Below, one piece after another: positions 1 through 64,000 of a stretch of 64,000 bases of DNA (position 1 is the first letter of the stretch; the number at the start of each line of letters is the position of its first letter). Source of the stretch: an uncultured Chitinophaga sp. (GTDB lineage: Bacteria > Bacteroidota > Bacteroidia > Chitinophagales > Chitinophagaceae); contig NZ_CAMLHC010000001.1 of assembly GCF_946479755.1 (NCBI RefSeq), forward strand, positions 682,001 to 746,000, written 5' to 3'. Below the pieces are notes generated by a model, which was given only the letters and a program-made list of their open reading frames with translations, made no database searches and was not told the DNA's origin. Both the position numbers and the translations under genes were made by a program.

Positions 1-708
1 GCTATTCTTTCAGGCCTGACCGCTTTTACAGTTGCACTTATACTGGTATTGTTGCTGCGTAAATACATCCTGGTGCCCCGTTCCCACAAGCTGCTGAAAT
101 TCCTGGCGTATGCTTATTTCGTGGCATTGCCGTTGCTGGCAGGCTTCTTCGGGCTGAAGTGGGGATTTTTCCACAGCCTGCGCAAAGATATCCGGGAACA
201 TACCGATGTATATGCTGCGCATGTGCCGCCGCTTTTCAGCGAACAGGCGCTTGGCGCCGTAGACTCCCTGTTTGGCGGTCCTGCGAAGGTATCGTCTCTC
301 AGCACGCACCAGCTCATTGATACCGCAGCGGTAGTAATCTATAACGTTTACGGCAGTACGTTAGAGCAGCAGTTGTCCGCCACGCAGGGCGTTAAAGGGA
401 AGCTGGCTGCTATGTTGCTGCATATCACCAGGAACAAAAGCATCGCCGCCATGATGCATAAGGCGGTCTATAACCTGCTCCATGATAAGTTGGGCTTGTC
501 GGATGGTGCAAGCAACGAGGTGGTGCACACATCGCTGCGTAAATTGCTGAACGGTAATCTTTTCGTCAATATCGCGGTCATACAGGTGGACCAGTTCCTG
601 AAAGGGCTGCAGCGGGGCATTCTTTATACCTTCCTGCTGATATTGGCGGTGCCGCTGATCGAGGTAGGGTACGCCCACTACCGGTACCGCCGGCAGCCTG
701 CAGTCTGA
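1..708 (+). CDS. Membrane protein, 5' end outside window
   Basis: The reading frame is open from the first base of the window, so the true start lies upstream; the TTG at 49 is probably internal. The visible part has a hydrophobic segment at the very start, a second one (AYAYFVALPLLAGFFGL) about 15 residues later, a long soluble middle of roughly 150 residues, and a last transmembrane helix near the C-terminus (GILYTFLLILAVPLIEVGY). I do not recognise a family. It ends 40 bp before yccF on the same strand, so the two could be co-transcribed, although a weak -7-like TACTTTTC lies at 726-733. Function unknown. Confidence 0.7.
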   Translation, partial: AILSGLTAFTVALILVLLLRKYILVPRSHKLLKFLAYAYFVALPLLAGFFGLKWGFFHSLRKDIREHTDVYAAHVPPLFSEQALGAVDSLFGGPAKVSSLSTHQLIDTAAVVIYNVYGSTLEQQLSATQGVKGKLAAMLLHITRNKSIAAMMHKAVYNLLHDKLGLSDGASNEVVHTSLRKLLNGNLFVNIAVIQVDQFLKGLQRGILYTFLLILAVPLIEVGYAHYRYRRQPAV

Positions 709-748
709 TTGCCAGGAAAAGTATTTACTTTTCTGTAATATTACAGCT

Positions 749-1117
749 ATGAACTTAATCGGAAATATTATCTGGCTGATCTTCGGAGGTCTGGCCGCTG
801 CCCTGGGCTATTTTGTGTCGGGGTTTCTCTTTTGCATCACCATCATTGGTATTCCTTTCGGGATACAGTGCATGAAAATAGGGCTGTTCACGCTGATGCC
901 TTTCGGAAGGGAAGTGCGTGACGGCGTAGGATCTACGGGATGCCTGTCCACCTTGTTCAATATTATCTGGGTGTTTACGGGCGGTCTCTGGGTAGCCATC
1001 TGCCATTTCTTTTTTGGCGTATTGCTGACCATCACTGTTATCGGCGCACCCTGGGGCCGGCAGCATTTTAAGCTGATGAGCCTTACGTTTGCCCCGTTTG
1101 GCAAGGAGATCTATTAA
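749..1117 (+). CDS. yccF: YccF domain-containing inner membrane protein
   Basis: The 122-residue protein consists of two similar halves, each with a hydrophobic stretch followed by an IGIPFG or IGAPWG turn and a PFG(R/K)E motif (TLMPFGREV and TFAPFGKEIY). This internal duplication is the hallmark of the YccF (DUF307) family of small inner membrane proteins, whose biochemical role is not established. Length fits the family. The ATG at 749 is the first in frame. The stop codon directly abuts the stop of the convergent VOC gene, leaving no intergenic bases. Confidence 0.88.
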   Translation: MNLIGNIIWLIFGGLAAALGYFVSGFLFCITIIGIPFGIQCMKIGLFTLMPFGREVRDGVGSTGCLSTLFNIIWVFTGGLWVAICHFFFGVLLTITVIGAPWGRQHFKLMSLTFAPFGKEIY

Positions 1118-1480
1118 TCAGGCTGACTCTTCGAAGATAATGGTGTTCTGAAACGGATCTATCACTGTCATCAGTAAGACTTCAGGGTTCCAGTCAGCCC
1201 GCTCCAGTCCCGGGTTCATATACTTATAGTCTTTACCGCCCAACTTCGCATGGAAGGCTTTTAATCCTTTGAACTCCGTAATACTGATCCGTGAGCCGGG
1301 GGTGCCGTCGCCATGATGCTCGGAGAGGTCTATCTGGGTGTCGCCCTTGGCGATACGCATATACACCGGAGCGCCCTCAGGCTTGTGCTCCCAGAGGATT
1401 TCAAATTCCAGCCAATCAATGTAGAACTGTATGGCCCGGGCATAATCAAACATGCGGAAGATGGGAATAATGCGTGACAT
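1118..1480 (-). CDS. VOC / glyoxalase-bleomycin resistance family protein
   Basis: About 120 residues with the beta-alpha-beta-beta-beta arrangement of VOC proteins: an N-terminal IIPIFRMFDYARAIQFYIDWL (a glyoxalase-like opening), then VYMRIAKGDTQIDLSEHHGD and a C-terminal strand ending TIIFEES. This resembles the bleomycin-resistance-like glyoxalase superfamily; substrate unknown. I chose the ATG at 1480 over the upstream non-ATG start at 1510 because family homology begins there. Upstream on the minus strand is a -7-like TATTTTTG (1515-1508). A perfect 8-bp inverted repeat sits between this box and the start codon. Confidence 0.85.
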   Translation of the reverse strand: MSRIIPIFRMFDYARAIQFYIDWLEFEILWEHKPEGAPVYMRIAKGDTQIDLSEHHGDGTPGSRISITEFKGLKAFHAKLGGKDYKYMNPGLERADWNPEVLLMTVIDPFQNTIIFEESA

Positions 1481-1500
1481 AAGTATCTGATTGATACTTA
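1480..1500 (-). promoter_or_regulatory. Perfect inverted repeat in VOC gene leader
   Basis: TAAGTATC and GATACTTA are exact reverse complements separated by TGATT. The element abuts the start codon (its first base is shared with CAT at 1478-1480) and lies just downstream of the -7-like TATTTTTG. It could be a repressor operator at the transcription start or an RNA hairpin covering the ribosome entry site. Confidence 0.5.
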
Positions 1501-1549
1501 AATATAGCAAAAATAATGTGGAGTGTTTTTACTCCTGCATGATAGATCT

Positions 1550-1852
1550 TCAGGTAGTCTGTGCCCGTAGGGTAAAAATCTGCAGATAATGCTGGATCAG
1601 CATGCTGATTTTTTTATTGAGCCAGTCGATCGTGACCGTGGACTTGTTTTGTGAAACGAACGCTGCAGCTGCTTCATCCAGCTTTCGATGAAAGTGGATC
1701 TGGTACTTTTGCTGCCATTGCCGGAAAATATTTTCCTGCTGATGTCTGTCGATATTTTTGGTGCACAGCGAAAATTCTCCGTAGGTGCTTAACAGGATTT
1801 CGTAGGCAATTTCATCAAAGAAGGTAATAAGCCTGTGATCTTCTCTAAGCAT
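1550..1852 (-). CDS. Hypothetical protein, small and alpha-helical
   Basis: A 100-residue soluble protein starting MLREDHRLITFFDEIAYEI. It is rich in Gln, His and charged residues, has no signal peptide and no transmembrane segment, and looks largely helical. I do not recognise the family. It is probably a real gene because nothing better occupies the strand opposite and it begins with ATG. It stands alone, 69 bp from the VOC gene on the same strand. About 220 bp upstream, up to the RRM gene, hold no other gene. Confidence 0.55.
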   Translation of the reverse strand: MLREDHRLITFFDEIAYEILLSTYGEFSLCTKNIDRHQQENIFRQWQQKYQIHFHRKLDEAAAAFVSQNKSTVTIDWLNKKISMLIQHYLQIFTLRAQTT

Positions 1853-2118
1853 AACAGGGTATTAAAAGGGTTATTCAGAATATGGTGTTTACTGTCTGTT
1901 GTGTTACGTGCCGGCTCGAGGTACTCAAAAGTGCGTTTCTAAAGATAAGCAATAAAAAGGGAATAGCGAATTTTTTCCGTGGGAAAAGGAAAATTAACTG
2001 TACCTTGAACGAAATTTGAGGTTTATCGCTTCTGTAAGCTACCATTTCTCTCGCCGGTTATTCTACTTTACACGTGCATTCTTCTCAAACATTTTTCACT
2101 TTTAAACATTTAACTCCA

Positions 2119-2391
2119 ATGAATCTCTATGTATCTAACCTGGGGTTTAATTTCCAGACTGAGGAGCTTGCAACCCTGTTTATGGAATATGGTGCAGTGT
2201 CGTCCGCGAAAGTCATTGTAGACAAATTTACTAACAGAAGCAAAGGGTTTGGTTTTGTAGAAATGCCCAACCAGGAAGAAGCTGAAAAGGCTATTAATGA
2301 GCTGAATGGCCGCGAAATTGAGGGACGGAGCATTAGTGTGTCGGAAGCAAGGCCTCCCCGCGAAAATACAAGGTATTCCAGACGTTATTAA
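2119..2391 (+). CDS. RNA-binding protein with one RRM domain
   Basis: A 90-residue protein made almost entirely of one RNA recognition motif. RNP2 is LYVSNL near the N-terminus and RNP1 is KGFGFVEM around residues 44-51. A short Arg/Pro-rich tail (SEARPPRENTRYSRRY) follows, as in small bacterial RRM proteins that bind single-stranded RNA, some of them cold-inducible. The start at 2119 is preferred to 2074 because the RRM begins at once. The upstream region to about 2000 is U-rich and may be a long 5' leader; a -7-like TACCTTG lies near 2011. A strong terminator follows. Confidence 0.93.
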   Translation: MNLYVSNLGFNFQTEELATLFMEYGAVSSAKVIVDKFTNRSKGFGFVEMPNQEEAEKAINELNGREIEGRSISVSEARPPRENTRYSRRY

Positions 2392-2410
2392 TAACCGGAC
2401 AGATATCCGT

Positions 2411-2455
2411 AGCGTGGCAGTTGTAGCTTTTGGCGACAGCTGCCACGCTTTTTTA
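2411..2455 (+). terminator. Rho-independent terminator after RRM gene
   Basis: AGCGTGGCAG (2411-2420) pairs exactly with CTGCCACGCT (2440-2449). The helix extends inward by four more pairs including one G-U, and is followed by a run of T. It ends the RRM transcript and also separates it from the convergent MocR gene. Confidence 0.9.
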
Positions 2456-2477
2456 TGAAGAGACTTGTTTTTTTGAT

Positions 2478-3962
2478 TTATTTTATCACCTCCAGCACTC
2501 CCTTCTTCAATATCCTCACACTCTCCGCTGCTTCCTCCTGCGTAAAATGTCCAAACCCTAACCGTAGGGCGGTAAGGTCTCTATGCTGGTACAGCAGCGT
2601 TTTAGGGATAAAGAGATTATTCCGGGAGCAGGCTTTTCCCAACTGCATCAGGTTGATCGGCCGCTTCCAGCGTGTCCATACGGCCAGGCCGCCGGCGGGC
2701 TTTCGCAGCTCAATAAAATCCTGCAGTTCCTCTTGCAGCACATCTACGATATGGTCCCGCCGTTCGCGGTATACTTTAAGTGATTTTTTGAGGTAACGAT
2801 GGATCTCTCCGGATTCGATCATTTCGCCCAATACCTGTTCCATGAGCACATCGCCCTGGCGGTCGATGATGCCGAGATGTTTGCGCATTTCTGTCATCAG
2901 GTTTTCCGGGGCAATGATAAAACCGGTACGGAAGCCGGGCGCAAGGGATTTGCCGAATGCGCCGGTATACACGACCATGCCGTTGGTGTCGGCGCTGGCC
3001 AGGGGTAGCACGGGGCTGTTGTCGTAATGGAAGTCGTAATCGTAGTCATCTTCAAGGATGACGAAGCCGAATTCCGAGGCCAGGTGCAGCAGCGCGATAC
3101 GGCGTTCTGCGCTGAGGGTAACGGTGGTAGGGTAGTGGTGGTGTGGGGTAATGTACAACATGCGGATGCGCTGCCGCTCGCAGATACGGCGTACGGCATC
3201 TACGTCGATGCCGTCTTCGTCGATGGGAACGGAGAGTATCCGGGCGCCCGATTTCTGAAAAATCATGTTGACCGAAAAATAGCTCAACGATCCTACCAGT
3301 ACGGTGTCTCCGGGCGATAGCAGTATCTCGGAGGTGATATAAACGCTCATCTCCGTGCTGCGGGTGATGAGGATATTGTCTTTCGAGATATGCAGGCCAC
3401 GGGACTGGTTCAGGTAATTGGACAGGTGTTTTTTGAAGAACTCGCTGCCGTCCTGGTTGTAATACCCCAGTTTGCGATGATTGCTTTTGCGCTTAAGGTG
3501 GCCGCTGTAGAGGCTGGACAGATGACTGACCTGTGTCAGGCGGATGTCCGGCGTTCCATCGTTGAACACATATTCGCAGGAGGAGTGTTCAAAAGGGTTA
3601 TCGAGCAGGCTGGATTTCCGGAAGTCGAAGCCGGTCTCTTTCGGGTACCGGGCCAACGGCGTGTCCGGGGTGGCCCGTATTTTCTGTGGCCGGCTTTTCG
3701 TTTGCCCGATGATAAACGTGCCTTTATTGGGCCGCGTTTCTATCCAGCCCTGGGTATCCAGTTCTTCATACACCGCTACGATGGTATTGCGGTTCACCTC
3801 CAGCAGTTCGCTGAATTGACGGGTGCCGGGCAGTTTGGTGCCTGTCACCAGGTAACCCCGCTGAATGGCGTTGATCAGCTGGTGAGCGATCTGCAGATAG
3901 ATGGCGGTGGCGGACTGCCGGTCTATCTGTACAAAACTCTTATAAGGAACCGGACTGCTCAT
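2478..3962 (-). CDS. MocR/PdxR-type GntR regulator with aminotransferase domain
   Basis: At 494 residues this has the standard MocR layout: an N-terminal winged-helix GntR domain (about 15-85, with LPGTRQFSELLEVNRNTIVAVYEEL), a linker, then a fold-type I aminotransferase domain. The PLP lysine is K338 in GAFGKSLAPGFRTG, preceded by the EDDYDYDFHYD segment. Such regulators sense PLP or an amino compound and bind repeated DNA sites. The gene is divergent from a ferritin-like/bioB operon, and the space between holds three TAGTCCGG-type repeats, so it probably controls that operon. Its effector is unknown; with bioB next door, PLP or a biotin-pathway amine is a reasonable guess only. Confidence 0.93.
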   Translation of the reverse strand: MSSPVPYKSFVQIDRQSATAIYLQIAHQLINAIQRGYLVTGTKLPGTRQFSELLEVNRNTIVAVYEELDTQGWIETRPNKGTFIIGQTKSRPQKIRATPDTPLARYPKETGFDFRKSSLLDNPFEHSSCEYVFNDGTPDIRLTQVSHLSSLYSGHLKRKSNHRKLGYYNQDGSEFFKKHLSNYLNQSRGLHISKDNILITRSTEMSVYITSEILLSPGDTVLVGSLSYFSVNMIFQKSGARILSVPIDEDGIDVDAVRRICERQRIRMLYITPHHHYPTTVTLSAERRIALLHLASEFGFVILEDDYDYDFHYDNSPVLPLASADTNGMVVYTGAFGKSLAPGFRTGFIIAPENLMTEMRKHLGIIDRQGDVLMEQVLGEMIESGEIHRYLKKSLKVYRERRDHIVDVLQEELQDFIELRKPAGGLAVWTRWKRPINLMQLGKACSRNNLFIPKTLLYQHRDLTALRLGFGHFTQEEAAESVRILKKGVLEVIK

Positions 3963-3978
3963 ATCGGGTAGAATATTT

Positions 3979-4171
3979 TAGTTAAATAGTCCGGCAAGTT
4001 ATCTTATTTCCCCCTGGATTTATATTTATATTATTTTGTTTGATATTTATATAATTGATTTTGAATATTTAGAGTGATAAAAATGACTGCGTATACGCTC
4101 TGGTAATCCCTATGTTAACCAACCGGACTAGCTATCATGTCAAAACTGGCCTAGTTGAATCGTCCGGTAAG
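3979..4171. promoter_or_regulatory. Candidate MocR operator repeats
   Basis: Two direct copies of a 20-bp sequence occur at 3979-3998 (TAGTTAAATAGTCCGGCAAG) and 4152-4171 (TAGTTGAATCGTCCGGTAAG), identical at 17 of 20 positions. An inverted copy of the core, CCGGACTA, lies at 4123-4130. MocR regulators commonly bind direct repeats in divergent intergenic regions. The distal copy sits just upstream of the MocR start; the proximal copy overlaps the -33 box of the ferritin-like gene. Confidence 0.7.
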
Positions 4172-4183
4172 CGGTTACTTTTG
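4155..4183 (+). promoter_or_regulatory. Promoter of ferritin-like/bioB operon
   Basis: TTG (4155-4157), an 18-bp spacer and TACTTTTG (4176-4183) match the Bacteroidota housekeeping consensus TTG/TTTG, N17-20, TAnnTTTG. The predicted leader is only about 12 nt before the ATG at 4202. The -33 box and most of the spacer lie within the proximal 20-bp repeat, so binding there would be expected to affect transcription directly. Confidence 0.65.
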
Positions 4184-4201
4184 ACCGGAAACGTATGATA
4201 T

Positions 4202-4813
4202 ATGCAAGATCTACTGCAACATATCGTTGGACACAACGACCTGCACGCCAGATGGCTGAACACCCTCTCTTTTATGGAGAACGCCGGCGCCCGTAAAATT
4301 TCGGCCTGTGAGCATCCCTCGCTGGTAGACTTTATACAGCTGAAACATGCGGCGGAAGAACACCGCCATGCATATTACCTGAAAAAACAGATTGCCAAGG
4401 TTAGCCCGGATACCTGTAAGACGTACCAGTTGCACGAGCTGCTGGCACCGCATCAGACCCGGCATTACCTGCACCAGCTGGACATGCAGACCTGCCGCTA
4501 CATCAAAAACACTTTCGGCCTGCAGGGCAGCCAGCTTAAATATGCAGCTTATCTCTTCGTGACCTATGCCATAGAAGTACGTGCAGACGCGCTGTACCCG
4601 GTATATCAGGCGGAACTGGACAAAGCTGCCAGCAAAGTGATGGTACGCTCCATCATCGTGGAAGAGGAAGGACACCTGGAAGAGATGATAAAACAGCTGC
4701 AGGACTTTGCACCTGATTGGGAAACACATGCCCTGCATGTGCAGGGGCTGGAGCAGCAACTGTTCGATAACTGGCTGGCAGCTATCGGGCAGGAACTCGC
4801 ACAATACGCATAA
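4202..4813 (+). CDS. Ferritin-like four-helix protein upstream of bioB
   Basis: A 203-residue, mostly helical protein without signal peptide. Acidic and histidine residues are spaced as in a ferritin-like di-iron bundle: E26, E53-x-x-H56 (EEHRH), E125 (AIEVRAD) and E155-x-x-H158 (VEEEGHLEEM). This fits the E, ExxH, E, ExxH ligand pattern of rubrerythrin and related oxidases. It is separated from bioB by 39 bp, shares its promoter and lies opposite a MocR regulator. Possible roles are a di-iron oxygenase in precursor supply, or iron supply and protection for the Fe-S clusters of BioB; neither is shown by the sequence. I know no named family. Confidence 0.8.
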   Translation: MQDLLQHIVGHNDLHARWLNTLSFMENAGARKISACEHPSLVDFIQLKHAAEEHRHAYYLKKQIAKVSPDTCKTYQLHELLAPHQTRHYLHQLDMQTCRYIKNTFGLQGSQLKYAAYLFVTYAIEVRADALYPVYQAELDKAASKVMVRSIIVEEEGHLEEMIKQLQDFAPDWETHALHVQGLEQQLFDNWLAAIGQELAQYA

Positions 4814-4852
4814 AGACACTCACTATAACACCATTAAATTTAATCAGGAAGC

Positions 4853-5839
4853 ATGACATCAACAGCTATCAGAAACGACTGGACGCTGGAGGAAATCCAG
4901 GCCATTTACGACCAGCCCCTGCTGGATCTGGTTTATCAGGCAGCTACCATTCACCGCGAGTATCATTCCGCCAGGGAAATACAGGTGTGCACCCTCTTGT
5001 CCATCAAAACGGGCGGATGCCCGGAAGACTGTTCCTATTGCGGACAGGCGGCCCGGTATCATACAGACATCAAAGTACAGGCCCTGTTGCCCACCGAAAC
5101 CGTGATTGCCCACGCGCAGAAAGCCAAAGACAACGGGTCTACCCGTTTCTGTATGGCCGCCGCCTGGCGCGAGGTAAGGGATAACCGCGACTTCGACCGG
5201 GTAATTGACATGGTGAAAGGCGTCAATGAACTGGGCATGGAAGTATGCTGCACGCTTGGCATGCTCACCGAGGAGCAGGCAATTCGCCTGCAGGAAGCCG
5301 GTCTGCATGCTTACAACCACAACCTGGACACTTCCGAACAATACTATAAAGAAATCATCTCCACCCGCAATTTTGATAACCGCATCAATACGATCAACAA
5401 TGTCCGCAAAGCCGGTATCACCGTATGCTCCGGCGGCATTATCGGTTTAGGGGAAACACACCGCGACCGTATCTCCATGCTGCTCACGCTGGCCACCATG
5501 CCCAAACATCCGGAGTCTGTGCCCATCAATGCACTGGCCCGCGTAAAAGGCACGCCGCTGGAAGATAATCCCAAAGTGGATGCGTGGGACATGGTACGCA
5601 TGATCGCTACCGCGCGCATCGTGATGCCTGCGTCTACTGTACGTCTTACCGCCGGCCGCATCGAGATGACAGAATCCGAACAGGCCTGGTGCTTCATGGC
5701 CGGCGCTAATTCCATCTTCACCGGTGAACGGCAAACATTGCTGGTAACACCTAATCCCGGCGTGACGGAAGACATGCAGATGCTGCAGAACCTCGGACTG
5801 CAGCCAATGCCCAACAAAAAAGAAATGACTGCCTGCTAA
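4853..5839 (+). CDS. bioB: Biotin synthase
   Basis: Radical SAM enzyme that inserts sulfur into dethiobiotin, the last step of biotin synthesis. The 328 residues match BioB length. The SAM cluster ligands are C56, C60 and C63 in [17 protein letters not shown]; later motifs [20 protein letters not shown] and GGIIGLGE are typical of the family, and the Arg that bridges the auxiliary 2Fe-2S cluster is expected in TVRLTAGR. It is the second gene of the ferritin-like operon and is followed by a hairpin terminator. No other bio genes are in the window, so the rest of the pathway, if present, is elsewhere. Confidence 0.97.
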
Positions 5840-5863
5840 ACATACAGCTGATAACAATAGAAT

Positions 5864-5893
5864 AGGAGGCCTGCGCTCATGCGCAGGCTTCCT
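5864..5893 (+). terminator. Terminator hairpin after bioB
   Basis: AGGAGGCCTGCGC (5864-5876), loop TCAT, then GCGCAGGCTTCCT (5881-5893) form a 13-bp stem with one G-U pair. The T-run after it is weak (GGTTTAT). Confidence 0.7.
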
Positions 5894-6305
5894 GGTTTAT
5901 ACCCCCTCATGATCCTTTCGTATAATCGTTTGCATTACCCATATGCGTTAACGATGTTCCAAAAAATCCGTTTACATTTTTTATTGCAAAAGAGAATTTT
6001 CAGGTAGTCAAATATTAAAAAAGTAAGGACATATAACTAAGACGTATAAACGTTATTTATTTAGTTTAAAAAAATATTATGTGATAGGGCAGTAGATAAG
6101 GTGGGAAGGTGTAGTGTATTTTTTTATATCCGTTGAAACCCTCTGTGGTAAAGGGTGTTATTAGGTCTTTCTAAAGGTTGGTTCCGGTTTTGGCACAGGC
6201 TTTGTAAATAGCCTGCCTGTTCTAACAAAGGTACCTTGGTTGTTAACGACTTTATGTTTGTTATACATAGAACAGATTATATAATTTAACCCAATTCTAA
6301 ATTTT
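5894..6305 (+). promoter_or_regulatory. AT-rich upstream region of the OmpA-family gene
   Basis: About 410 bp without a convincing gene. The stretch from 5980 to 6130 is very AT-rich. A CAGGCT/AGCCTG inverted repeat lies at 6196-6215. TATGTTTG at 6253-6260 matches the -7 consensus TAnnTTTG and would give a leader near 40 nt. I could not find a well-spaced TTTG -33 box; the best is TTG at 6236. This is a long control region, as expected for an abundant outer membrane protein. Confidence 0.45.
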
Positions 6306-7712
6306 ATGAGGATGTTTACGAAATTTGGGAAGTCTCTCATGATGACTTCATCTGTACTTGCATTAACTGGAGCTGCTGCGATGGCACAGGACCAGGACAG
6401 TACCCTGAAAACAAATCGTGTAGTTCCCTTCAATGGCGTAAAAGATTATCGTACCTGGTCAGTTGGTGCATGGGGTGGCGGTTCCGCTGCGTTTGGCCCA
6501 TTTGGCGGTCCCTACTACTTTAATAACTTCGACTTTAAGAATGTTGGCATTGTATACGGTGCGTACGTGAAAAAACAGATTTTTCACAACTTTGGCCTGC
6601 AGGCGGACTTCATGCGCGGACAGGTAAAAGGCGCCACCAAAGCATCGCAGACACTGACTGATATTAATGGTGCGCCGTTAGCAGGTGGTATCAAATCTTT
6701 CCAGACTGATATTGACTGGTCTGCCTCACTGAGTGGTGTGTTCAGCCTTGGTTCTATCAACTGGATCAACAAACAGAGCTTTGTTATTCCTTACGTATCT
6801 GTAGGTGCGGGTGCGATCGGTTTTAAACCTACCGTTACCGCTGCAGACGGAACTGAGAAGGAAGTGCTGACTACCAGCGGTAAATCCAGCCACCGCGAAA
6901 TGTTCATCCCTGTTGGCGTGGGTGCCAAGTTTGTTGTAGCTCCCGGCGTGAACATCGACCTGGCTTACACGGCTAACTTCGTGAACAGCAAAGTGTTCGA
7001 CGGTGTGAACAGCGGCAACAAAGACAAGTTCTCCACTGCTAAACTGGGTCTCGAATTTGCCATCGGCAAGAAAAGAAAACCACAGCTGGCGGTTGTAAAT
7101 CCTGCCGCTCAACTGGCAGAGGATCTGTGGAGCAAAAATGCTGCACTGAAAACTTCTCTCGCTGAAAGCGATGCCCGCAATGAAGCCGCTATCGGTCAGC
7201 TGAAAGAAGAAATAGCCGGTATGAAAACCGATACTGACGGTGATGGCGTTCCTGATTACCTGGATAAATGCCCGAATACGCCTGCCGGTACTAAGGTAGA
7301 CGGTGCTGGTTGCCCGCTGCCGGCTCCTGTACAGGTGATAAAAGAAAAAGTGATAGTAACAGAAGCAGACAGGAAAGTGGTAAAAGACGCGATCGACAAC
7401 CTGGAATTTGATCTGGGTAAAGCGACCATCCGTCCTAACTCTTTTGCCAGCCTCGATAAAGTGGCCAGCCTGCTGGTAGAGAAAAATTTCAGCCTGAAAT
7501 TGGCCGGTCATACTGACAACACCGGTTCTGCCACCACCAACATGCGTCTTTCCAAAGAACGTGCGGAAGCGATCAAAGCTTACCTGGTGTCCAAAGGCGC
7601 TAATCCTTCCAGGATTGAAGCTACCGGTTACGGTTCTACGCAGCCTATCGCGTCTAACAAGACCGCTGCCGGCCGTCAACAGAACAGAAGGGTAGAATTC
7701 ACTTTATACTAA
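6306..7712 (+). CDS. OmpA-family outer membrane protein with TSP3 repeat
   Basis: At 468 residues the layout is: signal peptide ending near AMAQDQ, a beta-barrel-like N-terminal half rich in Gly and aromatics (about 30-255), a short coiled helix, a calcium-binding thrombospondin type 3 repeat (TDTDGDGVPDYLDKCPNTPAGTKVDGAGC, in parts), and a C-terminal OmpA peptidoglycan-binding domain with LAGHTDNTGS and LSKERAEAIKAYL. Such proteins anchor the outer membrane to the wall. ATG at 6306 or 6312 are both possible. The gene is monocistronic with a strong terminator. Confidence 0.95.
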   Translation: MRMFTKFGKSLMMTSSVLALTGAAAMAQDQDSTLKTNRVVPFNGVKDYRTWSVGAWGGGSAAFGPFGGPYYFNNFDFKNVGIVYGAYVKKQIFHNFGLQADFMRGQVKGATKASQTLTDINGAPLAGGIKSFQTDIDWSASLSGVFSLGSINWINKQSFVIPYVSVGAGAIGFKPTVTAADGTEKEVLTTSGKSSHREMFIPVGVGAKFVVAPGVNIDLAYTANFVNSKVFDGVNSGNKDKFSTAKLGLEFAIGKKRKPQLAVVNPAAQLAEDLWSKNAALKTSLAESDARNEAAIGQLKEEIAGMKTDTDGDGVPDYLDKCPNTPAGTKVDGAGCPLPAPVQVIKEKVIVTEADRKVVKDAIDNLEFDLGKATIRPNSFASLDKVASLLVEKNFSLKLAGHTDNTGSATTNMRLSKERAEAIKAYLVSKGANPSRIEATGYGSTQPIASNKTAAGRQQNRRVEFTLY

Positions 7713-7750
7713 TCTTCTTTAACATCCATTTTTAACTTGCCTTCAAGTAA

Positions 7751-7784
7751 AAAAAGCTGTTCCTTTCCCGGAACAGCTTTTTTT
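7751..7784 (+). terminator. Terminator after OmpA-family gene
   Basis: AAAAAGCTGTTCC and GGAACAGCTTTTT form a perfect 13-bp stem around a six-base loop, ending in a T-run. It is close to the next gene, which must therefore have its own promoter or depend on read-through. Confidence 0.92.
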
Positions 7785-7812
7785 GTACCTTGGCCGAAAT
7801 GAGATTCCCTCT

Positions 7813-8367
7813 ATGAGTATTGCACGAGATAAACAGGCTTATGCGGTGTTAACCTGTCTGCTGTTCCTGAATGTGGCACTTGATCTGGGTGCGGGCTTCA
7901 GTATCCGGGGGTATTGGCCCGACCGGATATTGTTTTACCTCTGGATCATCGGAACAGTGTATATTATTGTCTGTTACTACAAAGAAAAGTTTGTAAAAAT
8001 ATATACGTGGGTGTTAGTCGCGTTAATCTTCCTGTCTACCATTCCGATGATGATTCCTTTTCTGACCATTGTGAGTATGGGTTTTGCAAAGGATACCCAA
8101 TTCCGTAAAGTACTGCCTGATAATTACCGTGTTCAGATGGGAGGTAAGAGCCCGATCGGTAACCGTATTTTTGAGGTGATCAAGGGCTTCGGCCCGGTGG
8201 AAAGACTGGAAGGGACGGCGAACATGAATGTGCTGGAAAGAGAGCTTGGAACAGCCAGGCTGGAAGATATTCAATCGGTGAAAGTGCTGCAAATGTGGCG
8301 GGACAGCAGCCGGATCGAGTTGCAGTTCCCCGATACCACGGTACAATTCCTGTTTGACAAAAAATAA
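7813..8367 (+). CDS. Hypothetical protein with three membrane segments
   Basis: A 184-residue protein: three hydrophobic helices in the first 95 residues (AYAVLTCLLFLNVALDL, ILFYLWIIGTVYIIVCYY, WVLVALIFLSTIPMMIPFL), then a soluble C-terminal part of about 90 residues ending in alternating beta-like segments. I do not recognise the family. ATG at 7813 is preferred because the longer frame would start inside the terminator stem. It is followed by a hairpin shared with the convergent membrane-protein pair. Confidence 0.65.
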   Translation: MSIARDKQAYAVLTCLLFLNVALDLGAGFSIRGYWPDRILFYLWIIGTVYIIVCYYKEKFVKIYTWVLVALIFLSTIPMMIPFLTIVSMGFAKDTQFRKVLPDNYRVQMGGKSPIGNRIFEVIKGFGPVERLEGTANMNVLERELGTARLEDIQSVKVLQMWRDSSRIELQFPDTTVQFLFDKK

Positions 8368-8370
8368 AAA

Positions 8371-8401
8371 AAGGACAGGTGTTAAGGTAACACCTGCCTT
8401 T
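8371..8401. terminator. Bidirectional terminator hairpin
   Basis: AAGGACAGGTGTT and AACACCTGCCTT pair with one bulged A. It is flanked by A-runs on the left and T on the right, and lies between convergent genes ending at 8367 and 8408, so it can serve both strands. Confidence 0.75.
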
Positions 8402-8407
8402 AAGGTA

Positions 8408-8806
8408 TCAGGATAATGGATGAAGGCCGGCAGCAGGATTTACCTGACTTTGGCGGGCTTTGGAAATTCTTCGTCCCCGGAAGAACAGATAGAGGTTCAG
8501 GAATAACATTATACCAAGATAGATGAAGAAGCCTCCCAGCTTGGTGCTCAGCACTTCCACCAGTTCACGCGGCGTGCCGAGGTCCTGACCGATTTCCATG
8601 ATCCAGAAAGCAAACCCGATATTCAACAGATAAAACCCCGTTTCAAAAAGTTTGTTGGTGGCCAGTGCCAGTTCCTGCTTCCCGTGAAAAATGTCGATCA
8701 TAAATACTTTACTGTTTTTGAACAGTATCCAGGCTACCAGCCAGGTAACCACAATGACTACGGGCAGATAAACCATGTAGGCGGAAAAGTTAAGTGCGGA
8801 ATACAT
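8408..8806 (-). CDS. Small four-helix membrane protein, paralogue of its upstream neighbour
   Basis: A 132-residue membrane protein with about four hydrophobic segments. The central segment FETGFYLLNIGFAFWIM matches LLTGYYLVNIGYATVMI of the protein encoded just upstream, and FKNSKVF matches YRNGRVF, so the two are tandem paralogues. Only 3 bp separate the genes, so they form one operon. Function unknown; paired small membrane proteins could form a heteromer. No named family recognised. Confidence 0.7.
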   Translation of the reverse strand: MYSALNFSAYMVYLPVVIVVTWLVAWILFKNSKVFMIDIFHGKQELALATNKLFETGFYLLNIGFAFWIMEIGQDLGTPRELVEVLSTKLGGFFIYLGIMLFLNLYLFFRGRRISKARQSQVNPAAGLHPLS

Positions 8807-8809
8807 ATG

Positions 8810-9169
8810 TTATGGTTTTATGGAATGAAGTAATCGTTTTTTTCTGCTGATGTAGTAGATCGCACTCATATTGAAACAGTGCAGCAACCCCAATGTGAGG
8901 ATGATTAACCCCGCGCTCTCCGTTATTTGCATCACCAGTTCCGTAACCGTATGGATCGTTTGCCAGAAGGAGATCATTACCGTGGCATAACCAATGTTCA
9001 CCAGGTAGTAGCCTGTGAGCAGGATATTATTGATGGCTTCACACAACGCCACATCCTGTGGTATCAGGCCGTGGATGAAAACCCTGCCGTTCCGGTAAAA
9101 ACGGAGTCCTACATGTACTGTGATCAGATAAGTGATGACAAAGTAGATCAGATAGGCAAGGATGTTCAT
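8810..9169 (-). CDS. Small four-helix membrane protein, first of paralogous pair
   Basis: A 119-residue protein with four hydrophobic segments, opening MNILAYLIYFVITYLITVHV. It shares layout and the motifs Y/F-x-N-x-(R/K)-V-F and TG(Y/F)YL(V/L)NIG(Y/F)A with the downstream gene. It starts the operon and is preceded by an excellent Bacteroidota promoter. Function unknown; the level of divergence suggests an old duplication. Confidence 0.7.
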   Translation of the reverse strand: MNILAYLIYFVITYLITVHVGLRFYRNGRVFIHGLIPQDVALCEAINNILLTGYYLVNIGYATVMISFWQTIHTVTELVMQITESAGLIILTLGLLHCFNMSAIYYISRKKRLLHSIKP

Positions 9170-9195
9170 GGTTTGTAGGTTTGCTTTTCTGATGT

Positions 9196-9226
9196 CAAAA
9201 CTATTTAAACTTTCGGTATTTTCAAA
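9196..9226 (-). promoter_or_regulatory. Promoter of the paralogous membrane pair
   Basis: Read on the minus strand, TTTG (9226-9223), exactly 19 bp, then TAGTTTTG (9203-9196) is a full match to the Bacteroidota consensus TTTG-N19-TAnnTTTG. The predicted start is about 20 nt before the ATG at 9169. Confidence 0.85.
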
Positions 9227-9390
9227 AAATATTGAAAGTTTTTAGGTAAAAAAAACAAATTGTTGCAGTGGGCAACAGATGAGAGGAGGCCGGAAATGCG
9301 GTGGCAGCAAGGTATAGGGCAGGATAAGACGCAGCAGGAGCATGGCGTTGCCGGAAGCCGTTAAAAACGGGGAAGGATGGGTTGGTGGGA

Positions 9391-10371
9391 TTACCCGTTA
9401 GTCAGCCTGCGGGCGTATTTATTTTTATACTCCACCGGTGTTACACCGGTGATCCGGCGGAACACTTCCCTGAATGTCTGCATGTCGGTATAACCCGTGT
9501 AGAGCATCACTTCCTGCACGGACCTTCTGCCGATTTCGAGCTGGGTTTTAGCTCCTTCAATCCTGACGTGTTGCACATATTCCGCTACGGTGTGGCGGGT
9601 TGCTTTTTTGAACCGTCTTTCAAAGGTGCGGCGGCTCATGTTAAAGCGGAGGGCCAGCTCATCGACAGTGAATTTTTCCCGGTAGTGTTTTTCTATGTAG
9701 GCCTGGGCGCCCCGGATAACGTCATCATCGTGGTCTTTCAGTCCATGGAAGACAATGAAAGGTGACTGTACATTTTTATCGAGATCGACCGCGAAATATT
9801 TAGCGGCATAAATAGCGATCTCACGGCCGGCATACTTTTCCACCAGGTGCAGCAGCAGGTTCCAGTAGGCATTGCCGCCACCGCTGGAGTAGAGGCCCTG
9901 CTGATCGGTGATCATCCGTTCATCCACCACTTCAATAGCGGGATAGTAGAATTTTAATTCATTGGCGCAGGACCAGTGAGTGGTACACTGCCTTCCTTTG
10001 AGCAATCCCGAAAATGCCAGCAGGAATACGCCGGAGCCCAGGCTGGCCACTTCCGCGCCTTCTTTGTATTGGGAAGCCGCCCAAAGGGTATATTCCCGGT
10101 TGAGCATCACGGCAGTGGTCAAATCTCCTGTGAGCGCCGGGACAAGGATCAGGTCTGCATCTGTAATGTTTTCCAGAAGTACGTCCGGCCGGATACAGAA
10201 GGTCCCGTTCTCATAATGCACTTCTGGGGTTATGCCGGCCAGCTTCACGTCAAAGAGCACCGGCTTTCCTTTCTCCGCCAGAAAGTCGTTGACGCTATCG
10301 AACAAATGCCGGCAATCGGCAATGGAGGCTACTAACGCATTGCGCACGGTAAGGATGTATATGTGGACCAT
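9391..10371 (-). CDS. GlxA-type AraC family regulator
   Basis: A 326-residue protein: an N-terminal DJ-1/PfpI-like amidotransferase-fold domain (about 1-190, starting VHIYILTVRNALVASI and including ASLGSGVFLLAFSGLL), then a C-terminal AraC double helix-turn-helix (from about 220, YIEKHYREKFTVDELALRFNMS in parts, and later YTGYTDMQTFREVFRRITG). The N-terminal domain usually senses a small ligand. It faces away from the VOC/DUF4287 pair, which could be its target. A -7-like TATCTTTG at 10383-10376 ends only a few bases before the start codon. Confidence 0.92.
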   Translation of the reverse strand: MVHIYILTVRNALVASIADCRHLFDSVNDFLAEKGKPVLFDVKLAGITPEVHYENGTFCIRPDVLLENITDADLILVPALTGDLTTAVMLNREYTLWAASQYKEGAEVASLGSGVFLLAFSGLLKGRQCTTHWSCANELKFYYPAIEVVDERMITDQQGLYSSGGGNAYWNLLLHLVEKYAGREIAIYAAKYFAVDLDKNVQSPFIVFHGLKDHDDDVIRGAQAYIEKHYREKFTVDELALRFNMSRRTFERRFKKATRHTVAEYVQHVRIEGAKTQLEIGRRSVQEVMLYTGYTDMQTFREVFRRITGVTPVEYKNKYARRLTNG

Positions 10372-10375
10372 GCGC

Positions 10376-10383
10376 CAAAGATA
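10376..10383 (-). promoter_or_regulatory. -7 box directly before the GlxA-type regulator
   Basis: TATCTTTG on the minus strand is an exact TAnnTTTG match. Its last base is 5 nt from the start codon at 10371, so transcription would begin at or next to the AUG. A TTG lies 16 bp upstream as a weak -33 box. Confidence 0.5.
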
Positions 10384-10455
10384 AGCGGAACAAGTGACGC
10401 AATTACCTATCTAAGGTTGTCGTATTCACCCGTTAGAAAGATGGGGGTTGGTATT

Positions 10456-10463
10456 TACCTTTG
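10456..10463 (+). promoter_or_regulatory. -7 box of VOC/DUF4287 pair
   Basis: TACCTTTG is an exact TAnnTTTG match 22 bp before the ATG at 10486. No clear -33 element is seen at the usual spacing, which is compatible with activator-dependent expression. Confidence 0.5.
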
Positions 10464-10485
10464 TGTTGTTCTAAAAGAAAAGATC

Positions 10486-10917
10486 ATGCAGGCAATCACC
10501 ACCTACTTCAATTTCATGGGTAACACCGAAGAGGCCATGAATTTTTACAAAACGATTTTTGGAGGGGAAATCACCTCCCTGTCCCGATTCAGCGACATGC
10601 CCGGCAGCGAAAAAATGCCGGCGCAGGAACGTAACAAGATTATGCATATGAGCCTGACCACCCAAAGCGGCGCAGTACTGATGGCCACTGACTTCCTTGA
10701 ATCGATGGAACAGCAACTGGCGGTGGGGAATAATATACACCTGGTGATCAATACCGATTCGGAAAAAGAACTGGAGCAGCTGTTCGACACCCTGTCGGCC
10801 GGTGGCAAAGTGGAGATGCCAGTCAACAAGACCTTTTGGGGCGCTTATTTCGCCATGTGTGAAGACAGGTTTGGGATAAAATGGATGCTGAATTACAATT
10901 ACCCGCAAAACAGTTAA
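10486..10917 (+). CDS. PhnB-like VOC family protein
   Basis: A 143-residue protein of the PhnB/3-demethylubiquinone-methyltransferase-like glyoxalase group. It opens MQAITTYFNFMGNTEEAM, followed by FYKTIFGGEI and later GKVEMPVNKTFWGAYFAMCEDRFG and IKWMLNY, all typical. These proteins lack a proven common reaction. The ATG at 10486 is chosen because the family starts there; the longer frame to 10363 would overlap the divergent regulator. The DUF4287 gene follows after 3 bp, so the two form an operon. Confidence 0.9.
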   Translation: MQAITTYFNFMGNTEEAMNFYKTIFGGEITSLSRFSDMPGSEKMPAQERNKIMHMSLTTQSGAVLMATDFLESMEQQLAVGNNIHLVINTDSEKELEQLFDTLSAGGKVEMPVNKTFWGAYFAMCEDRFGIKWMLNYNYPQNS

Positions 10918-10920
10918 CCG

Positions 10921-11139
10921 ATGTCTTTTCAAGCTTACCTGGATAATATCCATAAGAAAACCGGTAAAACGCCGGAAGATTTTCAAAAGCTGGCCACCCA
11001 AAAAGGGCTGCTGGAAAACGGCGCCCTTAAGCCGGGCGTGAAAGCCGGGCAGATTGTCGCGTGGCTGAAAGAAGAATACGAACTGGGGCATGGCCATGCC
11101 ATGTCCATCTACGCGTATTTTACAGGTAAAAGAGAGTAG
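10921..11139 (+). CDS. DUF4287 domain-containing protein
   Basis: A 72-residue protein reading MSFQAYLDNIHKKTGKTPEDF, then WLKEEYELGHGHAMSIY (in parts), which is the DUF4287 signature: a KTG(K)TPEDF turn followed by a GHGHAM(A/S) helix. Family function is unknown. It is co-transcribed with the PhnB-like gene, a combination often seen next to regulators of the SRPBCC/VOC type. Confidence 0.9.
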   Translation: MSFQAYLDNIHKKTGKTPEDFQKLATQKGLLENGALKPGVKAGQIVAWLKEEYELGHGHAMSIYAYFTGKRE

Positions 11140-11175
11140 GGGCAGGGCTTTCAGTAAGCCCTTACCTCTCAGAAG

Positions 11176-11607
11176 TTATTTGTCCGCCCTTATTTTTTCC
11201 AGCAGGCGGTTCAGCTGCGCTACCTCCTGGTCATTCAGTGCGGCATATACCTGGTCCAGTTTATCCAGGTTACGGTCCACCTTTTTCACCTTTTCCAATC
11301 CGCTGGCGGTGATACTGACTGCTACCAGCCGCTTGTCGGCGGGGTTGACGGTTTTGTTCACAAAGCCTTTGAGGACGAGGCGGTCTACCAGCCGGGACAC
11401 GCCTGCGTTTTTTTCTTCCATCTGTTCCAGTATTTCGGAGGTAGAGAGCGGATGGCTGGCGGTGTGAAGTATTTTGAGCACATTATATTGCTGGGATGTC
11501 AGCTCATAGTTGGCAAAAAAGAGCTGCGACTGGTCGTATGACCAGTTGAAAGTCCGGAGAAGATTGAGGCCTAGCTTTCTCCGGACAGGTATTTCCGTGT
11601 TCTTCAT
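11176..11607 (-). CDS. MarR family transcriptional regulator
   Basis: A 143-residue winged-helix protein: N-terminal dimerisation helix, then LTSQQYNVLKILHTASHPLS, the recognition region ILEQMEEKNAGVSRLVDRLVLKG and the beta-wing VNPADKRLVAVSITASG, all in family order. It lies 23 bp downstream of the SDR gene on the same strand, so it may be co-transcribed, but a TACCTTTG box (11645-11638, minus) and a MarR-like palindrome in the gap suggest its own autoregulated promoter. The ligand is unknown. Confidence 0.92.
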   Translation of the reverse strand: MKNTEIPVRRKLGLNLLRTFNWSYDQSQLFFANYELTSQQYNVLKILHTASHPLSTSEILEQMEEKNAGVSRLVDRLVLKGFVNKTVNPADKRLVAVSITASGLEKVKKVDRNLDKLDQVYAALNDQEVAQLNRLLEKIRADK

Positions 11608-11613
11608 AGTCTA

Positions 11614-11632
11614 AAACTACAAAAAGTTGTTT
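11614..11632. promoter_or_regulatory. Candidate MarR operator
   Basis: AAACTAC, five A, then GTTGTTT form an imperfect 19-bp palindrome in the gap before the MarR start codon. It covers the expected transcription start from the TACCTTTG box at 11645-11638 (minus strand), a position suited to autorepression. Confidence 0.45.
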
Positions 11633-12377
11633 ACTGGCAAAGGTAACCTCCGTCCACCGGCAGATAGGCGCCTGTGCAGAAGCTGGCGTCGTCGGAGGCC
11701 AGGAAGAGGATAGCTTTGGCAATTTCTTCCGGTTTGCCGAGTCTTTTCATGGCGTGTTTGGATTCCATGTAGGCGCGGCTTTCCTTGGAAGCGTTGTCCA
11801 TCAGGAGCGGTGTTTCGATATAGCCGGGACCGATAGTGTTGATGCGGATGTTACTGGTGCCGTTTTCCAGCGCGGCCACTTTGGTCATGCCTACCAGTCC
11901 GTGTTTGGAGGCGGCGTATGCAGCGATGCCCATTTCACCTACCTGGCTCATGATAGAGCCTACGTTGACAATAGCGCCGCCGGAGCCTTGCCGGCGCATT
12001 TGGGCGATTTCATATTTCATGCCGTAAAAAACGCCGCTGAGGTTTACGCCGGTTACTTTCTGCCACTCTTCGATGCTTTTCTCATGTATCGGCGCGGCGT
12101 CTACGATGCCGGCGTTGTTGAGTGCCACGTCGAGCCGGCCGAATTGGGCTACGGTGGCAGCCACGGCATTTTCCATGTCTTCCGGCCTGGAGACGTCGCA
12201 GGCAACGAAGGCGGCTTTGGCGCCTTCCTGTTGTATTTCGTCGAGTGTTTGCTGGTTGGCCCGCAGGTCTGCAATCATTATGCTGGCGCCTTCGCGTGCC
12301 GCCAGTATGGCCGTGGCTTTGCCAATGCCGGAGTTACCACCGGTAATCAACATCACTTTGTGTTCAAAACGTTTCAT
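11631..12377 (-). CDS. SDR family NAD(P)-dependent oxidoreductase
   Basis: A 248-residue classical short-chain dehydrogenase/reductase. The cofactor motif is TGGNSGIG near the N-terminus, followed by ADLR (an Asp after beta-2, suggesting NAD), NNAG at about residue 90, the catalytic Ser in GSIMSQ, and YAASK for the catalytic Tyr and Lys. The end DGGYLCQ is near the usual DGG(Y/W) terminus. Substrate unknown. The start at 12377 is preferred to 12398 because the fold begins there. A -7-like box and two dyads lie just upstream. Confidence 0.94.
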   Translation of the reverse strand: MKRFEHKVMLITGGNSGIGKATAILAAREGASIMIADLRANQQTLDEIQQEGAKAAFVACDVSRPEDMENAVAATVAQFGRLDVALNNAGIVDAAPIHEKSIEEWQKVTGVNLSGVFYGMKYEIAQMRRQGSGGAIVNVGSIMSQVGEMGIAAYAASKHGLVGMTKVAALENGTSNIRINTIGPGYIETPLLMDNASKESRAYMESKHAMKRLGKPEEIAKAILFLASDDASFCTGAYLPVDGGYLCQ

Positions 12378-12395
12378 TGTTTTTCTGATTTTAAT

Positions 12396-12430
12396 CAAAT
12401 TTAATGATTAGTCATTAATGATCAGTCATT
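12396..12430 (-). promoter_or_regulatory. SDR promoter with two tandem dyad operators
   Basis: On the minus strand TAAATTTG (12403-12396) matches TAnnTTTG. Immediately upstream are two related dyads, TAATGA-TTAG-TCATTA (12402-12417) and AATGA-TCAG-TCATT (12417-12430), with centres 14 bp apart. They occupy the spacer and -33 region, so a regulator bound there would control the SDR gene. No TTG -33 box is visible. Confidence 0.55.
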
Positions 12431-12694
12431 GAATTGTTAAGGTTGTGTTTTTTAACAGTTGGCTCAAACGGGGGGAGCAGATAAGTGTTGACAATTACGG
12501 GGCGGTTTTACCGGTTAAATGATGGTTTTTACCGATAGTCGCATGTATTTCAACCGGAAAATACTTTACAATAGCCGGAGCGGACGTACCTTTGTCACCC
12601 TGATAAAATAGGTGAGACCATGAGAAAAGCATAACACAACGTATTTTGTTCCCCGTTTTTTTGAAAAACATTCCATTATTCGCAATTCACTACT
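12431..12694. promoter_or_regulatory. Divergent intergenic region before MFS gene
   Basis: No gene is seen here. TACCTTTG at 12587-12594 is an exact -7 match, with TTTA (12565-12568) 18 bp upstream as a near-consensus -33 box, directed at the MFS transporter. The leader would be about 95 nt and is moderately A/T-rich. Confidence 0.5.
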
Positions 12695-13978
12695 ATGCAT
12701 ACCACTTCCAAGAAAGCTGCGATTAGCTTTATTTTTATCACTTTGTTGATTGATGTGATGGGTTGGGGGCTGATCATTCCGGTGATGGCTGATCTGATTG
12801 CCCAGCTGAAGCACATTCCGGTCAACGAAGCCAGCACCTACGGCGCCCTGTTATTATCTGTTTTTGCCATCACACAGTTCTTATTTGCTCCGGTCATCGG
12901 TAACCTGAGCGACCGCTACGGCCGCCGTCCTGTGCTGTTGCTGTCCCTGCTGGGCTTTGGTATAGACTATATCATCCTGGCCCTGGCGCCTCATTATGGA
13001 TGGTTGTTCATCGGCCGCGTGATAGCCGGTATTACCGGCGCCAGCTTCACCACGGCTACCGCTTACATCGCGGATGTAAGCACCGACGAAACTTCCAAAG
13101 CCAAAAACTTCGGGCTCATAGGCGCCGCTTTTGGTCTCGGTTTCGTATTAGGCCCTGCACTGGGCGCGCTGCTGGCCACCTGGGGCATCCGTGCGCCATT
13201 CTATGCCGCTGCCGCGCTCTGCCTGCTCAACTGCCTCTATGGTTATTTCCTGCTGCCGGAATCACTGGCCAAAGAAAACCGCCGGCCATTTGACTGGAAA
13301 CGGGCCAACCCGTTCGGCTCCCTGAAGTTCCTGACCCGGCATCCTGAAATCGGCGGTCTGGCATTCAGCTTCTTCCTGATATATCTCGGTAGCCAGGCTG
13401 TACAGGGTAACTGGAACTTTTTCACCATCTACCGCTTCAACTGGAGCGAGAAAATGGTAGGCATCTCCCTCGCCGTGGTAGGCGTGCTGGTAGGTGGCGT
13501 ACAGGCAGGGCTTACAAGGGTCATCATCCCCAAAATCGGGAACGAGAAAAGTATCTACCTGGGCTTGTCGTTATACGCCCTTGGCCTGCTGCTGTTTGCT
13601 TTCGCCACACAAGGATGGATGATGTTCGCCTTCCTGATACCTTACTGTCTGGGTGGTATCTGTGGACCTTCCCTCCAGTCGGTGATCTCCGGCCATGTAC
13701 CGGCTAACCAGCAGGGAGAGCTGCAGGGCGCTTTGACCAGCCTCATGAGCCTCACCACCGTGATAGGCCCGCTGATCATGAACGGCACCTTTGCCTATTT
13801 TACCTCCGTGCAGGCGCCATTCCACTTCCCCGGCATGCACTTCCTGATCGGGGCGGTATGTATGATGCTGAGCGTCCTCATCACCTACAAGGTGCTGACC
13901 CGCGAAAAAAGAGAAAACCCCGAACTCGCCGGCGTCATTAAAGGTTCAGCTCCCATGGGCGATACCCCCATGCATTAA
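12695..13978 (+). CDS. TetA-like MFS drug efflux transporter
   Basis: A 427-residue major facilitator with 12 expected helices. It has the MFS motif A loop GNLSDRYGRRPVLLLSL after helix 2 and the antiporter motif C GAAFGLGFVLGPALGALL in helix 5. The first helix sequence LLIDVMGWGLIIPVMADLI resembles TetA/TCR transporters (LDxxGxGLIxPVLP). It probably exports a small hydrophobic drug or metabolite using the proton gradient. It is monocistronic with a strong terminator; no tetR gene is adjacent, so it is not a classical tet cassette. Resistance to tetracycline should not be assumed. Confidence 0.92.
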   Translation: MHTTSKKAAISFIFITLLIDVMGWGLIIPVMADLIAQLKHIPVNEASTYGALLLSVFAITQFLFAPVIGNLSDRYGRRPVLLLSLLGFGIDYIILALAPHYGWLFIGRVIAGITGASFTTATAYIADVSTDETSKAKNFGLIGAAFGLGFVLGPALGALLATWGIRAPFYAAAALCLLNCLYGYFLLPESLAKENRRPFDWKRANPFGSLKFLTRHPEIGGLAFSFFLIYLGSQAVQGNWNFFTIYRFNWSEKMVGISLAVVGVLVGGVQAGLTRVIIPKIGNEKSIYLGLSLYALGLLLFAFATQGWMMFAFLIPYCLGGICGPSLQSVISGHVPANQQGELQGALTSLMSLTTVIGPLIMNGTFAYFTSVQAPFHFPGMHFLIGAVCMMLSVLITYKVLTREKRENPELAGVIKGSAPMGDTPMH

Positions 13979-14003
13979 TAGCGATACAATATTATTCGCC
14001 CGG

Positions 14004-14034
14004 AAAGCCGCTTTCTCACAAGGAAGCGGCTTTT
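14004..14034 (+). terminator. Terminator after MFS gene
   Basis: AAAGCCGCTTTCT and AGGAAGCGGCTTT form a 13-bp stem with one G-U pair around a CACA loop, followed by TTTTTATTTT. Confidence 0.92.
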
Positions 14035-14111
14035 TATTTTTGAGAAAAGCAGGAGAGCGGCCTAATGCTTAAAAGTTATTGTACTTTCGTAGTTCGAAAT
14101 TTATATATATA

Positions 14112-15191
14112 ATGAAACCGTTGTTACAGAATCACCCGCGTGACCTGAATTTCCCTGCCCGGCCCAAATGGCGCCAATATGAAAAGTACCGGAGACAGCA
14201 GCCTTTCCTATATGCCATCGCTACTTTGCTGGTAACGTTCGCCCTCCTGGATTTCTTCTTCCTGATCATGTTGATACAAAAGCTGGTCAAAGGCCCCGTG
14301 GAACTCACCGGCGCCCAATGGCTCGCTATTGTTGGCTTTATAGTGCTGGTCGGCCTCTTTTTCGCCGTAGCGCGATACATCTCTATGCTGCCGATACGCG
14401 AACAGCAACGTTATTACCAGGTCAACGGTACCACCTGGCTGAACGAAGACAAGCGACAGGCCCTGCGGCTGGAACTGGTGGATATTTATAAAGGCGGTTA
14501 CTGGAGCGAGACCCTGGAATACTATCCGCTGGCGGCTTTACAAGGACCGGGGAAATATCATACCTTCAAACCGGCAGACGCCAACCTCTATAAAAAGGAC
14601 CTGGACCAGAGCTGGGGCATTCTCACTACAGACAACTACCGGAAGGTAGCGCAACAGCTGCTGACAAAAGGATACCACGCAGAGTCCTTTATCATGACAT
14701 TATCGCTGCGGAATAACGACAACGCTGTCAGCACCCGGCTCGCAGCATTGACGAACCTGCCGGAATCCGTTGTGCTGTCCTGCCTGGAACACCGGCCCGA
14801 CGGCCGGCCACCTAAACTGATATGGGGGTATGAATGCTGGCGGCTGATCGTCATCTCCCGGGACGCCTTTATGGCCGGGCATATTTCCGCAGAAGAAGCG
14901 TGGAAAAACATACTGCAGGCGGCTGACTACGTATATGAACTATTTGACGACTTCGCAGATTTTAGTGATAACTATCGCCTGGGGAACGCCTTTTGGAGTA
15001 ATTCCTATGAGGTGACCAACGAACGGACCGTCGCTTATGAAAATTTCCTGGCGCAATGCGACTGGCCCATGAAACAGTTGTCCTGGCCCGCGCCCAAAGG
15101 GGTACAACTTCCCGAAGCTATGGCCACCGGCTTTGCCACTGAACTGGCTATCGCCAAAAGTTTGCAGCAGCAACCGGGTGAGCTCAACTGA
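14112..15191 (+). CDS. DUF1266 domain-containing membrane protein
   Basis: A 359-residue protein with two N-terminal transmembrane helices (about 30-60 and 70-90). The C-terminal half matches DUF1266: SWGILTTDNYRKVAQQLLTKGY, then WGYECWRLIVISRDAFMAGHISAEEAW in parts and NYRLGNAFW. The domain's role is unknown; it is often found alone or near secretion and toxin-immunity genes. ATG at 14112 is preferred to a non-ATG start at 14079. The gene stands alone and ends 12 bp from the convergent sigma gene. Confidence 0.85.
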   Translation: MKPLLQNHPRDLNFPARPKWRQYEKYRRQQPFLYAIATLLVTFALLDFFFLIMLIQKLVKGPVELTGAQWLAIVGFIVLVGLFFAVARYISMLPIREQQRYYQVNGTTWLNEDKRQALRLELVDIYKGGYWSETLEYYPLAALQGPGKYHTFKPADANLYKKDLDQSWGILTTDNYRKVAQQLLTKGYHAESFIMTLSLRNNDNAVSTRLAALTNLPESVVLSCLEHRPDGRPPKLIWGYECWRLIVISRDAFMAGHISAEEAWKNILQAADYVYELFDDFADFSDNYRLGNAFWSNSYEVTNERTVAYENFLAQCDWPMKQLSWPAPKGVQLPEAMATGFATELAIAKSLQQQPGELN

Positions 15192-15203
15192 TGACTATGG
15201 TCA

Positions 15204-16463
15204 TCAGGTGTCCGCAATTTTAGCTGCCAGGAATTCCTGTTCCTGTTGCGCAGCCGTTAACAGGCGCGCCTGTTCAAAACAGGCTACAGCCTTTTCTTTC
15301 TCGCCCATCCGTTTGTATATCTCACCCAGTACGGCATGATAGAGGTAATAGCGGTTCAGCTGGCGGTGTCCTTCCAGCGCTTCCAGTGATTGCAGCGCGG
15401 CTTTTGCACCGGCATATTCCAGCATCGCCACACTGCGGTTGAGTAATATCACCGGGTCTTTCGTCAGCCGCAGCAACGCATCGTAGTACGACAGGATCAT
15501 CCTCCAATTGGTGGCTGCATAGTCCGGCGCCATACAATGTTCATATGCAATGGCGGCTTCCAGGTGAAAAGGCGATAGGGTGGTGCCGGCAGCGGCCTTG
15601 TTGAGCCATTCGTTGCCGGTAGCAATCAGGTTATTGTCCCACTGCTGCCGGTCCTGCTGCGACAGCGGCACAATGGTGCCGTCGGCGTGAAGCCTGCTGT
15701 GAATACGGGCGGCGTGAAAACAGAACAGGGCCATGAGTGCGGCGGTGCGTGGCTGCCGCGTATGCGCATGATCGAGCAGGCACTGGCACAGGTACATGGC
15801 CTGTGCAACAATATCTTCCCGTATGAGTTGTTCATGCTGCGTAGCGCTGTATCCTTCGTTGAACAACAGATAGAGACTGTTGAGTACCGCGTCCAGCCTG
15901 CCGGAGAGCTGAGCCGGCGGCGGAATCCGGGGTTTTATCCGGCTTGTGCGGAAGAACTCTTTGGTACGGTATAATCTTTTGGAGATGGTGTCTTCTGACG
16001 TCAGAAAAGCACGCGCCACTTCACGGGTACTGAAGCCACAGAGTGATTTCAGGATAAAAGTGACCTGGTTTTCAGGGGAAATATCAGGGTGACAACAGGC
16101 GAACATCATCCCCAGAAAATCATCTTTAATATTTTCTTCCTGCCAGTGCTGGTCCAGCGTATCATCGGCGGACGGCGGCAGCTGTTCCGGATCGGAGAAG
16201 TCGAGGTTTGACTGGTGTTTTCTCCGGCGGATGATATCGATCGCCTTGTTTCGGGCGACACGGAAAAGCCAGGCTTCCGGGTTGTGGGGGATGCCGTTGA
16301 ACTTCCAGGTTTCAAGACCGCTGAGCAGCGCGTCCTGCACCACATCTTCCGCGAGCGCGTAGTTTTCTGTACCGAATATTTTTACCAGCACAGCTACCAT
16401 CTTTCCGGACGCCTGTCTGAAAAGATGGTTCACTGCCTGGTCGATGTTTTGGGAGGCGGTCAT
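15204..16463 (-). CDS. ECF42-like RNA polymerase sigma factor with TPR-like extension
   Basis: A 419-residue sigma factor. The first 170 residues hold sigma region 2 (AEDVVQDALLSGLETWKFNGIP, ARNKAIDIIRRR) and region 4 (FILKSLCGFSTREVARAFLTSEDTISKRLYRTKE in parts). A long C-terminal extension with helical TPR-like repeats (AIAYEHCMAPDYAATNW, YLYHAVLGEIYKRMGEKEKAV) is characteristic of the ECF42 group, which is known to be encoded beside YCII/DGPF proteins. That is the case here: the YCII gene ends 2 bp before the ATG at 16463. ECF42 factors lack a classical anti-sigma factor and the extension is thought to control activity. Its targets in this organism are unknown. Confidence 0.93.
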   Translation of the reverse strand: MTASQNIDQAVNHLFRQASGKMVAVLVKIFGTENYALAEDVVQDALLSGLETWKFNGIPHNPEAWLFRVARNKAIDIIRRRKHQSNLDFSDPEQLPPSADDTLDQHWQEENIKDDFLGMMFACCHPDISPENQVTFILKSLCGFSTREVARAFLTSEDTISKRLYRTKEFFRTSRIKPRIPPPAQLSGRLDAVLNSLYLLFNEGYSATQHEQLIREDIVAQAMYLCQCLLDHAHTRQPRTAALMALFCFHAARIHSRLHADGTIVPLSQQDRQQWDNNLIATGNEWLNKAAAGTTLSPFHLEAAIAYEHCMAPDYAATNWRMILSYYDALLRLTKDPVILLNRSVAMLEYAGAKAALQSLEALEGHRQLNRYYLYHAVLGEIYKRMGEKEKAVACFEQARLLTAAQQEQEFLAAKIADT

Positions 16464-16465
16464 AA

Positions 16466-16804
16466 TCAATGCAACTGTCTGATGCCGCGTATTTCCAGTG
16501 TGCAACCAAAGGGCAGGCCTGGACAGCCTCTGGCCAGTTCTGCCGCCGCAGCGGCGCTGTCGGCCCGCAGCACGAGGTAGCCTGCTACCAGCTCTTTGCC
16601 TTCTGCCAGTGGCCTGTCGGTAACAGAAGCGTCGCTAAGCACTGTCAGTCCTTGCGGTTCCAGGTTCTGGCCGGCCACATAGTTACCGGAGGCCATCAAT
16701 TCGCCCAGCCACCGCTGCCAGTGTTGCAGATGTTCCTGCATTTCCTGCGGGGAGCCAAGACCGGGATCTTTTCCGCCCCGGATGATCACTAAAAATTCCT
16801 GCAT
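16466..16804 (-). CDS. YCII/DGPF-related protein
   Basis: A 112-residue protein opening MQEFLVIIRGGKDPGL, with a helix MQEHLQHWQRWLGELMASG and a second strand region ELVAGYLVLRADSAAAAAELARGCP, which is the YCII-related fold of DGPF proteins. The name-giving DGPF motif is replaced by DRPL in VTDRPLAEGKEL. It lies 2 bp upstream of the ECF42-like sigma gene and 5 bp downstream of the SnoaL-like gene, so the three are one operon. Function is unknown. Confidence 0.9.
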   Translation of the reverse strand: MQEFLVIIRGGKDPGLGSPQEMQEHLQHWQRWLGELMASGNYVAGQNLEPQGLTVLSDASVTDRPLAEGKELVAGYLVLRADSAAAAAELARGCPGLPFGCTLEIRGIRQLH

Positions 16805-16809
16805 CGTCC

Positions 16810-17214
16810 TTATATTTTTGCGGGTGCTTTCAATTGTGCCACCAGGGTGGCGGGATTAAACTCAATATGTTCGGCAGCAATCTTTCCGTTTTTTACCTCC
16901 AGGACGTCAATCCAGCGGAAAACGACGGTGTTGCCTGTGGCGGGAATGCCGTTGAACTCTCCTTTGTGGATACCTTCCCAGCGGCCGTTGACGGTCACGT
17001 AGTCGCCTTCTGCCAGCACTTGTTCCAGGACGTACCGTCCGTCGAAGGCGGCGGCGCGGCGCTCCATCATGCCGAGGTGTCCGGCGGTGTCGAGTGGTTG
17101 CTCCGTGGCCGGATTGTAAAACCGGTGGTCTTCGGCCAGATGCTGACGGATGGCTTCAAAGTCATTGTCGTTGATGCTGTCAAAGTACTGCTTTACGATG
17201 TTTTTGTTTGTCAT
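16810..17214 (-). CDS. SnoaL-like ester cyclase family protein
   Basis: A 134-residue protein of the NTF2-like/SnoaL fold: VKQYFDSINDNDFEAIRQHLAED, then GHLGMM, a central YVTVNGRWEGIHKGEFNGI and FRWIDVLEVKNGKIAAEHIEF (in parts). Such proteins are polyketide-cyclase-like or of unknown catalytic role. It is first in the operon with YCII and the sigma factor. The ATG at 17214 lies inside one arm of a perfect 9-bp inverted repeat. The frame continues upstream, but that part overlaps the kinase gene in another frame and shows no homology. Confidence 0.88.
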   Translation of the reverse strand: MTNKNIVKQYFDSINDNDFEAIRQHLAEDHRFYNPATEQPLDTAGHLGMMERRAAAFDGRYVLEQVLAEGDYVTVNGRWEGIHKGEFNGIPATGNTVVFRWIDVLEVKNGKIAAEHIEFNPATLVAQLKAPAKI

Positions 17215-17238
17215 AGTATTTGAATTTGTTACTATGAC
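17210..17238 (-). promoter_or_regulatory. Inverted repeat enclosing the SnoaL start codon
   Basis: GTCATAGTA and TACTATGAC are exact reverse complements separated by 11 bp. On the transcript the start AUG is within the 3' arm (UACUAUGAC), so the folded form would hide the initiation codon. The same DNA could equally be a dimeric protein operator. Confidence 0.55.
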
Positions 17239-17281
17239 GTAGCGGGCCACCCCGATTTGGACACCGGCGCGAAAATATTTT

Positions 17282-19297
17282 TCAGACTTCCTGTAAAGTA
17301 TTGATTTCCTTGCTTTTTGTTTCCAGGTCCAGCTCCACATGAATGGTGGTGCCGGCTCCGGGCTGGCTATCCAGCTCCAGTTTACCGTTGAGGTAGCGAG
17401 CGCGGTTTTCCATGCTGGCGAGACCGATACCGATGCGTTGTGGACGTCGGGGATCAAAACCTTTGCCGTCGTCTTCCACTGTGATAAAAAACGTGTGGCC
17501 GTTCTGGCTACATTGCACGACAATGTTTTTAGCGTCGGCATACCGCAGGGCGTTGGAGAGCGCTTCCTGTACAATGCGGTAAATAGCCAGTTGAGCCGAA
17601 ACGGGCATTTCTTTCCGGATATCGAAGGCTTCGAAATGAATGACGGTCTGTGGTGTCTGCAAGGAATCGCACAGCTCCTGCAAGGCTGTCTCCACGCCGA
17701 AGCGGGCGAGGGTTTCGGGCATCATGTTATGGGCGATGCGGCGCACTTCAGACACTGCATTGTCTACCTGGTGGATGATTTTATCCAGCTCCTCGTTGGA
17801 CCGGGACACGCCGCTCAGTTTTATCCTGATGCCCGACAGCAGGCCACCGAGGCCATCGTGCAGTTCGCGGGCCACCCGGCGCCGTTCGCGTTCGGCGCCT
17901 TCCAGCATGGCTTCTGTAGCTACGAGCTGTTGCTGTTGCTGCATTTCTTTTACCTGCTGGCGGTGGTTGACTTCTTCCTGGGCAGACAGTTTTTTCTGGT
18001 TACGGTAAAACAACCAGGAGAAAGCGGCCAGTATCAACAGGATGAGCGCTACGGTGCTCAGCAGCCAGTTGAACAACGCCTGGTTGCGGGCCCTGGCAGC
18101 AGCTTCTTTTTTCTCTGATTCCAGCACTGCTATTTTCTTTTCGTGTTCTGCATTGCGGTATTGAATTTCCAGCTCCTCCACCTGTCTGCGTACCACCTGG
18201 TTGTTGACGCTGTCGTTCTGTTCTTTGTGCGCCACCATCATCTCGTAAGCGCCTTTGTAGTCGCCCAGGCTGGCCATGGTTTCGGCCATCTCTTTTTTGA
18301 GGGTCAGCTGGTTCTTCTCATGCCCGGTAAACGTTTTGTCAGAGGAAAGCGTTACCAGTATTGCTTTGGCTTCGCGGTAACGTTTCATGTCTTTCAGCAG
18401 GGAGTATTTCTGATACAGCAGGGCACTGTAGCGGTGACCCTGGTTGAGGTGCTGTGCTGCCTTCATGCCGGCGTCAATAGCTTCCAGGGCGGCGTCAAAT
18501 TGTTTCATGCCGCCGTAATACTGTGCATAGGTCGTATAATAGAGCGAAGTATAAGACCGTTCTTCTTTGGACTCGGGCATGGTCGATACAATGTCCAGAT
18601 TCTGTTTGGCCTTTGGCAATTCTTTTTTGTAGATATAACAGGTGGCCATCCGGAGATAGTTCCAGATGATGAAATCGTCTTTTTGTCCTTCTTCTTTATA
18701 TCTGTCGATGGCTTTTTGCTGGTACTGAATGGCTTTATCGTACTCACGTTCGTTCATGAAAGCCACGCCCACGGCGGAATAGTACTGAGACAGCAGCCCG
18801 TTTTCCTGTGATTTCTCTCCGTAGGGGATACAGCGTTCCAGGATAATGCGGAGGAATTCTTTATCGTGTCCCCGGCGTTGTTCAATAAAGGCATAGTTGT
18901 ACCACAGGCGGGCCCGCTGTCCGTAGGCCTGGGGGGTATTCAGTTTTTCGAAGATGCGTTCCGCCGCCATCAGCCGTTGTTGTCCATTGTCGAAATCATC
19001 GACAAATACGCTGGCATTGGCGCGTACGGATATGAGCAGGCCTTCGTAGTAAGGTTTGCCTTTGGCCAGCGGCGCCACCTGGTCTATAATGGCCATGGCT
19101 TTAACGGTATCGGTATACACCCAGTAGCTGGATATCTGCACGGCCGCGCGTATTTTTTCGCTGTCGGTACGTGCCCGGGCAAAAACGGATTCGAGGCTGT
19201 CGAGGTACCGCTTGTCGGTAGGGCTTTGTGCTTTCAGCACGGTGGTGGAAAAAATACAGCAAAGAAAAAGAAGGGTGGTTCGCATGGAAAGGTTCAT
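17282..19297 (-). CDS. TPR sensor histidine kinase, NarX/DesK type
   Basis: A 671-residue protein: signal peptide or first helix ending near LKAQSP, a periplasmic domain of about 350 residues with TPR-like repeats (YYSAVGVAFMNEREYDKAIQYQ), a coiled segment, one transmembrane helix (NWLLSTVALILLILAAFSWLFY), a HisKA_3 domain with the phospho-acceptor in RRVARELHDGLGG, and an HATPase domain with NALRYADA, DDGKGFDP and GIGLASMENRA. This is the Bacteroidota TPR kinase family. No LuxR-type response regulator is adjacent, so its partner is elsewhere. ATG at 19285 is an alternative start. Confidence 0.93.
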   Translation of the reverse strand: MNLSMRTTLLFLCCIFSTTVLKAQSPTDKRYLDSLESVFARARTDSEKIRAAVQISSYWVYTDTVKAMAIIDQVAPLAKGKPYYEGLLISVRANASVFVDDFDNGQQRLMAAERIFEKLNTPQAYGQRARLWYNYAFIEQRRGHDKEFLRIILERCIPYGEKSQENGLLSQYYSAVGVAFMNEREYDKAIQYQQKAIDRYKEEGQKDDFIIWNYLRMATCYIYKKELPKAKQNLDIVSTMPESKEERSYTSLYYTTYAQYYGGMKQFDAALEAIDAGMKAAQHLNQGHRYSALLYQKYSLLKDMKRYREAKAILVTLSSDKTFTGHEKNQLTLKKEMAETMASLGDYKGAYEMMVAHKEQNDSVNNQVVRRQVEELEIQYRNAEHEKKIAVLESEKKEAAARARNQALFNWLLSTVALILLILAAFSWLFYRNQKKLSAQEEVNHRQQVKEMQQQQQLVATEAMLEGAERERRRVARELHDGLGGLLSGIRIKLSGVSRSNEELDKIIHQVDNAVSEVRRIAHNMMPETLARFGVETALQELCDSLQTPQTVIHFEAFDIRKEMPVSAQLAIYRIVQEALSNALRYADAKNIVVQCSQNGHTFFITVEDDGKGFDPRRPQRIGIGLASMENRARYLNGKLELDSQPGAGTTIHVELDLETKSKEINTLQEV

Positions 19298-19410
19298 TCA
19301 GGGTATAAAAATAGGTAAAAAGCGATTTGTCCGGCCAGTTGGTCGGGCGGGCTGGCCATAAACCGGCAGATTTACTATCTTGTACGGCAAATGAACAACC
19401 CGAAAAGAAT

Positions 19411-20004
19411 ATGACGATCAGCAAAATTTGCGCAGCACTGGCCCTGGTACTACAACTGGCGATAGCCGGCCATGCCGGGGCACAAACGGCCACCCCGCCG
19501 GTATCGGACATGACCACCGGCCTGTTGACCTGGGTCAAACACCTCAACAATGATGTTGAAAAGTATTACAAACCGGAAAAAGGAGAGGACCTGAGCCGGC
19601 ACCTGGGCGACCTGAAACAGGACCTGCAGGTGTATATGAAAACCAGGAAAACACTGTCTGACAGCCTGTTCCGCCATAATATCGCGCCGGGCAAAAAAGA
19701 TCCGGACCGCCTGGAAGACCTGAAGACGAAGATGAGCGCGGTGATGAACCACATGCGGGATGTGAGCGACCTGGTAAGCAATGATCTCCGTAAGGAAGGG
19801 GACAAGCTGAACGAAGACATGTATGAAGCGCTGTATGGTCAGCAGCCCCGTTATCTTTCTTTCCTGGAGGCATTTCTGGATGGCGTGGAGGTTACCAAAA
19901 AAGACCTGGCCGTTGATGGCAGCGTGCACTACCAGCGGCTGGAAGAATGTATTGCGCAGATAGCTTCCCTGAAAGACAAGGTTGATAGAAAAACGAAAAA
20001 ATAA
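19411..20004 (+). CDS. Exported hypothetical protein
   Basis: A 197-residue protein with a clear signal peptide (ICAALALVLQLAIAGHAGAQ). The mature part is predicted to be helical and highly charged (LSRHLGDLKQDLQVYMKTRK, LEDLKTKMSAVMNHMRDVSDLV) and Lys-rich at the end. No family is recognised. I chose the ATG at 19411 because it gives a normal signal peptide; the longer frame has no such start. It probably acts in the periplasm. A TATCTTG sequence at 19376-19382 is a weak -7 candidate. Confidence 0.7.
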   Translation: MTISKICAALALVLQLAIAGHAGAQTATPPVSDMTTGLLTWVKHLNNDVEKYYKPEKGEDLSRHLGDLKQDLQVYMKTRKTLSDSLFRHNIAPGKKDPDRLEDLKTKMSAVMNHMRDVSDLVSNDLRKEGDKLNEDMYEALYGQQPRYLSFLEAFLDGVEVTKKDLAVDGSVHYQRLEECIAQIASLKDKVDRKTKK

Positions 20005-20108
20005 GACCAGGATTCAAGCCTGGCAAGCCTGCCGACAGATACAACGTTTTGTTAATATTTGAAGGACGGTTTGCTTATCTATAGATCCTGTGTTAGATTG
20101 AGGCGGAA

Positions 20109-20891
20109 ATGAGCACTTATAACCCGTTTAGATGGCTGATATTATTCCTGTTAATGCTCTTGTTGCAGCTGGCGGCAAGGGCGCAGGTACGTGTGAGTGG
20201 AACGATATACGACCGTTCCGGTCGTTTCGGGATGCCGGGGGTAAGTGTAATGAGCACTTCGGGTGCGGGCACGGTAACGGACTCCATGGGGCGTTACGTG
20301 ATCCGGCTTACGCTGGCGGACTCCCTGAGCTTTTCGTACCAGGGCAAGGCCACCATGAAGTTCCCCGTTAATGAGATCCATCCTAACCGTCCGTTTGATA
20401 TGAAACTGCATGTGGATGTCACCACCTTGCCTACCGTGGTGGTTTCCTCCAACCGGTTAAAAGACTATTCCGCCGACTCCGCAGCATTCCGTGACGAATA
20501 CCGGAAAGTTTTCGATTATGCGCCCTCGTTACTCGGCGGTACCAGCGGTCCGGGTGGCGTAGGCATCAACCTGGATATGATCTTTAATGCGAAAAAAATC
20601 AAACGCATGGAGGCTTTCCGGGAATTGCTCGAACGGGATGAGCAGGAAAAATATGTGGACCATCGTTTTAATAAAGCGCTGGTGAAGAAGATCACGGGTC
20701 TTGAATCACCAGCGCTGGAAGCGTTTATGAAACAGTATCGCCCCACCTATGCTATGTTCAGTTATTTCCGTAATGACTACGAATACTACCTCTATATCCG
20801 TGACAACGGCCGTCACTTTGCCAGGGTATGGGCCCTGGAACACCCGACAGTGAAAGATCCTGCCGGTTTACAAATCATACCGGGACATTAA
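20109..20891 (+). CDS. Exported protein with carboxypeptidase-like regulatory domain
   Basis: At 260 residues: signal peptide ending RAQV, then a carboxypeptidase-like regulatory (CarboxypepD_reg-like) beta-sandwich (about 25-105) with VSGTIYDRSGRFGMPGVSVM and GTVTDSMGRYVIRL, the same kind of module found at the N-terminus of SusC proteins. A soluble, helical and charged C-terminal part (about 110-260) is unassigned. No TonB plug or barrel follows, so it is not a receptor. The stop codon directly abuts the stop of the convergent darcynin-like gene. Confidence 0.8.
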   Translation: MSTYNPFRWLILFLLMLLLQLAARAQVRVSGTIYDRSGRFGMPGVSVMSTSGAGTVTDSMGRYVIRLTLADSLSFSYQGKATMKFPVNEIHPNRPFDMKLHVDVTTLPTVVVSSNRLKDYSADSAAFRDEYRKVFDYAPSLLGGTSGPGGVGINLDMIFNAKKIKRMEAFRELLERDEQEKYVDHRFNKALVKKITGLESPALEAFMKQYRPTYAMFSYFRNDYEYYLYIRDNGRHFARVWALEHPTVKDPAGLQIIPGH

Positions 20892-21236
20892 TCAGCCTGC
20901 CTGCCTGATATCGTCGATATCCATAGATCCCCTGAAATTATTGGGAACGCCTACAATAATGTCCTTGATGTCAAAATAAGGAACTGCCAGCGTCTTAGAC
21001 TCCCTGAGATAGCCGATCAGATAAGCGTATTGTTCCAGGTTAGTGGTCTCGATGATCATAAAATCAGATACCTGCGCATGGGTAAAGTCGCAGTCAAACA
21101 GCCGGACGCTGCACTGACCGGCGAATTTGTCCAGCACGGGCCGGACTTCCGTTTGTACAAACTGGTCGCGCCAGGTTCGGGGGAGCGTCAGCCATTGCGG
21201 AGTGGCTTTCACCAAAAGGATAATTGTGTAGTTCAT
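20892..21236 (-). CDS. Darcynin family protein
   Basis: A 114-residue protein resembling darcynin 1: an N-terminal YTIILLVKATPQWLTLPR, then RPVLDKFAGQCSVRLFDCDF and a C-terminal VPYFDIKDIIVGVPN. The family function is unknown, and the ferredoxin-like fold is only inferred. ATG at 21236 is preferred to 21257. It lies 66 bp downstream of a Crp/Fnr regulator on the same strand, which probably controls it, as is common for single-enzyme or single-target Crp/Fnr genes in Bacteroidota. Confidence 0.75.
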   Translation of the reverse strand: MNYTIILLVKATPQWLTLPRTWRDQFVQTEVRPVLDKFAGQCSVRLFDCDFTHAQVSDFMIIETTNLEQYAYLIGYLRESKTLAVPYFDIKDIIVGVPNNFRGSMDIDDIRQAG

Positions 21237-21302
21237 AGTACTAATATTGAAACACAAAACTATCCCGGGCTTTTCTCAAATCCCTTGACATAGGTAAAGA
21301 AA

Positions 21303-21878
21303 TCAGTCGCGGGTCATTTTCCGGCGGATACGACTCAGGTGGGAAGGGGAGATGCCCAGCCAGGAGGCGATATGATATTGTGATATCTGTTGCTCTACTT
21401 CGGGGAATGCTTTCCGGAAATTATGGTACCGGTGGGCGGCATCGAGGGATGCCAGTTCTATTTCCCGTTGTTCTTTCTGAACGAAAATTGTTTCTGCCCA
21501 TTTGCGCGCGAAACGTTCGAGGTCAGGGCATGTTTCATAGAGCAGGGTAAACTGCCGGTAGTCTGCCACCCAGATGCGGGCGTCTGTCAGCGCCTGCTGT
21601 GACACCAACGCCGGTCTGCCGCAGATGAGCGATGCATAGTCGCCGATGAAGGAGGGGGCGGAAAACAGCACTTTGTTGAATTCTTCGCCATTGTCTTTTC
21701 TGTAGAAGCCGCGTACGATCCCGCTTTCCAGGAAAGCCATGTTCCTGGCTATTTCACCTTCACGGATGAAGAAACGGTTTTTACGTAGTGTGTCAGGCGA
21801 GAACAATGCGGTTACCTGCCGCATGGTAGTGGCTTTCAGCGGGTGATGCTGAGCAAAGAAAGTGCGGAGCGATTGCAT
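21303..21878 (-). CDS. Crp/Fnr family transcriptional regulator
   Basis: A 191-residue protein: cyclic-nucleotide-binding-like beta-barrel (about 15-115, including FIREGEIARNMAFLESGIVRGFY) and a C-terminal helix-turn-helix ISQYHIASWLGISPSHLSRIRRKM. Residues that bind cAMP are not conserved in such short Bacteroidota members, so the ligand is unknown. It is divergent from the RtcB-like gene and precedes the darcynin-like gene, either of which may be its target. Confidence 0.93.
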   Translation of the reverse strand: MQSLRTFFAQHHPLKATTMRQVTALFSPDTLRKNRFFIREGEIARNMAFLESGIVRGFYRKDNGEEFNKVLFSAPSFIGDYASLICGRPALVSQQALTDARIWVADYRQFTLLYETCPDLERFARKWAETIFVQKEQREIELASLDAAHRYHNFRKAFPEVEQQISQYHIASWLGISPSHLSRIRRKMTRD

Positions 21879-21940
21879 GAGGTAAGTATCTTATTGTTGA
21901 AGACGAATGAGTAAAAAGTTTATTGTTTAAAATAATTACC

Positions 21941-21948
21941 TATCTTTG
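21941..21948 (+). promoter_or_regulatory. -7 box of RtcB-like gene
   Basis: TATCTTTG is an exact TAnnTTTG match. GTTT at 21918-21921 is 19 bp upstream, a weak -33 candidate. Transcription would begin near 21953, leaving a leader of about 75 nt. Confidence 0.6.
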
Positions 21949-21957
21949 CGCTGCTGC

Positions 21958-21995
21958 TGACATCTCTGAAAGGGGCAGATGTTAACCAACGCCCC
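21958..21995 (+). ncRNA. Candidate H-type pseudoknot in RtcB leader
   Basis: Stem 1 pairs 21958-21965 (TGACATCT) with 21977-21984 (AGATGTTA; one G-U). Its loop ends with GGGGC (21972-21976), which is complementary to GCCCC (21991-21995). This gives an H-type pseudoknot with a 6-nt loop 1, no junction loop and an A/C-rich loop 3 (ACCAAC). It would begin close to the 5' end of the mRNA. No match to a known riboswitch class is claimed. Confidence 0.4.
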
Positions 21996-22028
21996 GCGAA
22001 CTACTCTTTTTTACCCAAATTAAAGAAC

Positions 22029-23159
22029 ATGCGATCTATTGCATTCTATTGTGATGCACATAGTGTTGAGCGCAACGCTATGGAGCAGTTGCAGCAGTAC
22101 TCCCAAAAACCGTTTGTAGACAGTATCAGCGCGTTTACGGATATTCACTATTGCGCCGAGAAGGCCCTGCCGGTAGGCGTGGCGTTTAAAACCAGCGATT
22201 ATTTTTACCCGTTGATCACCGGTAAAGATATCGGTTGCGGCGTGATGTATCTTAAAATAGATAAACAACACTGGCTGCGGCCATTCGATAAAGATGCCCA
22301 CTACCGGGCGTTTGCGCAGGCCCATACCCAGATGACCGACGACGGTCTGGGTGGCGGTAACCATTTTCTCTCTATCGAGGAAGATAACGACGCCGTATAT
22401 ATTATATGCCATACCGGTACGCGGGACAGGGGCATCGCCCTGTATCAGCATTGTATACAGCTGACGCGCGATTTCTCGCAGGCATACGGCCGGGAGGTGG
22501 ACTATGTGCATCGCGATTTTGTACAGCCGGATTTTCTCCGGTACTACCAGGACATCCTGCAGTTCGGATACGAAAGGCGTAAAAATTTCTGTGTCAAGAC
22601 AATGATCTTTTTACAGAACGCCAATTATCTGAAATGTAATAAAAGTGCGATTGACAGGAGCTATCTGCAGCGCAACTACAAAGACCTGAACGGCGAGGGG
22701 ACATTGTATGGAACCTCCTATCAACTGGAAGATTCCATTCACAATCACCTGCGATTCTCTGATAAGGAGATTGTGCACCGCAAAGGCAGCACGGAGCTGC
22801 AGCAGGGCAGGACGGTGGTGATTCCGCTGTCTATGTCCAGAGGCAGCCTGCTGGCCAGAGCCGGTTACCTGCCGGGAGCGGCCGAGGCGCTGTATTCCTG
22901 TTCACACGGCGCGGGCAGGAGGTTATCGCGCTTTGAAGCGATGAAATACTGGAAAACCGTGTTAAAGGAAAAACAACGCAGGGCTTATAAGGAGCAGTTC
23001 AGCGAACTGCTCGACAGGTCAGGCAATTTTCCTTCCGGATATATCCAGGAGTTTGATTTCGCCTACAAGGACGCGTCGGATGTTTTCCGGCACCAGCCTT
23101 ACCTGCAAAAGGTGACACAGACCACACCGGTGGTGACGGTTAAATACACGGAGATTTAA
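22029..23159 (+). CDS. RtcB-like RNA ligase
   Basis: RtcB joins RNA ends bearing a 2',3'-cyclic phosphate or 3'-phosphate to a 5'-OH, using GTP and manganese. The 376 residues are shorter than canonical RtcB and diverged, but the key sites are present: D67 and C70 in GKDIGCGV, N111-H112 in LGGGNHFLSIE, H128 in CHTGTRDRG, H238 in SIHNHLRF, HRKG at 250-253, and the likely guanylylated H293 in SHGAGRRLSR. No archease gene is nearby. It is monocistronic, with a promoter box and a possible pseudoknot leader upstream and a terminator downstream. Substrate unknown. Confidence 0.88.
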   Translation: MRSIAFYCDAHSVERNAMEQLQQYSQKPFVDSISAFTDIHYCAEKALPVGVAFKTSDYFYPLITGKDIGCGVMYLKIDKQHWLRPFDKDAHYRAFAQAHTQMTDDGLGGGNHFLSIEEDNDAVYIICHTGTRDRGIALYQHCIQLTRDFSQAYGREVDYVHRDFVQPDFLRYYQDILQFGYERRKNFCVKTMIFLQNANYLKCNKSAIDRSYLQRNYKDLNGEGTLYGTSYQLEDSIHNHLRFSDKEIVHRKGSTELQQGRTVVIPLSMSRGSLLARAGYLPGAAEALYSCSHGAGRRLSRFEAMKYWKTVLKEKQRRAYKEQFSELLDRSGNFPSGYIQEFDFAYKDASDVFRHQPYLQKVTQTTPVVTVKYTEI

Positions 23160-23166
23160 TGGTACC

Positions 23167-23193
23167 TAACCCAGGGTTCTGCACCCTGGGTTA
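23167..23193 (+). terminator. Hairpin after RtcB-like gene
   Basis: TAACCCAGGGT (23167-23177), loop TCTGC, ACCCTGGGTTA (23183-23193): a perfect 11-bp stem. It has no strong T-run but is well placed to end the rtcB transcript. Confidence 0.75.
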
Positions 23194-23207
23194 ATTTCAA
23201 ATAAAAA

Positions 23208-23239
23208 ATATACCGATTGGTATATAAATTGTAGTTTTG
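23208..23239 (+). promoter_or_regulatory. Palindromic operator and -7 box before lpdA
   Basis: ATATACC-GATT-GGTATAT (23208-23225) is a perfect 18-bp dyad of the kind bound by TetR-type dimers. TAGTTTTG (23232-23239), an exact -7 match, follows 6 bp later. The dyad covers the region where a -33 box would lie, suggesting repression. No tetR gene is in the window. Confidence 0.5.
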
Positions 23240-23262
23240 TTGTCCAGATTAATTTAAAGTAT

Positions 23263-24669
23263 ATGGAAAATCAATATGACGTGGTGGTGATCGGCTCCGG
23301 CCCCGGCGGTTATGTAGCCGCCATCCGCGCTTCCCAGCTGGGTTACCGGGTAGCCATCGTGGAGAAATACAGCACCCTCGGCGGCACCTGTACCAATGTA
23401 GGCTGTATTCCCGCCAAATCATTGCTCGACAGCTCCGAGCACTACCACCAGGCGGAAGTGCAATTTAAAGCGCATGGCATCAACACCGGCGGCATCAGTC
23501 TCGACTTCAGCCAGTTTATCCGCCGCAAGGGAGAGGTGGTATCGCAGAACACCGCGGGACTGGTGTACCTGATGAAGAAAAACAAAATACAGGTGTATCA
23601 CGGCGTAGGCAGCTTTACGGATGCCACGCACCTCAAGGTAACCGCTGCGGATAACACGGCAACGGTATTGACCAGCCGCTACTTTATCATCGCCACCGGT
23701 TCCAAGCCCTCTACCATTCCGGGAGTAGCTATTGATAAAAAGCGGATCATCACTTCCACAGAAAGCCTGTCCCTGCCGGAAAAACCTTCTTCTATGGTGA
23801 TCATCGGCGGTGGCGTGATCGGCGTGGAACTGGCGTCTGTTTACGCGCGTATAGGCACCAGCGTTACCATCATAGAATATACCGACAACCTGATACCCAC
23901 CATGGACCGCGAGCTGGGTAAAGCCCTGCAGAAATCACTCCGTCAGCTGAAGATCAACCTGCTGCTGGGCAGCAAGGTACAATCGGCAGTCAACAACGGT
24001 GGTACCGCTACTGTGAAGTTCCTGGACCAGCAGGGCGCGCCACAGGAGATCACGGCCGACTATTGCCTCGTGGCGGTAGGCAGAAGGGCCTATACCGACG
24101 GGCTCAATTTACCCGCGGTCGGTATTCAGACCGCGAAAAACGGGAAGATCACCGTCAACGAAAAACTACAGACCAATGTGCCCAACATCTACGCCATCGG
24201 CGATGTGATCGACGGGCCTATGCTGGCCCACAAGGCAGAGGAGGAAGGCGTTTTTGCCGCCGAAACGATTCACGGCCTGCATCCGCATCTCAACTATGCC
24301 CTCGTGCCCGGCGTCGTATATACGTGGCCGGAAGTGGCGGCTGTTGGCGCTACGGAAGAACAACTGAAAGCACAGCACGTGGAATACAAAGCCGGCAAAT
24401 TCCCTTATATGGCCAGCGCCCGTGCCCGCGCTTCAATGGACACGGATGGTTTTGTGAAAGTATTGGTATCACCGAAATACGGAGAGATACTGGGCGTACA
24501 TATTATTGGTCCCCGTGCGGCAGATGTGATCGCACAATCCGTGCTGGCCATAGAACAGGAGATGACGGCAGAGGAGATGATCCGTTCCTGCTACGCACAT
24601 CCCACCTATGCGGAAGCATTGAAAGACGCTTACCTCATCGCTACCGGTCAGGGTGCAATCAACATCTAA
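23263..24669 (+). CDS. lpdA: Dihydrolipoyl dehydrogenase
   Basis: FAD-dependent E3 component of 2-oxo acid dehydrogenase and glycine cleavage complexes; it reoxidises dihydrolipoamide with NAD. The 468 residues match the family: FAD-binding GSGPGGYVAA at the N-terminus, redox disulfide C43/C48 in GGTCTNVGCIPAKSLL, NAD-binding GGGVIGVELASV, the second FAD motif YAIGDV, and the C-terminal His-Glu pair in HPTYAEAL. It stands apart from any complex genes, so it may serve several complexes. Its promoter region contains a TetR-type dyad. Confidence 0.96.
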   Translation: MENQYDVVVIGSGPGGYVAAIRASQLGYRVAIVEKYSTLGGTCTNVGCIPAKSLLDSSEHYHQAEVQFKAHGINTGGISLDFSQFIRRKGEVVSQNTAGLVYLMKKNKIQVYHGVGSFTDATHLKVTAADNTATVLTSRYFIIATGSKPSTIPGVAIDKKRIITSTESLSLPEKPSSMVIIGGGVIGVELASVYARIGTSVTIIEYTDNLIPTMDRELGKALQKSLRQLKINLLLGSKVQSAVNNGGTATVKFLDQQGAPQEITADYCLVAVGRRAYTDGLNLPAVGIQTAKNGKITVNEKLQTNVPNIYAIGDVIDGPMLAHKAEEEGVFAAETIHGLHPHLNYALVPGVVYTWPEVAAVGATEEQLKAQHVEYKAGKFPYMASARARASMDTDGFVKVLVSPKYGEILGVHIIGPRAADVIAQSVLAIEQEMTAEEMIRSCYAHPTYAEALKDAYLIATGQGAINI

Positions 24670-24707
24670 TTTGCTTAACTTGCCGTTGCAAAAAATTCTG
24701 TACTGCA

Positions 24708-25610
24708 ATGGCAATTGATGGTGTTAAGATTATTGACAGCGATACCGCCCACGATGTATACGGAGGCTTCATGGACATGTACGACGGCGGGGAAGACCTC
24801 TCCGTCATCGAGACAACCTTTCCACTGGAGAATGAAGAATACAGCGGAGATGCGCTGGACTACGAACTGTATGTGACTGCCTGCGGGCTTGCCCTTTGGG
24901 AAACGGGCCTGATGGATGACAGGAAACTGGCATTTATCAGGTCCGTTATCGATAAAGGCGCTTTCATCAAAGCGTGGGACCCCAACGGTCCTGATGGAAA
25001 AGCGCGGCAAAAAGAACTGGACCGCTACTGGAAAAAAATCAATCAACCTAACCAAAAAATCAGGGCGAGAAAAAAATACCGGAAAGTCACCCGTTTCTAT
25101 TTCCAGCCTTACGACCTGCTGGCTTTTCAGCTGGACAACGGCTATTATATGGTGGCGCTTTGTGCGGAGATCTTCCAGCAGCGCGGCGTTTGTGAATACA
25201 TGCTGACACCTGCCACCTATTACGGGGAGACCCTGCCCACCGTCGCCGACCTGCATTCCTGCCACCTTCTGGGCCGCACCATCGAATCTTTTTACGATAC
25301 CGCTACCACGAAAAAAATGCAGCCCAACATTGAACGGATATGGCAGTACCTCGGTGGCCACCCCAAATGTTTTTTCGGGCTGAGTAAATATGGCCTGCTG
25401 CACAAAGATGCAGCCATCTGCAGGCACCAGTTGAAGAAAATAGGTACCCTCCCGGTAGTAGAAGGATTGAACGACACCGCTGTCCGCAGTACCTTAAGTG
25501 GTTTTGATTCACTCCGCAAACGCTTTTATAATGAGGTATCCGGCCTGCAAGAGGGTACTAACCGGATGCATCAGCGTTGGCCCGTCAACGTAGTTTGTAA
25601 TATTGAATAA
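24708..25610 (+). CDS. Hypothetical protein, possibly immunity-like
   Basis: A 300-residue soluble protein beginning MAIDGVKIIDSDTAHDVYGG. The frame extends far upstream over lpdA, but ATG at 24708 is the only sensible start. The N-terminal third is acidic (EENEEYSGDALDYEL region); the middle is Lys-rich and then has a beta-like segment VTRFYFQPYDLLAFQLDNGYY in parts. The latter loosely recalls immunity proteins whose domain reads GDIFAIPL..GRY, but I cannot confirm this. The AlkC-like gene follows after 1 bp, so the two are probably co-transcribed. Function unknown. Confidence 0.65.
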   Translation: MAIDGVKIIDSDTAHDVYGGFMDMYDGGEDLSVIETTFPLENEEYSGDALDYELYVTACGLALWETGLMDDRKLAFIRSVIDKGAFIKAWDPNGPDGKARQKELDRYWKKINQPNQKIRARKKYRKVTRFYFQPYDLLAFQLDNGYYMVALCAEIFQQRGVCEYMLTPATYYGETLPTVADLHSCHLLGRTIESFYDTATTKKMQPNIERIWQYLGGHPKCFFGLSKYGLLHKDAAICRHQLKKIGTLPVVEGLNDTAVRSTLSGFDSLRKRFYNEVSGLQEGTNRMHQRWPVNVVCNIE

Positions 25611-25611
25611 T

Positions 25612-26700
25612 ATGGAACCACTTAAAGAGATGTTCAACCGCGATTTCTACCGGCATTTCGCCGATGTATTTGCGGTCGCAGATAAAAAATTTGACCGGAA
25701 CGGTTTTTATAAAGCGGTAACGGACCAGCTGGAAACCCGCGAGCTGAACGGGCGCCTGCGCCATACTGCGCTGATGCTGGGCAAGTATCTTCCCGGAGAT
25801 TATAAAAAGGCAGTGGCAGTTTTACTGAAAGCCGCCCCCTCACTGAAGACCGGTTACACCGCCCTGGTATTGCCCGATTTTGTGGCCCTGTATGGCAAAG
25901 ATCATTTCGACCTTTCCATGGAGGCGCTGCAATACTTCACCACACTGGGTTCTGCAGAATTTGCCATCCGGGAATTTCTGAAAACGGATTTTAACCGCAC
26001 GCTGACCGTGATGAAACGATGGGCCCGTCACGATGATCATCATGTAAGAAGACTGGCTTCCGAAGGGAGCCGCCCCCGGCTGCCCTGGTCCTTTAAACTC
26101 GACGCCGTCATTAAAGACCCTTCCCTGACGCGGGATATCCTGGAGTCGCTCAAAACAGATGAAACGCTGTATGTGCGGAAATCCGTTGCCAACCACCTGA
26201 ACGATATTTCCAAAGACAACAGCAATTATATGCTGCAACTGGTGAAAGGGTGGGATACGCAGCACCCGCACACCGGCTGGATTATCAAACATGCCAGCCG
26301 TACGCTCATCAAAAAAGGGGACAAGGACTCCCTCAGCGTATTCAATTTTGAAAAGCAGGTGAAGGTAAAGCTGGCACAGTTCAAACTAAGCGCCGCTTCC
26401 ATCCGCCTCGGGGACGCGCTGACCTTCACCTTCCAGCTGAAAAGCGAAAAGACGTCTCCCCAAAAACTGGTAATAGACTACGTGGTCCACTATCCGAAGT
26501 CTTCGGGTGAACGGTCGCAGAAAGTGTTCAAGCTGAAAGAAGTGGTGCTGCAGCCAGGGGAGCTGCTGACCTTCACCAAAAAACAGGTGTTTAAAGATAT
26601 GACCACCCGGAAACACTATCCGGGTAAACATCTGATCGGTATACAGGTGAACGGGAAGATATACGGGGAGCAGGCTTTTCAATTAAAGATAACGCGCTGA
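25612..26700 (+). CDS. AlkC-like DNA alkylation repair protein
   Basis: A 362-residue protein: the N-terminal 220 residues form HEAT-like helical repeats with the family signature RRLASEGSRPRLPWSF. This matches the AlkC/AlkD DNA glycosylases, which remove alkylated bases such as 3-methyladenine without base flipping. The C-terminal 110 residues (from about VKVKLAQFKLSAASIRLGD) look like an immunoglobulin-like beta-sandwich, as in AlkC members that use such a domain to bind DNA. ATG at 25612 is preferred to TTG at 25603. It follows the unknown gene after 1 bp. Confidence 0.88.
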   Translation: MEPLKEMFNRDFYRHFADVFAVADKKFDRNGFYKAVTDQLETRELNGRLRHTALMLGKYLPGDYKKAVAVLLKAAPSLKTGYTALVLPDFVALYGKDHFDLSMEALQYFTTLGSAEFAIREFLKTDFNRTLTVMKRWARHDDHHVRRLASEGSRPRLPWSFKLDAVIKDPSLTRDILESLKTDETLYVRKSVANHLNDISKDNSNYMLQLVKGWDTQHPHTGWIIKHASRTLIKKGDKDSLSVFNFEKQVKVKLAQFKLSAASIRLGDALTFTFQLKSEKTSPQKLVIDYVVHYPKSSGERSQKVFKLKEVVLQPGELLTFTKKQVFKDMTTRKHYPGKHLIGIQVNGKIYGEQAFQLKITR

Positions 26701-26761
26701 AGTCAACAATCTGGCGAAAAAGTTGTTTCTTAGGGTATTGTAACCCAACATTTAAACCACT

Positions 26762-27817
26762 ATGAAGTTAACTTTCAAAACCCTCGCCCTCACGATTATT
26801 GCCTCACTCGCAGCGATCACCATTATTTACCCCGGACGTGCGTGTACCCGTGTCGTTTACAAAGGCCTCGACGGCTTGTACCTTACCGCCCGCTCTATGG
26901 ACTGGAAGGAAGATACACAGACAGACCTCTGGATCTTCCCCCGTGGCATGGCGCGCAACGGCGAGACCGGCGCCCAGACCGTTAAATGGAAATCCAAATA
27001 CGGTAGCGTGGTGGCCGCAGCGTACAACATCTGCAGCACCGATGGCATGAATGAAAAAGGACTCGTGGCCAACCTGCTATGGCTGGCGGAATCCAAATAT
27101 CCGCAATGGGACCGCCAGAAGCCGGGCCTGACCATCGCCGCCTGGGTACAGTACGTGCTCGATAATTTTGCTACCGTGAAAGAGGCGGTGGACGAGTTGC
27201 AACAGGAGCGTTTCACCATCGTGTCCGACAATGTGCCGGGGCAGTCCAGGCTGGCTACGTTGCATTTATCTATTTCAGATCCCAGCGGCGACAACGCCAT
27301 CTTTGAATACATTGAAGGCAAACTGGTGATCCATCATGATACGGCTTACCAGGTGATGACCAACTCACCGGTATTTGACAAGCAGTTAGCGCTGAACGAA
27401 TACTGGAAAGAGATTGGCGGTACCACGATGCTGCCCGGTACCAACAGGGCGGCGGACCGTTTTGTGCGGGCTTCTTTTTACACCACCGCTATCCCGAAAA
27501 CAAAAGACTCCCGGCTGGCAGCTGCCAGCGTGTTCAGCGTGATCCGCAACTGCTCCGTGCCGTACGGTATCAGTACGCCCGACCAACCAAATATTTCTTC
27601 CACCCGCTGGAGAACGGTGTCTGACCAGAAGAACCTGGTGTACTATTTTGAGTCTGCCCTTGCCCCCAATACTTTCTGGGTGGACCTGAAAGATGTGAAC
27701 TTTTCACCCAGGGGAGGCGTAAAGAAATTGTCGCTGACCAAAGGGGAGATATATGCCGGTGATGTCTCCGGCTCCTTTAAAAGGACTAACCCGTTTAAAT
27801 TCCTGGGCCCGCAATAG
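26762..27817 (+). CDS. Exported linear amide C-N hydrolase, choloylglycine hydrolase family
   Basis: An Ntn hydrolase related to penicillin V acylase and bile salt hydrolase. The 351 residues begin with a signal peptide; cleavage before C28 (PGRA-CTRVVY) would expose the N-terminal nucleophile cysteine. Other expected residues are the Arg and Asp in ARSMDW, Asn in MNEKGL-VANLLWL and TNSPVFD, and Arg in NRAADRFVRA. It probably acts in the periplasm on an acyl-amide such as a signal molecule or antibiotic; the substrate cannot be read from sequence. It is followed by a terminator overlapping the stop codon. Confidence 0.92.
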   Translation: MKLTFKTLALTIIASLAAITIIYPGRACTRVVYKGLDGLYLTARSMDWKEDTQTDLWIFPRGMARNGETGAQTVKWKSKYGSVVAAAYNICSTDGMNEKGLVANLLWLAESKYPQWDRQKPGLTIAAWVQYVLDNFATVKEAVDELQQERFTIVSDNVPGQSRLATLHLSISDPSGDNAIFEYIEGKLVIHHDTAYQVMTNSPVFDKQLALNEYWKEIGGTTMLPGTNRAADRFVRASFYTTAIPKTKDSRLAAASVFSVIRNCSVPYGISTPDQPNISSTRWRTVSDQKNLVYYFESALAPNTFWVDLKDVNFSPRGGVKKLSLTKGEIYAGDVSGSFKRTNPFKFLGPQ

Positions 27818-27832
27818 CAGGCCCTTTTTTTT
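27805..27832 (+). terminator. Terminator after amide hydrolase gene
   Basis: GGGCC and GGCCC form a short GC stem around the stop codon region, followed by eight T. The hairpin begins inside the end of the coding sequence. Confidence 0.75.
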
Positions 27833-27924
27833 ACCCTGTTTTTTAATAAAATGTTATCAGGGACGTATATACGCAATTAAACCACTCATTTTTACTAAAT
27901 TGCCCGCTGATCAACCGTGTGGGG

Positions 27925-28476
27925 ATGCCTGATATTTTACAGTTACAGTTGGGGAATGCAGCCGCTTTTGAATCCGTATACCGCGAATACCATACGCGCG
28001 TGTATGCGTTTATGTGGCGTTATACCCGTGAAGCGGATGTTTGTGAGGAACTGGTACAGGAGGTGTTTGTGAAGCTGTGGACCAGCCGCAAAACCCTGAA
28101 TACCGCACTGGCGCTTACCACCCAGTTATTTCAGATAGCCAAGACCGTATTTATCGATTATCATCGTCGCACGAGCAGGCGTATCCGTTATATTAATATG
28201 ACGGAGCACCTGGCAGAAGATGCCGCCATTGCCCCTGGCGTCAGGGACATCGCCCTGCTGCGGCAGGTGTCCACCGTTATAGACACGCTTCCGCCTGTAC
28301 GCCGGGAGGTGTTCCTGCTGGGCAAAATACAGGGACTGACCTATCCGGAAATAGCCAAAGAACTGTCGATATCCCCCAAGACAGTGGAAGGGCATATGTC
28401 CAAAGCCCTGAAATTTCTCCGGCATCGCCTGGGAGGCTTACTGCACCTCGTTTTGCTGTGGTTTTGCCAAGGCTGA
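27925..28476 (+). CDS. FecI-type ECF sigma factor
   Basis: A 183-residue sigma-70 family ECF factor. Region 2 is FESVYREYHTRVYAFMWRY and ELVQEVFVKLWTSR; region 4 is VFLLGKIQGLTYPEIAKELSISPKTVEGHMSKAL (in parts), typical of the Bacteroidota FecI-like group. It is first in a run sigma, FecR, SusC, SusD on one strand, so it probably directs expression of the receptor locus when released by FecR. ATG at 27925 is preferred to GTG at 27919. The C-terminal tail is unusually hydrophobic (LGGLLHLVLLWFCQG). Confidence 0.93.
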   Translation: MPDILQLQLGNAAAFESVYREYHTRVYAFMWRYTREADVCEELVQEVFVKLWTSRKTLNTALALTTQLFQIAKTVFIDYHRRTSRRIRYINMTEHLAEDAAIAPGVRDIALLRQVSTVIDTLPPVRREVFLLGKIQGLTYPEIAKELSISPKTVEGHMSKALKFLRHRLGGLLHLVLLWFCQG

Positions 28477-28546
28477 AAAATTTTTTCAAAAAATATTTCA
28501 TTCAGACCAAGGGTGTTTTGCCACTTCGTACGTATAACCTTATCAA

Positions 28547-29581
28547 ATGCCCATTTCAACCGAACAGATCGCACGATACCTGGAAGGCCGTTGTGCACCG
28601 GCCGAACAGCGGGAGATCGCTGATTATCTGCATCACCACCCAGAAGAACTGGAGCAGTTCCTGGACCAACAGGGGTGGGGCGCAGAGATGACGCTGCCCG
28701 AAGAACAATCGGAGCGAATGCTGTCAGCTATCCGTCATCAGACCGTGCATGCCCGCCGCCGCAGACTGCTGTGGCCCGCTATCGGCACTGCCGCCGCTGC
28801 GGCCATCGCAGGATGGGTATGGTGGACGATGCCCGCTGCCGAGCAGCCGGTCCACAAAACCATGCCGGTCGTTGCACAGGCGCCCGCTGTCACAGCGCCT
28901 GTCATCACAGTCCTGCGGGTATATCATGCCGCAGACAGCGTGGTACGGCTACCGGACGGCTCACAGGCCACCTTGCGACCATTGGCGGAAGTACGCTATG
29001 ATGCCGGTTATGGACGGCAACATCGCGAATTGCAGCTGAACGGCGAAGCCGTTTTCGATGTGGCGGCACGGGCAGCCTTACCGTTTACCGTGCATAGCGG
29101 AGCGGTGAGCACTACCGCATTGGGCACCGTGTTTATGGTGAGCGCGCCAGAGGATGCCCATCACGTGAAAGTACGGTTGCTGAGCGGAAAAATAGTGGTG
29201 AAAACAAAAGCCGGTAAGGGCACCTACCTGGCACCGGGACAGGAGCTGGTCTGGAATGAAGACAATAACAAACTGTCTGTTTACGCCTGGAAGCAGCCGG
29301 CAAAACCGGCAATAGTCACTCCTGCAGTAGCGCCCGAAGCAACGGTGCTGATGCATGACGGACAGATAGAGTTTGTCAAATGTGCGGTAGAAGAGGTGTT
29401 TAACGTATTACACCGGGAATATGGTATACAGATCACCGCAGACCCGGCCGACCTGAAAGGTTGTTTCTTCAGTGGAACACTGGCAGGGCAACAGGAAGCC
29501 GATGATATTATTCACACGATAGCGACATTAAACCAACTAACATTGACAAAAGATAACACCGGTTATCACATCCGTAAATAG
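28547..29581 (+). CDS. FecR family anti-sigma factor
   Basis: A 344-residue protein: cytoplasmic N-terminal anti-sigma region (1-70), one transmembrane helix at about 75-92 (LLWPAIGTAAAAAIAGWVWW), the periplasmic FecR domain with RLPDGSQATLRPLAEVRYDAGY, LNGEAVFDV and LLSGKIVVKT, and a C-terminal DUF4974 domain (about 265-344, IEFVKCAVEEVFNVLHREYGI). It holds the sigma factor at the membrane and passes on a signal from a TonB-dependent receptor. It is 70 bp downstream of the sigma gene and 86 bp upstream of susC. Confidence 0.95.
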   Translation: MPISTEQIARYLEGRCAPAEQREIADYLHHHPEELEQFLDQQGWGAEMTLPEEQSERMLSAIRHQTVHARRRRLLWPAIGTAAAAAIAGWVWWTMPAAEQPVHKTMPVVAQAPAVTAPVITVLRVYHAADSVVRLPDGSQATLRPLAEVRYDAGYGRQHRELQLNGEAVFDVAARAALPFTVHSGAVSTTALGTVFMVSAPEDAHHVKVRLLSGKIVVKTKAGKGTYLAPGQELVWNEDNNKLSVYAWKQPAKPAIVTPAVAPEATVLMHDGQIEFVKCAVEEVFNVLHREYGIQITADPADLKGCFFSGTLAGQQEADDIIHTIATLNQLTLTKDNTGYHIRK

Positions 29582-29667
29582 TCCGTCTTTTTAAAGTCAC
29601 CTACAGATAACAGGTTATTCACGTAAGGCTGGATAGCGAGGCACTGCTATGCCATAAAACAAACGTT

Positions 29668-32600
29668 ATGATGATCAGATTTACAAAACAGTCTCTCAAA
29701 AGAGGCAGCTGGCTTTTTATTTCCCTATGGCTGCTGGCACTAACGGCGCATGCACAGAGCGGTGGAGGCACCATCACCGGCGTCGTTAAAAACGAAAAAG
29801 GCGAAACATTGCCCGGGGTGACCGTGGGCATTATCAATGCCGACTCTTCTTTCCGCAAAGGGCAGGTCACCGACGCACAGGGCGTATTCCTCATTACCGG
29901 CATCCCTGCCGGTGGACCTTATGCCATCTCATTTACCTCCATCGGTTACATCAAACAGCAGTCCCGCACCCACAAGCTGGCCGAAGGGGAGAAAGTATCC
30001 CTGCTGATTAAACTGAAAGAATCTGCCACAGAGCTGAATCAGCTGGTAGTCATCGGTTACGGTACCCAGAAAAAAAGCGATGTGTCCACGTCTATCACCA
30101 CCGTGAATACCGATTTTATCGGAAAGCAGTCCATCCTCCGCGCAGAGCAGGCCTTACAAGGCAGTGCTCCCGGCGTGCTGGTGCTGACGCCTTCCGGTCA
30201 GCCCGGTGAAAAACCGATGATCCGTATCCGTGGTACGGGCACCAATAAAAACCCGGACCCGCTCTACATCGTAGACGGTTTCCCGGTAAATGACATCGAA
30301 TACCTCAACCCTAATGATATTGAGCGCATGGACGTGCTGAAAGACGCTGCTTCCGCAGCGATCTACGGCGCCCGTGGCGCTAACGGCGTGGTGCTGATCA
30401 CCACCAAAAGCGGCAAAAAAGGTCCTGCCCGCGTAGCCTATGACGGCTACTATGGCATTCAGAACGCGTGGCGCAAAGTGCCGGTGCTCAACGGTACCGA
30501 GTATGCTGAAATGATGAATGAAGGCGCCCGCAACGCCAACCAGGCAGCGCCTTTCGCCAACCCGGAACAATACGGTAAAGGCACCAACTGGCAGGATGCC
30601 ACCTTCACCAAAAACGCACCCATCACCAACCATAACGTGTCCGTGAGCGGCGGCAGCGAAAACTCCACCTACTTCACTTCGTTTTCCTATTTCGGGCAAC
30701 AGGGCATCGTAGGCGGCGAGCGTTCCCAGTTTGAACGTTATACCATCCGCCTGAACGGTGACCAGAAAATAAAAGACTTTCTGCGTGTAGGCGTGAGCTT
30801 AAGTTATATGAACACCACCAGCCGCGGCATCAACGCCAATGCTGACTATGGCGGTGTGCTGAACAACGCCATCAACCTCGATCCGCTGACACCGGTGTAC
30901 GAAACAGATCCCAACAAACTGGGCAACCCGGTGCATTACCCGATCAATGCCATCCGCAACGGCGATCAGGTTTATGGTATCTCCACCATCATCACTGACG
31001 GACCTACCAACCCGCTGGCCGCCATGCAGCTGGCCAACGGCAAAAATAAAAACGATAAGATCCTCGGCAACGCTTACGGCGAAGTCGACCTGATGAAAGG
31101 ACTGAAGTTCCGCTCATCCCTGGGCATTGAAGTGAATAACTACAGCAGCAGCAGTTTCACCCCGCAGTATTATCTCAACAGCGCTTCCAAAACAGATGTG
31201 AGCCTGGTGGGTAAAGGGTTCTCCCGCCGCTATACCTGGCAGGTGGAGAACGTACTGTCCTACAACCGTAAGTTCGGCAAACACAACATCCAGGCGTTGT
31301 TAGGGCATACCGCGCTGAAGTCCCGCTTCGAAAATATGAACGGCTCCCGTCCGGACCTGATCACCAGCGATCCCGATATGGCCTACATCGACCTGGCGAC
31401 CAATGAAACGCTGAACAAGGTGAGCGGTGGTGCTGACGTAAGAGCGCTGTTGTCTTACTTTGGCCGTGCGGCTTATGACTACGACGGCAAATACCTGCTG
31501 TCCGCCACGCTGCGCCGCGACGGTTCCTCCCGTTTCGGCCGCAACAATCCTTTCGCCACGTTCCCTTCCGTATCCGGCGGATGGGTGCTGTCCAAAGAAA
31601 AATTCTATACCTCCAATACCGTCACTTTCCTGAAGCTGCGTGCTTCCTGGGGCCAGAACGGTAACGAAAATATCGGCGACAACTCCTTCCCCTGGGCTGC
31701 CGGCATGGTACTGGGCAACGGCTATACGTTCATCAAGCCTACCGGAGAAGAATATTACCTCAACGGGGTAGCTTCGGGCGCCGTACCTAACCCCAATCTT
31801 AAATGGGAGACCTCCGAGCAGACCAACTTCGGCGTAGACATGGAACTGTGGAAAGGCAAGCTGGCAGTAACGGCCGACTACTATATCAAGAACACCATCG
31901 GCCTGCTGTTCAATCCGCCCATTACCGCTATCGTGGGTAATCCTTCCCCTTACGTAAACGGCGGCTCTGTGTCCAACAAAGGGGTGGAACTGGGCATCAC
32001 CTACAAGCAACAGGTGAATAAAGACCTGAGTTTCAATGTAACCGTGAACGGTGCTTACAATAAAAACAACGTGACCGCCATCAACAACGCTGCCAAAGCA
32101 GTAGCAGGTACCGGGTTTATTGGCGCCGGTGCCGTTACCCGTATGCAGGTAGGTTATCCTATCGGTTACCTGTGGGGCTACCGTACCGACGGTATCTTCC
32201 AGAATAAAAAAGAAGTGGACGAGTATGTAGGTCCTGATGGCAAGAAGATACAGTCCAAAGCAGTGCCCGGCGACCTGAGGTTCATGGACCTCAACGGCGA
32301 CGGTAAACTGGACAACAATGACAAGACCATCATCGGCGATCCCAATCCGGACGTAACCGCAGGTCTGAACCTGAACCTGACGTATAAACGTTTCGACTTC
32401 AGCATGTTTGCCGTAGGTATGTTCGGGCATCAGCTGCTGAACGGTTTATACCGTTATGACATCAAGATGGCCAACATGCCGCGCCAGTACCTCGACAGGT
32501 GGACGGAAGAAGGTTCTAACGCCAAATATCCCCGCTTTACTTTTGCGGACAACAACGGCAACCATAATAACGTGTCCGATGTGTATGTAGAGAACGCCAG

Positions 32601-32835
32601 CTTTGTGCGGATCAAAAATATCCAGGTAGGGTATACGTTGGCAGACGAGCTGGTGAAGAAAGCTAAACTGAACAATCTGCGTGTGTACGTTGCCGTAGAC
32701 AATCCGTTTACCTTCACCCGTTACACTGGTTTTGATCCTGAGATCGGCGCCCGTGATGCCCTCAACCTGGGTGTAGACCGTGGTGTGTATCCGCAGGCGA
32801 GAACTTTCCGTGCAGGCGTAAATGTTAACTTATAA
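29668..32835 (+). CDS. SusC/RagA family TonB-dependent receptor
   Basis: A 1055-residue outer membrane transporter. After the signal peptide (ending AHAQSG) comes a carboxypeptidase-like regulatory domain (about 35-110), then the plug with VVIGYGTQKKSDVSTSI and the SusC signature DAASAAIYGARGANGVVLITTK, and a large barrel ending RTFRAGVNVNL with a terminal aromatic-free Leu. There is no N-terminal STN signalling domain, although a sigma/FecR pair is immediately upstream. With the SusD partner 14 bp downstream it should import an oligomer, probably glycan or peptide. No degradative enzyme is encoded beside it, so the substrate is unknown. Confidence 0.96.
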   Translation: MMIRFTKQSLKRGSWLFISLWLLALTAHAQSGGGTITGVVKNEKGETLPGVTVGIINADSSFRKGQVTDAQGVFLITGIPAGGPYAISFTSIGYIKQQSRTHKLAEGEKVSLLIKLKESATELNQLVVIGYGTQKKSDVSTSITTVNTDFIGKQSILRAEQALQGSAPGVLVLTPSGQPGEKPMIRIRGTGTNKNPDPLYIVDGFPVNDIEYLNPNDIERMDVLKDAASAAIYGARGANGVVLITTKSGKKGPARVAYDGYYGIQNAWRKVPVLNGTEYAEMMNEGARNANQAAPFANPEQYGKGTNWQDATFTKNAPITNHNVSVSGGSENSTYFTSFSYFGQQGIVGGERSQFERYTIRLNGDQKIKDFLRVGVSLSYMNTTSRGINANADYGGVLNNAINLDPLTPVYETDPNKLGNPVHYPINAIRNGDQVYGISTIITDGPTNPLAAMQLANGKNKNDKILGNAYGEVDLMKGLKFRSSLGIEVNNYSSSSFTPQYYLNSASKTDVSLVGKGFSRRYTWQVENVLSYNRKFGKHNIQALLGHTALKSRFENMNGSRPDLITSDPDMAYIDLATNETLNKVSGGADVRALLSYFGRAAYDYDGKYLLSATLRRDGSSRFGRNNPFATFPSVSGGWVLSKEKFYTSNTVTFLKLRASWGQNGNENIGDNSFPWAAGMVLGNGYTFIKPTGEEYYLNGVASGAVPNPNLKWETSEQTNFGVDMELWKGKLAVTADYYIKNTIGLLFNPPITAIVGNPSPYVNGGSVSNKGVELGITYKQQVNKDLSFNVTVNGAYNKNNVTAINNAAKAVAGTGFIGAGAVTRMQVGYPIGYLWGYRTDGIFQNKKEVDEYVGPDGKKIQSKAVPGDLRFMDLNGDGKLDNNDKTIIGDPNPDVTAGLNLNLTYKRFDFSMFAVGMFGHQLLNGLYRYDIKMANMPRQYLDRWTEEGSNAKYPRFTFADNNGNHNNVSDVYVENASFVRIKNIQVGYTLADELVKKAKLNNLRVYVAVDNPFTFTRYTGFDPEIGARDALNLGVDRGVYPQARTFRAGVNVNL

Positions 32836-32849
32836 TTCCTCTTACAAGT

Positions 32850-34415
32850 ATGAAAACAAGATTCCCTTATATAAAACACGTATGTGTATCGTTGTTGCTG
32901 GTGGGTAGTGGCTGTTCCAAATCTTTCCTGGAGCTGGACCCGCCGTCACAAATTGTCGAGAGCAATTTTTTCCGTAATGAAAAAGAAGCCAACCAGGCGC
33001 TGGCCGGGGTGTACCATGTACTGCAATGGAACCAGTGGATGGGATTTCATCCTACCCACTGCTGGAGCGAAGCGGCATCTGACGATGCATACTCCGGCGG
33101 CGGCAGCCAGAGCGATGGCGTAGGTATCAAAGGGCTGGACCAGTTCCGGACGGTGACCATCGGCGATCAGACTTACCGCGGCCTCTGGTCTATCTACTAT
33201 GCCGGTATTGCCCGTGCCAACGTATACCTCGATAAAATCGGCAAGGTGACCGCTTCGGACGAGTTCAAGCGGACCACCATTGCGGAAGCCAAGTTCCTGC
33301 GTGCCTACTTCTATTTTGAACTGGTGCGCTGGTACGAAAACGTGCCGCTGGTGACTGTACCGCTGGTAGACGCCGCGCAGTACAATCAGCCACAGGCCAA
33401 ACCGGAAGCGGTCTTTAACCAGATCGCTAAAGACCTGGAAGAAGCGATGGGCGATCTTCCGAAAACAACGCAGCGCCAGGTGGGCGGTCATGCTACCTAC
33501 TGGGGCGCCAAAGCCCTGATGGCCCGTGTGTATCTTTTCTATAAAGGCGTGTACAACCAGGATTTGCAGACAGGCGCCAAAACAATCAACAAAGCGGTGG
33601 CCCGTGAGTACCTGGAAGATATCATCAACAATGGTGGTTTCAAACTGGCAGAGGATTTCGCCGGTATCTGGCGCAAGGCAGGTGAGTTTGGAACGGAGTC
33701 TGTGTTCGAAGTTTCGCACAGTGGCCTGATCCCTGTCAGCAATGTGAACGACCAGCGTTTGGGCCAGGGTAACCTGAGCGTGCATATGTTTGCTCCGAGG
33801 GGTATTAACGATCCGGTGTATACCGCCGGCTGGAGCTACAGCACCATTACACAGTCACTGTACGATGCGTTCGAGCCTAACGATCCGCGCCGCGACCAGA
33901 CCATCCTGTATGGTCGTGATTTCAGCGCCATTGCAAAGAGCTGGCAGTATACCGGTTATTTCAATAAAAAGTACGCCACGCATATTGAATACAAAGCAGG
34001 CGCCAACAGCGATGCCAACTGGGGCAACAACTACCGCTCCATCCGTTATGCCGACGTGTTGCTGATGGCTGCTGAGCTGTGGCTGGGTGACAACCAGGGC
34101 AAAGCGGACGCCTATCTGAAACTGGTGCGCGACCGCGTGAAGATGCCGGAGGTGAAAGCGACCACAGAAAGTATCCGCCATGAGCGCCGGGTGGAGTTTG
34201 CAGGAGAAGGTATTCGTTATTGGGACCTGCTGCGCTACGGTCTCGACTATGCGAAAAAAGCCATTGACGCCTCCAGCGCAAGGGGAGCGGACTATGACGG
34301 AGACCAGAGCCGTTTCAATATGGACTGGGATGTGACCAAGCGGGGCAGGCTGCCTATCCCGCAGCAGGAAGTGGATATTGCCAACGGTGTGTTAAAACAG
34401 AATCCCGGGTATTAG
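32850..34415 (+). CDS. RagB/SusD family nutrient uptake lipoprotein
   Basis: A 521-residue surface lipoprotein, the lid of the SusC transporter. The signal peptide ends in a lipobox at GSGC-SKSFLELDPPS. Typical SusD features are NEKEANQALAGVYHVL, the TPR-like helices AEAKFLRAYFYFELVRWYENVPLV, and the C-terminal HERRVEFAGEGIRYWDLLRYG. It follows susC after 14 bp and ends the operon; a terminator comes next. Confidence 0.96.
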   Translation: MKTRFPYIKHVCVSLLLVGSGCSKSFLELDPPSQIVESNFFRNEKEANQALAGVYHVLQWNQWMGFHPTHCWSEAASDDAYSGGGSQSDGVGIKGLDQFRTVTIGDQTYRGLWSIYYAGIARANVYLDKIGKVTASDEFKRTTIAEAKFLRAYFYFELVRWYENVPLVTVPLVDAAQYNQPQAKPEAVFNQIAKDLEEAMGDLPKTTQRQVGGHATYWGAKALMARVYLFYKGVYNQDLQTGAKTINKAVAREYLEDIINNGGFKLAEDFAGIWRKAGEFGTESVFEVSHSGLIPVSNVNDQRLGQGNLSVHMFAPRGINDPVYTAGWSYSTITQSLYDAFEPNDPRRDQTILYGRDFSAIAKSWQYTGYFNKKYATHIEYKAGANSDANWGNNYRSIRYADVLLMAAELWLGDNQGKADAYLKLVRDRVKMPEVKATTESIRHERRVEFAGEGIRYWDLLRYGLDYAKKAIDASSARGADYDGDQSRFNMDWDVTKRGRLPIPQQEVDIANGVLKQNPGY

Positions 34416-34436
34416 TTGCCGGGTGTTGTATTGGAT

Positions 34437-34469
34437 AAAGCTACCAGCGTTTGCTGGTAGCTTTTTTTT
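34437..34469 (+). terminator. Terminator of first SusCD operon
   Basis: AAAGCTACCAGC, loop GTTT, GCTGGTAGCTTT: a perfect 12-bp stem followed by eight T. A TATCTTTA sequence at 34469-34476 just after it may be the -7 box of the methyltransferase gene. Confidence 0.95.
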
Positions 34470-34493
34470 ATCTTTAGGTAAATACAACTTCCC

Positions 34494-35129
34494 ATGGATG
34501 ACAAGACTGCCTTAGTGGTGGAGCTGTTCGGCAAAAACGCCCGGCTCTACGAAGAAAAGTTCATGGACACGCAACAGTACCACGATACGCTGGATGTGTT
34601 TTGCGGGAACATTCCCCGGGAACAGGCGAGCATCCTGGAGCTGGCCTGCGGTCCCGGTAATATTACGCAGTACCTGCTGCACCGGCGGCCGGATTTCCGG
34701 ATACTGGGCACCGATCTGGCGCCTGCTATGCTGGAGCTGGCCCGTAAGAACAATCCCGGTGTCACCTTTCAGCTGCTGGACTGTGCTGATATAGCGTCAT
34801 TGCCCGACCGGTATGATGGTATTATGGCCGGTTTTCTGCTGCCGTATCTCTCCCGGGAGGCGCTGGTAGGGCTGATCCGTGATGCTGCGGGCATACTGCA
34901 GCCAGGAGGCGTGTTGTACCTCAGCACCATGGAAGATGACTACACGAAATCAGGCTGGCGGAAGTCCAGTACCGGTGACGACTACTATCAGTATTTTCAC
35001 GAAGGCGCCTGGCTGCATCAGGCCCTGGAAGCGCACGGCTTCCGGGTGATCCACGAGCAGCGGAAAGCTTCAGCCAACGGAGATGGTACACCGGTGACGG
35101 ATTTGTTTATGGTAGCAGGCTTACAGTGA
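34494..35129 (+). CDS. Class I SAM-dependent methyltransferase
   Basis: A 211-residue Rossmann-fold methyltransferase. Motif I is ILELACGPGNITQYLL with ILGTDLAPAMLELAR supplying the ribose-binding acidic residue; motif II is FQLLDCADIASLPDRYDGI; later GGVLYLSTMEDD. Substrate unknown; the fold resembles Methyltransf_25-type enzymes. It is monocistronic between a terminator and the convergent DoxX/SRPBCC/ArsR operon. Confidence 0.92.
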   Translation: MDDKTALVVELFGKNARLYEEKFMDTQQYHDTLDVFCGNIPREQASILELACGPGNITQYLLHRRPDFRILGTDLAPAMLELARKNNPGVTFQLLDCADIASLPDRYDGIMAGFLLPYLSREALVGLIRDAAGILQPGGVLYLSTMEDDYTKSGWRKSSTGDDYYQYFHEGAWLHQALEAHGFRVIHEQRKASANGDGTPVTDLFMVAGLQ

Positions 35130-35181
35130 TGGGAGGGTGTTCAGGTAGCAGTTGTGGTTTTCAATAACGCATTCACATGGA

Positions 35182-35562
35182 TCAGGCGGCTGTCGCGATC
35201 TTTCTGCTGTCCGGGCGGAAGTACCAGGACACGATGGTGAGCACCAGCAGCAGCAAAGAGGGGAAAGTGTCTTTCATGGCATCGCCGGTGATAAGGTGTG
35301 AACAGAGCGCTCCCGACATCATAAAGAAAAAACCGGCGTAGGCCCATTCCTTCACCAGGGGAAACCTGGGTACCAGGATGGCGATCACCCCCAGTATTTT
35401 CCAGACCCCCAGTATTTTCAGTGCGTAAGCGGGGTAGCCCAGGCGGGTCATAAAATCAGTTTCGGCTTTCATTTGCAACAGTTGTACCAGGGCGGTGGAG
35501 ATCATGCCCAGGGAGAGCCAGAGGGTGGCGATCCAGTAGATGATTTTGTTTGTCTTTGACAT
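35182..35562 (-). CDS. DoxX-like membrane protein
   Basis: A 126-residue protein with four transmembrane helices, including YALKILGVWKILGVIAIL, typical of the DoxX-like family. It is the last gene of an operon with the ArsR regulator and SRPBCC protein (6-bp gaps). This trio is common in Bacteroidota and Actinomycetota, but its physiological role is not established. Confidence 0.9.
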   Translation of the reverse strand: MSKTNKIIYWIATLWLSLGMISTALVQLLQMKAETDFMTRLGYPAYALKILGVWKILGVIAILVPRFPLVKEWAYAGFFFMMSGALCSHLITGDAMKDTFPSLLLLVLTIVSWYFRPDSRKIATAA

Positions 35563-35568
35563 GATATA

Positions 35569-36036
35569 TTATTTTTTGAATTTGATAGCTACTTTTTCAA
35601 GGCGGTTGTGTGCCTGTCCCATGCCGCGGGCCATGCCAATCTTCAGGTACTGTGCTCTTTCTTCCAGTGTTTTGTAGAGGATGTGCATCCGGAGTTTGCT
35701 GGTGTCTTCGGTGAGTTTTTCAAACTCCAGGAATTCCAGCTGTACACCGAAGCCGGTGTTCTCCATTTCAAATGTCCGGACGATCCTTGTTTCAGGCACG
35801 AAGTCGTGGATAGCGCCGCTGAAACCATGTTTGTTGCCCATAGGATCGGTGGTCTCGAACTGCCAGCTGCCGTGCTTCCTGTTTTCCAGCTTCAGCACTT
35901 TGGTCCCCATCCATTCCTCCACAATTTCCGGTTCTGTATAAGCCCTGAAAAGTAATTCCAGTGGCAGGTCGAATTCCCGGGTGACGATCAGTTCCTGTTT
36001 GCCTTCTTCGGCGTGGACTTTGGTTTTTAGTTCCAT
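35569..36036 (-). CDS. SRPBCC (AHSA1-like) domain protein
   Basis: A 155-residue START-like protein: EGKQELIVTREFDLPLELLFRAYTEPEIVEEWMG, a central HDFVPETRIVRTFEME and the long C-terminal helix RMGQAHNRLEKV-type segment. AHSA1-like proteins carry a hydrophobic cavity and may bind a lipid-like ligand. It is 6 bp downstream of the arsR start-to-stop gene and 6 bp upstream of doxX, so the three are co-expressed. Confidence 0.92.
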   Translation of the reverse strand: MELKTKVHAEEGKQELIVTREFDLPLELLFRAYTEPEIVEEWMGTKVLKLENRKHGSWQFETTDPMGNKHGFSGAIHDFVPETRIVRTFEMENTGFGVQLEFLEFEKLTEDTSKLRMHILYKTLEERAQYLKIGMARGMGQAHNRLEKVAIKFKK

Positions 36037-36042
36037 ATGCTG

Positions 36043-36366
36043 TTATTTTTTAGTTTGATATTTTTTCATGATTGATTCCAGCTTGTTAAATCTATCATCC
36101 CACATCTTACGAAAGGGCTCAATGAAGTCTGCTATTTCTTTCATTTTCTGAGGATTTAAATGATAATAAATTTCTCTGCCATTCTGTTCCTGCTTCAGCA
36201 ACTCACACTCGGTGAGTATTGCCAGGTGCTTGGATACTGTTGGCCTGGCAGTATCGAAATTGGCCGCAATGGCGCCGGCCGTCATGGCATGGGTGGCTAC
36301 CAATACGAGTATGGCTCTCCTTGTCGGATCGGCGATGGCCTGGAATACATCTCTTCTTAAATTCAT
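36043..36366 (-). CDS. ArsR family transcriptional regulator
   Basis: A 107-residue winged-helix protein: [20 protein letters not shown], recognition region [22 protein letters not shown] and the wing [13 protein letters not shown]. No metal-binding ELCVC-type cysteines are present, so it is of the non-metal ArsR type that controls SRPBCC/DoxX operons. Its own promoter is bracketed by two 19-bp direct repeats, probably its operators, which implies autoregulation. The mRNA leader would be only about 15 nt. Confidence 0.94.
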
Positions 36367-36416
36367 TGTGTAGCTATTTGACTACAAATATATGTGTAGT
36401 TATTTGACTACGCAAA
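36367..36416 (-). promoter_or_regulatory. ArsR operon promoter with two operator repeats
   Basis: On the minus strand TTTG (36416-36413), 20 bp, then TATATTTG (36392-36385) is a full consensus promoter. Two copies of TGTGTAG(C/T)TATTTGACTAC lie at 36367-36385 and 36393-36411. One fills the spacer, the other covers the transcription start and leader. Each contains GTAG...CTAC half-sites. A bound ArsR dimer on either would block polymerase. Confidence 0.8.
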
Positions 36417-36539
36417 TTTTTTTTCAGGTTTTCCGAAAAAATGGAGAAAAATGGCGGGCACATCCTTAAATGACAGTCGTTGATTATTTTTATAATTTTA
36501 CCCCATTGGTCAACAACGGCCTGTAAAGCGATGTAAATA

Positions 36540-37061
36540 ATGAACAGCAAGTGGGATAAATTCCGTTCTCTTTTTAAGCAGCAGGAAGTACCTGCGAAAA
36601 CGCTCCTTTTACGGGAAGGAAAGGTGTCGAGAACCATGTTCTTCATTGAAAAGGGATGTTTACGGACCTGGATAAACAATGATGGTAAGGAAATTACCAC
36701 GCAGTTCTTCTTTGAAGGGGACAGCGTTTCTTCTATCGAAAGTTTCAGGACAAACCGCCCGAGTTTGTATAGTATCGAAAGCCTGGAGCCTTGTATTCTA
36801 CAGACCATCTCCCAAAAAGAGTTTCATGATACGATGGAAAACTCACCTGCATTAAGAAAGGAACTGGAGGAACACCTGTTCAAAAGACTGCTTGATTCCC
36901 AGCAGCTTTTTTATTCCTACCTTAAAAACAGTCCCCGGGAACGCTACCAGGCATTAATGATGCAATATCCGCATATTGTACAGCGCGTTCCCCAACATTA
37001 CATTGCGTCCTACCTGGGCATTACGTCGGTTTCATTGAGCAGGATACGCAACAGGCGATAA
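36540..37061 (+). CDS. Crp/Fnr family transcriptional regulator
   Basis: A 173-residue protein: nucleotide-binding-like barrel (LLREGKVSRTMFFIEKGCLRTW, FFEGDSVSSIESF) and a C-terminal helix-turn-helix QHYIASYLGITSVSLSRIRNRR. Like other short Bacteroidota members it probably does not bind cAMP. It lies 75 bp upstream of an NAD(P)H oxidoreductase on the same strand, the usual layout of a local regulator and its target. Confidence 0.93.
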   Translation: MNSKWDKFRSLFKQQEVPAKTLLLREGKVSRTMFFIEKGCLRTWINNDGKEITTQFFFEGDSVSSIESFRTNRPSLYSIESLEPCILQTISQKEFHDTMENSPALRKELEEHLFKRLLDSQQLFYSYLKNSPRERYQALMMQYPHIVQRVPQHYIASYLGITSVSLSRIRNRR

Positions 37062-37136
37062 ATTCATTTCTTTACAATTGTTATCGTAGGGAGGGGGGAA
37101 GGCTTCTCAATTTTGTATGGCATTAAACTATATAAA

Positions 37137-37730
37137 ATGAGAACAGTCATCGTGTATAACCATCCCTACGAAGGAAGTTTCTGCAACGCCATCTTAAACG
37201 CAGTAACAAAAAGCCTGCAAAAGACCCACCAGGAGGTAGACCTGTTACATCTCGACAACGACGGATTTAATCCTGTGATGTCTGCTGCTGACCTGAAGGC
37301 CTTTATAGCGCACCAGGCCGTCGACCCGCAGGTAATTGACTACAGCGAAAGGGTGAGAAAAGCGGACCACCTGATTTTCATCTTCCCGATTTGGTGGGAT
37401 ATCATGCCGGCAGCAACAAAAGGATTTATTGACAGGGTATTGTCTCCGGGAGTGGCCTATGATCATCATCCGAGAGGCTTTGGATTGGTACCCCTTCTCA
37501 AAAATCTGAAAAGCGTGACCATCATCACTACGATGAACAAGCCTAAAATAATGTACTCCCTGCTCATCGGTAATTTAATCCGGAAAGTAATGTTGAAGAG
37601 TGTTTTTAAAACAATGGGGTACAAAAACCTTCACTGGGTGAGTTTCACGTCAGTGAAGTCCAGAAGTCAGCAACAGCGGGTAAAATGGTTGCATAACATA
37701 GAAAACAGCTTTTATAAAAGGTACGCTTAA
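37137..37730 (+). CDS. NAD(P)H oxidoreductase, flavodoxin-like fold
   Basis: A 197-residue protein of the NAD(P)H:quinone oxidoreductase/KefF group. FMN-binding segments are VYNHPYEGSFCNAIL near the N-terminus and IFIFPIWWDIMPAATKGFIDRVL in the middle (in parts). It probably reduces quinones or similar electrophiles by two electrons. ATG at 37137 is preferred to 37113. It is paired with a Crp/Fnr regulator and followed by a 40-bp perfect palindrome. Confidence 0.9.
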   Translation: MRTVIVYNHPYEGSFCNAILNAVTKSLQKTHQEVDLLHLDNDGFNPVMSAADLKAFIAHQAVDPQVIDYSERVRKADHLIFIFPIWWDIMPAATKGFIDRVLSPGVAYDHHPRGFGLVPLLKNLKSVTIITTMNKPKIMYSLLIGNLIRKVMLKSVFKTMGYKNLHWVSFTSVKSRSQQQRVKWLHNIENSFYKRYA

Positions 37731-37737
37731 AGGAGCA

Positions 37738-37777
37738 GGGCGCTTTTATCAGGTTGATCAACCTGATAAAAGCGCCC
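37738..37777. terminator. Perfect 40-bp palindrome between convergent genes
   Basis: The arm GGGCGCTTTTATCAGGTTGA (37738-37757) is followed without a spacer by its exact reverse complement. It lies between genes converging from 37730 and 37810. It may act as a bidirectional terminator, but there is no T-run and the 20-bp arm is unusually long. Confidence 0.7.
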
Positions 37778-37809
37778 TTGTACAACCAATGGAGAAAAGC
37801 CGGTGGTCG

Positions 37810-38139
37810 TTAGTTGAGGAAGGCAAACTTATCCTCGAACATTTTTCCTACTACCGGAATGGGTTTCTTTTGTTCATTGACAGCGTTAATAACGCCGAAT
37901 ATCCAGAGGATCAGCAGTACGAGCCCGATATAGGTAAGGAAACCAAGCGAAGGAACAATGCTCACCGTTATGGAAAGGATAATATTGATGACCACAGACA
38001 GGATGAAAAAGCCCAGGCCTTGTTTTAAGTGATAAACGACCAGGTCACTTTTGGGAGAACTCTCTTTGCTTTTTACATAGGCGACGATCCAGCCGATGAT
38101 CGTCACGTAACTCAGGATAGAAATGGTTTTGCTATTCAT
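37810..38139 (-). CDS. DUF4870 domain-containing membrane protein
   Basis: A 109-residue protein with three transmembrane helices: an N-terminal SILSYVTIIGWIVAYV, DLVVYHLKQGLGFFILSVVINIIL in the middle, and GLVLLILWIFGVINAVNEQKKPIPVVG at the end. The HLKQGL(G) and AxxxxxKPxPxxG motifs mark DUF4870. Function unknown. ATG at 38139 is chosen; a -7-like TACCTTTG (38165-38158, minus) lies 19 bp upstream. Confidence 0.92.
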   Translation of the reverse strand: MNSKTISILSYVTIIGWIVAYVKSKESSPKSDLVVYHLKQGLGFFILSVVINIILSITVSIVPSLGFLTYIGLVLLILWIFGVINAVNEQKKPIPVVGKMFEDKFAFLN

Positions 38140-38157
38140 AGTTTGATCATTTGCTGC

Positions 38158-38165
38158 CAAAGGTA
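38158..38165 (-). promoter_or_regulatory. -7 box of DUF4870 gene
   Basis: TACCTTTG on the minus strand is an exact TAnnTTTG match 18 bp before the start codon. No well-spaced -33 box was found. Confidence 0.45.
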
Positions 38166-38228
38166 GCCACGGCAACAAACGGGGGAACTGCCGATGGACG
38201 TTTGGCAGCTTTGGCTTTGTATTTGTCG

Positions 38229-38966
38229 TTATCCGTCTTTCATCAGTTTGAAGAATGCCTCTTTGTTGACCCTTGAAACGGGGACCTCGGCACCGTCTTC
38301 CATTTGCACCAGTCCTTCCCTGGAATAGCTGTTTATATAATTGGTGTTGATCAGATGGGACTGGTGTATCCGAAAGAACTCCGGCGGCAGCAGGATGTCT
38401 TCATAATTTTTCAATGGTTTGGAAACGATGATTTTTTTCCCCTGTGTAAGATGAAAGGTGGTATAGGAGCCGGACGTTTCACAACGGATGATCTGGTCTA
38501 TTTTGACGACGTGCATGGCTTCCTGTGTGGGCAGTACCAGCCTTCGGGGCGTTTTTTCCAGGCTGCTGTCCAGCTCACTCAGCTGTTTTTCTGCCAGGAA
38601 CCGCCCCTGCAGGGCTGTTATCCGCTCCAGTGCCGTCTTCAGTTCCTCTGCATCGACGGGCTTTAGCAGATAGTCAATAGCACTGAACTTAAACGCACGG
38701 ATGGCGTGTTCTTCATAGGCGGTGGTGAATATCAGATGGAATGCCTTATGGGCTACCTGGTGCAGTACATCGAAGCCTGTTCCTTCCTTTAGCATGATGT
38801 CCATAAATACCAGGTCGGGCTTGAGCCGGTCGATGAGTTTGACAGCTTCGTCGGTTCTTTCGGCGTAACCGACAATTTGCACCTGTTCCGGGGCCACCAT
38901 TTCCAGCAGGATGGAGAGTGCCTCCCGCAGGCGGTATTCGTCTTCTATGATAACGGTTCTGTACAT
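38229..38966 (-). CDS. LytTR-type response regulator
   Basis: A 245-residue protein: receiver domain with acidic pocket IEDEYRL, phospho-acceptor Asp in LVFMDIMLKEGTG, TTAYEEH and the Lys in YLLKPVDAEEL; then a LytTR DNA-binding domain (about 140-245) with SGSYTTFHLTQGKKI and FFRIHQSHLINTNYI. It lies 4 bp downstream of a LytS-type kinase gene, its evident partner. Confidence 0.96.
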   Translation of the reverse strand: MYRTVIIEDEYRLREALSILLEMVAPEQVQIVGYAERTDEAVKLIDRLKPDLVFMDIMLKEGTGFDVLHQVAHKAFHLIFTTAYEEHAIRAFKFSAIDYLLKPVDAEELKTALERITALQGRFLAEKQLSELDSSLEKTPRRLVLPTQEAMHVVKIDQIIRCETSGSYTTFHLTQGKKIIVSKPLKNYEDILLPPEFFRIHQSHLINTNYINSYSREGLVQMEDGAEVPVSRVNKEAFFKLMKDG

Positions 38967-38970
38967 TATT

Positions 38971-40965
38971 TTATATTATGGGGATGTATAATGTTACGAC
39001 AGTGCCTTGTCCGTCTGTGGCCGGCTGTTCCCGGACTTCCAGCCGGGTGTGCGGATTGTCTTTCAACATCAGCAGCAGGCGTTCGTCCGTAATTTTTGTC
39101 GATAGTGATTGGTGTGAGTCGTCGGTTTTACGGCGCCTGGATTCCGTTAGCCCGATACCGTTGTCGGTAATGGTGCACACGAGGATATGATCGTCGCTTT
39201 GTTCGTTAAACCGGATGGTCAATAGTCCGTGCTGTGTGTCTGCCAGGGGCTTTAGGCCATGTTCAATGGCGTTTTCCACGAACGGTTGTATCAGCAAAGG
39301 AGGCAGTTGCAACGTCATCGGTGCTTCATTGTCGATATGGTAATCGAAGCTATTATTCAATCGTAGTTGTTGTAATTCGATATAGTTTTTCAATGTTGCT
39401 ATCTCGTCTTCCAGCGTGATTTTTTCCATGCGGGAATGTTCGAGCATGCGCCTGCTCAGCCGGGCGAATTTGGAGAGATAGGATACCGCCAGTGCAGTAT
39501 CCTGCTTGAGTATCATTCCCTGGATATTTCCCAGCGCATTAAAGATAAAGTGGGGGTCCATCTGGGACTGGAGCAGTCTTCTTTCGAGTGACAGCTTTTC
39601 GGCCAGGTTTTCCAGCGTTTCTTTTTCCATGAGCTGCATCCGGAGTTCGTTGTTGGCCTGCTGCTGCTGAAGGATGTCTTCCCTGTTCTGGAAGTAGCGT
39701 TGACGGTAATAGTAAGACCGGTACATAAATACAAGTCCTGTCAACAATACGGCGGCGATACCATAGCCCAGCAGCTTATTTTTTTTCTGGAGATAGTTTT
39801 CCTGTTCCAGCTGGGTGATCCGGGTTGCCTTCTTATCTGATTCAAATCCTGCATCTGCATTTTGTAGCATTTGCTGTGTGGATTCATCGTATTTCAGCTG
39901 GTTATAGCGTATAAAAGGAATATCATAAGCGTAGTATGCCGCATAGTCCTTTTCGCGGGCGGCCACCTCTTTCAGGGCACCGTAGAAGGCGGCCAGCAGG
40001 TAGTTGTCCTTGTAGGGGAGTGCCTGCTGGTACGCAATCCCTGTTTTAAAGAGGTTTTCTGCTATCCGGTATTCTCCTTTTTCCATGAAGAACTGTCCGC
40101 GCAAGCCGATAGCGCTCCTGTAGACATTCTTCAGCTCATACCGCTGGCCGATGGCAGAGGCTTTCTCGAGGCAGGAAAGGAAGGCCTGTTCATCTGTTGG
40201 TTTGGGGCCACTCATATAGAGTACGGCCAGATTAATATAGGCGATACCGATATTGCTCTTGCTGATGATTTTTGCGTTTTCTTTTTCTGCCAGTCCGATG
40301 GTTTCTCTGAAAAAGGTGACTGCTTCCTGCCACTGGTCACGATCGCCGGAAGCGGTACGGTCCGAGAGATAGCTGCCCACCGCCAGTCTTGCGTGCAGTA
40401 TGTTTTCCGGTTCACCTGATTTTTCGGCATATGCCAGCGCGGCATCCGCATACTTTTTTACCTTTTCTTCCGACCCCGGGGAGAATAGATACGAGATGTC
40501 GGCGCCGATTTTAGCGCATAAGTCATATGCTTCCAGCTGCGTGAACAGGCCGTAGGCTTCCAGCAGGTAGTCGAGCGCTTTGGATTTGTCATCTATATAC
40601 GACCTGAGCGATCCCATGGCCCAGGCGGCATATGCTTTGGCCCTGTTGTCGGTAGTGGCGTCTGCCGCCAGGCGGGACAGCTCGGCATAGCGGGTAAATT
40701 CTTTCAGATGCAGCAGTCGCCGGTGCGTCATCGCCAGGTAGGCTTCGCAAATAGCCTGGTCGGCTTTGTTCTTTTGTTCCTCCGCCAGGTGGAGGGCCTC
40801 CAGTTGTATCCGTATACTGGCCGTAGAATCCGTGAACCGTTTGGCATAGCCTTCCCGGGCTGATTTTTCTGCAGCGGAGATTTCCTGTGCCCTGGCAATG
40901 CAGGTCATCAGCAGGCAAAACAGGATACTGCCGCCATATTTTATTAAGCGCCCTTTTACAACCAT
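38971..40965 (-). CDS. TPR sensor histidine kinase, LytS/YehU type
   Basis: A 664-residue protein: signal peptide ending ARAQE, a periplasmic TPR-like domain (about 30-385), one transmembrane helix (LLGYGIAAVLLTGLVFMY), a coiled coil rich in Gln, and a His_kinase domain with the phospho-acceptor in LQSQMDPHFIFNALGNIQ, then an HATPase region (LPPLLIQPFVENAIEHGLKP, DNGIGL). This is the common Bacteroidota partner of LytTR regulators. The response regulator follows after 4 bp. Confidence 0.95.
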   Translation of the reverse strand: MVVKGRLIKYGGSILFCLLMTCIARAQEISAAEKSAREGYAKRFTDSTASIRIQLEALHLAEEQKNKADQAICEAYLAMTHRRLLHLKEFTRYAELSRLAADATTDNRAKAYAAWAMGSLRSYIDDKSKALDYLLEAYGLFTQLEAYDLCAKIGADISYLFSPGSEEKVKKYADAALAYAEKSGEPENILHARLAVGSYLSDRTASGDRDQWQEAVTFFRETIGLAEKENAKIISKSNIGIAYINLAVLYMSGPKPTDEQAFLSCLEKASAIGQRYELKNVYRSAIGLRGQFFMEKGEYRIAENLFKTGIAYQQALPYKDNYLLAAFYGALKEVAAREKDYAAYYAYDIPFIRYNQLKYDESTQQMLQNADAGFESDKKATRITQLEQENYLQKKNKLLGYGIAAVLLTGLVFMYRSYYYRQRYFQNREDILQQQQANNELRMQLMEKETLENLAEKLSLERRLLQSQMDPHFIFNALGNIQGMILKQDTALAVSYLSKFARLSRRMLEHSRMEKITLEDEIATLKNYIELQQLRLNNSFDYHIDNEAPMTLQLPPLLIQPFVENAIEHGLKPLADTQHGLLTIRFNEQSDDHILVCTITDNGIGLTESRRRKTDDSHQSLSTKITDERLLLMLKDNPHTRLEVREQPATDGQGTVVTLYIPII

Positions 40966-41164
40966 ATTGATGAAATGATGGCTAAGATATTGATTGTTGC
41001 ATCACTGGCAAAATATACTGAAAGTATTCTCCATCCAGTCTGGCGGCTAGTTTTCCGGATGTTAGACGTGGGCTGCCAAATAACAACCGGAAGTGTACAA
41101 ACACCAATTGCAGCCGGGATGCCTGTGTGTAAATTTCTAATCTTGTTAAAGAAATATTTACATT

Positions 41165-41644
41165 ATGAAAATGAAGGTTTGGTTTTTTGCATTGACTTTT
41201 CTTTATCTTTCCGTCGAAACAGTCCATGCCCAGCAATCGGAAGAGAAACGTATCAAAATTGAGCTGACGGTGAAAACAGCTAATGGCCAGGTGGCCGCGC
41301 TGATACGGTCTTTCACGGTTTCTTACAACAGGGCGTTGAACGCACCGCAGGATTCGGTCAACGGTAAACCTGTGCCAGCAGAATCACCCCGTGGACACTA
41401 CCTGTCGGCCGATTTTGAGAAGCAGAACATCCCGCTGTTACAGGCTTTTATGAAAAACAAGAAAGGCCTGGACGGGGAGATAACGGTAACAGATGCCTTC
41501 GGAAAGCTCCCCGGCCGCAAGATCATGTTTAAAGCTGCTGTACTGGAGACGATGAACGACCAGGTGACCGGCGACTATGGCAGCGCCTTTATGACGCTGA
41601 ATTGTGAGGAGCTGGTGATCGATGGCGTGAAACTTGAATATTAA
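41165..41644 (+). CDS. Exported protein with Hcp/TssD-like region
   Basis: A 159-residue protein with a signal peptide (MKMKVWFFALTFLYLSVETVHAQ). The mature part has a pattern like Bacteroidota type VI tube proteins: VSYNRALNAPQDSVNGKP in place of SYxxxRxxDxxGrP, then GHYLSADFEKQNIPLLQAFM, GEITVTDAFG, KIMFKAAVLETM and a closing MTLNCEELVIDGVK (usually F.ISa..I.i.G). The similarity is to motif order only. True tube proteins lack signal peptides, so an exported relative or a different fold is possible. It opens a run of immunity-type genes with 6 bp to the next. Confidence 0.55.
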   Translation: MKMKVWFFALTFLYLSVETVHAQQSEEKRIKIELTVKTANGQVAALIRSFTVSYNRALNAPQDSVNGKPVPAESPRGHYLSADFEKQNIPLLQAFMKNKKGLDGEITVTDAFGKLPGRKIMFKAAVLETMNDQVTGDYGSAFMTLNCEELVIDGVKLEY

Positions 41645-41650
41645 TAGAGA

Positions 41651-41992
41651 ATGAAAGAACCCACGGAATTTAAGTTCAGTGAACCCGCGTCGCTGGGCGT
41701 GTTCAGCACCAAAGGCTTTGTGGAAGGACTGTTGCCTGTATTGCGCGTTGTGCATGAGCATGACGGGTACTGGCAGTTCCTGACCGCAGAGTTTATGAAC
41801 GTAACGACGGAGGAGGAATTGGCACGTGCAGAAGAAGGGGCCGTGTTGCTTTGCCTGCGGGATGTGGTGGCATTGGACGACACGCTGAACGCACTGTTTG
41901 ACCTTCCATGCGGCGAGTTTGCCGACAGGAAGTTTATCGGAGACCAATGGGTAAGATCCGCATATGACGAAGAAGACGAATCAACAAGATAA
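41651..41992 (+). CDS. DUF2185-like protein, immunity type
   Basis: A 113-residue acidic protein. GVFSTKGFVEGLLPVLRVVHEHDGYW (in parts), QFLTAEFMNVTTEEE, and LNALFDLPCGEFADR follow the DUF2185 pattern, a domain of cytosolic proteins seen as immunity partners in polymorphic toxin loci. It has no signal peptide. It lies between the exported Hcp-like gene and a DMP19 gene with gaps of 6 and 10 bp, so they share a transcript. No cognate toxin gene is visible nearby. Confidence 0.65.
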   Translation: MKEPTEFKFSEPASLGVFSTKGFVEGLLPVLRVVHEHDGYWQFLTAEFMNVTTEEELARAEEGAVLLCLRDVVALDDTLNALFDLPCGEFADRKFIGDQWVRSAYDEEDESTR

Positions 41993-42002
41993 AAATCTAA
42001 AC

Positions 42003-42512
42003 ATGGAGTTTTTACCTACTATCAGCAAGGATGTAATAGCTGCTGCAGGCAACGATAACTGGGAGTTTATCTATGCGGTGCTTGAGCCGTATCAGGACGC
42101 TATTGAGGAAGCGGAGGACGAAGAAACGGTCCTTGACCAGCTAACCGACGATCAGCATACCCTGCTGATCTACGATGCGCTATATGGACAGGTTACCAAC
42201 GGCGGCTTTCTGCAGTTGATCCACAACGGCTACGGGCAGTTTGTCTTTGATGGCGTCTTTATAGAAGACCTTAGAAGATGGTCGATGAATGAGACAGCAG
42301 CCCTGCTGATAAAGGCTGAAGCCATTTATACGGAGCATAAAACGTTCCTGGAACAGGACCGCGAGCTCGAAGCGTTTTCCGCGCTTTATAAAGAGTTCAC
42401 GGCATTTGAACCGCTCGATGAAGCTTTTTATGATATCATGGATGCAGAGGTGTCCCGCTTCAGGAAATATATTGAAACGAATCTTGCTTCGTTTGTAAAG
42501 GTGACAGCGTAA
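42003..42512 (+). CDS. DMP19/DUF4375 family protein
   Basis: A 169-residue helical acidic protein. The segment LLIYDALYGQVTNGGFLQLIHNGYGQF is the DMP19 signature (Y-x-x-x-x-x-V-x-N-GG-F-x-Q). DMP19-like domains occur in DNA-mimic and immunity proteins. ATG at 42003 is chosen over 41964 because the latter overlaps the previous gene and lacks homology. It is the third gene of the immunity-type run. Confidence 0.82.
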   Translation: MEFLPTISKDVIAAAGNDNWEFIYAVLEPYQDAIEEAEDEETVLDQLTDDQHTLLIYDALYGQVTNGGFLQLIHNGYGQFVFDGVFIEDLRRWSMNETAALLIKAEAIYTEHKTFLEQDRELEAFSALYKEFTAFEPLDEAFYDIMDAEVSRFRKYIETNLASFVKVTA

Positions 42513-42537
42513 TATTGTATCCAATAAATAGTATCGT

Positions 42538-43185
42538 ATGGACATTGAACAATACAAACAGCAATTTGACGAGCAGGACGCAGTGGGATGGGACTGTATC
42601 GACGGCGCCATGGAAAAGCTTTACCCGGGGCAGGAACCGAAGCATTACGCCCCCGGTTTATACTATGCATTGGGTGGCGACAATCCCCTGGATGGCATCA
42701 GTGTTTATGAAAGCAGTCAGCAGGCCGATCATCTGCATTTTGTGACTTACGGTTTTTCTGAGCTTTATTATGACGAAGAGGCCGCAGGCGGAGAATTCAG
42801 CAAATTCGGCTTTGAGCTTACGTTCAGGCTGAAGAAAACCACAGCAGCAGAAGATCCTAACTGGGCCTGTAACCTGCTGCAGAATATTGCCAAGTACGTG
42901 TTCAGTTCCGGCAGATGGTTTGAGGAGTTTCATTTTATTCCGGCCAACGGACCTATCAGGCTGGAATATGATACGGACATTACGGCGCTGGCTTTTATAA
43001 AAGATCCGGAGCTGGGGACCATCACTACGCCGCACGGCGATGTCACTTTCCTGCAAATGGTCGGTATCACCACCAAAGAATACGAGTCCCTGATGCAGAA
43101 CCCCACCACAGCGGAATGCGAGCAACTGCTGCAACGGCTGCGGGCTAACAATCCACTGCTGATCACGGACCTCGACAGAAAATAA
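42538..43185 (+). CDS. Suppressor of fused (SUFU) domain protein
   Basis: A 215-residue protein: WDCIDGAMEKLYPGQEPKHYAP, LGGDNPLDGISVYES, HFVTYGFSELYYDEE, FGFELTFRL and VTFLQMVGITTKEYESL follow the order of bacterial SUFU-domain proteins. These are frequent immunity proteins in polymorphic toxin systems, although some have other roles. It ends the run and is followed by a strong terminator. Confidence 0.9.
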   Translation: MDIEQYKQQFDEQDAVGWDCIDGAMEKLYPGQEPKHYAPGLYYALGGDNPLDGISVYESSQQADHLHFVTYGFSELYYDEEAAGGEFSKFGFELTFRLKKTTAAEDPNWACNLLQNIAKYVFSSGRWFEEFHFIPANGPIRLEYDTDITALAFIKDPELGTITTPHGDVTFLQMVGITTKEYESLMQNPTTAECEQLLQRLRANNPLLITDLDRK

Positions 43186-43221
43186 CGTAATTTTTACCCG
43201 TATATGTTAAAGCGGGATAAG

Positions 43222-43251
43222 AGCCGGCCTCCAGGGGCCGGCTTTTTTTTT
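43222..43251 (+). terminator. Terminator after immunity-type run
   Basis: AGCCGGCC (43222-43229) pairs with GGCCGGCT (43236-43243), followed by nine T. It separates this run from the ECF sigma operon. Confidence 0.93.
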
Positions 43252-43268
43252 GCAAAAATTACGGATGA

Positions 43269-43300
43269 GGTAAAACTTTTTCAAAAATCATCCCGTATCT
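43269..43300 (+). promoter_or_regulatory. ECF-type promoter of the sigma operon
   Basis: GGTAAAACTTTT (43269-43280), 11 bp, then CCCGTATCT (43292-43300). The same motif with the same spacing recurs at 44703-44734. AAC in the upstream block and CGT in the downstream block fit known ECF promoter logic. Transcription would start near 43306, about 20 nt before the TTG start codon. Confidence 0.75.
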
Positions 43301-43325
43301 AATACCATCTGAGTGGATAATAGTA

Positions 43326-43868
43326 TTGAAGGAGCTACCAACATATACCGAACAAGCGTTAATTACTGCGTTGAAACTACGCAGGGAGGAGGCTTTTAAC
43401 TACCTGTATGATCACTACGCCGCCGCTTTAAACGGCGTCATCCGCAACATCATCCCGGAAGAGCATACCGCAACGGACCTCTTACAGGAGGTATTCATTA
43501 AAATATGGCGACAGATAGACCATTATGATCCTGCGAGAGGCAGATTGTATACCTGGATGTTTACCATCGCAAGGACCGCGGCCATCGATCATGTGCGCAG
43601 CAAAAGCTGGCAAAACGGTCTACGGAACAGTGAACTGACCGAAGGTAGTCAGCAATTGCCCGATCAGCGTACACTTCCTTCCGATGAGCTTGGCTTACGC
43701 AACATTGTACATACACTGAAGGATGAGCATAAGGCGGTACTGGAACTATCTTACTTCCAGGGCTATACGCAGGAAGAAATCGCCCGGTTGATCAATATCC
43801 CTGTAAACACTGTCAAGACAAGAATCCGGGCCGCTATTTTGCAACTGAAAAAAAAGATAAAAAGGTAA
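43326..43868 (+). CDS. ECF RNA polymerase sigma factor
   Basis: A 180-residue sigma factor: region 2 with EEAFNYLYDHYAAALNGVI, TDLLQEVFIKIWRQIDHYDPARGRLYTWMFTIARTAAIDHVRS (in parts), and region 4 with VLELSYFQGYTQEEIARLINIPVNTVKTRI. It resembles the SigK/RpoE-like group that pairs with RskA-type anti-sigma factors, as here. There is no ATG or GTG in the open frame; TTG at 43326 is the best start, with TTG at 43371 as an alternative. The anti-sigma gene follows after 1 bp. It is probably autoregulated through the upstream ECF-type promoter. Confidence 0.92.
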   Translation: MKELPTYTEQALITALKLRREEAFNYLYDHYAAALNGVIRNIIPEEHTATDLLQEVFIKIWRQIDHYDPARGRLYTWMFTIARTAAIDHVRSKSWQNGLRNSELTEGSQQLPDQRTLPSDELGLRNIVHTLKDEHKAVLELSYFQGYTQEEIARLINIPVNTVKTRIRAAILQLKKKIKR

Positions 43869-43869
43869 C

Positions 43870-44667
43870 GTGGATATCAAGGCATACATAGAAAGTGGCA
43901 TCATTGAGAGCTATGTCTTAGGCTTAGCTACTCCGCAGGAAGCGGATGAGCTGCAGCGTTTAAGCCAGACCTATCCTGAAATAACAACAGCGGTTGCCAG
44001 GTGTGAGCAGTGGCTCCGCGAAACGTCAGACCGGTATGCCATACCGGTCCCGGAGACGCTGAAAGCGCAACTGCTTGTCCGCCTGGAGCATGAGTTTCAA
44101 CCAGTGGAGCAGGCACCTCCGGTGCGCCATTACCAGGGGGGACTGTTTAAATATGCTGCTGCCGTATTACTATTATTGCTCACTGTCAGCGGGTTACTGA
44201 ATGTGTATCTGTACAGCAGCTACCGGAAAGCCAGCCGTGATTTTGTACAGCTTCAATCCGCGACCGATATGATGGCTGCAGATAACAAAGCTTATCAGGC
44301 AAAGCTGGCCGTTCTTGAACAAGATCTGCGATTTATCACCGCACCCGGAACATTAAAAGTGATGCTGGCCGGTGTTGCTGGCAGAGAAGATCACCAGGTT
44401 ACCCTTTACTGGAACATACAAACGAAAGAAGTATCTCTGATAGCCAGTCGTCTGCCTGCCCCTGCGCCGGGAAAACAATATCAGTTATGGGCAATCGTTG
44501 ATGGGAAGCCTGTATCAGCAGGGCTGTTGACGCAACGCTGTGTCGATCTGTGCCTGTTGGCGCCCGTTCAACAGGCACAGGCATTTGCTATCACCCTCGA
44601 AAAGGCAGGTGGAAGCGCTGTGCCCACATTAGACCAGATGGTTGTCTCAGGTAAAGTGAATGCCTGA
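43870..44667 (+). CDS. RskA-type anti-sigma factor
   Basis: A 265-residue protein with GTG start. The N-terminal cytoplasmic part (YIESGIIESYVLGLATPQEADELQRL) is the anti-sigma zinc-finger-like helix region without metal ligands; one transmembrane helix is at about 94-115 (YAAAVLLLLLTVSGLLNVYLY); the periplasmic part is an RskA C-terminal domain (LPAPAPGKQYQLWAIVDGKPVSAG in parts, AFAITLEKAGGSAVPT). It should hold the ECF sigma at the membrane until a signal triggers release. Co-transcribed with the sigma gene. Confidence 0.93.
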   Translation: MDIKAYIESGIIESYVLGLATPQEADELQRLSQTYPEITTAVARCEQWLRETSDRYAIPVPETLKAQLLVRLEHEFQPVEQAPPVRHYQGGLFKYAAAVLLLLLTVSGLLNVYLYSSYRKASRDFVQLQSATDMMAADNKAYQAKLAVLEQDLRFITAPGTLKVMLAGVAGREDHQVTLYWNIQTKEVSLIASRLPAPAPGKQYQLWAIVDGKPVSAGLLTQRCVDLCLLAPVQQAQAFAITLEKAGGSAVPTLDQMVVSGKVNA

Positions 44668-44702
44668 ACGAAATTATTCTCTCCTTCGAAAAAAAATATG
44701 CA

Positions 44703-44734
44703 GGTCAAACTTTTAGTGGAAATATCCCGTACCT
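44703..44734 (+). promoter_or_regulatory. Second copy of the ECF-type promoter
   Basis: GGTCAAACTTTT (44703-44714), 11 bp, then CCCGTACCT (44726-44734). It matches the promoter-like motif upstream of the sigma gene at 11 of 12 and 8 of 9 positions with equal spacing. It drives the ferritin-like pair with a leader of about 60 nt. Confidence 0.75.
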
Positions 44735-44799
44735 GGTAATGTGTTTTCGTTTTATTTAGTTCGTCATCCTGATTAATAAATCTATCTAATTATTTTCTT

Positions 44800-45510
44800 A
44801 TGGAAAACTTACATCCGGTTTTGCCCCCTTCGGGCAATGATGACCGCTTATTGCCTGATAAGCTGGGCAGGAGGAAATTCCTTGCCTATTGTGGCCTGGC
44901 GGCATCGGCCGCTACACTGGCAGCTTGTAAAAAGGATAAGGATAACGACAACATGCCGCCTGCGGGCAGCATTGACCTGGGGACGGGAGACATCGGCATT
45001 CTCAATTACGCCTTTGCATTGGAACAACTGGAAGCGGCCTTCTACACGCAGGTGGTTGCGAGCCCTTATTCCGGAATAACTCCCGGTGAGCTTTCCTTGC
45101 TGACTGATATCCGGGACCATGAAGTAGCGCACCGTGAGTTTTTTAAAGCGGCACTGGGGACCAAAGCGATCGTGAACCTTGAGGTCAACTTCTCCGCTGT
45201 CAATTTTGGGAGCAGGGATAGTGTGCTGGGCACTGCCAAAGCCTTTGAAGATCTCGGTGTGTCTGCCTATAACGGCGCGGGGCAATTAATAACGGACCCT
45301 GCTTACCTGTTGCTGGCAGGAAAAATCGTGTCGGTGGAAGCGCGTCATGCTGCCCTTATTCGTGATCTGATCAGCAATGGTTCTTTTGCAGACAATACTG
45401 TCGTTAATGCCAACGGCCTGGATTTGGCGAGCGGGCCGGCTGATGTACTGATGGCAGCGAAACCATTTTTGAAATCAGTATTGTACGCAGGGAATTTGCC
45501 TACAGCGTAA
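44800..45510 (+). CDS. Ferritin-like domain protein, Tat-type lipoprotein
   Basis: A 236-residue protein. The N-terminus carries a twin-arginine motif (GRRKFL at 23-28), a hydrophobic stretch and a lipobox LAAC ending at C43, so it is probably exported folded and lipidated. The rest is a four-helix ferritin-like domain: ALEQLEAAFYT, IRDHEVAHREFF, FEDLGVSAYNG and VEARHAALIRD carry the acidic and His ligands. Tat export fits a protein that binds metal in the cytoplasm. Its transcription should depend on the neighbouring ECF sigma factor. Substrate or stress unknown. Confidence 0.88.
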   Translation: MENLHPVLPPSGNDDRLLPDKLGRRKFLAYCGLAASAATLAACKKDKDNDNMPPAGSIDLGTGDIGILNYAFALEQLEAAFYTQVVASPYSGITPGELSLLTDIRDHEVAHREFFKAALGTKAIVNLEVNFSAVNFGSRDSVLGTAKAFEDLGVSAYNGAGQLITDPAYLLLAGKIVSVEARHAALIRDLISNGSFADNTVVNANGLDLASGPADVLMAAKPFLKSVLYAGNLPTA

Positions 45511-46352
45511 TGCCTGTTTCATCTCAAAAAACTAAAGTCATGAACATACAAAATATCCTCTCGGAAATAGAACAGTTTGATCCTGAGGTGTACGACCGCT
45601 TTGACACCCGCCGGGCTGCGATGCGGCAGTTTAGCCGCTGGGGTGGCAGGCTGGCGCTGGCGGCGGTGCCTTTTGCACTGGGCAGCATGTTTAAAAAAGC
45701 ATATGGTCAGTCCTCCGGAGGCAGCATCACAGCCGTACTCAACTACGCCCTGACGCTCGAGTACCTGGAAGCGGAGTTTTATACGAAAGGCGCGGCTTCA
45801 GGGGTGGTGCCTGCCGGAACACCGGCAGTAGGCGCTATCAACACTATCCGCGATCATGAAAACGCTCACGTGGTTTTCCTGAAAAATACCCTCAATGCCC
45901 TGGGCGCCACGCCGGTGTCCAAACCGACCTTCGACTTTACCGCCGGTGGAGCATTCGCGAATATATTCACCAATTACGATACCTTTCTGGCGGTGGCACA
46001 GACTTTCGAAGATACCGGCGTAAGGGCATATAAAGGCAGAGCGGGAGAGCTGATCAGCAGCCATGCCGTGCTCACGGCAGCATTGCAGATACATTCCGTT
46101 GAGGCCAGGCACGCGTCTCACATCCGCCAGATGCGGAAAGCAAGAGGCGCTAATCTGAAGCCCTGGATTACCGGTAAAGACACAGGAGGAATAGGAGCGG
46201 CTGTGCAGGCCAGTTATAACGGCGAAGAACTAACGAGCCAGGCAGGCGTCGATATCACCAAATTTGTGAGTGCCAACGCTGCCAGCGAAAGTTTTGACGA
46301 GCCTCTTAACGCTGACCAGGTACTGGCTATCGTGAAACCTTTTATCGTATAA
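45510..46352 (+). CDS. Ferritin-like domain protein, second of pair
   Basis: A 280-residue protein; the start ATG overlaps the previous stop (TAATG), although ATG at 45540 is equally likely. The N-terminal region has RRAAMRQFSRWGGRLALAAVPFALG, a possible Tat-like or membrane-targeting segment. The ferritin-like core is LTLEYLEAEFYT, IRDHENAHVVFL, FEDTGVRAYKG and SVEARHASHIRQ, clearly paralogous to the upstream gene. It has an additional C-terminal part of about 60 residues. The two probably act together outside the cytoplasm. Confidence 0.88.
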   Translation: MPVSSQKTKVMNIQNILSEIEQFDPEVYDRFDTRRAAMRQFSRWGGRLALAAVPFALGSMFKKAYGQSSGGSITAVLNYALTLEYLEAEFYTKGAASGVVPAGTPAVGAINTIRDHENAHVVFLKNTLNALGATPVSKPTFDFTAGGAFANIFTNYDTFLAVAQTFEDTGVRAYKGRAGELISSHAVLTAALQIHSVEARHASHIRQMRKARGANLKPWITGKDTGGIGAAVQASYNGEELTSQAGVDITKFVSANAASESFDEPLNADQVLAIVKPFIV

Positions 46353-46380
46353 ACCATCATTTCTCACGGCGATCCATGGA

Positions 46381-46420
46381 AAAGGGCTGCACCAAAAGTA
46401 AAACTTTTGGCCAGCCCTTT
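46381..46420. terminator. Bidirectional terminator
   Basis: AAAGGGCTG and AGCCCTTT, with CCAAAAGT and ACTTTTGG inside, make a long hairpin with a small asymmetric internal loop. It lies between the ferritin-like pair and the convergent DUF3823 gene. Confidence 0.85.
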
Positions 46421-46507
46421 ATAATTACATAGAGCGGCAGCGTGCCGTGGATGATGTAGGATCACTGCTGACCTGCCTCTACGGCGCGCATTGGGGTAGT
46501 GATACCT

Positions 46508-47215
46508 TTATTTCGACGTTGTTATTTTGATAACAGGCGTATAGTTGTAATACCCGGCGGGGTTGTCTGCCCCGCCAATACGGGCGGCAGCCCTGATGTA
46601 GTACACAGCGCCGGCTTTGAGGCCGGTAAACGTTTTCTCGTACGTGGTGGCCTCCACAGTGGCATCGGGCACGTTTTGCACGTCCTGTATGTCATTGAGT
46701 GTATAGCTGTTGACATCAATCCCTTCGGTAGTGCCGATGACAGCTGCCAGCCTTGAGATTTTCTGCGTATTGCCATTGTGTTTAACACTATACTTCACGG
46801 TTACACTGTTGTTCGTGACATTGCCGGTGACTGCCGTTACTTTCAGGAATGGCGTCACCGGGATGTCTTTTTGTGTACTGGCAGCAATATCCACTACCAG
46901 GGTATCCCTGTAATAGAATGGTCCTTCTGCCACGATACGGTATTTCCCGGTAAAGAGCAGGTTGTTGGCGAAGGAGCCATCGGGATGTACTGCTGTATTA
47001 ACCGGATTAGGATTGCTGCTGCTGTAGCCTACCTGGTAATAGCGGATCACGGCGCCGTTAAAGGTTTGTACGGGCACGGCTTCGTTGGTTTTGACATCTG
47101 TAAGACGGCCCTGTATGCTGGCGTCGGGCGCGGCGTAATTATCTTTCTTGCAGCTGGTGAGCACTGTGCCGCCCAGCAGGAGCGCCATACAGCTGTTGAT
47201 GATATGTTGTTTCAT
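46508..47215 (-). CDS. DUF3823 domain-containing lipoprotein
   Basis: A 235-residue lipoprotein with lipobox LTSC near residue 21 (GGTVLTSCKKD). The mature part contains SIQGRLTDVKTNEAVPVQTFNGAVIRYYQVGY in parts, which is DUF3823, and a second beta-rich domain after residue 125. DUF3823 proteins are typically encoded after SusD and probably sit on the cell surface as accessory binding proteins. It follows susD after 22 bp and ends the second locus. Confidence 0.92.
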   Translation of the reverse strand: MKQHIINSCMALLLGGTVLTSCKKDNYAAPDASIQGRLTDVKTNEAVPVQTFNGAVIRYYQVGYSSSNPNPVNTAVHPDGSFANNLLFTGKYRIVAEGPFYYRDTLVVDIAASTQKDIPVTPFLKVTAVTGNVTNNSVTVKYSVKHNGNTQKISRLAAVIGTTEGIDVNSYTLNDIQDVQNVPDATVEATTYEKTFTGLKAGAVYYIRAAARIGGADNPAGYYNYTPVIKITTSK

Positions 47216-47237
47216 GTGTTGGTCCTTTTTGTTTTAG

Positions 47238-49031
47238 TTAGAAACCCGGGTTTTGCACGAGGTTGCTGTTCTTATCGATCTCACCGGTAGGAATACGCTG
47301 ATAGTACATCCGGGAGAGGAAGGTGCGGGTGTTTTTCGGCGCCGGCACGATCTGGAAGGTGTATTTCATATCAGCCGGGGATTTCCCGTTTTCCCACATG
47401 AGCCAGGGATACAGTGCATGGAACTGCGTATTGTTCAGCAGGTCGGTAGCAATGCGCCAGCGGCAGATGTCCCACCATCTGTGGTTTTCGAAGGCCAGTT
47501 CTACCTGGCGTTCGTGGCGTACCTGGTCGCGGGTAACGCTGCCGAGGGTTTTAATGCCTGCGCGGTCGCGCAGCTGGTTGACGGCATTCAGCGCATCGGC
47601 TGTCTTGCCTAATTCAATAGCGGCTTCGGCATAGTTCAGCAGTACCTCTCCATAACGGAATACGATCCACGGTGTGGTAGAACGCCCATCTGCCAGCCGG
47701 TTGACAGGGTCCATGAATTTTTTTACATAAAAACCTGTCTTGGTAGGATCACCGCTGAGCAGCGGGCCGTCCTTGCCTACGCGGGGGATGCTGTTGGCGC
47801 CGCTGCCATAGGTATCTGTGAGGTTAGCGGCGGTGAACTGCACGCCGTTGTCTGTCACACCTCTTCTCAGTTCCACAACGCCGCCCTGCCAGGGAGCGCC
47901 TGGGTACAGGATGCTGGCCAGGAAGCGGGGATCTTTGTCTTTAAACAGATCGGCGGTGTTGTTGTAAACGATAGGGTTGCCGGCGGCGTCGTTTATTTTC
48001 AGTTTGCCCGGCGTGCCGTCGGTGTATTCGAAGCTCTCCACCAGCTCCAGCGTCGGATTGGTAGCGCAACCGTAGTCGACTTTAAAACTCTGCGGCGCGT
48101 TGTAGAAGTCGAAGCCATGCGCCAGGTCAGGCGACTGGTAAGTCTTCACAAAAATGACTTCTTTGTTTTTATCAAGGTCGGCGCCGGTTAAAAACAGCTG
48201 CTGGAAGTTGGTGGTCTTATCACCGTTGCCGTTAAACAACTGGAACTTCCCGGAGTTGATGATCGTCTGTGCGGCGTCATAGGCTTTCTGCCAATAGCCG
48301 TCGGCGTTAGCGGCTATACCAACTACGCCGCCGAGTTGCACGGAGCCGTATTTAGCGATAGACGCGGCATACAGCATGGCCCGGCATTTTAAGGCGAGGG
48401 CGGCGTAACGGGTAGCGCGGTAGCGGTTGTCTGCATTGTGGGCTTCCGGCAGCTGGCCGGTGACTGCGTCCAGCTCGGAGGCGATGAAGTCATATACTTC
48501 CTGCTCTTTGTTACGTGGTACTTTCAGTGCTTCGAGATCACCGTTGTACTGCTGTACTTTGGTAATCAGCGGCACGCCGCCGTAACGTTTCACGAGGGAG
48601 AAGTAATAGAACGCCCTGACAAAGCGTGCTTCTGCGAGGAAGCCGGCTTTTTGTTCTTCGGAGATATTTTTGGCATTAGGGATTTTTTCGATGAAATCGT
48701 TGACGTTTCTCACGTAGTTGTACTGCCACCAGGCGAACATTTCATCGCCAAGGATGGGATCGAGCGTGGCGCCCCAGCTGTAGGAACGTACCGCCTCGTC
48801 GGTGGCCTGGCTGGGAAAAGCGGCCTGGTTGCCCTCTACCCAGTAGTCGAAGGCTTCTGTTTGCATCCGGCTGTAAAGGTTGGCTGTAAGCGCCTGTACA
48901 CCGGAAACGGAACCGTAGGCGGCATCATCGGAGATGATGTCCTGTGCTTTTCTTTCCAGGAAATCTTTATTGCAGGAAGCCGACAAGGTGAGCAGCAGTG
49001 CAAAGGATATATGCTTATGTATTTTTCTCAT
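47238..49031 (-). CDS. RagB/SusD family nutrient uptake lipoprotein
   Basis: A 597-residue SusD-like lipoprotein with lipobox SASC-NKDFLERKAQD. Family features are SGVQALTANLYSRM, the TPR-type AEARFVRAFYYFSLVKRYGGVPLI, and the C-terminal HERQVELAFENHRWWDICRWR. It pairs with the SusC encoded 18 bp upstream. Substrate unknown; no glycoside hydrolase is beside it. Confidence 0.96.
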   Translation of the reverse strand: MRKIHKHISFALLLTLSASCNKDFLERKAQDIISDDAAYGSVSGVQALTANLYSRMQTEAFDYWVEGNQAAFPSQATDEAVRSYSWGATLDPILGDEMFAWWQYNYVRNVNDFIEKIPNAKNISEEQKAGFLAEARFVRAFYYFSLVKRYGGVPLITKVQQYNGDLEALKVPRNKEQEVYDFIASELDAVTGQLPEAHNADNRYRATRYAALALKCRAMLYAASIAKYGSVQLGGVVGIAANADGYWQKAYDAAQTIINSGKFQLFNGNGDKTTNFQQLFLTGADLDKNKEVIFVKTYQSPDLAHGFDFYNAPQSFKVDYGCATNPTLELVESFEYTDGTPGKLKINDAAGNPIVYNNTADLFKDKDPRFLASILYPGAPWQGGVVELRRGVTDNGVQFTAANLTDTYGSGANSIPRVGKDGPLLSGDPTKTGFYVKKFMDPVNRLADGRSTTPWIVFRYGEVLLNYAEAAIELGKTADALNAVNQLRDRAGIKTLGSVTRDQVRHERQVELAFENHRWWDICRWRIATDLLNNTQFHALYPWLMWENGKSPADMKYTFQIVPAPKNTRTFLSRMYYQRIPTGEIDKNSNLVQNPGF

Positions 49032-49049
49032 GACGGATAATTAAGTGGA

Positions 49050-52000
49050 TCAGAATTGCAGGTTCATGCCCAGGGTGAGTACACGTTGCTGCGGATAGTA
49101 TTTACCGTTACCCGCCGCGTTGGTGTCGTCGTTAGTGGGCATTTCCGGGTCAATGAATTTCAGGTTGTCGAATGTGAGCAGGTTCTGTGCGGAGAAATAG
49201 AACCGCACCTGTTCAATACCGGCTTTAGACCGCATCGGTCTGGGCAGGGAGTAGCCCAGTTCCACGGTTTTCAACCGGAGATAAGACGCGTCTTTCAGCC
49301 AGAAGGAGGATACGCCTTTGTTGTTGTCGAGGCCATTGGCGACGGTAGACGGATATTTGCCCGGTACCCATTCGCTCTGCGGGTTGTACGGATCTTTGCG
49401 GTGCCAGCGGTCGGTGAAGTAGGCAAAGGCGTTGGAGCCATTGCTGAACGGGTCTCTCATGGCGCCATCTATGAGGATGTTGTAGTTGGCGGCGCCCTGG
49501 AACAGCATGGAGAGACTGAAACCTTTCCAGGTGGCGGCCAGATTGAGGCCGTAGAATAATTCCGGGGTGTTGCCGCGGCCGATTACTTTACGGTCGTTGC
49601 CGTCGATGATACCGTCGCCGTTGAGATCTTCATATTTGAGATCGCCGGGCTTGAGGGTGGTATTGCCTTTGCGGTCCTGGATGGCCCAGCCGGCAATCTC
49701 TTCCTGGCTCTGGAACTGACCGATGGCATTGTAACCCCAGATCATGTTGCTCCACCTGTCGTTGTTATTGTCTTTCCAGTTGGCGAAGGCGTTGGTGGAG
49801 CTGGCGCGTTCCTGGTACAGATTACGTGTGCGCGTCCAGGTGATATTGGGTGATACGTTCAGTACCACGTCGCCGATTTTTTTATTGTAGCCCAGTACCA
49901 GCTCGAAGCCCTGTGTGCGGTCGCTGTTCAGGTTTTCGGCCGGCAGTCCGGCGCCATAAGTGCCGGGAAGGGAAAGCACTCTTTGTGCGAACAGGCCGGT
50001 ACGTTTGCGGGAGAAGAAATCCAGTTCTACGGTGAACATATTCTGCAGGAACCCTGCTTCAAACCCGATATTGGCGGTGGTGGCGTTGAACCAGGTGATA
50101 AGCGGGTTGGGCAGCCCGGAAGGGGTCAGTCCACCTACGATATTTTTACCGAAGATGTAGCCGCCATCCGGATAGCGGTAGCCGGTAAGGTATTGGAACG
50201 GGTCGGCGGAGCCGTCGTCGCCCATCTGGCCCCAGGAGCCCCTGATCTTGAGGTTATTGACCAGGCGGGTCATATGCTGGAAGAAAGCCTCATCGCTCAT
50301 TCTCCATCCGGCTGATACGGTAGGGAAGAAACCCCAGCGGTGATCGGGCGCCAGTTTATAGGAGCCGTCGTATCGGAAGCCCAGTTCCAGCAGGTAGCGG
50401 TCTTTATAATCGTAGTTCACCCTTCCTACATAGCCCATGTAAGCGGCTTCGCTGGCTTTACCGTTGTTGTTTTTGTTGGTGTTGGCGCCGGCAAAAAGCT
50501 GGTCCAGCGCGTCCAGCATAAATTCGCGGTAAGCTTCGAACTGGCTGCCGGTTGTTTGCCGTTGTTCAAACAGGAGCAAGCCTTTGAGGTGATGGTCGTG
50601 CGCCAGCGTTTTGGTATAGTTGAGTGACAGCTGCATCAGGGTGTTTTCTTCCTGCACTTCATCCTGCCGCAGGTTAGTAGGTGCGTTACCGATATAGCCG
50701 ACATCGTATTTATTCGTAGCGGCGTTATAGTTATACAGGTTAAATTGTTTTACCCATTTTTTGTTGTTGGCGGTGCCGGACTGGTAGGAGTAGAGGGCTT
50801 TTGCGCTCAGGCCGTCCACGAAGGGAACATCGTAGGTAAGGGATGCGATGCCGCTCAGGTATTTGTATTTCTGAGCGGAATATCCTGAATAGTCACTGTT
50901 CATGGAAGCCAGCACGTTATGGCTGAAGTTGGTTATGGCATAGTAGTCCGGGTTGCCGTTGGCATACAGCGGGTAGGTAGGATAGGCGCGTTGCACCTGG
51001 TCCATCAGCGTTACGGTTTCGGCGGCGGGGTAGTGGCGGTTTTCGAGGCGGCCGCCCAGGTTGAGTTCTGCGGTGAGCCGTTTGTTGATTTTAGTGCTGA
51101 TGTTGCTGCGGAAGTTGTAGCGGTTGAAACGGGTATCGCCGCTTTTCCACATACCTTGCTGGTTGAGATATCCGAGGGAGAAGAAGTAGCGGGTGGATTC
51201 CGTGCCGCCGGTGACGTTTACGTTATGGTACTGCTGCGGTGTGTTTTTACGGATAGCGGCATTGTACCAGTCGGTGCTTTCGTAGCCGGGCTGGCTTTCA
51301 CGGTATTTTTGTACTTTATCGGCGCCGTATACGGGCGCGAGGCCCTGGTTGAGCTGCGATTCGTCTGTCAGCTCCGCGAATTCAGCGGCGTTGACATAAC
51401 GGGGATAGCGGGTATTGCTCTGGAGGCCGAAGTAGGTGTTGTAGGTGATTTTCGGTCTGGACACGTTTCCCCGTTTGGTGGTGACCAGCACTACGCCGTT
51501 GGCGGCTTTGATGCCATATACCGCGGCGGCGGCGTCTTTGAGGATAGAGATGCTTTCTATCTCAGAAGGATCGAGTTGTTCGAAGGTGGAGGGTACGCCG
51601 TCCACGATGACGAGGGCCGCGCCGAAGCCTCTGATATCGATGCGCGAGCCGTCTTTGCCGGGTTCGCCACTGTTCTGTACGGCGCGGATGCCCGGGAGCC
51701 TGCCGGCGAGGGCGTTGCTGACGTTGGTGACAGGGGATTTGGCGATTTCCTGTCCTTTTACGGAGGCGACGGATCCGGTGATGTTCACTTTTTTCTGTGT
51801 GCCGTAGCCTACTACCACCACCTGGTTGAGATCACTGATGGCCTGTGTGAGGGTAACCTGGAGGGTGGTCTGGCTGCCCACAACGATTTCACGGGGCGTG
51901 TAGCCAACGAGGGAGAACATGAGTACGTCTGTTTCGCGGACTTCCAGTGTAAACGTTCCGTTTTCGTCAGTATGCGCGCCTCGCTGAGTGCCTTTGATAC

Positions 52001-52388
52001 CGACGCTGACGTAGGCCAGCGGGGTCCCTTTATCGTCGGTCACGCGGCCGCTGATCGTGTTCACCACGGCAGCGGGTACCGGGTTGCCCGGAGCGGCTTT
52101 GCGGGTCACGATCACGGTGTTGTCGACGATCTCGTAGGAGAGGGGCTGCTGACTGAGGGCCGCTTTCATCACCTGGTCGATAGTGCCGCGGGAGATGTTG
52201 AGGTTGACCGGTTTGGTACCGGCCAGCCATTCGTCGCGGTACACAAAAGTGTAGTGGCTTTGTTGCTCTATCAGCGCGAAGATGCTTTCGAGCGGTTTGT
52301 TTTTTACCGATACGGTGAGCTGTTGCGCAGATACACCGGCGGATACATTGATGCAGAATAGTGTGAGCAGTAAGGTGGTTAGCTTCAT
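49050..52388 (-). CDS. SusC/RagA TonB-dependent receptor with STN domain
   Basis: A 1112-residue receptor from the ATG at 52388, which gives a signal peptide MKLTTLLLTLFCINVSAGVSAQ; the longer frame does not. An STN domain follows (LTVSVKNKPLESIFALIEQQSHYTFVYRDEW in parts), the module that signals to FecR. Then come a carboxypeptidase-like domain (ISGRVTDDKGTPLAYVSVGI), the plug with VVVGYGTQKKVNITGSVASV and KDAAAAVYGIKAANGVVLVTTKRG, and the barrel ending VLTLGMNLQF. The SusC signature reads AAVYGIKAANG rather than ASIYGARGANG. It is fourth from the promoter in the order sigma, FecR, SusC, SusD, DUF3823. Confidence 0.95.
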   Translation of the reverse strand: MKLTTLLLTLFCINVSAGVSAQQLTVSVKNKPLESIFALIEQQSHYTFVYRDEWLAGTKPVNLNISRGTIDQVMKAALSQQPLSYEIVDNTVIVTRKAAPGNPVPAAVVNTISGRVTDDKGTPLAYVSVGIKGTQRGAHTDENGTFTLEVRETDVLMFSLVGYTPREIVVGSQTTLQVTLTQAISDLNQVVVVGYGTQKKVNITGSVASVKGQEIAKSPVTNVSNALAGRLPGIRAVQNSGEPGKDGSRIDIRGFGAALVIVDGVPSTFEQLDPSEIESISILKDAAAAVYGIKAANGVVLVTTKRGNVSRPKITYNTYFGLQSNTRYPRYVNAAEFAELTDESQLNQGLAPVYGADKVQKYRESQPGYESTDWYNAAIRKNTPQQYHNVNVTGGTESTRYFFSLGYLNQQGMWKSGDTRFNRYNFRSNISTKINKRLTAELNLGGRLENRHYPAAETVTLMDQVQRAYPTYPLYANGNPDYYAITNFSHNVLASMNSDYSGYSAQKYKYLSGIASLTYDVPFVDGLSAKALYSYQSGTANNKKWVKQFNLYNYNAATNKYDVGYIGNAPTNLRQDEVQEENTLMQLSLNYTKTLAHDHHLKGLLLFEQRQTTGSQFEAYREFMLDALDQLFAGANTNKNNNGKASEAAYMGYVGRVNYDYKDRYLLELGFRYDGSYKLAPDHRWGFFPTVSAGWRMSDEAFFQHMTRLVNNLKIRGSWGQMGDDGSADPFQYLTGYRYPDGGYIFGKNIVGGLTPSGLPNPLITWFNATTANIGFEAGFLQNMFTVELDFFSRKRTGLFAQRVLSLPGTYGAGLPAENLNSDRTQGFELVLGYNKKIGDVVLNVSPNITWTRTRNLYQERASSTNAFANWKDNNNDRWSNMIWGYNAIGQFQSQEEIAGWAIQDRKGNTTLKPGDLKYEDLNGDGIIDGNDRKVIGRGNTPELFYGLNLAATWKGFSLSMLFQGAANYNILIDGAMRDPFSNGSNAFAYFTDRWHRKDPYNPQSEWVPGKYPSTVANGLDNNKGVSSFWLKDASYLRLKTVELGYSLPRPMRSKAGIEQVRFYFSAQNLLTFDNLKFIDPEMPTNDDTNAAGNGKYYPQQRVLTLGMNLQF

Positions 52389-52734
52389 AACCCTGATGAC
52401 TTTATTACGGAGGCAACAGCCCTTGGGCGTTGTTGCCTGTCGCCTTCCGGGGCGACCGGTGAACAAAAACCGTGTTACGGGCACGGTTTTAACATAACAA
52501 TCCAATTGCATAGATTTGCAGTGTTTGGGTTTAGAGATCAATAATCTTAGTCGGATATTGTTTTGCAGTAGCCCGGACATTTAGCCAGGGGCGGTTCCAA
52601 GCGCTCCTGGTTTTTTATGGGCTACCCTGTGGCGCGGTGCGTGCCGCGCATTTTTCATAACGTTGATGATTTTGGTTAATAATGACTGGTCATACCGTAT
52701 TTTTTAAAGGTGAATAAATGCCGGCGAATGGAAT
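52389..52734 (-). promoter_or_regulatory. fecR-susC intergenic leader with two hairpins
   Basis: No gene lies in these 346 bp. On the minus strand, AAAACCGTG and CACGGTTTT (52490-52466) form a 9-bp stem followed by T, like an intrinsic terminator. Nearer the start codon AGGCAACA and TGTTGCCT (52438-52411) enclose a smaller GCC/GGC stem, ending about 23 nt before the ATG. This arrangement could attenuate susC relative to fecR. I found no exact TAnnTTTG for this strand. Confidence 0.5.
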
Positions 52735-53901
52735 TCAGGATGAGGGAAATACGAGGAGCCTGCCCGCTTCCTGCTTGCAGCGGATGCCGCTGAGTTCCAG
52801 GATGCGGATAACGCCTGACAGTTTCATGTTTCGTGGTACCTTGCCCGTTATATGTCCCTGCGGGATGCTTCCCTGGTAGACGATATCGATGTTGTACCAG
52901 CGGCTGATCTGTCGCAGCACCATGGGGATATTGTTGCCCGAGAAGCGGAACTGGCCGTCTTTCCAGGCGGTGGCGAGGGCTGTTTCCGTTTCTTCGACGG
53001 AGATGCGGCCGTTTTCATTGTTCACTACCGCCTGCTGGCCCGGGGCGAGTGTTTTCGTTGTTGTTCCCTGTTGTACTTTTACGGCGCCGTTCAGGAGCGT
53101 GGTCTGGACGCCGGTTTCGTCGGCATAACCCATGATGTTGAAGCTGGTGCCCAGTACCGCTATTTCTGTGTTGCGTACTTTCACACGGAAAGGACGGGCG
53201 GCACTGGCCGCCACTTCAAAGTAACCTTCACCGTTCAGTTCCACGCTTCTTTCCCTGTTGCTGAAAGCGACGGGATACTTCAGCGAACTGGCAGCGTTTA
53301 GCCATACCCGTGAACCATCCGGGAGAATGAGTTTATACTGCCCGCCTTTGGGAACGGACATGATGTTATACAATGTGTCTGTGAGGGCGCCGGAATGCTC
53401 ATCCACATAGAGAATGGAGCCGTCTTCTTTTTTGACGATGCGTACGCCGCCCTGTTGCGCCAGTGCGCCGTTGCCGGCGCTGTCGAGCAGGATCTGGCGG
53501 CCGTTGCTTAAGGTGAGCACTGCCTTGTCTGATCCCGGTGCGGCGTCAGGCACCACGGTGGCCAGCTGCTGAGTTGGTGGTTTCGTTTGCCAGTGGTGCC
53601 GGCAGTAGCCGGCGGTAACAATGGCGGCTGTTACCGCGGCGGCAGCCCACCAGCGGCGCCGGCGCGATGGCGCGACCGTTGCCGTGTGACCCGGAAAACC
53701 TGTCCGGGCAGATATTTTATTCCATATCCTTCCTTCCTGTTCGGCCTCACTCGCGGCGAAGGATGCTGGTATCTCTACCGGTGCATCCTGGCCCGCGTTG
53801 TACCACGCGGCATATTCCTGCGCTTCTTCCGGCGTGATGGTGCCTTGCAGCCATTTCTCCGCCAGTGCTTCATACCGGCTTTGTTCCTTTTCCTGGCTCA
53901 T
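52735..53901 (-). CDS. FecR family anti-sigma factor
   Basis: A 388-residue protein: cytoplasmic N-terminal part (YEALAEKWLQGTITPEEAQEYAAWYN), one transmembrane helix at about 88-103 (WWAAAAVTAAIVTAGY), the FecR domain (LPDGSRVWLNAASSLKYPVAF, LNGEGYFEV, LLNGAVKVQQG) and a C-terminal DUF4974 domain (FSGNNIPMVLRQISRWYNIDIVYQG in parts). It receives the signal from the STN-containing SusC and controls the sigma factor encoded 117 bp upstream. Confidence 0.95.
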   Translation of the reverse strand: MSQEKEQSRYEALAEKWLQGTITPEEAQEYAAWYNAGQDAPVEIPASFAASEAEQEGRIWNKISARTGFPGHTATVAPSRRRRWWAAAAVTAAIVTAGYCRHHWQTKPPTQQLATVVPDAAPGSDKAVLTLSNGRQILLDSAGNGALAQQGGVRIVKKEDGSILYVDEHSGALTDTLYNIMSVPKGGQYKLILPDGSRVWLNAASSLKYPVAFSNRERSVELNGEGYFEVAASAARPFRVKVRNTEIAVLGTSFNIMGYADETGVQTTLLNGAVKVQQGTTTKTLAPGQQAVVNNENGRISVEETETALATAWKDGQFRFSGNNIPMVLRQISRWYNIDIVYQGSIPQGHITGKVPRNMKLSGVIRILELSGIRCKQEAGRLLVFPSS

Positions 53902-54018
53902 ACAAAAGAGGTCTTTTATATTAAGTCAATCGAAAAGAACAAATCCCCATATATTTCTAAAAAAAATTAAAAATTATCGGGAATTCAATAAAAAAAATTA
54001 ATAAATGGGAAAATTGTA

Positions 54019-54588
54019 TCAGGGAAGTGTGACGAATAGCAGCGCGGAGAGATGTTTCAGGCCGGTCTTCAGTGTCTTGACTGCCCGTGCGAGATTATGT
54101 TCCACCGCCTTTTCGGAGATGTTCATCTGTTGGGCGATTTCTTTATGGGAGAGGCCCATTTCGCGGCTCAACTGGTAGGTGAGCCGGCAACGTTCGGGTA
54201 AAGCGGCTACCAGCCCGGAGAGCAGGTCTTTCAGGTCTTCAAAACGCAGCCATTGTTCGGTGGAATGGTCTTCGGGCGATATATTTTCCATGGCATAGGA
54301 AGAGTAAGCCCTGGCTCTTTTTTTCTTTGCCTGCAGATTGATGACGCGGTACTTCATGGCCACCGCGAGATAGGCAGGCAGCGGCCCTGTGAGGGTGAGG
54401 GTCTCGCGGCGGTCCCATACATCTGAAAAAACATCCTGCACCAGTTCTTCCGCTTCCTCTAGGTTGTCCAGTTTATTGGCCGCCACGGAAAACAGCAGTT
54501 TCCAGTAACGCTTATAGATAGCGGTGAAAGCATTTTCGTCTCCTTCCCGGAGTAAATGTAACAGTTGTATGTCGGCCAGTTCCTGCAT
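54019..54588 (-). CDS. FecI-type ECF sigma factor
   Basis: A 189-residue sigma factor from the ATG at 54588; the longer frame upstream shows no homology. Region 2 is FTAIYKRYWKLLFSVAANKLDN and AEELVQDVFSDVWDRRETL; region 4 is ERCRLTYQLSREMGLSHKEIAQQMNISEKAVEHNLARAVKTL in parts. It heads the second SusCD locus and forms a three-part signalling set with FecR and the STN-type SusC. Confidence 0.93.
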   Translation of the reverse strand: MQELADIQLLHLLREGDENAFTAIYKRYWKLLFSVAANKLDNLEEAEELVQDVFSDVWDRRETLTLTGPLPAYLAVAMKYRVINLQAKKKRARAYSSYAMENISPEDHSTEQWLRFEDLKDLLSGLVAALPERCRLTYQLSREMGLSHKEIAQQMNISEKAVEHNLARAVKTLKTGLKHLSALLFVTLP

Positions 54589-54913
54589 ATCGTCTCGGCC
54601 GCCAAGGAAAATAAATTTCGGGAAATAACCAAATACGCATGTTATTTTATCTGTCTGCAGTGAAGACGCCGGCGGATTGTCCTCAACGCGGATACCCCGG
54701 GCAGAGGCCCGGGGCAATGTTTACATGCAATCCTTAATAATCAGGCAGCCTGCCGGATGTATAGCGTTGCAGGCAGCTGATTGTTCAATACCATCTCTTA
54801 ACCGGGATCTACACCTGCATCCCTTGTCTGCAGGAATCGTCACCCTGTATATTGATGCCACAAAATTTGTCTAATTTTGGATGATCATGGTAATCCAGTT
54901 TTAACTTAAATAG
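54589..54913. promoter_or_regulatory. Divergent region between sigma and MocR genes
   Basis: No gene is seen in these 325 bp. CCCCGGGC-AGAG-GCCCGGGG (54695-54714) is a perfect GC-only 8-bp hairpin without a T-run. A CCTGCA/TGCAGG repeat lies at 54814-54834. The promoter for the MocR gene is at 54852-54879. The hairpin could belong to the sigma gene leader or be a protein site. Confidence 0.45.
54852..54879 (+). promoter_or_regulatory. Promoter of second MocR gene
   Basis: TTG (54852-54854), 17 bp, then TAATTTTG (54872-54879) match the Bacteroidota consensus. The ATG at 54914 is 34 bp downstream. Confidence 0.65.
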
Positions 54914-56371
54914 ATGGTCCAGATGCTTAGACCCTGGAAAACGACATTAACACTTGATTTTAATAACCCTCATTTGTCGGTATACCGGCAGATAGCGGAT
55001 GGTATTGTCACGGAGATAAAGAAAGGAAGACTGAAACCCGGCACGCCACTACCGGGAACGCGTATACTGGCAGCGGATCTCGGCGTGAACCGGAAGACCG
55101 TCGTGCTGGCTTATGAAGAACTGACGGCGGAAGGCTGGCTGGAGACCGCGGATAAAAGCGGCACTTTTGTTTCCGCGGAATTGCCCGGCAGGAAAGCGCA
55201 GACGACGAAGAAAACAGCCGGCTTCACCTTTAATGATCATGAGCGGCTTAGTCCTATACCCCAGGAGGTGAATGCCAACCTGATCGTGTTTAACGACGGT
55301 TGGCCGGATGTGCGGCTGGCGCCGCTCGATGAACTGGCCAAAGCGTACAAGCGTATTTTCCAGCAGAAAGCGCGCTGGCGTATGCTGGGCTATGGCCATG
55401 AGCAAGGCGATGAAAGACTCAGGGCTGCCGTATCAGGCATGCTGTCGTTCAAGAGAGGGATGAATACCGACCCGCAGCAGATCTGTATCACCCGTGGCAG
55501 CCAGATGGCATTGTACCTGGCGGCGCACACGCTGCTGCAGCCGGGAGATACGGTAGCCATCGAATCGCCAGGCTATCTGCCGGCCAGGCAGACGTTTGTG
55601 AACGCAGGGGCCCGCATGGTGCATATCCCCGTGGATGAGAAAGGCCTGGTGACGGACATGCTGGAAGAAGTATGCCGCATTACGCCGCTGAAAGCAGTGT
55701 ATGTAACGCCGCATCACCAGTTCCCCACCGCCGTCAGCATGAAAGTGGAGCGGCGGCTTAAACTGCTGGAGCTGTCCAACCGCTACGGTTTTGCCATCAT
55801 TGAAGATGACTACGATCATGAATTCCATTTCAGCGCCAGGAGCCTGCTGCCGTTGGCAAGCCACGAAGGCGCCGGCAATGTGATTTACATCAGCTCCCTG
55901 AGTAAACTGGTAGCGCCGGCGGTGCGGATCGGTTATGTGACAGGGCCGCCGGCTTTTGTGGCAGCGCTGGCGCAGCTGAGAAGGCTGATTGACCGCCAGG
56001 GCGATCCTATCATGGAACTGGCCGTAGCCGGACTGATGGAAGATGGTATTATCAATCGTCATGCCCGGAGGGCATCCAATATCTATAAAGAAAGACGGGA
56101 GAAGATGGACCAACTGTTACACCATTATCTTGGTAAACAGGTGATCTTCCAGAAACCGGAGGGGGGACTGGCCTTCTGGGTGCAATTCGCCCAACCGACA
56201 GATACCGGTCAGCTGGCGGCGCGCCTGTTGAAGAAAGGTGTTTCCGTGATGGCGACAGAACTGTTCTGTTTTGATGGTAACCCGCTGAACGCACTGCGGT
56301 TGGGATACGCCTCGCTGACGCCTGCTGAACTGGAAGAAGGTATTCGTATACTCGCTACCGTAGTAAAGTAG
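54914..56371 (+). CDS. MocR/PdxR-type GntR regulator with aminotransferase domain
   Basis: A 485-residue MocR protein: GntR winged helix (YRQIADGIVTEIKKGRLKPGTPLPGTR in parts, LGVNRKTVVLAYEELTAEGWL) and an aminotransferase-like domain with EDDYDHEFHFSA and the PLP lysine in SSLSKLVAPAVRIGYV. It resembles the first MocR in the window but is not a close copy. No divergent target enzyme is adjacent: upstream is the SusCD sigma factor and downstream a convergent unknown gene, so its target is unclear. ATG at 54923 is an alternative start. Confidence 0.93.
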   Translation: MVQMLRPWKTTLTLDFNNPHLSVYRQIADGIVTEIKKGRLKPGTPLPGTRILAADLGVNRKTVVLAYEELTAEGWLETADKSGTFVSAELPGRKAQTTKKTAGFTFNDHERLSPIPQEVNANLIVFNDGWPDVRLAPLDELAKAYKRIFQQKARWRMLGYGHEQGDERLRAAVSGMLSFKRGMNTDPQQICITRGSQMALYLAAHTLLQPGDTVAIESPGYLPARQTFVNAGARMVHIPVDEKGLVTDMLEEVCRITPLKAVYVTPHHQFPTAVSMKVERRLKLLELSNRYGFAIIEDDYDHEFHFSARSLLPLASHEGAGNVIYISSLSKLVAPAVRIGYVTGPPAFVAALAQLRRLIDRQGDPIMELAVAGLMEDGIINRHARRASNIYKERREKMDQLLHHYLGKQVIFQKPEGGLAFWVQFAQPTDTGQLAARLLKKGVSVMATELFCFDGNPLNALRLGYASLTPAELEEGIRILATVVK

Positions 56372-56404
56372 TGTTTGTCTTTTTGCCGGATGTGAATTGC
56401 CGCA

Positions 56405-57031
56405 CTATTCCTCAATAATCATTGATTTCATCTTTGCCCATTGATAGGACACATAGCCACCGCTGCGGTCCTGGCTTTTATCCCGGGGGCTGTAATGATA
56501 TATTTTCCGGGTGTTGGTATCCCCGATAAATATAAAGGGGTGGTATGCTGCGGTACTGTTTACGCCTACCGCCATAAACGTATGATTGTCTAACCACACG
56601 GTTTCTTCAATCCAGGTGGATGCGCCCATGTAGGCGATAATGATGTGTGTATGGCCACTGGCTTTACCCAGCCGCAGGGCCTGGTCCACTTCGAGGGTGG
56701 CACGGTAGCGGCCCCCGGTTGTTTTCTCCAGCGATACCTGGTAGCTGTAGAAGTCCAGCCACTGCTTTCTGTCCGGCGAATAGGTGATCAACTTGCCGAA
56801 GGCATCGAAGTAAGCGGCTATCCCGGCGCCCCTGAGCGTATCCGGCGACTGCTGCCCGAAAGCTGTGGTATTGACGAATGCAAACGCTTCGGGACTGAAG
56901 TGTGGCGTGCTGGCCGCCCATTTGTGCATGGCGGAATCCTGCTGAAATACTTTACGATAATCGGCAGGCCGGGGTTGGGCCTGGGTGCTGTTATACAACA
57001 GCCAAAACAACGGAAGAAACATCCATTTCAT
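56405..57031 (-). CDS. Exported hypothetical protein
   Basis: A 208-residue protein with signal peptide MKWMFLPLFWLLYNSTQAQ. The mature part is beta-rich, with Gly, Tyr and Thr (LDFYSYQVSLEKTTGGRYRATLEV, HTHIIIAYMGASTWIEETVWL in parts). No family recognised. It is convergent with the MocR gene and divergent from the lipase gene. Confidence 0.7.
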   Translation of the reverse strand: MKWMFLPLFWLLYNSTQAQPRPADYRKVFQQDSAMHKWAASTPHFSPEAFAFVNTTAFGQQSPDTLRGAGIAAYFDAFGKLITYSPDRKQWLDFYSYQVSLEKTTGGRYRATLEVDQALRLGKASGHTHIIIAYMGASTWIEETVWLDNHTFMAVGVNSTAAYHPFIFIGDTNTRKIYHYSPRDKSQDRSGGYVSYQWAKMKSMIIEE

Positions 57032-57237
57032 ATTGGTAGCGAGTTACAGGTTTTTAAGGTACGATTTTTTGATTTGAAACAAGCCCAGGCTGTACCAAAT
57101 CAGAAAAATGTACGGTAAAAATCCTTACATTAGTAAGACGGAGATGGCCAAGACACCCCGACTGACATGAAGTTGATCAATGACCCCATTTTATCAGGAC
57201 CTCCGTGATTGTTTACCTCAAAAACCCTCAGCACCGC

Positions 57238-58248
57238 ATGGAATTACAAGAACGTATTTCGGCAGCGAGCATTATGCCTGCTCATGCCAAAACCGCTGTA
57301 TTATTATCTGCTGTTGCTTACAGTACGCATGTGAAGGCAGATCTGGAAAAACATCTGCCGGGCTGGAGCCTGGTATGGGAAGGATATGAAACGGTGGACG
57401 GCAATTTTGGTTTTATTGCCACAGATCCTACCGGCGAGTTTTACGGACTGGCTTTCAGAGGCTCGTTGCCGCCTACTGACATTTTCAGTGACTGGGATGC
57501 TTTTGCCAACTGGGTACTGGAAGACCTGGACGTGATCTCCCTCGCTACGTGGCATTATACCACCAATGGCACCGCCGGTATCAGCGCCGGCGCCAACAGG
57601 GCCTTTAATAATGCGGCCGGCATGAAAGACAAACTCCGCGTGGGGTCTGCCAATATTTATAATTTTCTGAAGACAAGAGTCGTCTCTCAAAACAAAAAAG
57701 TGATCATCACAGGACACAGTCTTGGTGGTAACATTGCCAATGTATATGCTTCTTATTTTGTGACGGCATTACAGCGGGAAGGTATCCGGTATGAAGGCAC
57801 CTATCTCTTTACTTTCGCGGCGCCGGCCGCGGGGGACACCGGTTTTGCCACTGACCTGGACAATAAGGTCCCCAACGCCTGGCACTATGAAAATGTAAAT
57901 GATATTATTCCCAAGTTCCCCGTGGTATCTACCATGATCATGGCGTCGTTGCTGTATCTCCCATCTCCATCGTCAGAAGAAATTATTATCACCTATGATG
58001 GTTACCAGATGAGCCTGCGCGACGGCTATCTGTTGCTGACAGGGTTGTTGTACAGCCTGGGCTACATGCAGCAGGCGTTGCATTATGTATTGTTCAACTC
58101 CACACTGGATGCCCGGTACCGCAACAACACCCTGACTGATTATTTCAGTCAGATGGGGGCACAACATGCACTGGCACAATACACGCGTTACCTCGGTGTG
58201 GACGTGAGTGCTGCCCTGCTGGCGCGCAGCAGCATGGTGCCGTTGTGA
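57238..58248 (+). CDS. Class 3 lipase family protein
   Basis: A 336-residue alpha/beta hydrolase. The nucleophile elbow is GHSLGG in VIITGHSLGGNIANVYASYF, preceded by LAFRGSLPPTDIFSDW (the oxyanion-side RG motif), and followed by the acid region FAAPAAGDTGFA and NVNDIIPKFP as in fungal-type lipase 3 proteins. No signal peptide, so it is probably cytoplasmic or a non-classical export. The ATG at 57238 is chosen over GTG at 57205. It ends 56 bp before namZ on the same strand. Confidence 0.88.
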   Translation: MELQERISAASIMPAHAKTAVLLSAVAYSTHVKADLEKHLPGWSLVWEGYETVDGNFGFIATDPTGEFYGLAFRGSLPPTDIFSDWDAFANWVLEDLDVISLATWHYTTNGTAGISAGANRAFNNAAGMKDKLRVGSANIYNFLKTRVVSQNKKVIITGHSLGGNIANVYASYFVTALQREGIRYEGTYLFTFAAPAAGDTGFATDLDNKVPNAWHYENVNDIIPKFPVVSTMIMASLLYLPSPSSEEIIITYDGYQMSLRDGYLLLTGLLYSLGYMQQALHYVLFNSTLDARYRNNTLTDYFSQMGAQHALAQYTRYLGVDVSAALLARSSMVPL

Positions 58249-58304
58249 TATACAGGATATACCGGTTAATGTCTATATTTACGGGTATATCTATCTTTAA
58301 GCTT

Positions 58305-59501
58305 ATGCAATTTGTATTCCGCGTATTCCTTGTATTGTTGCTTACAGGGGGGCTGACAGCCAATGCAGCTACTACTAAATCTATCATGACAGGGGCTGAG
58401 CAAACCAGCTTGTATGTACCTTATCTGAAAGGTAAAAAAGTGGGCATGGTCGTTAATCCCACTGCCGTGATCGGTCAACATTTGCTGGTAGACAGCCTGT
58501 TGAAACTGGGAGTGAAGGTTACCCGTATTTTTGGGCCGGAGCATGGCTTCCGGGGCAATGCCAGCAATGGCGCGCATGTGGCCGATGAAGTAGACGCGGC
58601 TACCGGTATCCCGGTGATCTCCCTGTATGGCGCGCGTAAAATGCCGCCCGGGCAGGATATGGACGCCATCGATGTGATGATTTACGATATACAGGACGTA
58701 GGTTGCCGTTTTTATACCAATATCAATACCCTGCGCGATATCATGGAAGCCTGTGTAGAAGCGGGGAAGGAGCTGATCATACTGGACCGGCCCAATCCCA
58801 ACGATTATGTGGACGGGCCTATCCTGGATATGAAACTAAAATCAGGTATCGGGCAATTTCCGATCCCGATCACCCATGGTATGACGGTCGGCGAGTTTGC
58901 CCGCATGATCAACGGAGAGGGCTGGCTGAAGAATAAGCGCAAATGTAAACTGAAGATCATCCCCGTTAAAAACTATAGGCACGGTATGGACTATACGCTG
59001 CCGGTAGGTCCTTCTCCCAATCTGAATACACAGCAGTCGATCTTATTATATCCTTCCCTGTGTTTGTTCGAAGGAACGATTGTCAGCCAGGGCAGAGGCA
59101 CTTATATGCCTTTCACGGTACTGGGCGCACCGGCGCTGAAAGGGCAGTATACGTTTTCCTTTACGCCGGAAAGTATTCCCGGTAAGTCTGAATCTCCGCT
59201 GCATATGGGACAAGCCTGTTATGGCCTGGACCTGCGGGAGTTTGACACGGCTCCGCTGCGCAAGGCGGGCAAAATTAATCTCGCCTGGATGATCGAACTG
59301 TACAAAGCTTATCCTGAGAAGGAAAGATTCTTTGATCAGTCTTACAGCAAACAGATGGGCAGTATTGACAAGCTGGCCGGCACGACGGCATTCCGTCAGC
59401 AGATCATTGCCGGAAAAACCGAAGCGGAGATCCGCCGCAGCTGGGAGCCGGGATTAGGCCGGTATAAAAAGATGCGTGTCCGTTATTTGCTGTATCCCTG
59501 A
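58305..59501 (+). CDS. namZ: Exo-beta-N-acetylmuramidase NamZ (DUF1343)
   Basis: NamZ removes N-acetylmuramic acid from the non-reducing end of peptidoglycan fragments during cell wall recycling. The 398 residues include signal peptide MQFVFRVFLVLLLTGGLTANA and the DUF1343 motifs GKKVGMVVNPTAV, GPEHGFRG, SLYGARKMP, DIQDVGCRFYTNI, LDRPNPN and GPSPNLNT. ATG at 58305 gives the best signal peptide; 58269 is an alternative. Its 3' end overlaps the convergent TPR gene by 19 bp. No amidase or glucosaminidase partner gene lies beside it. Confidence 0.95.
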   Translation: MQFVFRVFLVLLLTGGLTANAATTKSIMTGAEQTSLYVPYLKGKKVGMVVNPTAVIGQHLLVDSLLKLGVKVTRIFGPEHGFRGNASNGAHVADEVDAATGIPVISLYGARKMPPGQDMDAIDVMIYDIQDVGCRFYTNINTLRDIMEACVEAGKELIILDRPNPNDYVDGPILDMKLKSGIGQFPIPITHGMTVGEFARMINGEGWLKNKRKCKLKIIPVKNYRHGMDYTLPVGPSPNLNTQQSILLYPSLCLFEGTIVSQGRGTYMPFTVLGAPALKGQYTFSFTPESIPGKSESPLHMGQACYGLDLREFDTAPLRKAGKINLAWMIELYKAYPEKERFFDQSYSKQMGSIDKLAGTTAFRQQIIAGKTEAEIRRSWEPGLGRYKKMRVRYLLYP

Positions 59502-60631
59502 GTTTTTATCCTGGATCGCAGATAACGATGTATTTCCGTCTCCTCGGGAGAAGAGCCGGGCTTATATAATTGCAGGAAGCGTTTGTAGTATTTCATCGCT
59601 GTATTGTTATTATTAAGCCCGGTTTCGTATATCCGTCCCATACTGTACTGCCGGAGCGGATTGTGCGACAGGTACCACGATGTGTCCAGGCTGGCCAGTG
59701 CCGGCTTGAATTGCCGCAGGTTTTCATAGTTGGTGGCCATGCTGCTGTAGTAATTCTCCAGGCTGGATGATTTGGCGAAGTCTATGCATCGCAGCAGCAA
59801 CTCATTGCTCTCCTTATATTGCCGTAACGCAGTGTGGGCCAGCGCCGTGTAGTAGGTAATGTTTTCCGATGCGGCGTTGCGGTCCAGCAGATACTGATAG
59901 ATGTCGATACAGGCCTGGTATTTTTTAAGGGTATAGTTGGCGGCGATGATGTAGACAAACGTATTCGGCACTACTACGTTGAGCCGTTGGAGTTGCTCCC
60001 CGATGCCGGCGGTACGCTGGTAGTTCTTCACCATATAAGTCGTTTTCGCGGCGGTCATCAACACCACAGATGCTGTGGAATCTCGTTCCAGGAAGACGCG
60101 GGTAATGGAGTCTGCCCGGGGATATGCTTTCCGTTCCATCCATTCTTCGGCGGTACGTGCCGCTACGCGGGCGTCAGCGGGGTTCAGCTGATAGGCCTGC
60201 TGCAGCCATGCAAAGCCGGAGTCGGGCATCTGTGCGATGAAAGCGGCAAAACCCAGTTGCTTCCAGGCTGCGGCGCTGGCAGGTTTCAGTTGTACAATGC
60301 GCTGATACAGAGATACTGCTTCCCCGTGACGTTCCTGCTGCGAACGGATCGTGGCCAGGTTCTGTAGCGCCGGTATCAGCGTACTGTCGAGCATCAATAC
60401 TTTTTCGTAGGTATCTGCCGCATCGGTCATTTTACCGCCCTGGTAGTAGGTGTAGCCCAATAGCGCCATTTCCCGGGGTTCCTGTAGGTTGACTTTCGGC
60501 CGGAGGTAGGCGATGGCTTCTTCATATTGCTGGTCCTGCAGGTACTCCATGACCCTGTTCCTGTCTATTCCCTGTGCCCGGACGGTACCGGATATGCATA
60601 ACCATCCTATGATGCCGATAAAGTTTCGCAT
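59483..60631 (-). CDS. Exported TPR repeat protein
   Basis: A 382-residue protein with signal peptide (ending TVRAQG) and about eight TPR-like repeats through its length (ALLGYTYYQGGKMTDAADTYEKVLML, ALQNLATIRSQQERHGEAVSLYQRI, AWKQLGFAAFIAQMPDSGFAWLQQA in parts). It is a scaffold or binding protein, probably periplasmic. Its end overlaps namZ on the other strand. The upstream region has a regular array of dyads shared with the divergent acetyltransferase gene. Confidence 0.88.
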   Translation of the reverse strand: MRNFIGIIGWLCISGTVRAQGIDRNRVMEYLQDQQYEEAIAYLRPKVNLQEPREMALLGYTYYQGGKMTDAADTYEKVLMLDSTLIPALQNLATIRSQQERHGEAVSLYQRIVQLKPASAAAWKQLGFAAFIAQMPDSGFAWLQQAYQLNPADARVAARTAEEWMERKAYPRADSITRVFLERDSTASVVLMTAAKTTYMVKNYQRTAGIGEQLQRLNVVVPNTFVYIIAANYTLKKYQACIDIYQYLLDRNAASENITYYTALAHTALRQYKESNELLLRCIDFAKSSSLENYYSSMATNYENLRQFKPALASLDTSWYLSHNPLRQYSMGRIYETGLNNNNTAMKYYKRFLQLYKPGSSPEETEIHRYLRSRIKTQGYSK

Positions 60632-60640
60632 AGTGAACTC

Positions 60641-60688
60641 GTTTTACGTAAAACTAAGTATTTAGTTTAAAAACTAAAAATTTAGTTT
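60641..60688. promoter_or_regulatory. Periodic dyad array in divergent promoter
   Basis: After the perfect palindrome GTTTTACGTAAAAC (60641-60654) come four 8-bp units in alternating orientation with 2-bp spacers: AAACTAAG (60651), TTTAGTTT (60661), AAACTAAA (60671) and TTTAGTTT (60681). The 10-bp period equals one helical turn. It lies between the starts of the TPR gene (60631) and the acetyltransferase (60720), upstream of a -7-like TATATTTC (60692-60699). Confidence 0.65.
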
Positions 60689-60719
60689 TAGTATATTTCG
60701 GGAAACGGAACCAATAGCA

Positions 60720-61271
60720 ATGACGACAATTTCATCCCTCAAAGGTCTAACGGCCATGGATATATTACAAATGGGCCACAACGGCTACACTTCTTTACAG
60801 GCATGGGTGCCGGTACCGGCGCAGGACGGGGTGGAAATGCAATTTACTTTCCGCCTGGAGACGCTGACGGCCCCGAAACAAAAGACCTGGCATACGAGTG
60901 ACACGGAACTGGCGGAACTGAATGAAGTGATGCAGCAGGGCCATTCCTATGCGGCCTATGACAACGGGAGGTTAACAGGATTTATCATTGCGGAGAAAAG
61001 GGATTGGAACAACACGCTGTATGTGGCGCAGCTGACGGTCGCGGCGTCCGAAAGAAGGAAAGGTATCGGTGTGCAGCTGATGAACACGCTGATAGCGTAC
61101 GCCCGGCCGTTGAAAGTACGGTTGCTGGAGCTGGAGACGCAGAACACCAACGTACCGGCGGTCAGCTTTTACCAAAAGCAGGGATTCCGGCTGTCGGGCG
61201 TTCACCTGAAATTGTATGACCCGGTATGGTGCCCCGGAGAAGTCGCTTTTTATATGACGTATGAACTATAA
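60720..61271 (+). CDS. GNAT acetyltransferase, streptothricin-acetyltransferase-like
   Basis: A 183-residue GNAT protein. The acetyl-CoA loop is RRKGIGVQLM. The section DWNNTLYVAQLTVAASE and LLELETQNTNVPAVSFYQKQGF followed by LSGVHLKLYDPV and FYMTYEL closely follows the layout of streptothricin acetyltransferases (SatA/Sat4: LETQTNNVPACNLYAKCGF, then GGIDLF.Y). It may acetylate an amino-containing antibiotic or an unrelated amine; resistance is not proven by sequence. It is divergent from a TPR gene across a dyad array. Confidence 0.85.
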   Translation: MTTISSLKGLTAMDILQMGHNGYTSLQAWVPVPAQDGVEMQFTFRLETLTAPKQKTWHTSDTELAELNEVMQQGHSYAAYDNGRLTGFIIAEKRDWNNTLYVAQLTVAASERRKGIGVQLMNTLIAYARPLKVRLLELETQNTNVPAVSFYQKQGFRLSGVHLKLYDPVWCPGEVAFYMTYEL

Positions 61272-61277
61272 ACCGAT

Positions 61278-61347
61278 GAGTCCCGGGCTTCTGCCTGCGG
61301 ACGACAGGAAGGCCCGTTTCCCGTTCCACGGCTGAAGCGCGGGACTC
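61278..61347. repeat. Long inverted repeat between convergent genes
   Basis: GAGTCCCGGGCTTC (61278-61291) and GAAGCGCGGGACTC (61334-61347) are reverse complements at 13 of 14 positions, with 42 bp between. It could form a large hairpin ending both transcripts; there is no T-run. Confidence 0.6.
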
Positions 61348-61354
61348 CGTATGA

Positions 61355-61852
61355 TCAGCGCTGCTCGAGCACTGCTTTCAGTTTGGCGAGGTCTTTCAGG
61401 ACCGCCGCTCTGTCGTTCGCCAGCATGGCGTCCGTCATATCAGGCAGCCTGAACAGGGTGAACAACACCTCGCTGCTCTCACCATTGGCTACCACCCGCA
61501 TGGGCACATATACTTCCTGCCCGTTGCCGGGATACACGTAGTGATCGGCGATCCGGAAAGGATTGAATGGTGTGAAACGGGCCGTGGCGTTGTTGCCGTT
61601 GGCCATTTTAAAACGCCAGGTATCGGGTGTGCCGGCCGGTTCCAGGTTGGAACCGAAACCTTCCGCCCAGGCGCCGAAGTTAGCGGGTACTGACAGGAAC
61701 GCATATACGTCATCTGCCGGCCGTAGTACGGTGATACTTAATGTTTGTGCTGGTAATGCCATTTTTGTCGTGTTTACGGTTTGCGCTTTTGTCTGCATGA
61801 AAAGCAGCAACAGCAGGCCGAAGCCTATGCTAATGCATCTTCTTTTTTTCAT
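61355..61852 (-). CDS. Exported SRPBCC-like protein
   Basis: A 165-residue protein with signal peptide (MKKRRCISIGFGLLLLLFMQ, then TKAQ). The mature part opens TLSITVLRPADDVYAFLSVPANFGAWAEGF, the usual first strand-helix of SRPBCC/polyketide-cyclase proteins, and continues TWRFKMANGNNATARFTPFN and a last helix DLAKLKAVLEQR. The fold assignment is by motif. Export is unusual for this fold. A TACCTTTG box (61872-61865, minus) lies 12 bp upstream of the start. Confidence 0.8.
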   Translation of the reverse strand: MKKRRCISIGFGLLLLLFMQTKAQTVNTTKMALPAQTLSITVLRPADDVYAFLSVPANFGAWAEGFGSNLEPAGTPDTWRFKMANGNNATARFTPFNPFRIADHYVYPGNGQEVYVPMRVVANGESSEVLFTLFRLPDMTDAMLANDRAAVLKDLAKLKAVLEQR

Positions 61853-61954
61853 GGTCTTTTGATACAAAGGTAGCGGGCGGACCTGCTTCGCACTTTGGAA
61901 AAAAACGACAAAATAAAACGCTTACAAACCTGCCAGGCGGACGAGGAACCCTAT

Positions 61955-62335
61955 TCAGTTTTCCGGTGCGGCATATTGTACGATGTCGATGCCTACGCCG
62001 TTGGGGTCCATGATAGCAAAATGATGATCACCCCATGGCTCTTCCCTTAGTGTTATCTGAATGGGAACACCTTTGGCCTGCAGGTCGGCGTAGATGGTTT
62101 TTACATCTTCCACTTCTATGGTGAGATACACGCCTTTGCCGCCAAAGGCCGGCTGGAACAGCGGTTGCTGGCTGGCATGTTCCGGCAGCAGGAAACTGAT
62201 TTCCGCTTCACGGCCGGGCGTATGCAGCAGCAGGTAAAAATCATTTTCGAAGGTTACCCCAAAACCGAGCACCCCGGTATAGAAGTCTTTGCTCTCCTTT
62301 ATTTTGGCTGTGATAATACCGGCATTCATTTTCAT
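61955..62335 (-). CDS. VOC family protein
   Basis: A 126-residue glyoxalase-like protein: NAGIITAKIKESKDFYTGVLGF, FLLPEHASQQPLFQPAFGGKGVYLTIEVEDV (in parts), and the C-terminal GDHHFAIMDPNGVGIDIVQY. It has the His/Glu-type strands of metal-binding VOC proteins. ATG at 62335 is chosen; the longer frame shows no homology upstream. It lies 73 bp downstream of an AraC regulator on the same strand, probably its regulator. Confidence 0.9.
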   Translation of the reverse strand: MKMNAGIITAKIKESKDFYTGVLGFGVTFENDFYLLLHTPGREAEISFLLPEHASQQPLFQPAFGGKGVYLTIEVEDVKTIYADLQAKGVPIQITLREEPWGDHHFAIMDPNGVGIDIVQYAAPEN

Positions 62336-62408
62336 ACTTTCTCTTTTTTTGATGACAACACAAAGATGAATGTATTTACCGGGATGGTATTGTAAAAAAC
62401 GGACAAAC

Positions 62409-63221
62409 TCAGGGCAACGCCAGGGTAGGAGGCAGGCCGTACATCGTTTTGAACTCCTTGATGAAGTGTGCCTGGTCGTAGTAGCCGGCATCGAAGAAAT
62501 GTTTATTGGCTTTCAGGCTATCGGCAGAGGGCGCGGCATGCAGCAGTTGCTGAAAGCGTACCACCTTACTGAACGTCTTGGGAGAATCGCCGATATAAAA
62601 ATCAAACAGCCGTCTCAGTTGCCGCGGGCTGACACCACTATGAAGCTCTTTTTCCAGCCGGATATTACCACCGGCCCGCAGGATCAGGTCTACCGCCTGT
62701 AACAGGCGATGATCAGCATCTGTGTGATGACCTGCCAGTATTTTTTCAAAAAACCGGTCCAGCAGTGGTTGCAGCGCTGCCAGGTTATGGAGGCCGTTTG
62801 TCAGCTGCGTAAGGCCGGTCGCCAGCGCGGGCGCCACGGCATCGAGCGGTTCAAAACGATTGGTCAGCGAAGCGGCATTTACGCCAAACAGCAGTGGAAA
62901 CGCTGCCGGCAGAAAGCGGATACCGATATAGTTAAAAGGATGATCGAGCGGAAATTCAGTATACGTGGTGGAGAACCCCATGACATATACCGCATCCGGA
63001 TGATGAGTATGGAAAAAGATATCTATGCAGCCGTCAGCGACCACACGGTAAACAAATGGTTCCGACAGCGAAGGGCGAGAGGTAAGCTGCCAGTAGCAAT
63101 AGATATAAGACGTCAGTGGAAGCGATGGCAGACACTCCCCGTAGGAAGCCTGGTCGCGCCCGGAGCGGATGGCCGGTTGTACAGGCCTGAACAGCTGCCG
63201 TATGTCAGGAAGATATTGCAT
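62409..63221 (-). CDS. AraC family transcriptional regulator
   Basis: A 270-residue protein: N-terminal ligand-binding beta-domain of the DUF6597 type (LTSYIYCYWQLTSRP, VVADGCIDIFFHT, FNYIGIRFLPAAFPLLFG), and a C-terminal AraC domain (about 175-270) with LHSGVSPRQLRRLFDFYIGDSPKTF in parts and AGYYDQAHFIKEFKTMYGLPP. It probably regulates the downstream VOC gene. Ligand unknown. Confidence 0.92.
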   Translation of the reverse strand: MQYLPDIRQLFRPVQPAIRSGRDQASYGECLPSLPLTSYIYCYWQLTSRPSLSEPFVYRVVADGCIDIFFHTHHPDAVYVMGFSTTYTEFPLDHPFNYIGIRFLPAAFPLLFGVNAASLTNRFEPLDAVAPALATGLTQLTNGLHNLAALQPLLDRFFEKILAGHHTDADHRLLQAVDLILRAGGNIRLEKELHSGVSPRQLRRLFDFYIGDSPKTFSKVVRFQQLLHAAPSADSLKANKHFFDAGYYDQAHFIKEFKTMYGLPPTLALP

Positions 63222-63331
63222 CGGCGGAAAGATAAATCATCTACGGCGGTTTGTAAAATCAACCTGACAGCTACATGTATGAAAAATACCTGAAAAACGC
63301 TATTTTAGCGGCCGTTTAACAACAGTACAGC

Positions 63332-64000
63332 ATGAGCGGAAGGCCAGCCATTAGTATTATCATTGCCACCTATAACACTGCGAAAGACATCGGCGGTTGC
63401 CTCGATGCGATTGCCGCGCAATCCTTTAATGACCTCGAAGTGGTGATTGTGGACGGCGGCAGCACCGACCAGACTATGGCGCTTGTGAAATCCTATGCAA
63501 CACGCCTTTCGCTGAAATGGTGCAGCGAAAAAGACAATGGTATTTATGATGCGCTGAATAAAGGCGTGAAAATGGCTTCCGGCCGCTGGTTGTATTTTCT
63601 CGGTGCAGACGATCGTTTGTTGCCGGGTTTCAGTGATCTGGCCGCCAAATTACAGGATGAACAGGCGGTGTATTATGGTATCACCAAAGAATATCACAGC
63701 GATGGGCGGGCGCCGGTGGGACTGCTTACCGGTGAATTCTCCAGGTACAGGATGGCCAAGGGTGCTATCAATCACCAGGCGATCCTTTATCCGGCGGCGG
63801 TGTTTCAGCACTATGCCTATAACCTGCGCTACCGCGTGTATTCAGACTATGAACTGAATATCAGGGTGTGGGGCGATGCCCGTTTCAAAAAGTTGTTTTA
63901 TCCGATTCCCATCGTAAGTTATAACATGACAGGTTTTTCTGCCAACAATCCTGATACGGTGTTCCTGGCGGAAAAGCCGGCCATTATCCGGGAAAGCCTC
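63332..64000 (+). CDS. Family 2 glycosyltransferase, 3' end outside window
   Basis: At least 223 residues, open to the end of the window. A GT-A fold enzyme: PAISIIIATYNTAKDIGGCLDAI, the first Asp in VVIVDGGSTDQT, EKDNGIYDALNKGVKMASG, and the DxD-like GADDRL metal site, followed by INHQAILYPAAVF (in parts). It probably transfers a sugar in surface polysaccharide or exopolysaccharide synthesis, as in WcaA-like enzymes; donor and acceptor are unknown. It could be the start of a polysaccharide cluster beyond the window. Confidence 0.92.
   Translation, partial: MSGRPAISIIIATYNTAKDIGGCLDAIAAQSFNDLEVVIVDGGSTDQTMALVKSYATRLSLKWCSEKDNGIYDALNKGVKMASGRWLYFLGADDRLLPGFSDLAAKLQDEQAVYYGITKEYHSDGRAPVGLLTGEFSRYRMAKGAINHQAILYPAAVFQHYAYNLRYRVYSDYELNIRVWGDARFKKLFYPIPIVSYNMTGFSANNPDTVFLAEKPAIIRESL

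Follow-up and report, generated by a model that had tools for sequence, protein, structure and literature searches.

Autoregulated ECF sigma/anti-sigma modules carry a promoter of their own with AAC ... CGT-type blocks. Where the anti-sigma is of the RskA type the sigma factor is released by proteolysis, and SigK has a redox switch within the sigma factor itself. In Bacteroidetes a class I anti-sigma is found near only 6% of ECFs, as given in the part of PMC7406223 available to us. For the SigR/RsrA system of Streptomyces, the available sections of PMC5472188 describe a GTC start codon of sigR that keeps the sigma factor below its anti-sigma RsrA, and report more SigR with a TTG start than with ATG or GTG. 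Among ferritin-like proteins, tardigrade RvY_06210 (RvFeMP-1) and D. radiodurans DRB0118, which belong to one Pfam family (PF13668), have metabolite phosphatase activity and are linked to drying and radiation tolerance (PMC11616004, accessible text). In Caulobacter, a ferritin-like gene is lowered by iron limitation and in a fur mutant, and is not presented as an ECF target in the accessible portion of PMC3751524. We found no description of an ECF sigma factor that controls Ferritin_2 proteins in the literature searched, which left most subscription journals outside it.

The locus analysed here lies in a 64 kb stretch of Chitinophaga DNA, referred to in full as the window, and consists of four genes on one strand, behind two promoter-like sites, that encode an ECF sigma factor, an RskA-type anti-sigma and two exported-looking proteins, FerA and FerB (Table 1). 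Its nearest solved relative on the sigma side is SigK of M. tuberculosis (4nqw; by sequence, E 5.6e-27), and the anti-sigma shares the RskA_C domain of the SigK/RskA system and has no HxxxCxxC zinc motif. The window differs from SigK/RskA in that a cysteine pair lies in the outer domain of the anti-sigma and none in the sigma factor, and in that the targets would be Ferritin_2 proteins; as the sigma factor contains no cysteine at all, a SigK-like redox switch within it cannot apply. Like autoregulated ECF modules generally, the window has sigma followed by anti-sigma as a gene pair; unlike them, it has an extended, genus-specific -35 block (AAACYTTT), a CGTAnnT block and a very small recognisable regulon. 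An unusual sigma start codon is common to the Streptomyces system (GTC) and the window (TTG), although here a TTG sigma start goes with a GTG anti-sigma start and the combination is kept across a family in another phylum. FerA and FerB have the Pfam family and a conserved Glu/His di-metal site in common with RvFeMP-1 and DRB0118, but they differ from these phosphatases in that they are predicted to be exported, are paired, leave no room for the IgG-like domain of RvFeMP-1 and have two ExxH motifs. Systems of this kind are known. In the literature searched we found no description of this particular member, nor of its promoter, cysteine pair or start-codon pattern.

Table 1. Features of the sigma and ferA-ferB operons, numbered by position in the window.
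Feature	Position	Strand	Details
ECF-type promoter of the sigma operon	43269..43300	+	core AAAC 43273-43276, N17, CGTA 43294-43297, then TCT
ECF sigma factor, 180 aa, TTG start	43326..43868	+	Sigma70_r2 E 8.2e-19, Sigma70_r4 E 4e-12
Membrane anti-sigma, RskA type, 265 aa, GTG start	43870..44667	+	RskA_C E 8.1e-23
Codons of C224-x3-C228, conserved cysteine pair, predicted periplasmic domain	44539..44553	+	
Second ECF-type promoter, before ferA-ferB	44703..44734	+	core AAAC 44707-44710, N17, CGTA 44728-44731, then CCT
FerA, Ferritin_2, twin-arginine signal R24 R25, lipobox Cys43	44800..45510	+	PF13668 E 1.5e-40
FerB, second Ferritin_2 protein, probable start 45540	45510..46352	+	PF13668 E 2.2e-39
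Hairpin-like inverted repeat past ferB, possible terminator	46384..46417	+	read by eye

The site on the sigma side reads GGTAAAACTTTT-N11-CCCGTATCT and that on the ferA side GGTCAAACTTTT-N11-CCCGTACCT. The first-pass annotation had proposed that a bipartite site is duplicated here and that it fits ECF promoters through an AAC upstream and a CGT downstream; both proposals were confirmed, as the blocks agree at 11/12 and 8/9 positions with equal spacing and both sites contain the ECF-type core AAAC-N17-CGTA. The TTG of the sigma gene follows 25 nt after the end of the first site, and the ATG of ferA 65 nt after the end of the second. The N11 spacers are alike at only 4/11 positions and the flanks are no more similar than shuffled sequence, so that the two blocks alone are common to both sites. 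The loose core is not rare, with 17 matches in the window (both sites counted), and specificity resides in the extended motif: when up to three mismatches were allowed, the two sites were the only matches on either strand of the 64 kb, against a mean of 0.01 chance matches, and two matches occurred in 0/100 dinucleotide shuffles. Just upstream of the locus, at 41165-43185 of the window, are genes with DMP19 (PF14300) and SUFU (PF05076) domains, and the protein encoded ahead of them matches TssD/Hcp weakly, below the cut-off; this is possibly an effector/immunity neighbourhood.

The sigma factor falls in the ECF class, since PF04542 and PF04545/PF08281 score above cut-off and sigma2 and sigma4 are its only domains; NCBIfam model TIGR02937 (95.7 bits, cut-off 42.9) was the sole model to reach its cut-off among the 25 listed of 113 NCBIfam matches. 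The anti-sigma scores 81.6 bits with RskA_C in Pfam (cut-off 29.4) and 92.8 bits with NCBIfam NF052375, slightly under the cut-off of 100. It can be seen in the structural model of the anti-sigma (mean pLDDT 89.2, pTM 0.52) that a helical N-terminal part (3-75) is followed by a long helix (93-156), within which the hydrophobic peak falls (96-114), and by a C-terminal beta-sandwich (161-262). This is the RskA-type layout of sigma-binding N-terminal helices, one transmembrane helix and an outer domain, with the topology as predicted from the model. No structural neighbour of the model was returned by Foldseek at E <= 0.001, and the sequence had no match in the PDB at E <= 0.1. We did note that genomes G001 and G002 contain two more RskA-linked ECF sigma operons in tandem (L189, L190, L194 and L195), which are paralogues of the window's module and whose anti-sigmas are without the cysteine pair.

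The extended motif is highly selective within the genus. Searching three closely related Chitinophaga genomes of 8.0-8.7 Mb with AAACYTTT-N12-YCGTAYCT gave five exact matches, all of them sig or ferA sites (both in G001 and G002, ferA in G003, where the sig site has two mismatches to the genus form). When 60 genomes of the genus, taken from a larger set, were searched, 12 exact matches were found, spread over 8 genomes, whereas the reversed pattern gave 4; of the 12, 11 precede this sigma gene or ferA. The twelfth (L173 in G035) precedes a small exported-looking frame that is followed by a related ECF sigma gene (47%) and an RskA-like N-terminus. In the other 52/60 genomes, which have no exact match, the outer bases differ or the module is absent, and an exact-match search is strict enough that targets with weaker sites would escape it. 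Given that G001 has 111 Sigma70_r2 matches, such specificity is noteworthy. A larger regulon was not upheld: with up to two mismatches the three genomes gave 31, 34 and 31 matches against 32, 42 and 33 for the reversed control, so that any weaker extra targets are indistinguishable from chance. As far as it can be recognised by the extended motif, the regulon in the genus is therefore very small, essentially two operons. An identical two-mismatch motif does recur in two Chitinophaga genomes (L208 2451-2478 and L209 2560-2587), where it falls inside a 185-codon frame on the opposite strand. A frame of 461 codons begins 217 nt downstream of it in L208, so this may mark a further target or be due to chance. 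Other weaker sites lay inside frames (L211 and L213) or had no frame of at least 120 codons at them or within 300 nt downstream (L210 and L212).

Related genomes were then compared through the best 80 loci taken from 112 confirmed ferB relatives; the closest ferB genes in the searched genomes, those of Chitinophaga eiseniae and C. varians, are 92% identical to that of the window. The ferA gene adjoins ferB in 79/80 loci, the exception being L029, where ferB lies at the contig start. A sigma/anti-sigma pair occurs inside the fetched flank in at least 16/80 loci, a lower bound because some loci end at contig ends, and its layout varies: same-strand pairs lie upstream or, in L022, L027 and L057, downstream, the pair is divergent in L031 and L032, and in L071 it is found downstream on the opposite strand. 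The core AA[A/T]C-N15..18-CGTA was found upstream of 71/82 ferA genes, window included, compared with a shuffle mean of 3.4 (maximum 8) and with 8/367 other ORFs of the loci, and upstream of 8/17 sigma genes (shuffle mean 0.35). Its spacing before ferA is confined to 17 (59 genes) and 18 (13 genes), with none at 14-16. The form [A/G]A[A/T]C-N16..18-CGTA is present at 72/81 ferA genes when the window is left out (spacer 17 in 58, 18 in 14); the nine genes without it are in L012, L035, L036 (one), L053, L055, L067, L070, L073 (one) and L074. Loci L036 and L073 each have two tandem ferA-ferB pairs, one ferA per locus being without a recognisable site. As a held-out check, the third base after CGTA formed no part of the pattern, yet all 72/72 ferA genes with a site have one with T there (CGTAnnT), against 76/252 matches elsewhere in the same loci; among spacer-17 ferA matches it was present in 58/60. 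The consensus for the ferA promoter is AA[A/T]C[C/T]-N16-CGTAnnT.

Both sites are also kept where the two operons lie far apart. In 18/19 genomes without a sigma gene in the ferAB flank, the anti-sigma profile finds homologues, five of which (L141-L145) belong to the window's clade. Here sigma and ferB are separated by ~350, 412 and 311 kb on the same contig (G006, G007 and G010) or are on different contigs (G004 and G009), and the motif nevertheless precedes sigma in 4/5 (L141, L142, L144, L145) and ferA in 5/5. With a relaxed pattern, which also matches 17/363 control ORFs, 13/16 orthologous sigma genes, window included, have their own site, each with the T; the L008 (sig) and L026 (ferA) sites count only if G is allowed as the first base. 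The three sigma genes without a credible own site are L022 and L143, with no match, and L027, where the sole match is 233 nt upstream and is without the T; L022 and L027 sit just downstream of ferAB, but L143 does not. A sigma tree built by a quick method groups the window with L001-L003, L006, L026, L028, L141 and L142 (95% SH-aLRT); it leaves the deeper forks open, and the boundary of the orthologue set, in particular for L008, L009, L022, L027 and L143-L145, was therefore drawn partly by judgement from identity, the cysteine pair and the promoter. Among more distant sigma genes the AA[A/T]C-form site was found before 0/6 of those near ferAB (L031, L032, L037, L039, L057, L071), and 15/17 RskA-linked sigma genes with ferAB elsewhere in the genome were without a site, L147 and L151 having one. 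We conclude that the same motif stands before sigma and before its putative target in the window and its close relatives, and that this arrangement is absent from most of the more distant lineages.

These results bear directly on the model of the first-pass annotation, in which the sigma/RskA module is autoregulated and also turns on the ferritin-like pair. The model proposed that the motif would not be frequent genome-wide without relation to the sigma factor and that both sites would be conserved in related genomes; the searches described above bore it out on both counts, and motif specificity together with conservation in relatives supports the model. For the window and its clade the regulatory link is a well-supported prediction. 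The annotation also raised a possible envelope metal or redox stress response; the conserved cysteine pair of the anti-sigma would be compatible with this, but FerA's nearest characterised relatives are the metabolite phosphatases tied to drying and radiation tolerance.

The anti-sigma offers a candidate sensor. C224 and C228 are invariant (11/11), whereas a third cysteine, C45, is not conserved, and the pair is present in 14/16 orthologous anti-sigmas, having been lost in L144 and L145. It is absent from all six of the other RskA-type anti-sigmas near ferAB. Among the best 120 of 4244 anti-sigma homologues, 110 have C-x3-C (94) or C-x4-C (16), 2 are without a pair and 8 are without the anchor used, a count that is biased towards the pair as all rows of the query profile carry it. 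A conserved pair in the predicted outer domain, a sigma factor devoid of cysteine and an anti-sigma without HxxxCxxC make a periplasmic disulfide or metal switch at the C-x3-C possible.

The start codons of the two genes are unusual in the same way across the family. Of 46 distinct sigma sequences, 41 offer TTG alone at the fixed start position, which falls 22 to 32 codons ahead of the region 2 anchor, and 34/46 have no ATG or GTG from 40 to 13 codons before the anchor. The anti-sigma starts with GTG in 32/35 anchored sequences (14 more could not be anchored). By contrast, 80/81 ferA and 75/83 ferB frames contain an ATG ahead of the RR motif; for comparison, 48/298 long frames from these loci lack an ATG within the first 30 codons. 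Among the best 30 of the 111 sigma genes of G001, a survey in which a few frames look misplaced, an ATG occurs within 45 codons in 22, GTG or TTG alone in 6 and none of these in 2; the three members of the window's sigma family are the ones with TTG alone. Family-wide TTG and GTG starts suggest translational control of the sigma to anti-sigma ratio, and as TTG was not weak in Streptomyces sigR it need not be weak here.

Membership of FerA and FerB in Ferritin_2 is clear from their PF13668 scores of 139.0 and 135.2 bits (cut-off 24.7). Their candidate di-metal ligands are E75/E78, E108, H111, E150, E180 and H183 in FerA, invariant in 82/82, and E84/E87, E117, H120, E167, E198 and H201 in FerB, invariant in 83/83, so the classical Glu, ExxH, Glu, ExxH residues are all retained. 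FerA had been annotated at first pass as a Tat-type ferritin-like lipoprotein, and the assignment holds, with export predicted: RR-x-phi-phi is present in 81/82, Cys43 in 82/82 and the strict lipobox pattern in 70/82, although the NCBIfam TAT_signal_seq score (13.7 bits) is under the cut-off of 16.7. In FerB the RR is invariant (83/83), RR-x-phi-phi is found in only 18/83, and there is a hydrophobic stretch but no lipobox; its probable start is based on Met11, kept in 82/83. The FerA model (mean pLDDT 80.3) has four long helices, and its best fold match is RvY_06210 (Foldseek E 1.2e-05, query TM 0.60, 23% identity), whose chains are also the only solved sequence relatives of FerA at E <= 0.1 (E 4.1e-4).

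We propose that at rest the RskA-type anti-sigma, encoded by the next gene, would keep the sigma factor at the membrane. A periplasmic event on the outer beta-sandwich of the anti-sigma, possibly acting through the C-x3-C pair, would free the sigma factor, probably by proteolysis. RNA polymerase carrying the sigma factor would then transcribe its own operon, giving positive feedback, and ferA-ferB. The latter would yield two exported proteins, one of them a Tat-type lipoprotein, and both are predicted to be of the four-helix di-metal carboxylate type.

How the two sites are wired can be read in more than one way. We hold it highly probable that they are the promoters of one dedicated ECF sigma factor, which would serve its own operon and ferA-ferB. 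It is very improbable that they serve another ECF or a housekeeping sigma factor, or that they are a repeat left by local duplication. The 111 Sigma70_r2 matches of the close relative G001 would provide other candidates, and in many lineages the adjacent or best-matching sigma gene has no site, but exact matches cluster at sig and ferA, the motif is retained by widely separated loci, and the spacing and the extra T fit selection; a recent local duplication was rejected as the source of the repeat because the flanks are no more alike than shuffled sequence. A broader reading, which we regard as plausible while leaning against it, is that ferA-ferB is under ECF control in the Bacteroidota at large and that the sigma factor in charge has been swapped among paralogues, the window representing one lineage's dedicated autoregulated sigma. 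The ferA site is widespread while sigma genes with their own site fall mostly within a single part of the sigma tree, and in 8 genomes, chosen for a ferA site of the form AAAACC-N16-CGTATGT, this strict form was found a single time in each, at the ferAB locus and before no sigma gene (the reversed control gave 3 matches in 8). Against this, L031, L032 and L071 have a sigma gene of the Pedobacter-type clade adjoining ferAB, so that one broad sigma family may be at work in all of these lineages without autoregulation.

With the wiring to one dedicated sigma factor retained, the signal and the function of the exported pair can be weighed. That the signal is periplasmic redox or metal stress sensed through the C-x3/4-C pair, and that FerA and FerB act as an envelope ferroxidase or peroxidase, is a serious possibility to which we would give slightly less than an even chance. 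Conservation of the cysteine pair among orthologues and, on the biased profile, nearest homologues, its absence from the six other anti-sigmas near ferAB and the invariant Glu, ExxH, Glu, ExxH set all point this way, but L144 and L145 have lost the pair and yet keep both promoters. FerA and FerB may instead be metabolite phosphatases that remove nucleotides or related compounds once these are damaged, in a response to drying- or radiation-like damage, which seems to us rather unlikely. RvY_06210 is FerA's only solved relative at E <= 0.1 and its best fold match, and E75, E150 and G153 of FerA fit Glu76, Glu191 and Gly194 reported for DRB0118 in the available part of PMC11616004; an Asp needed in RvFeMP-1 is Gly at the matching spacing in FerA and FerB and is also Gly in the active DRB0118. 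However, identity is ~23%, the residue match is by spacing and not superposition, the full second ExxH in FerA and FerB is unlike the ligand set of the tardigrade enzyme, and an exported protein would meet few cytosolic nucleotides. The most inclusive picture is an envelope stress module of Bacteroidota with a self-feeding sigma factor and an exported di-metal pair, in which the outer C-x3-C of the anti-sigma would be a disulfide or metal switch, the fixed order of start codons (TTG for sigma, GTG for anti-sigma, mostly ATG for the targets) would keep the inhibitor in excess, and the exported pair would rid the envelope of reactive metal or of phosphometabolites that are oxidised or damaged; taken as a whole we consider it speculative and improbable.

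In this module the rare start codons of sigma and anti-sigma are conserved together, and Streptomyces provides, in the available part of PMC5472188, a precedent that such a codon can set the ratio of sigma to anti-sigma. The exported ferritin-like pair, widespread in Bacteroidota and as yet uncharacterised, now has a precise promoter and, in one clade, a predicted regulator, and these predictions make the signal and function of ferAB testable in culturable Chitinophaga or Pedobacter.
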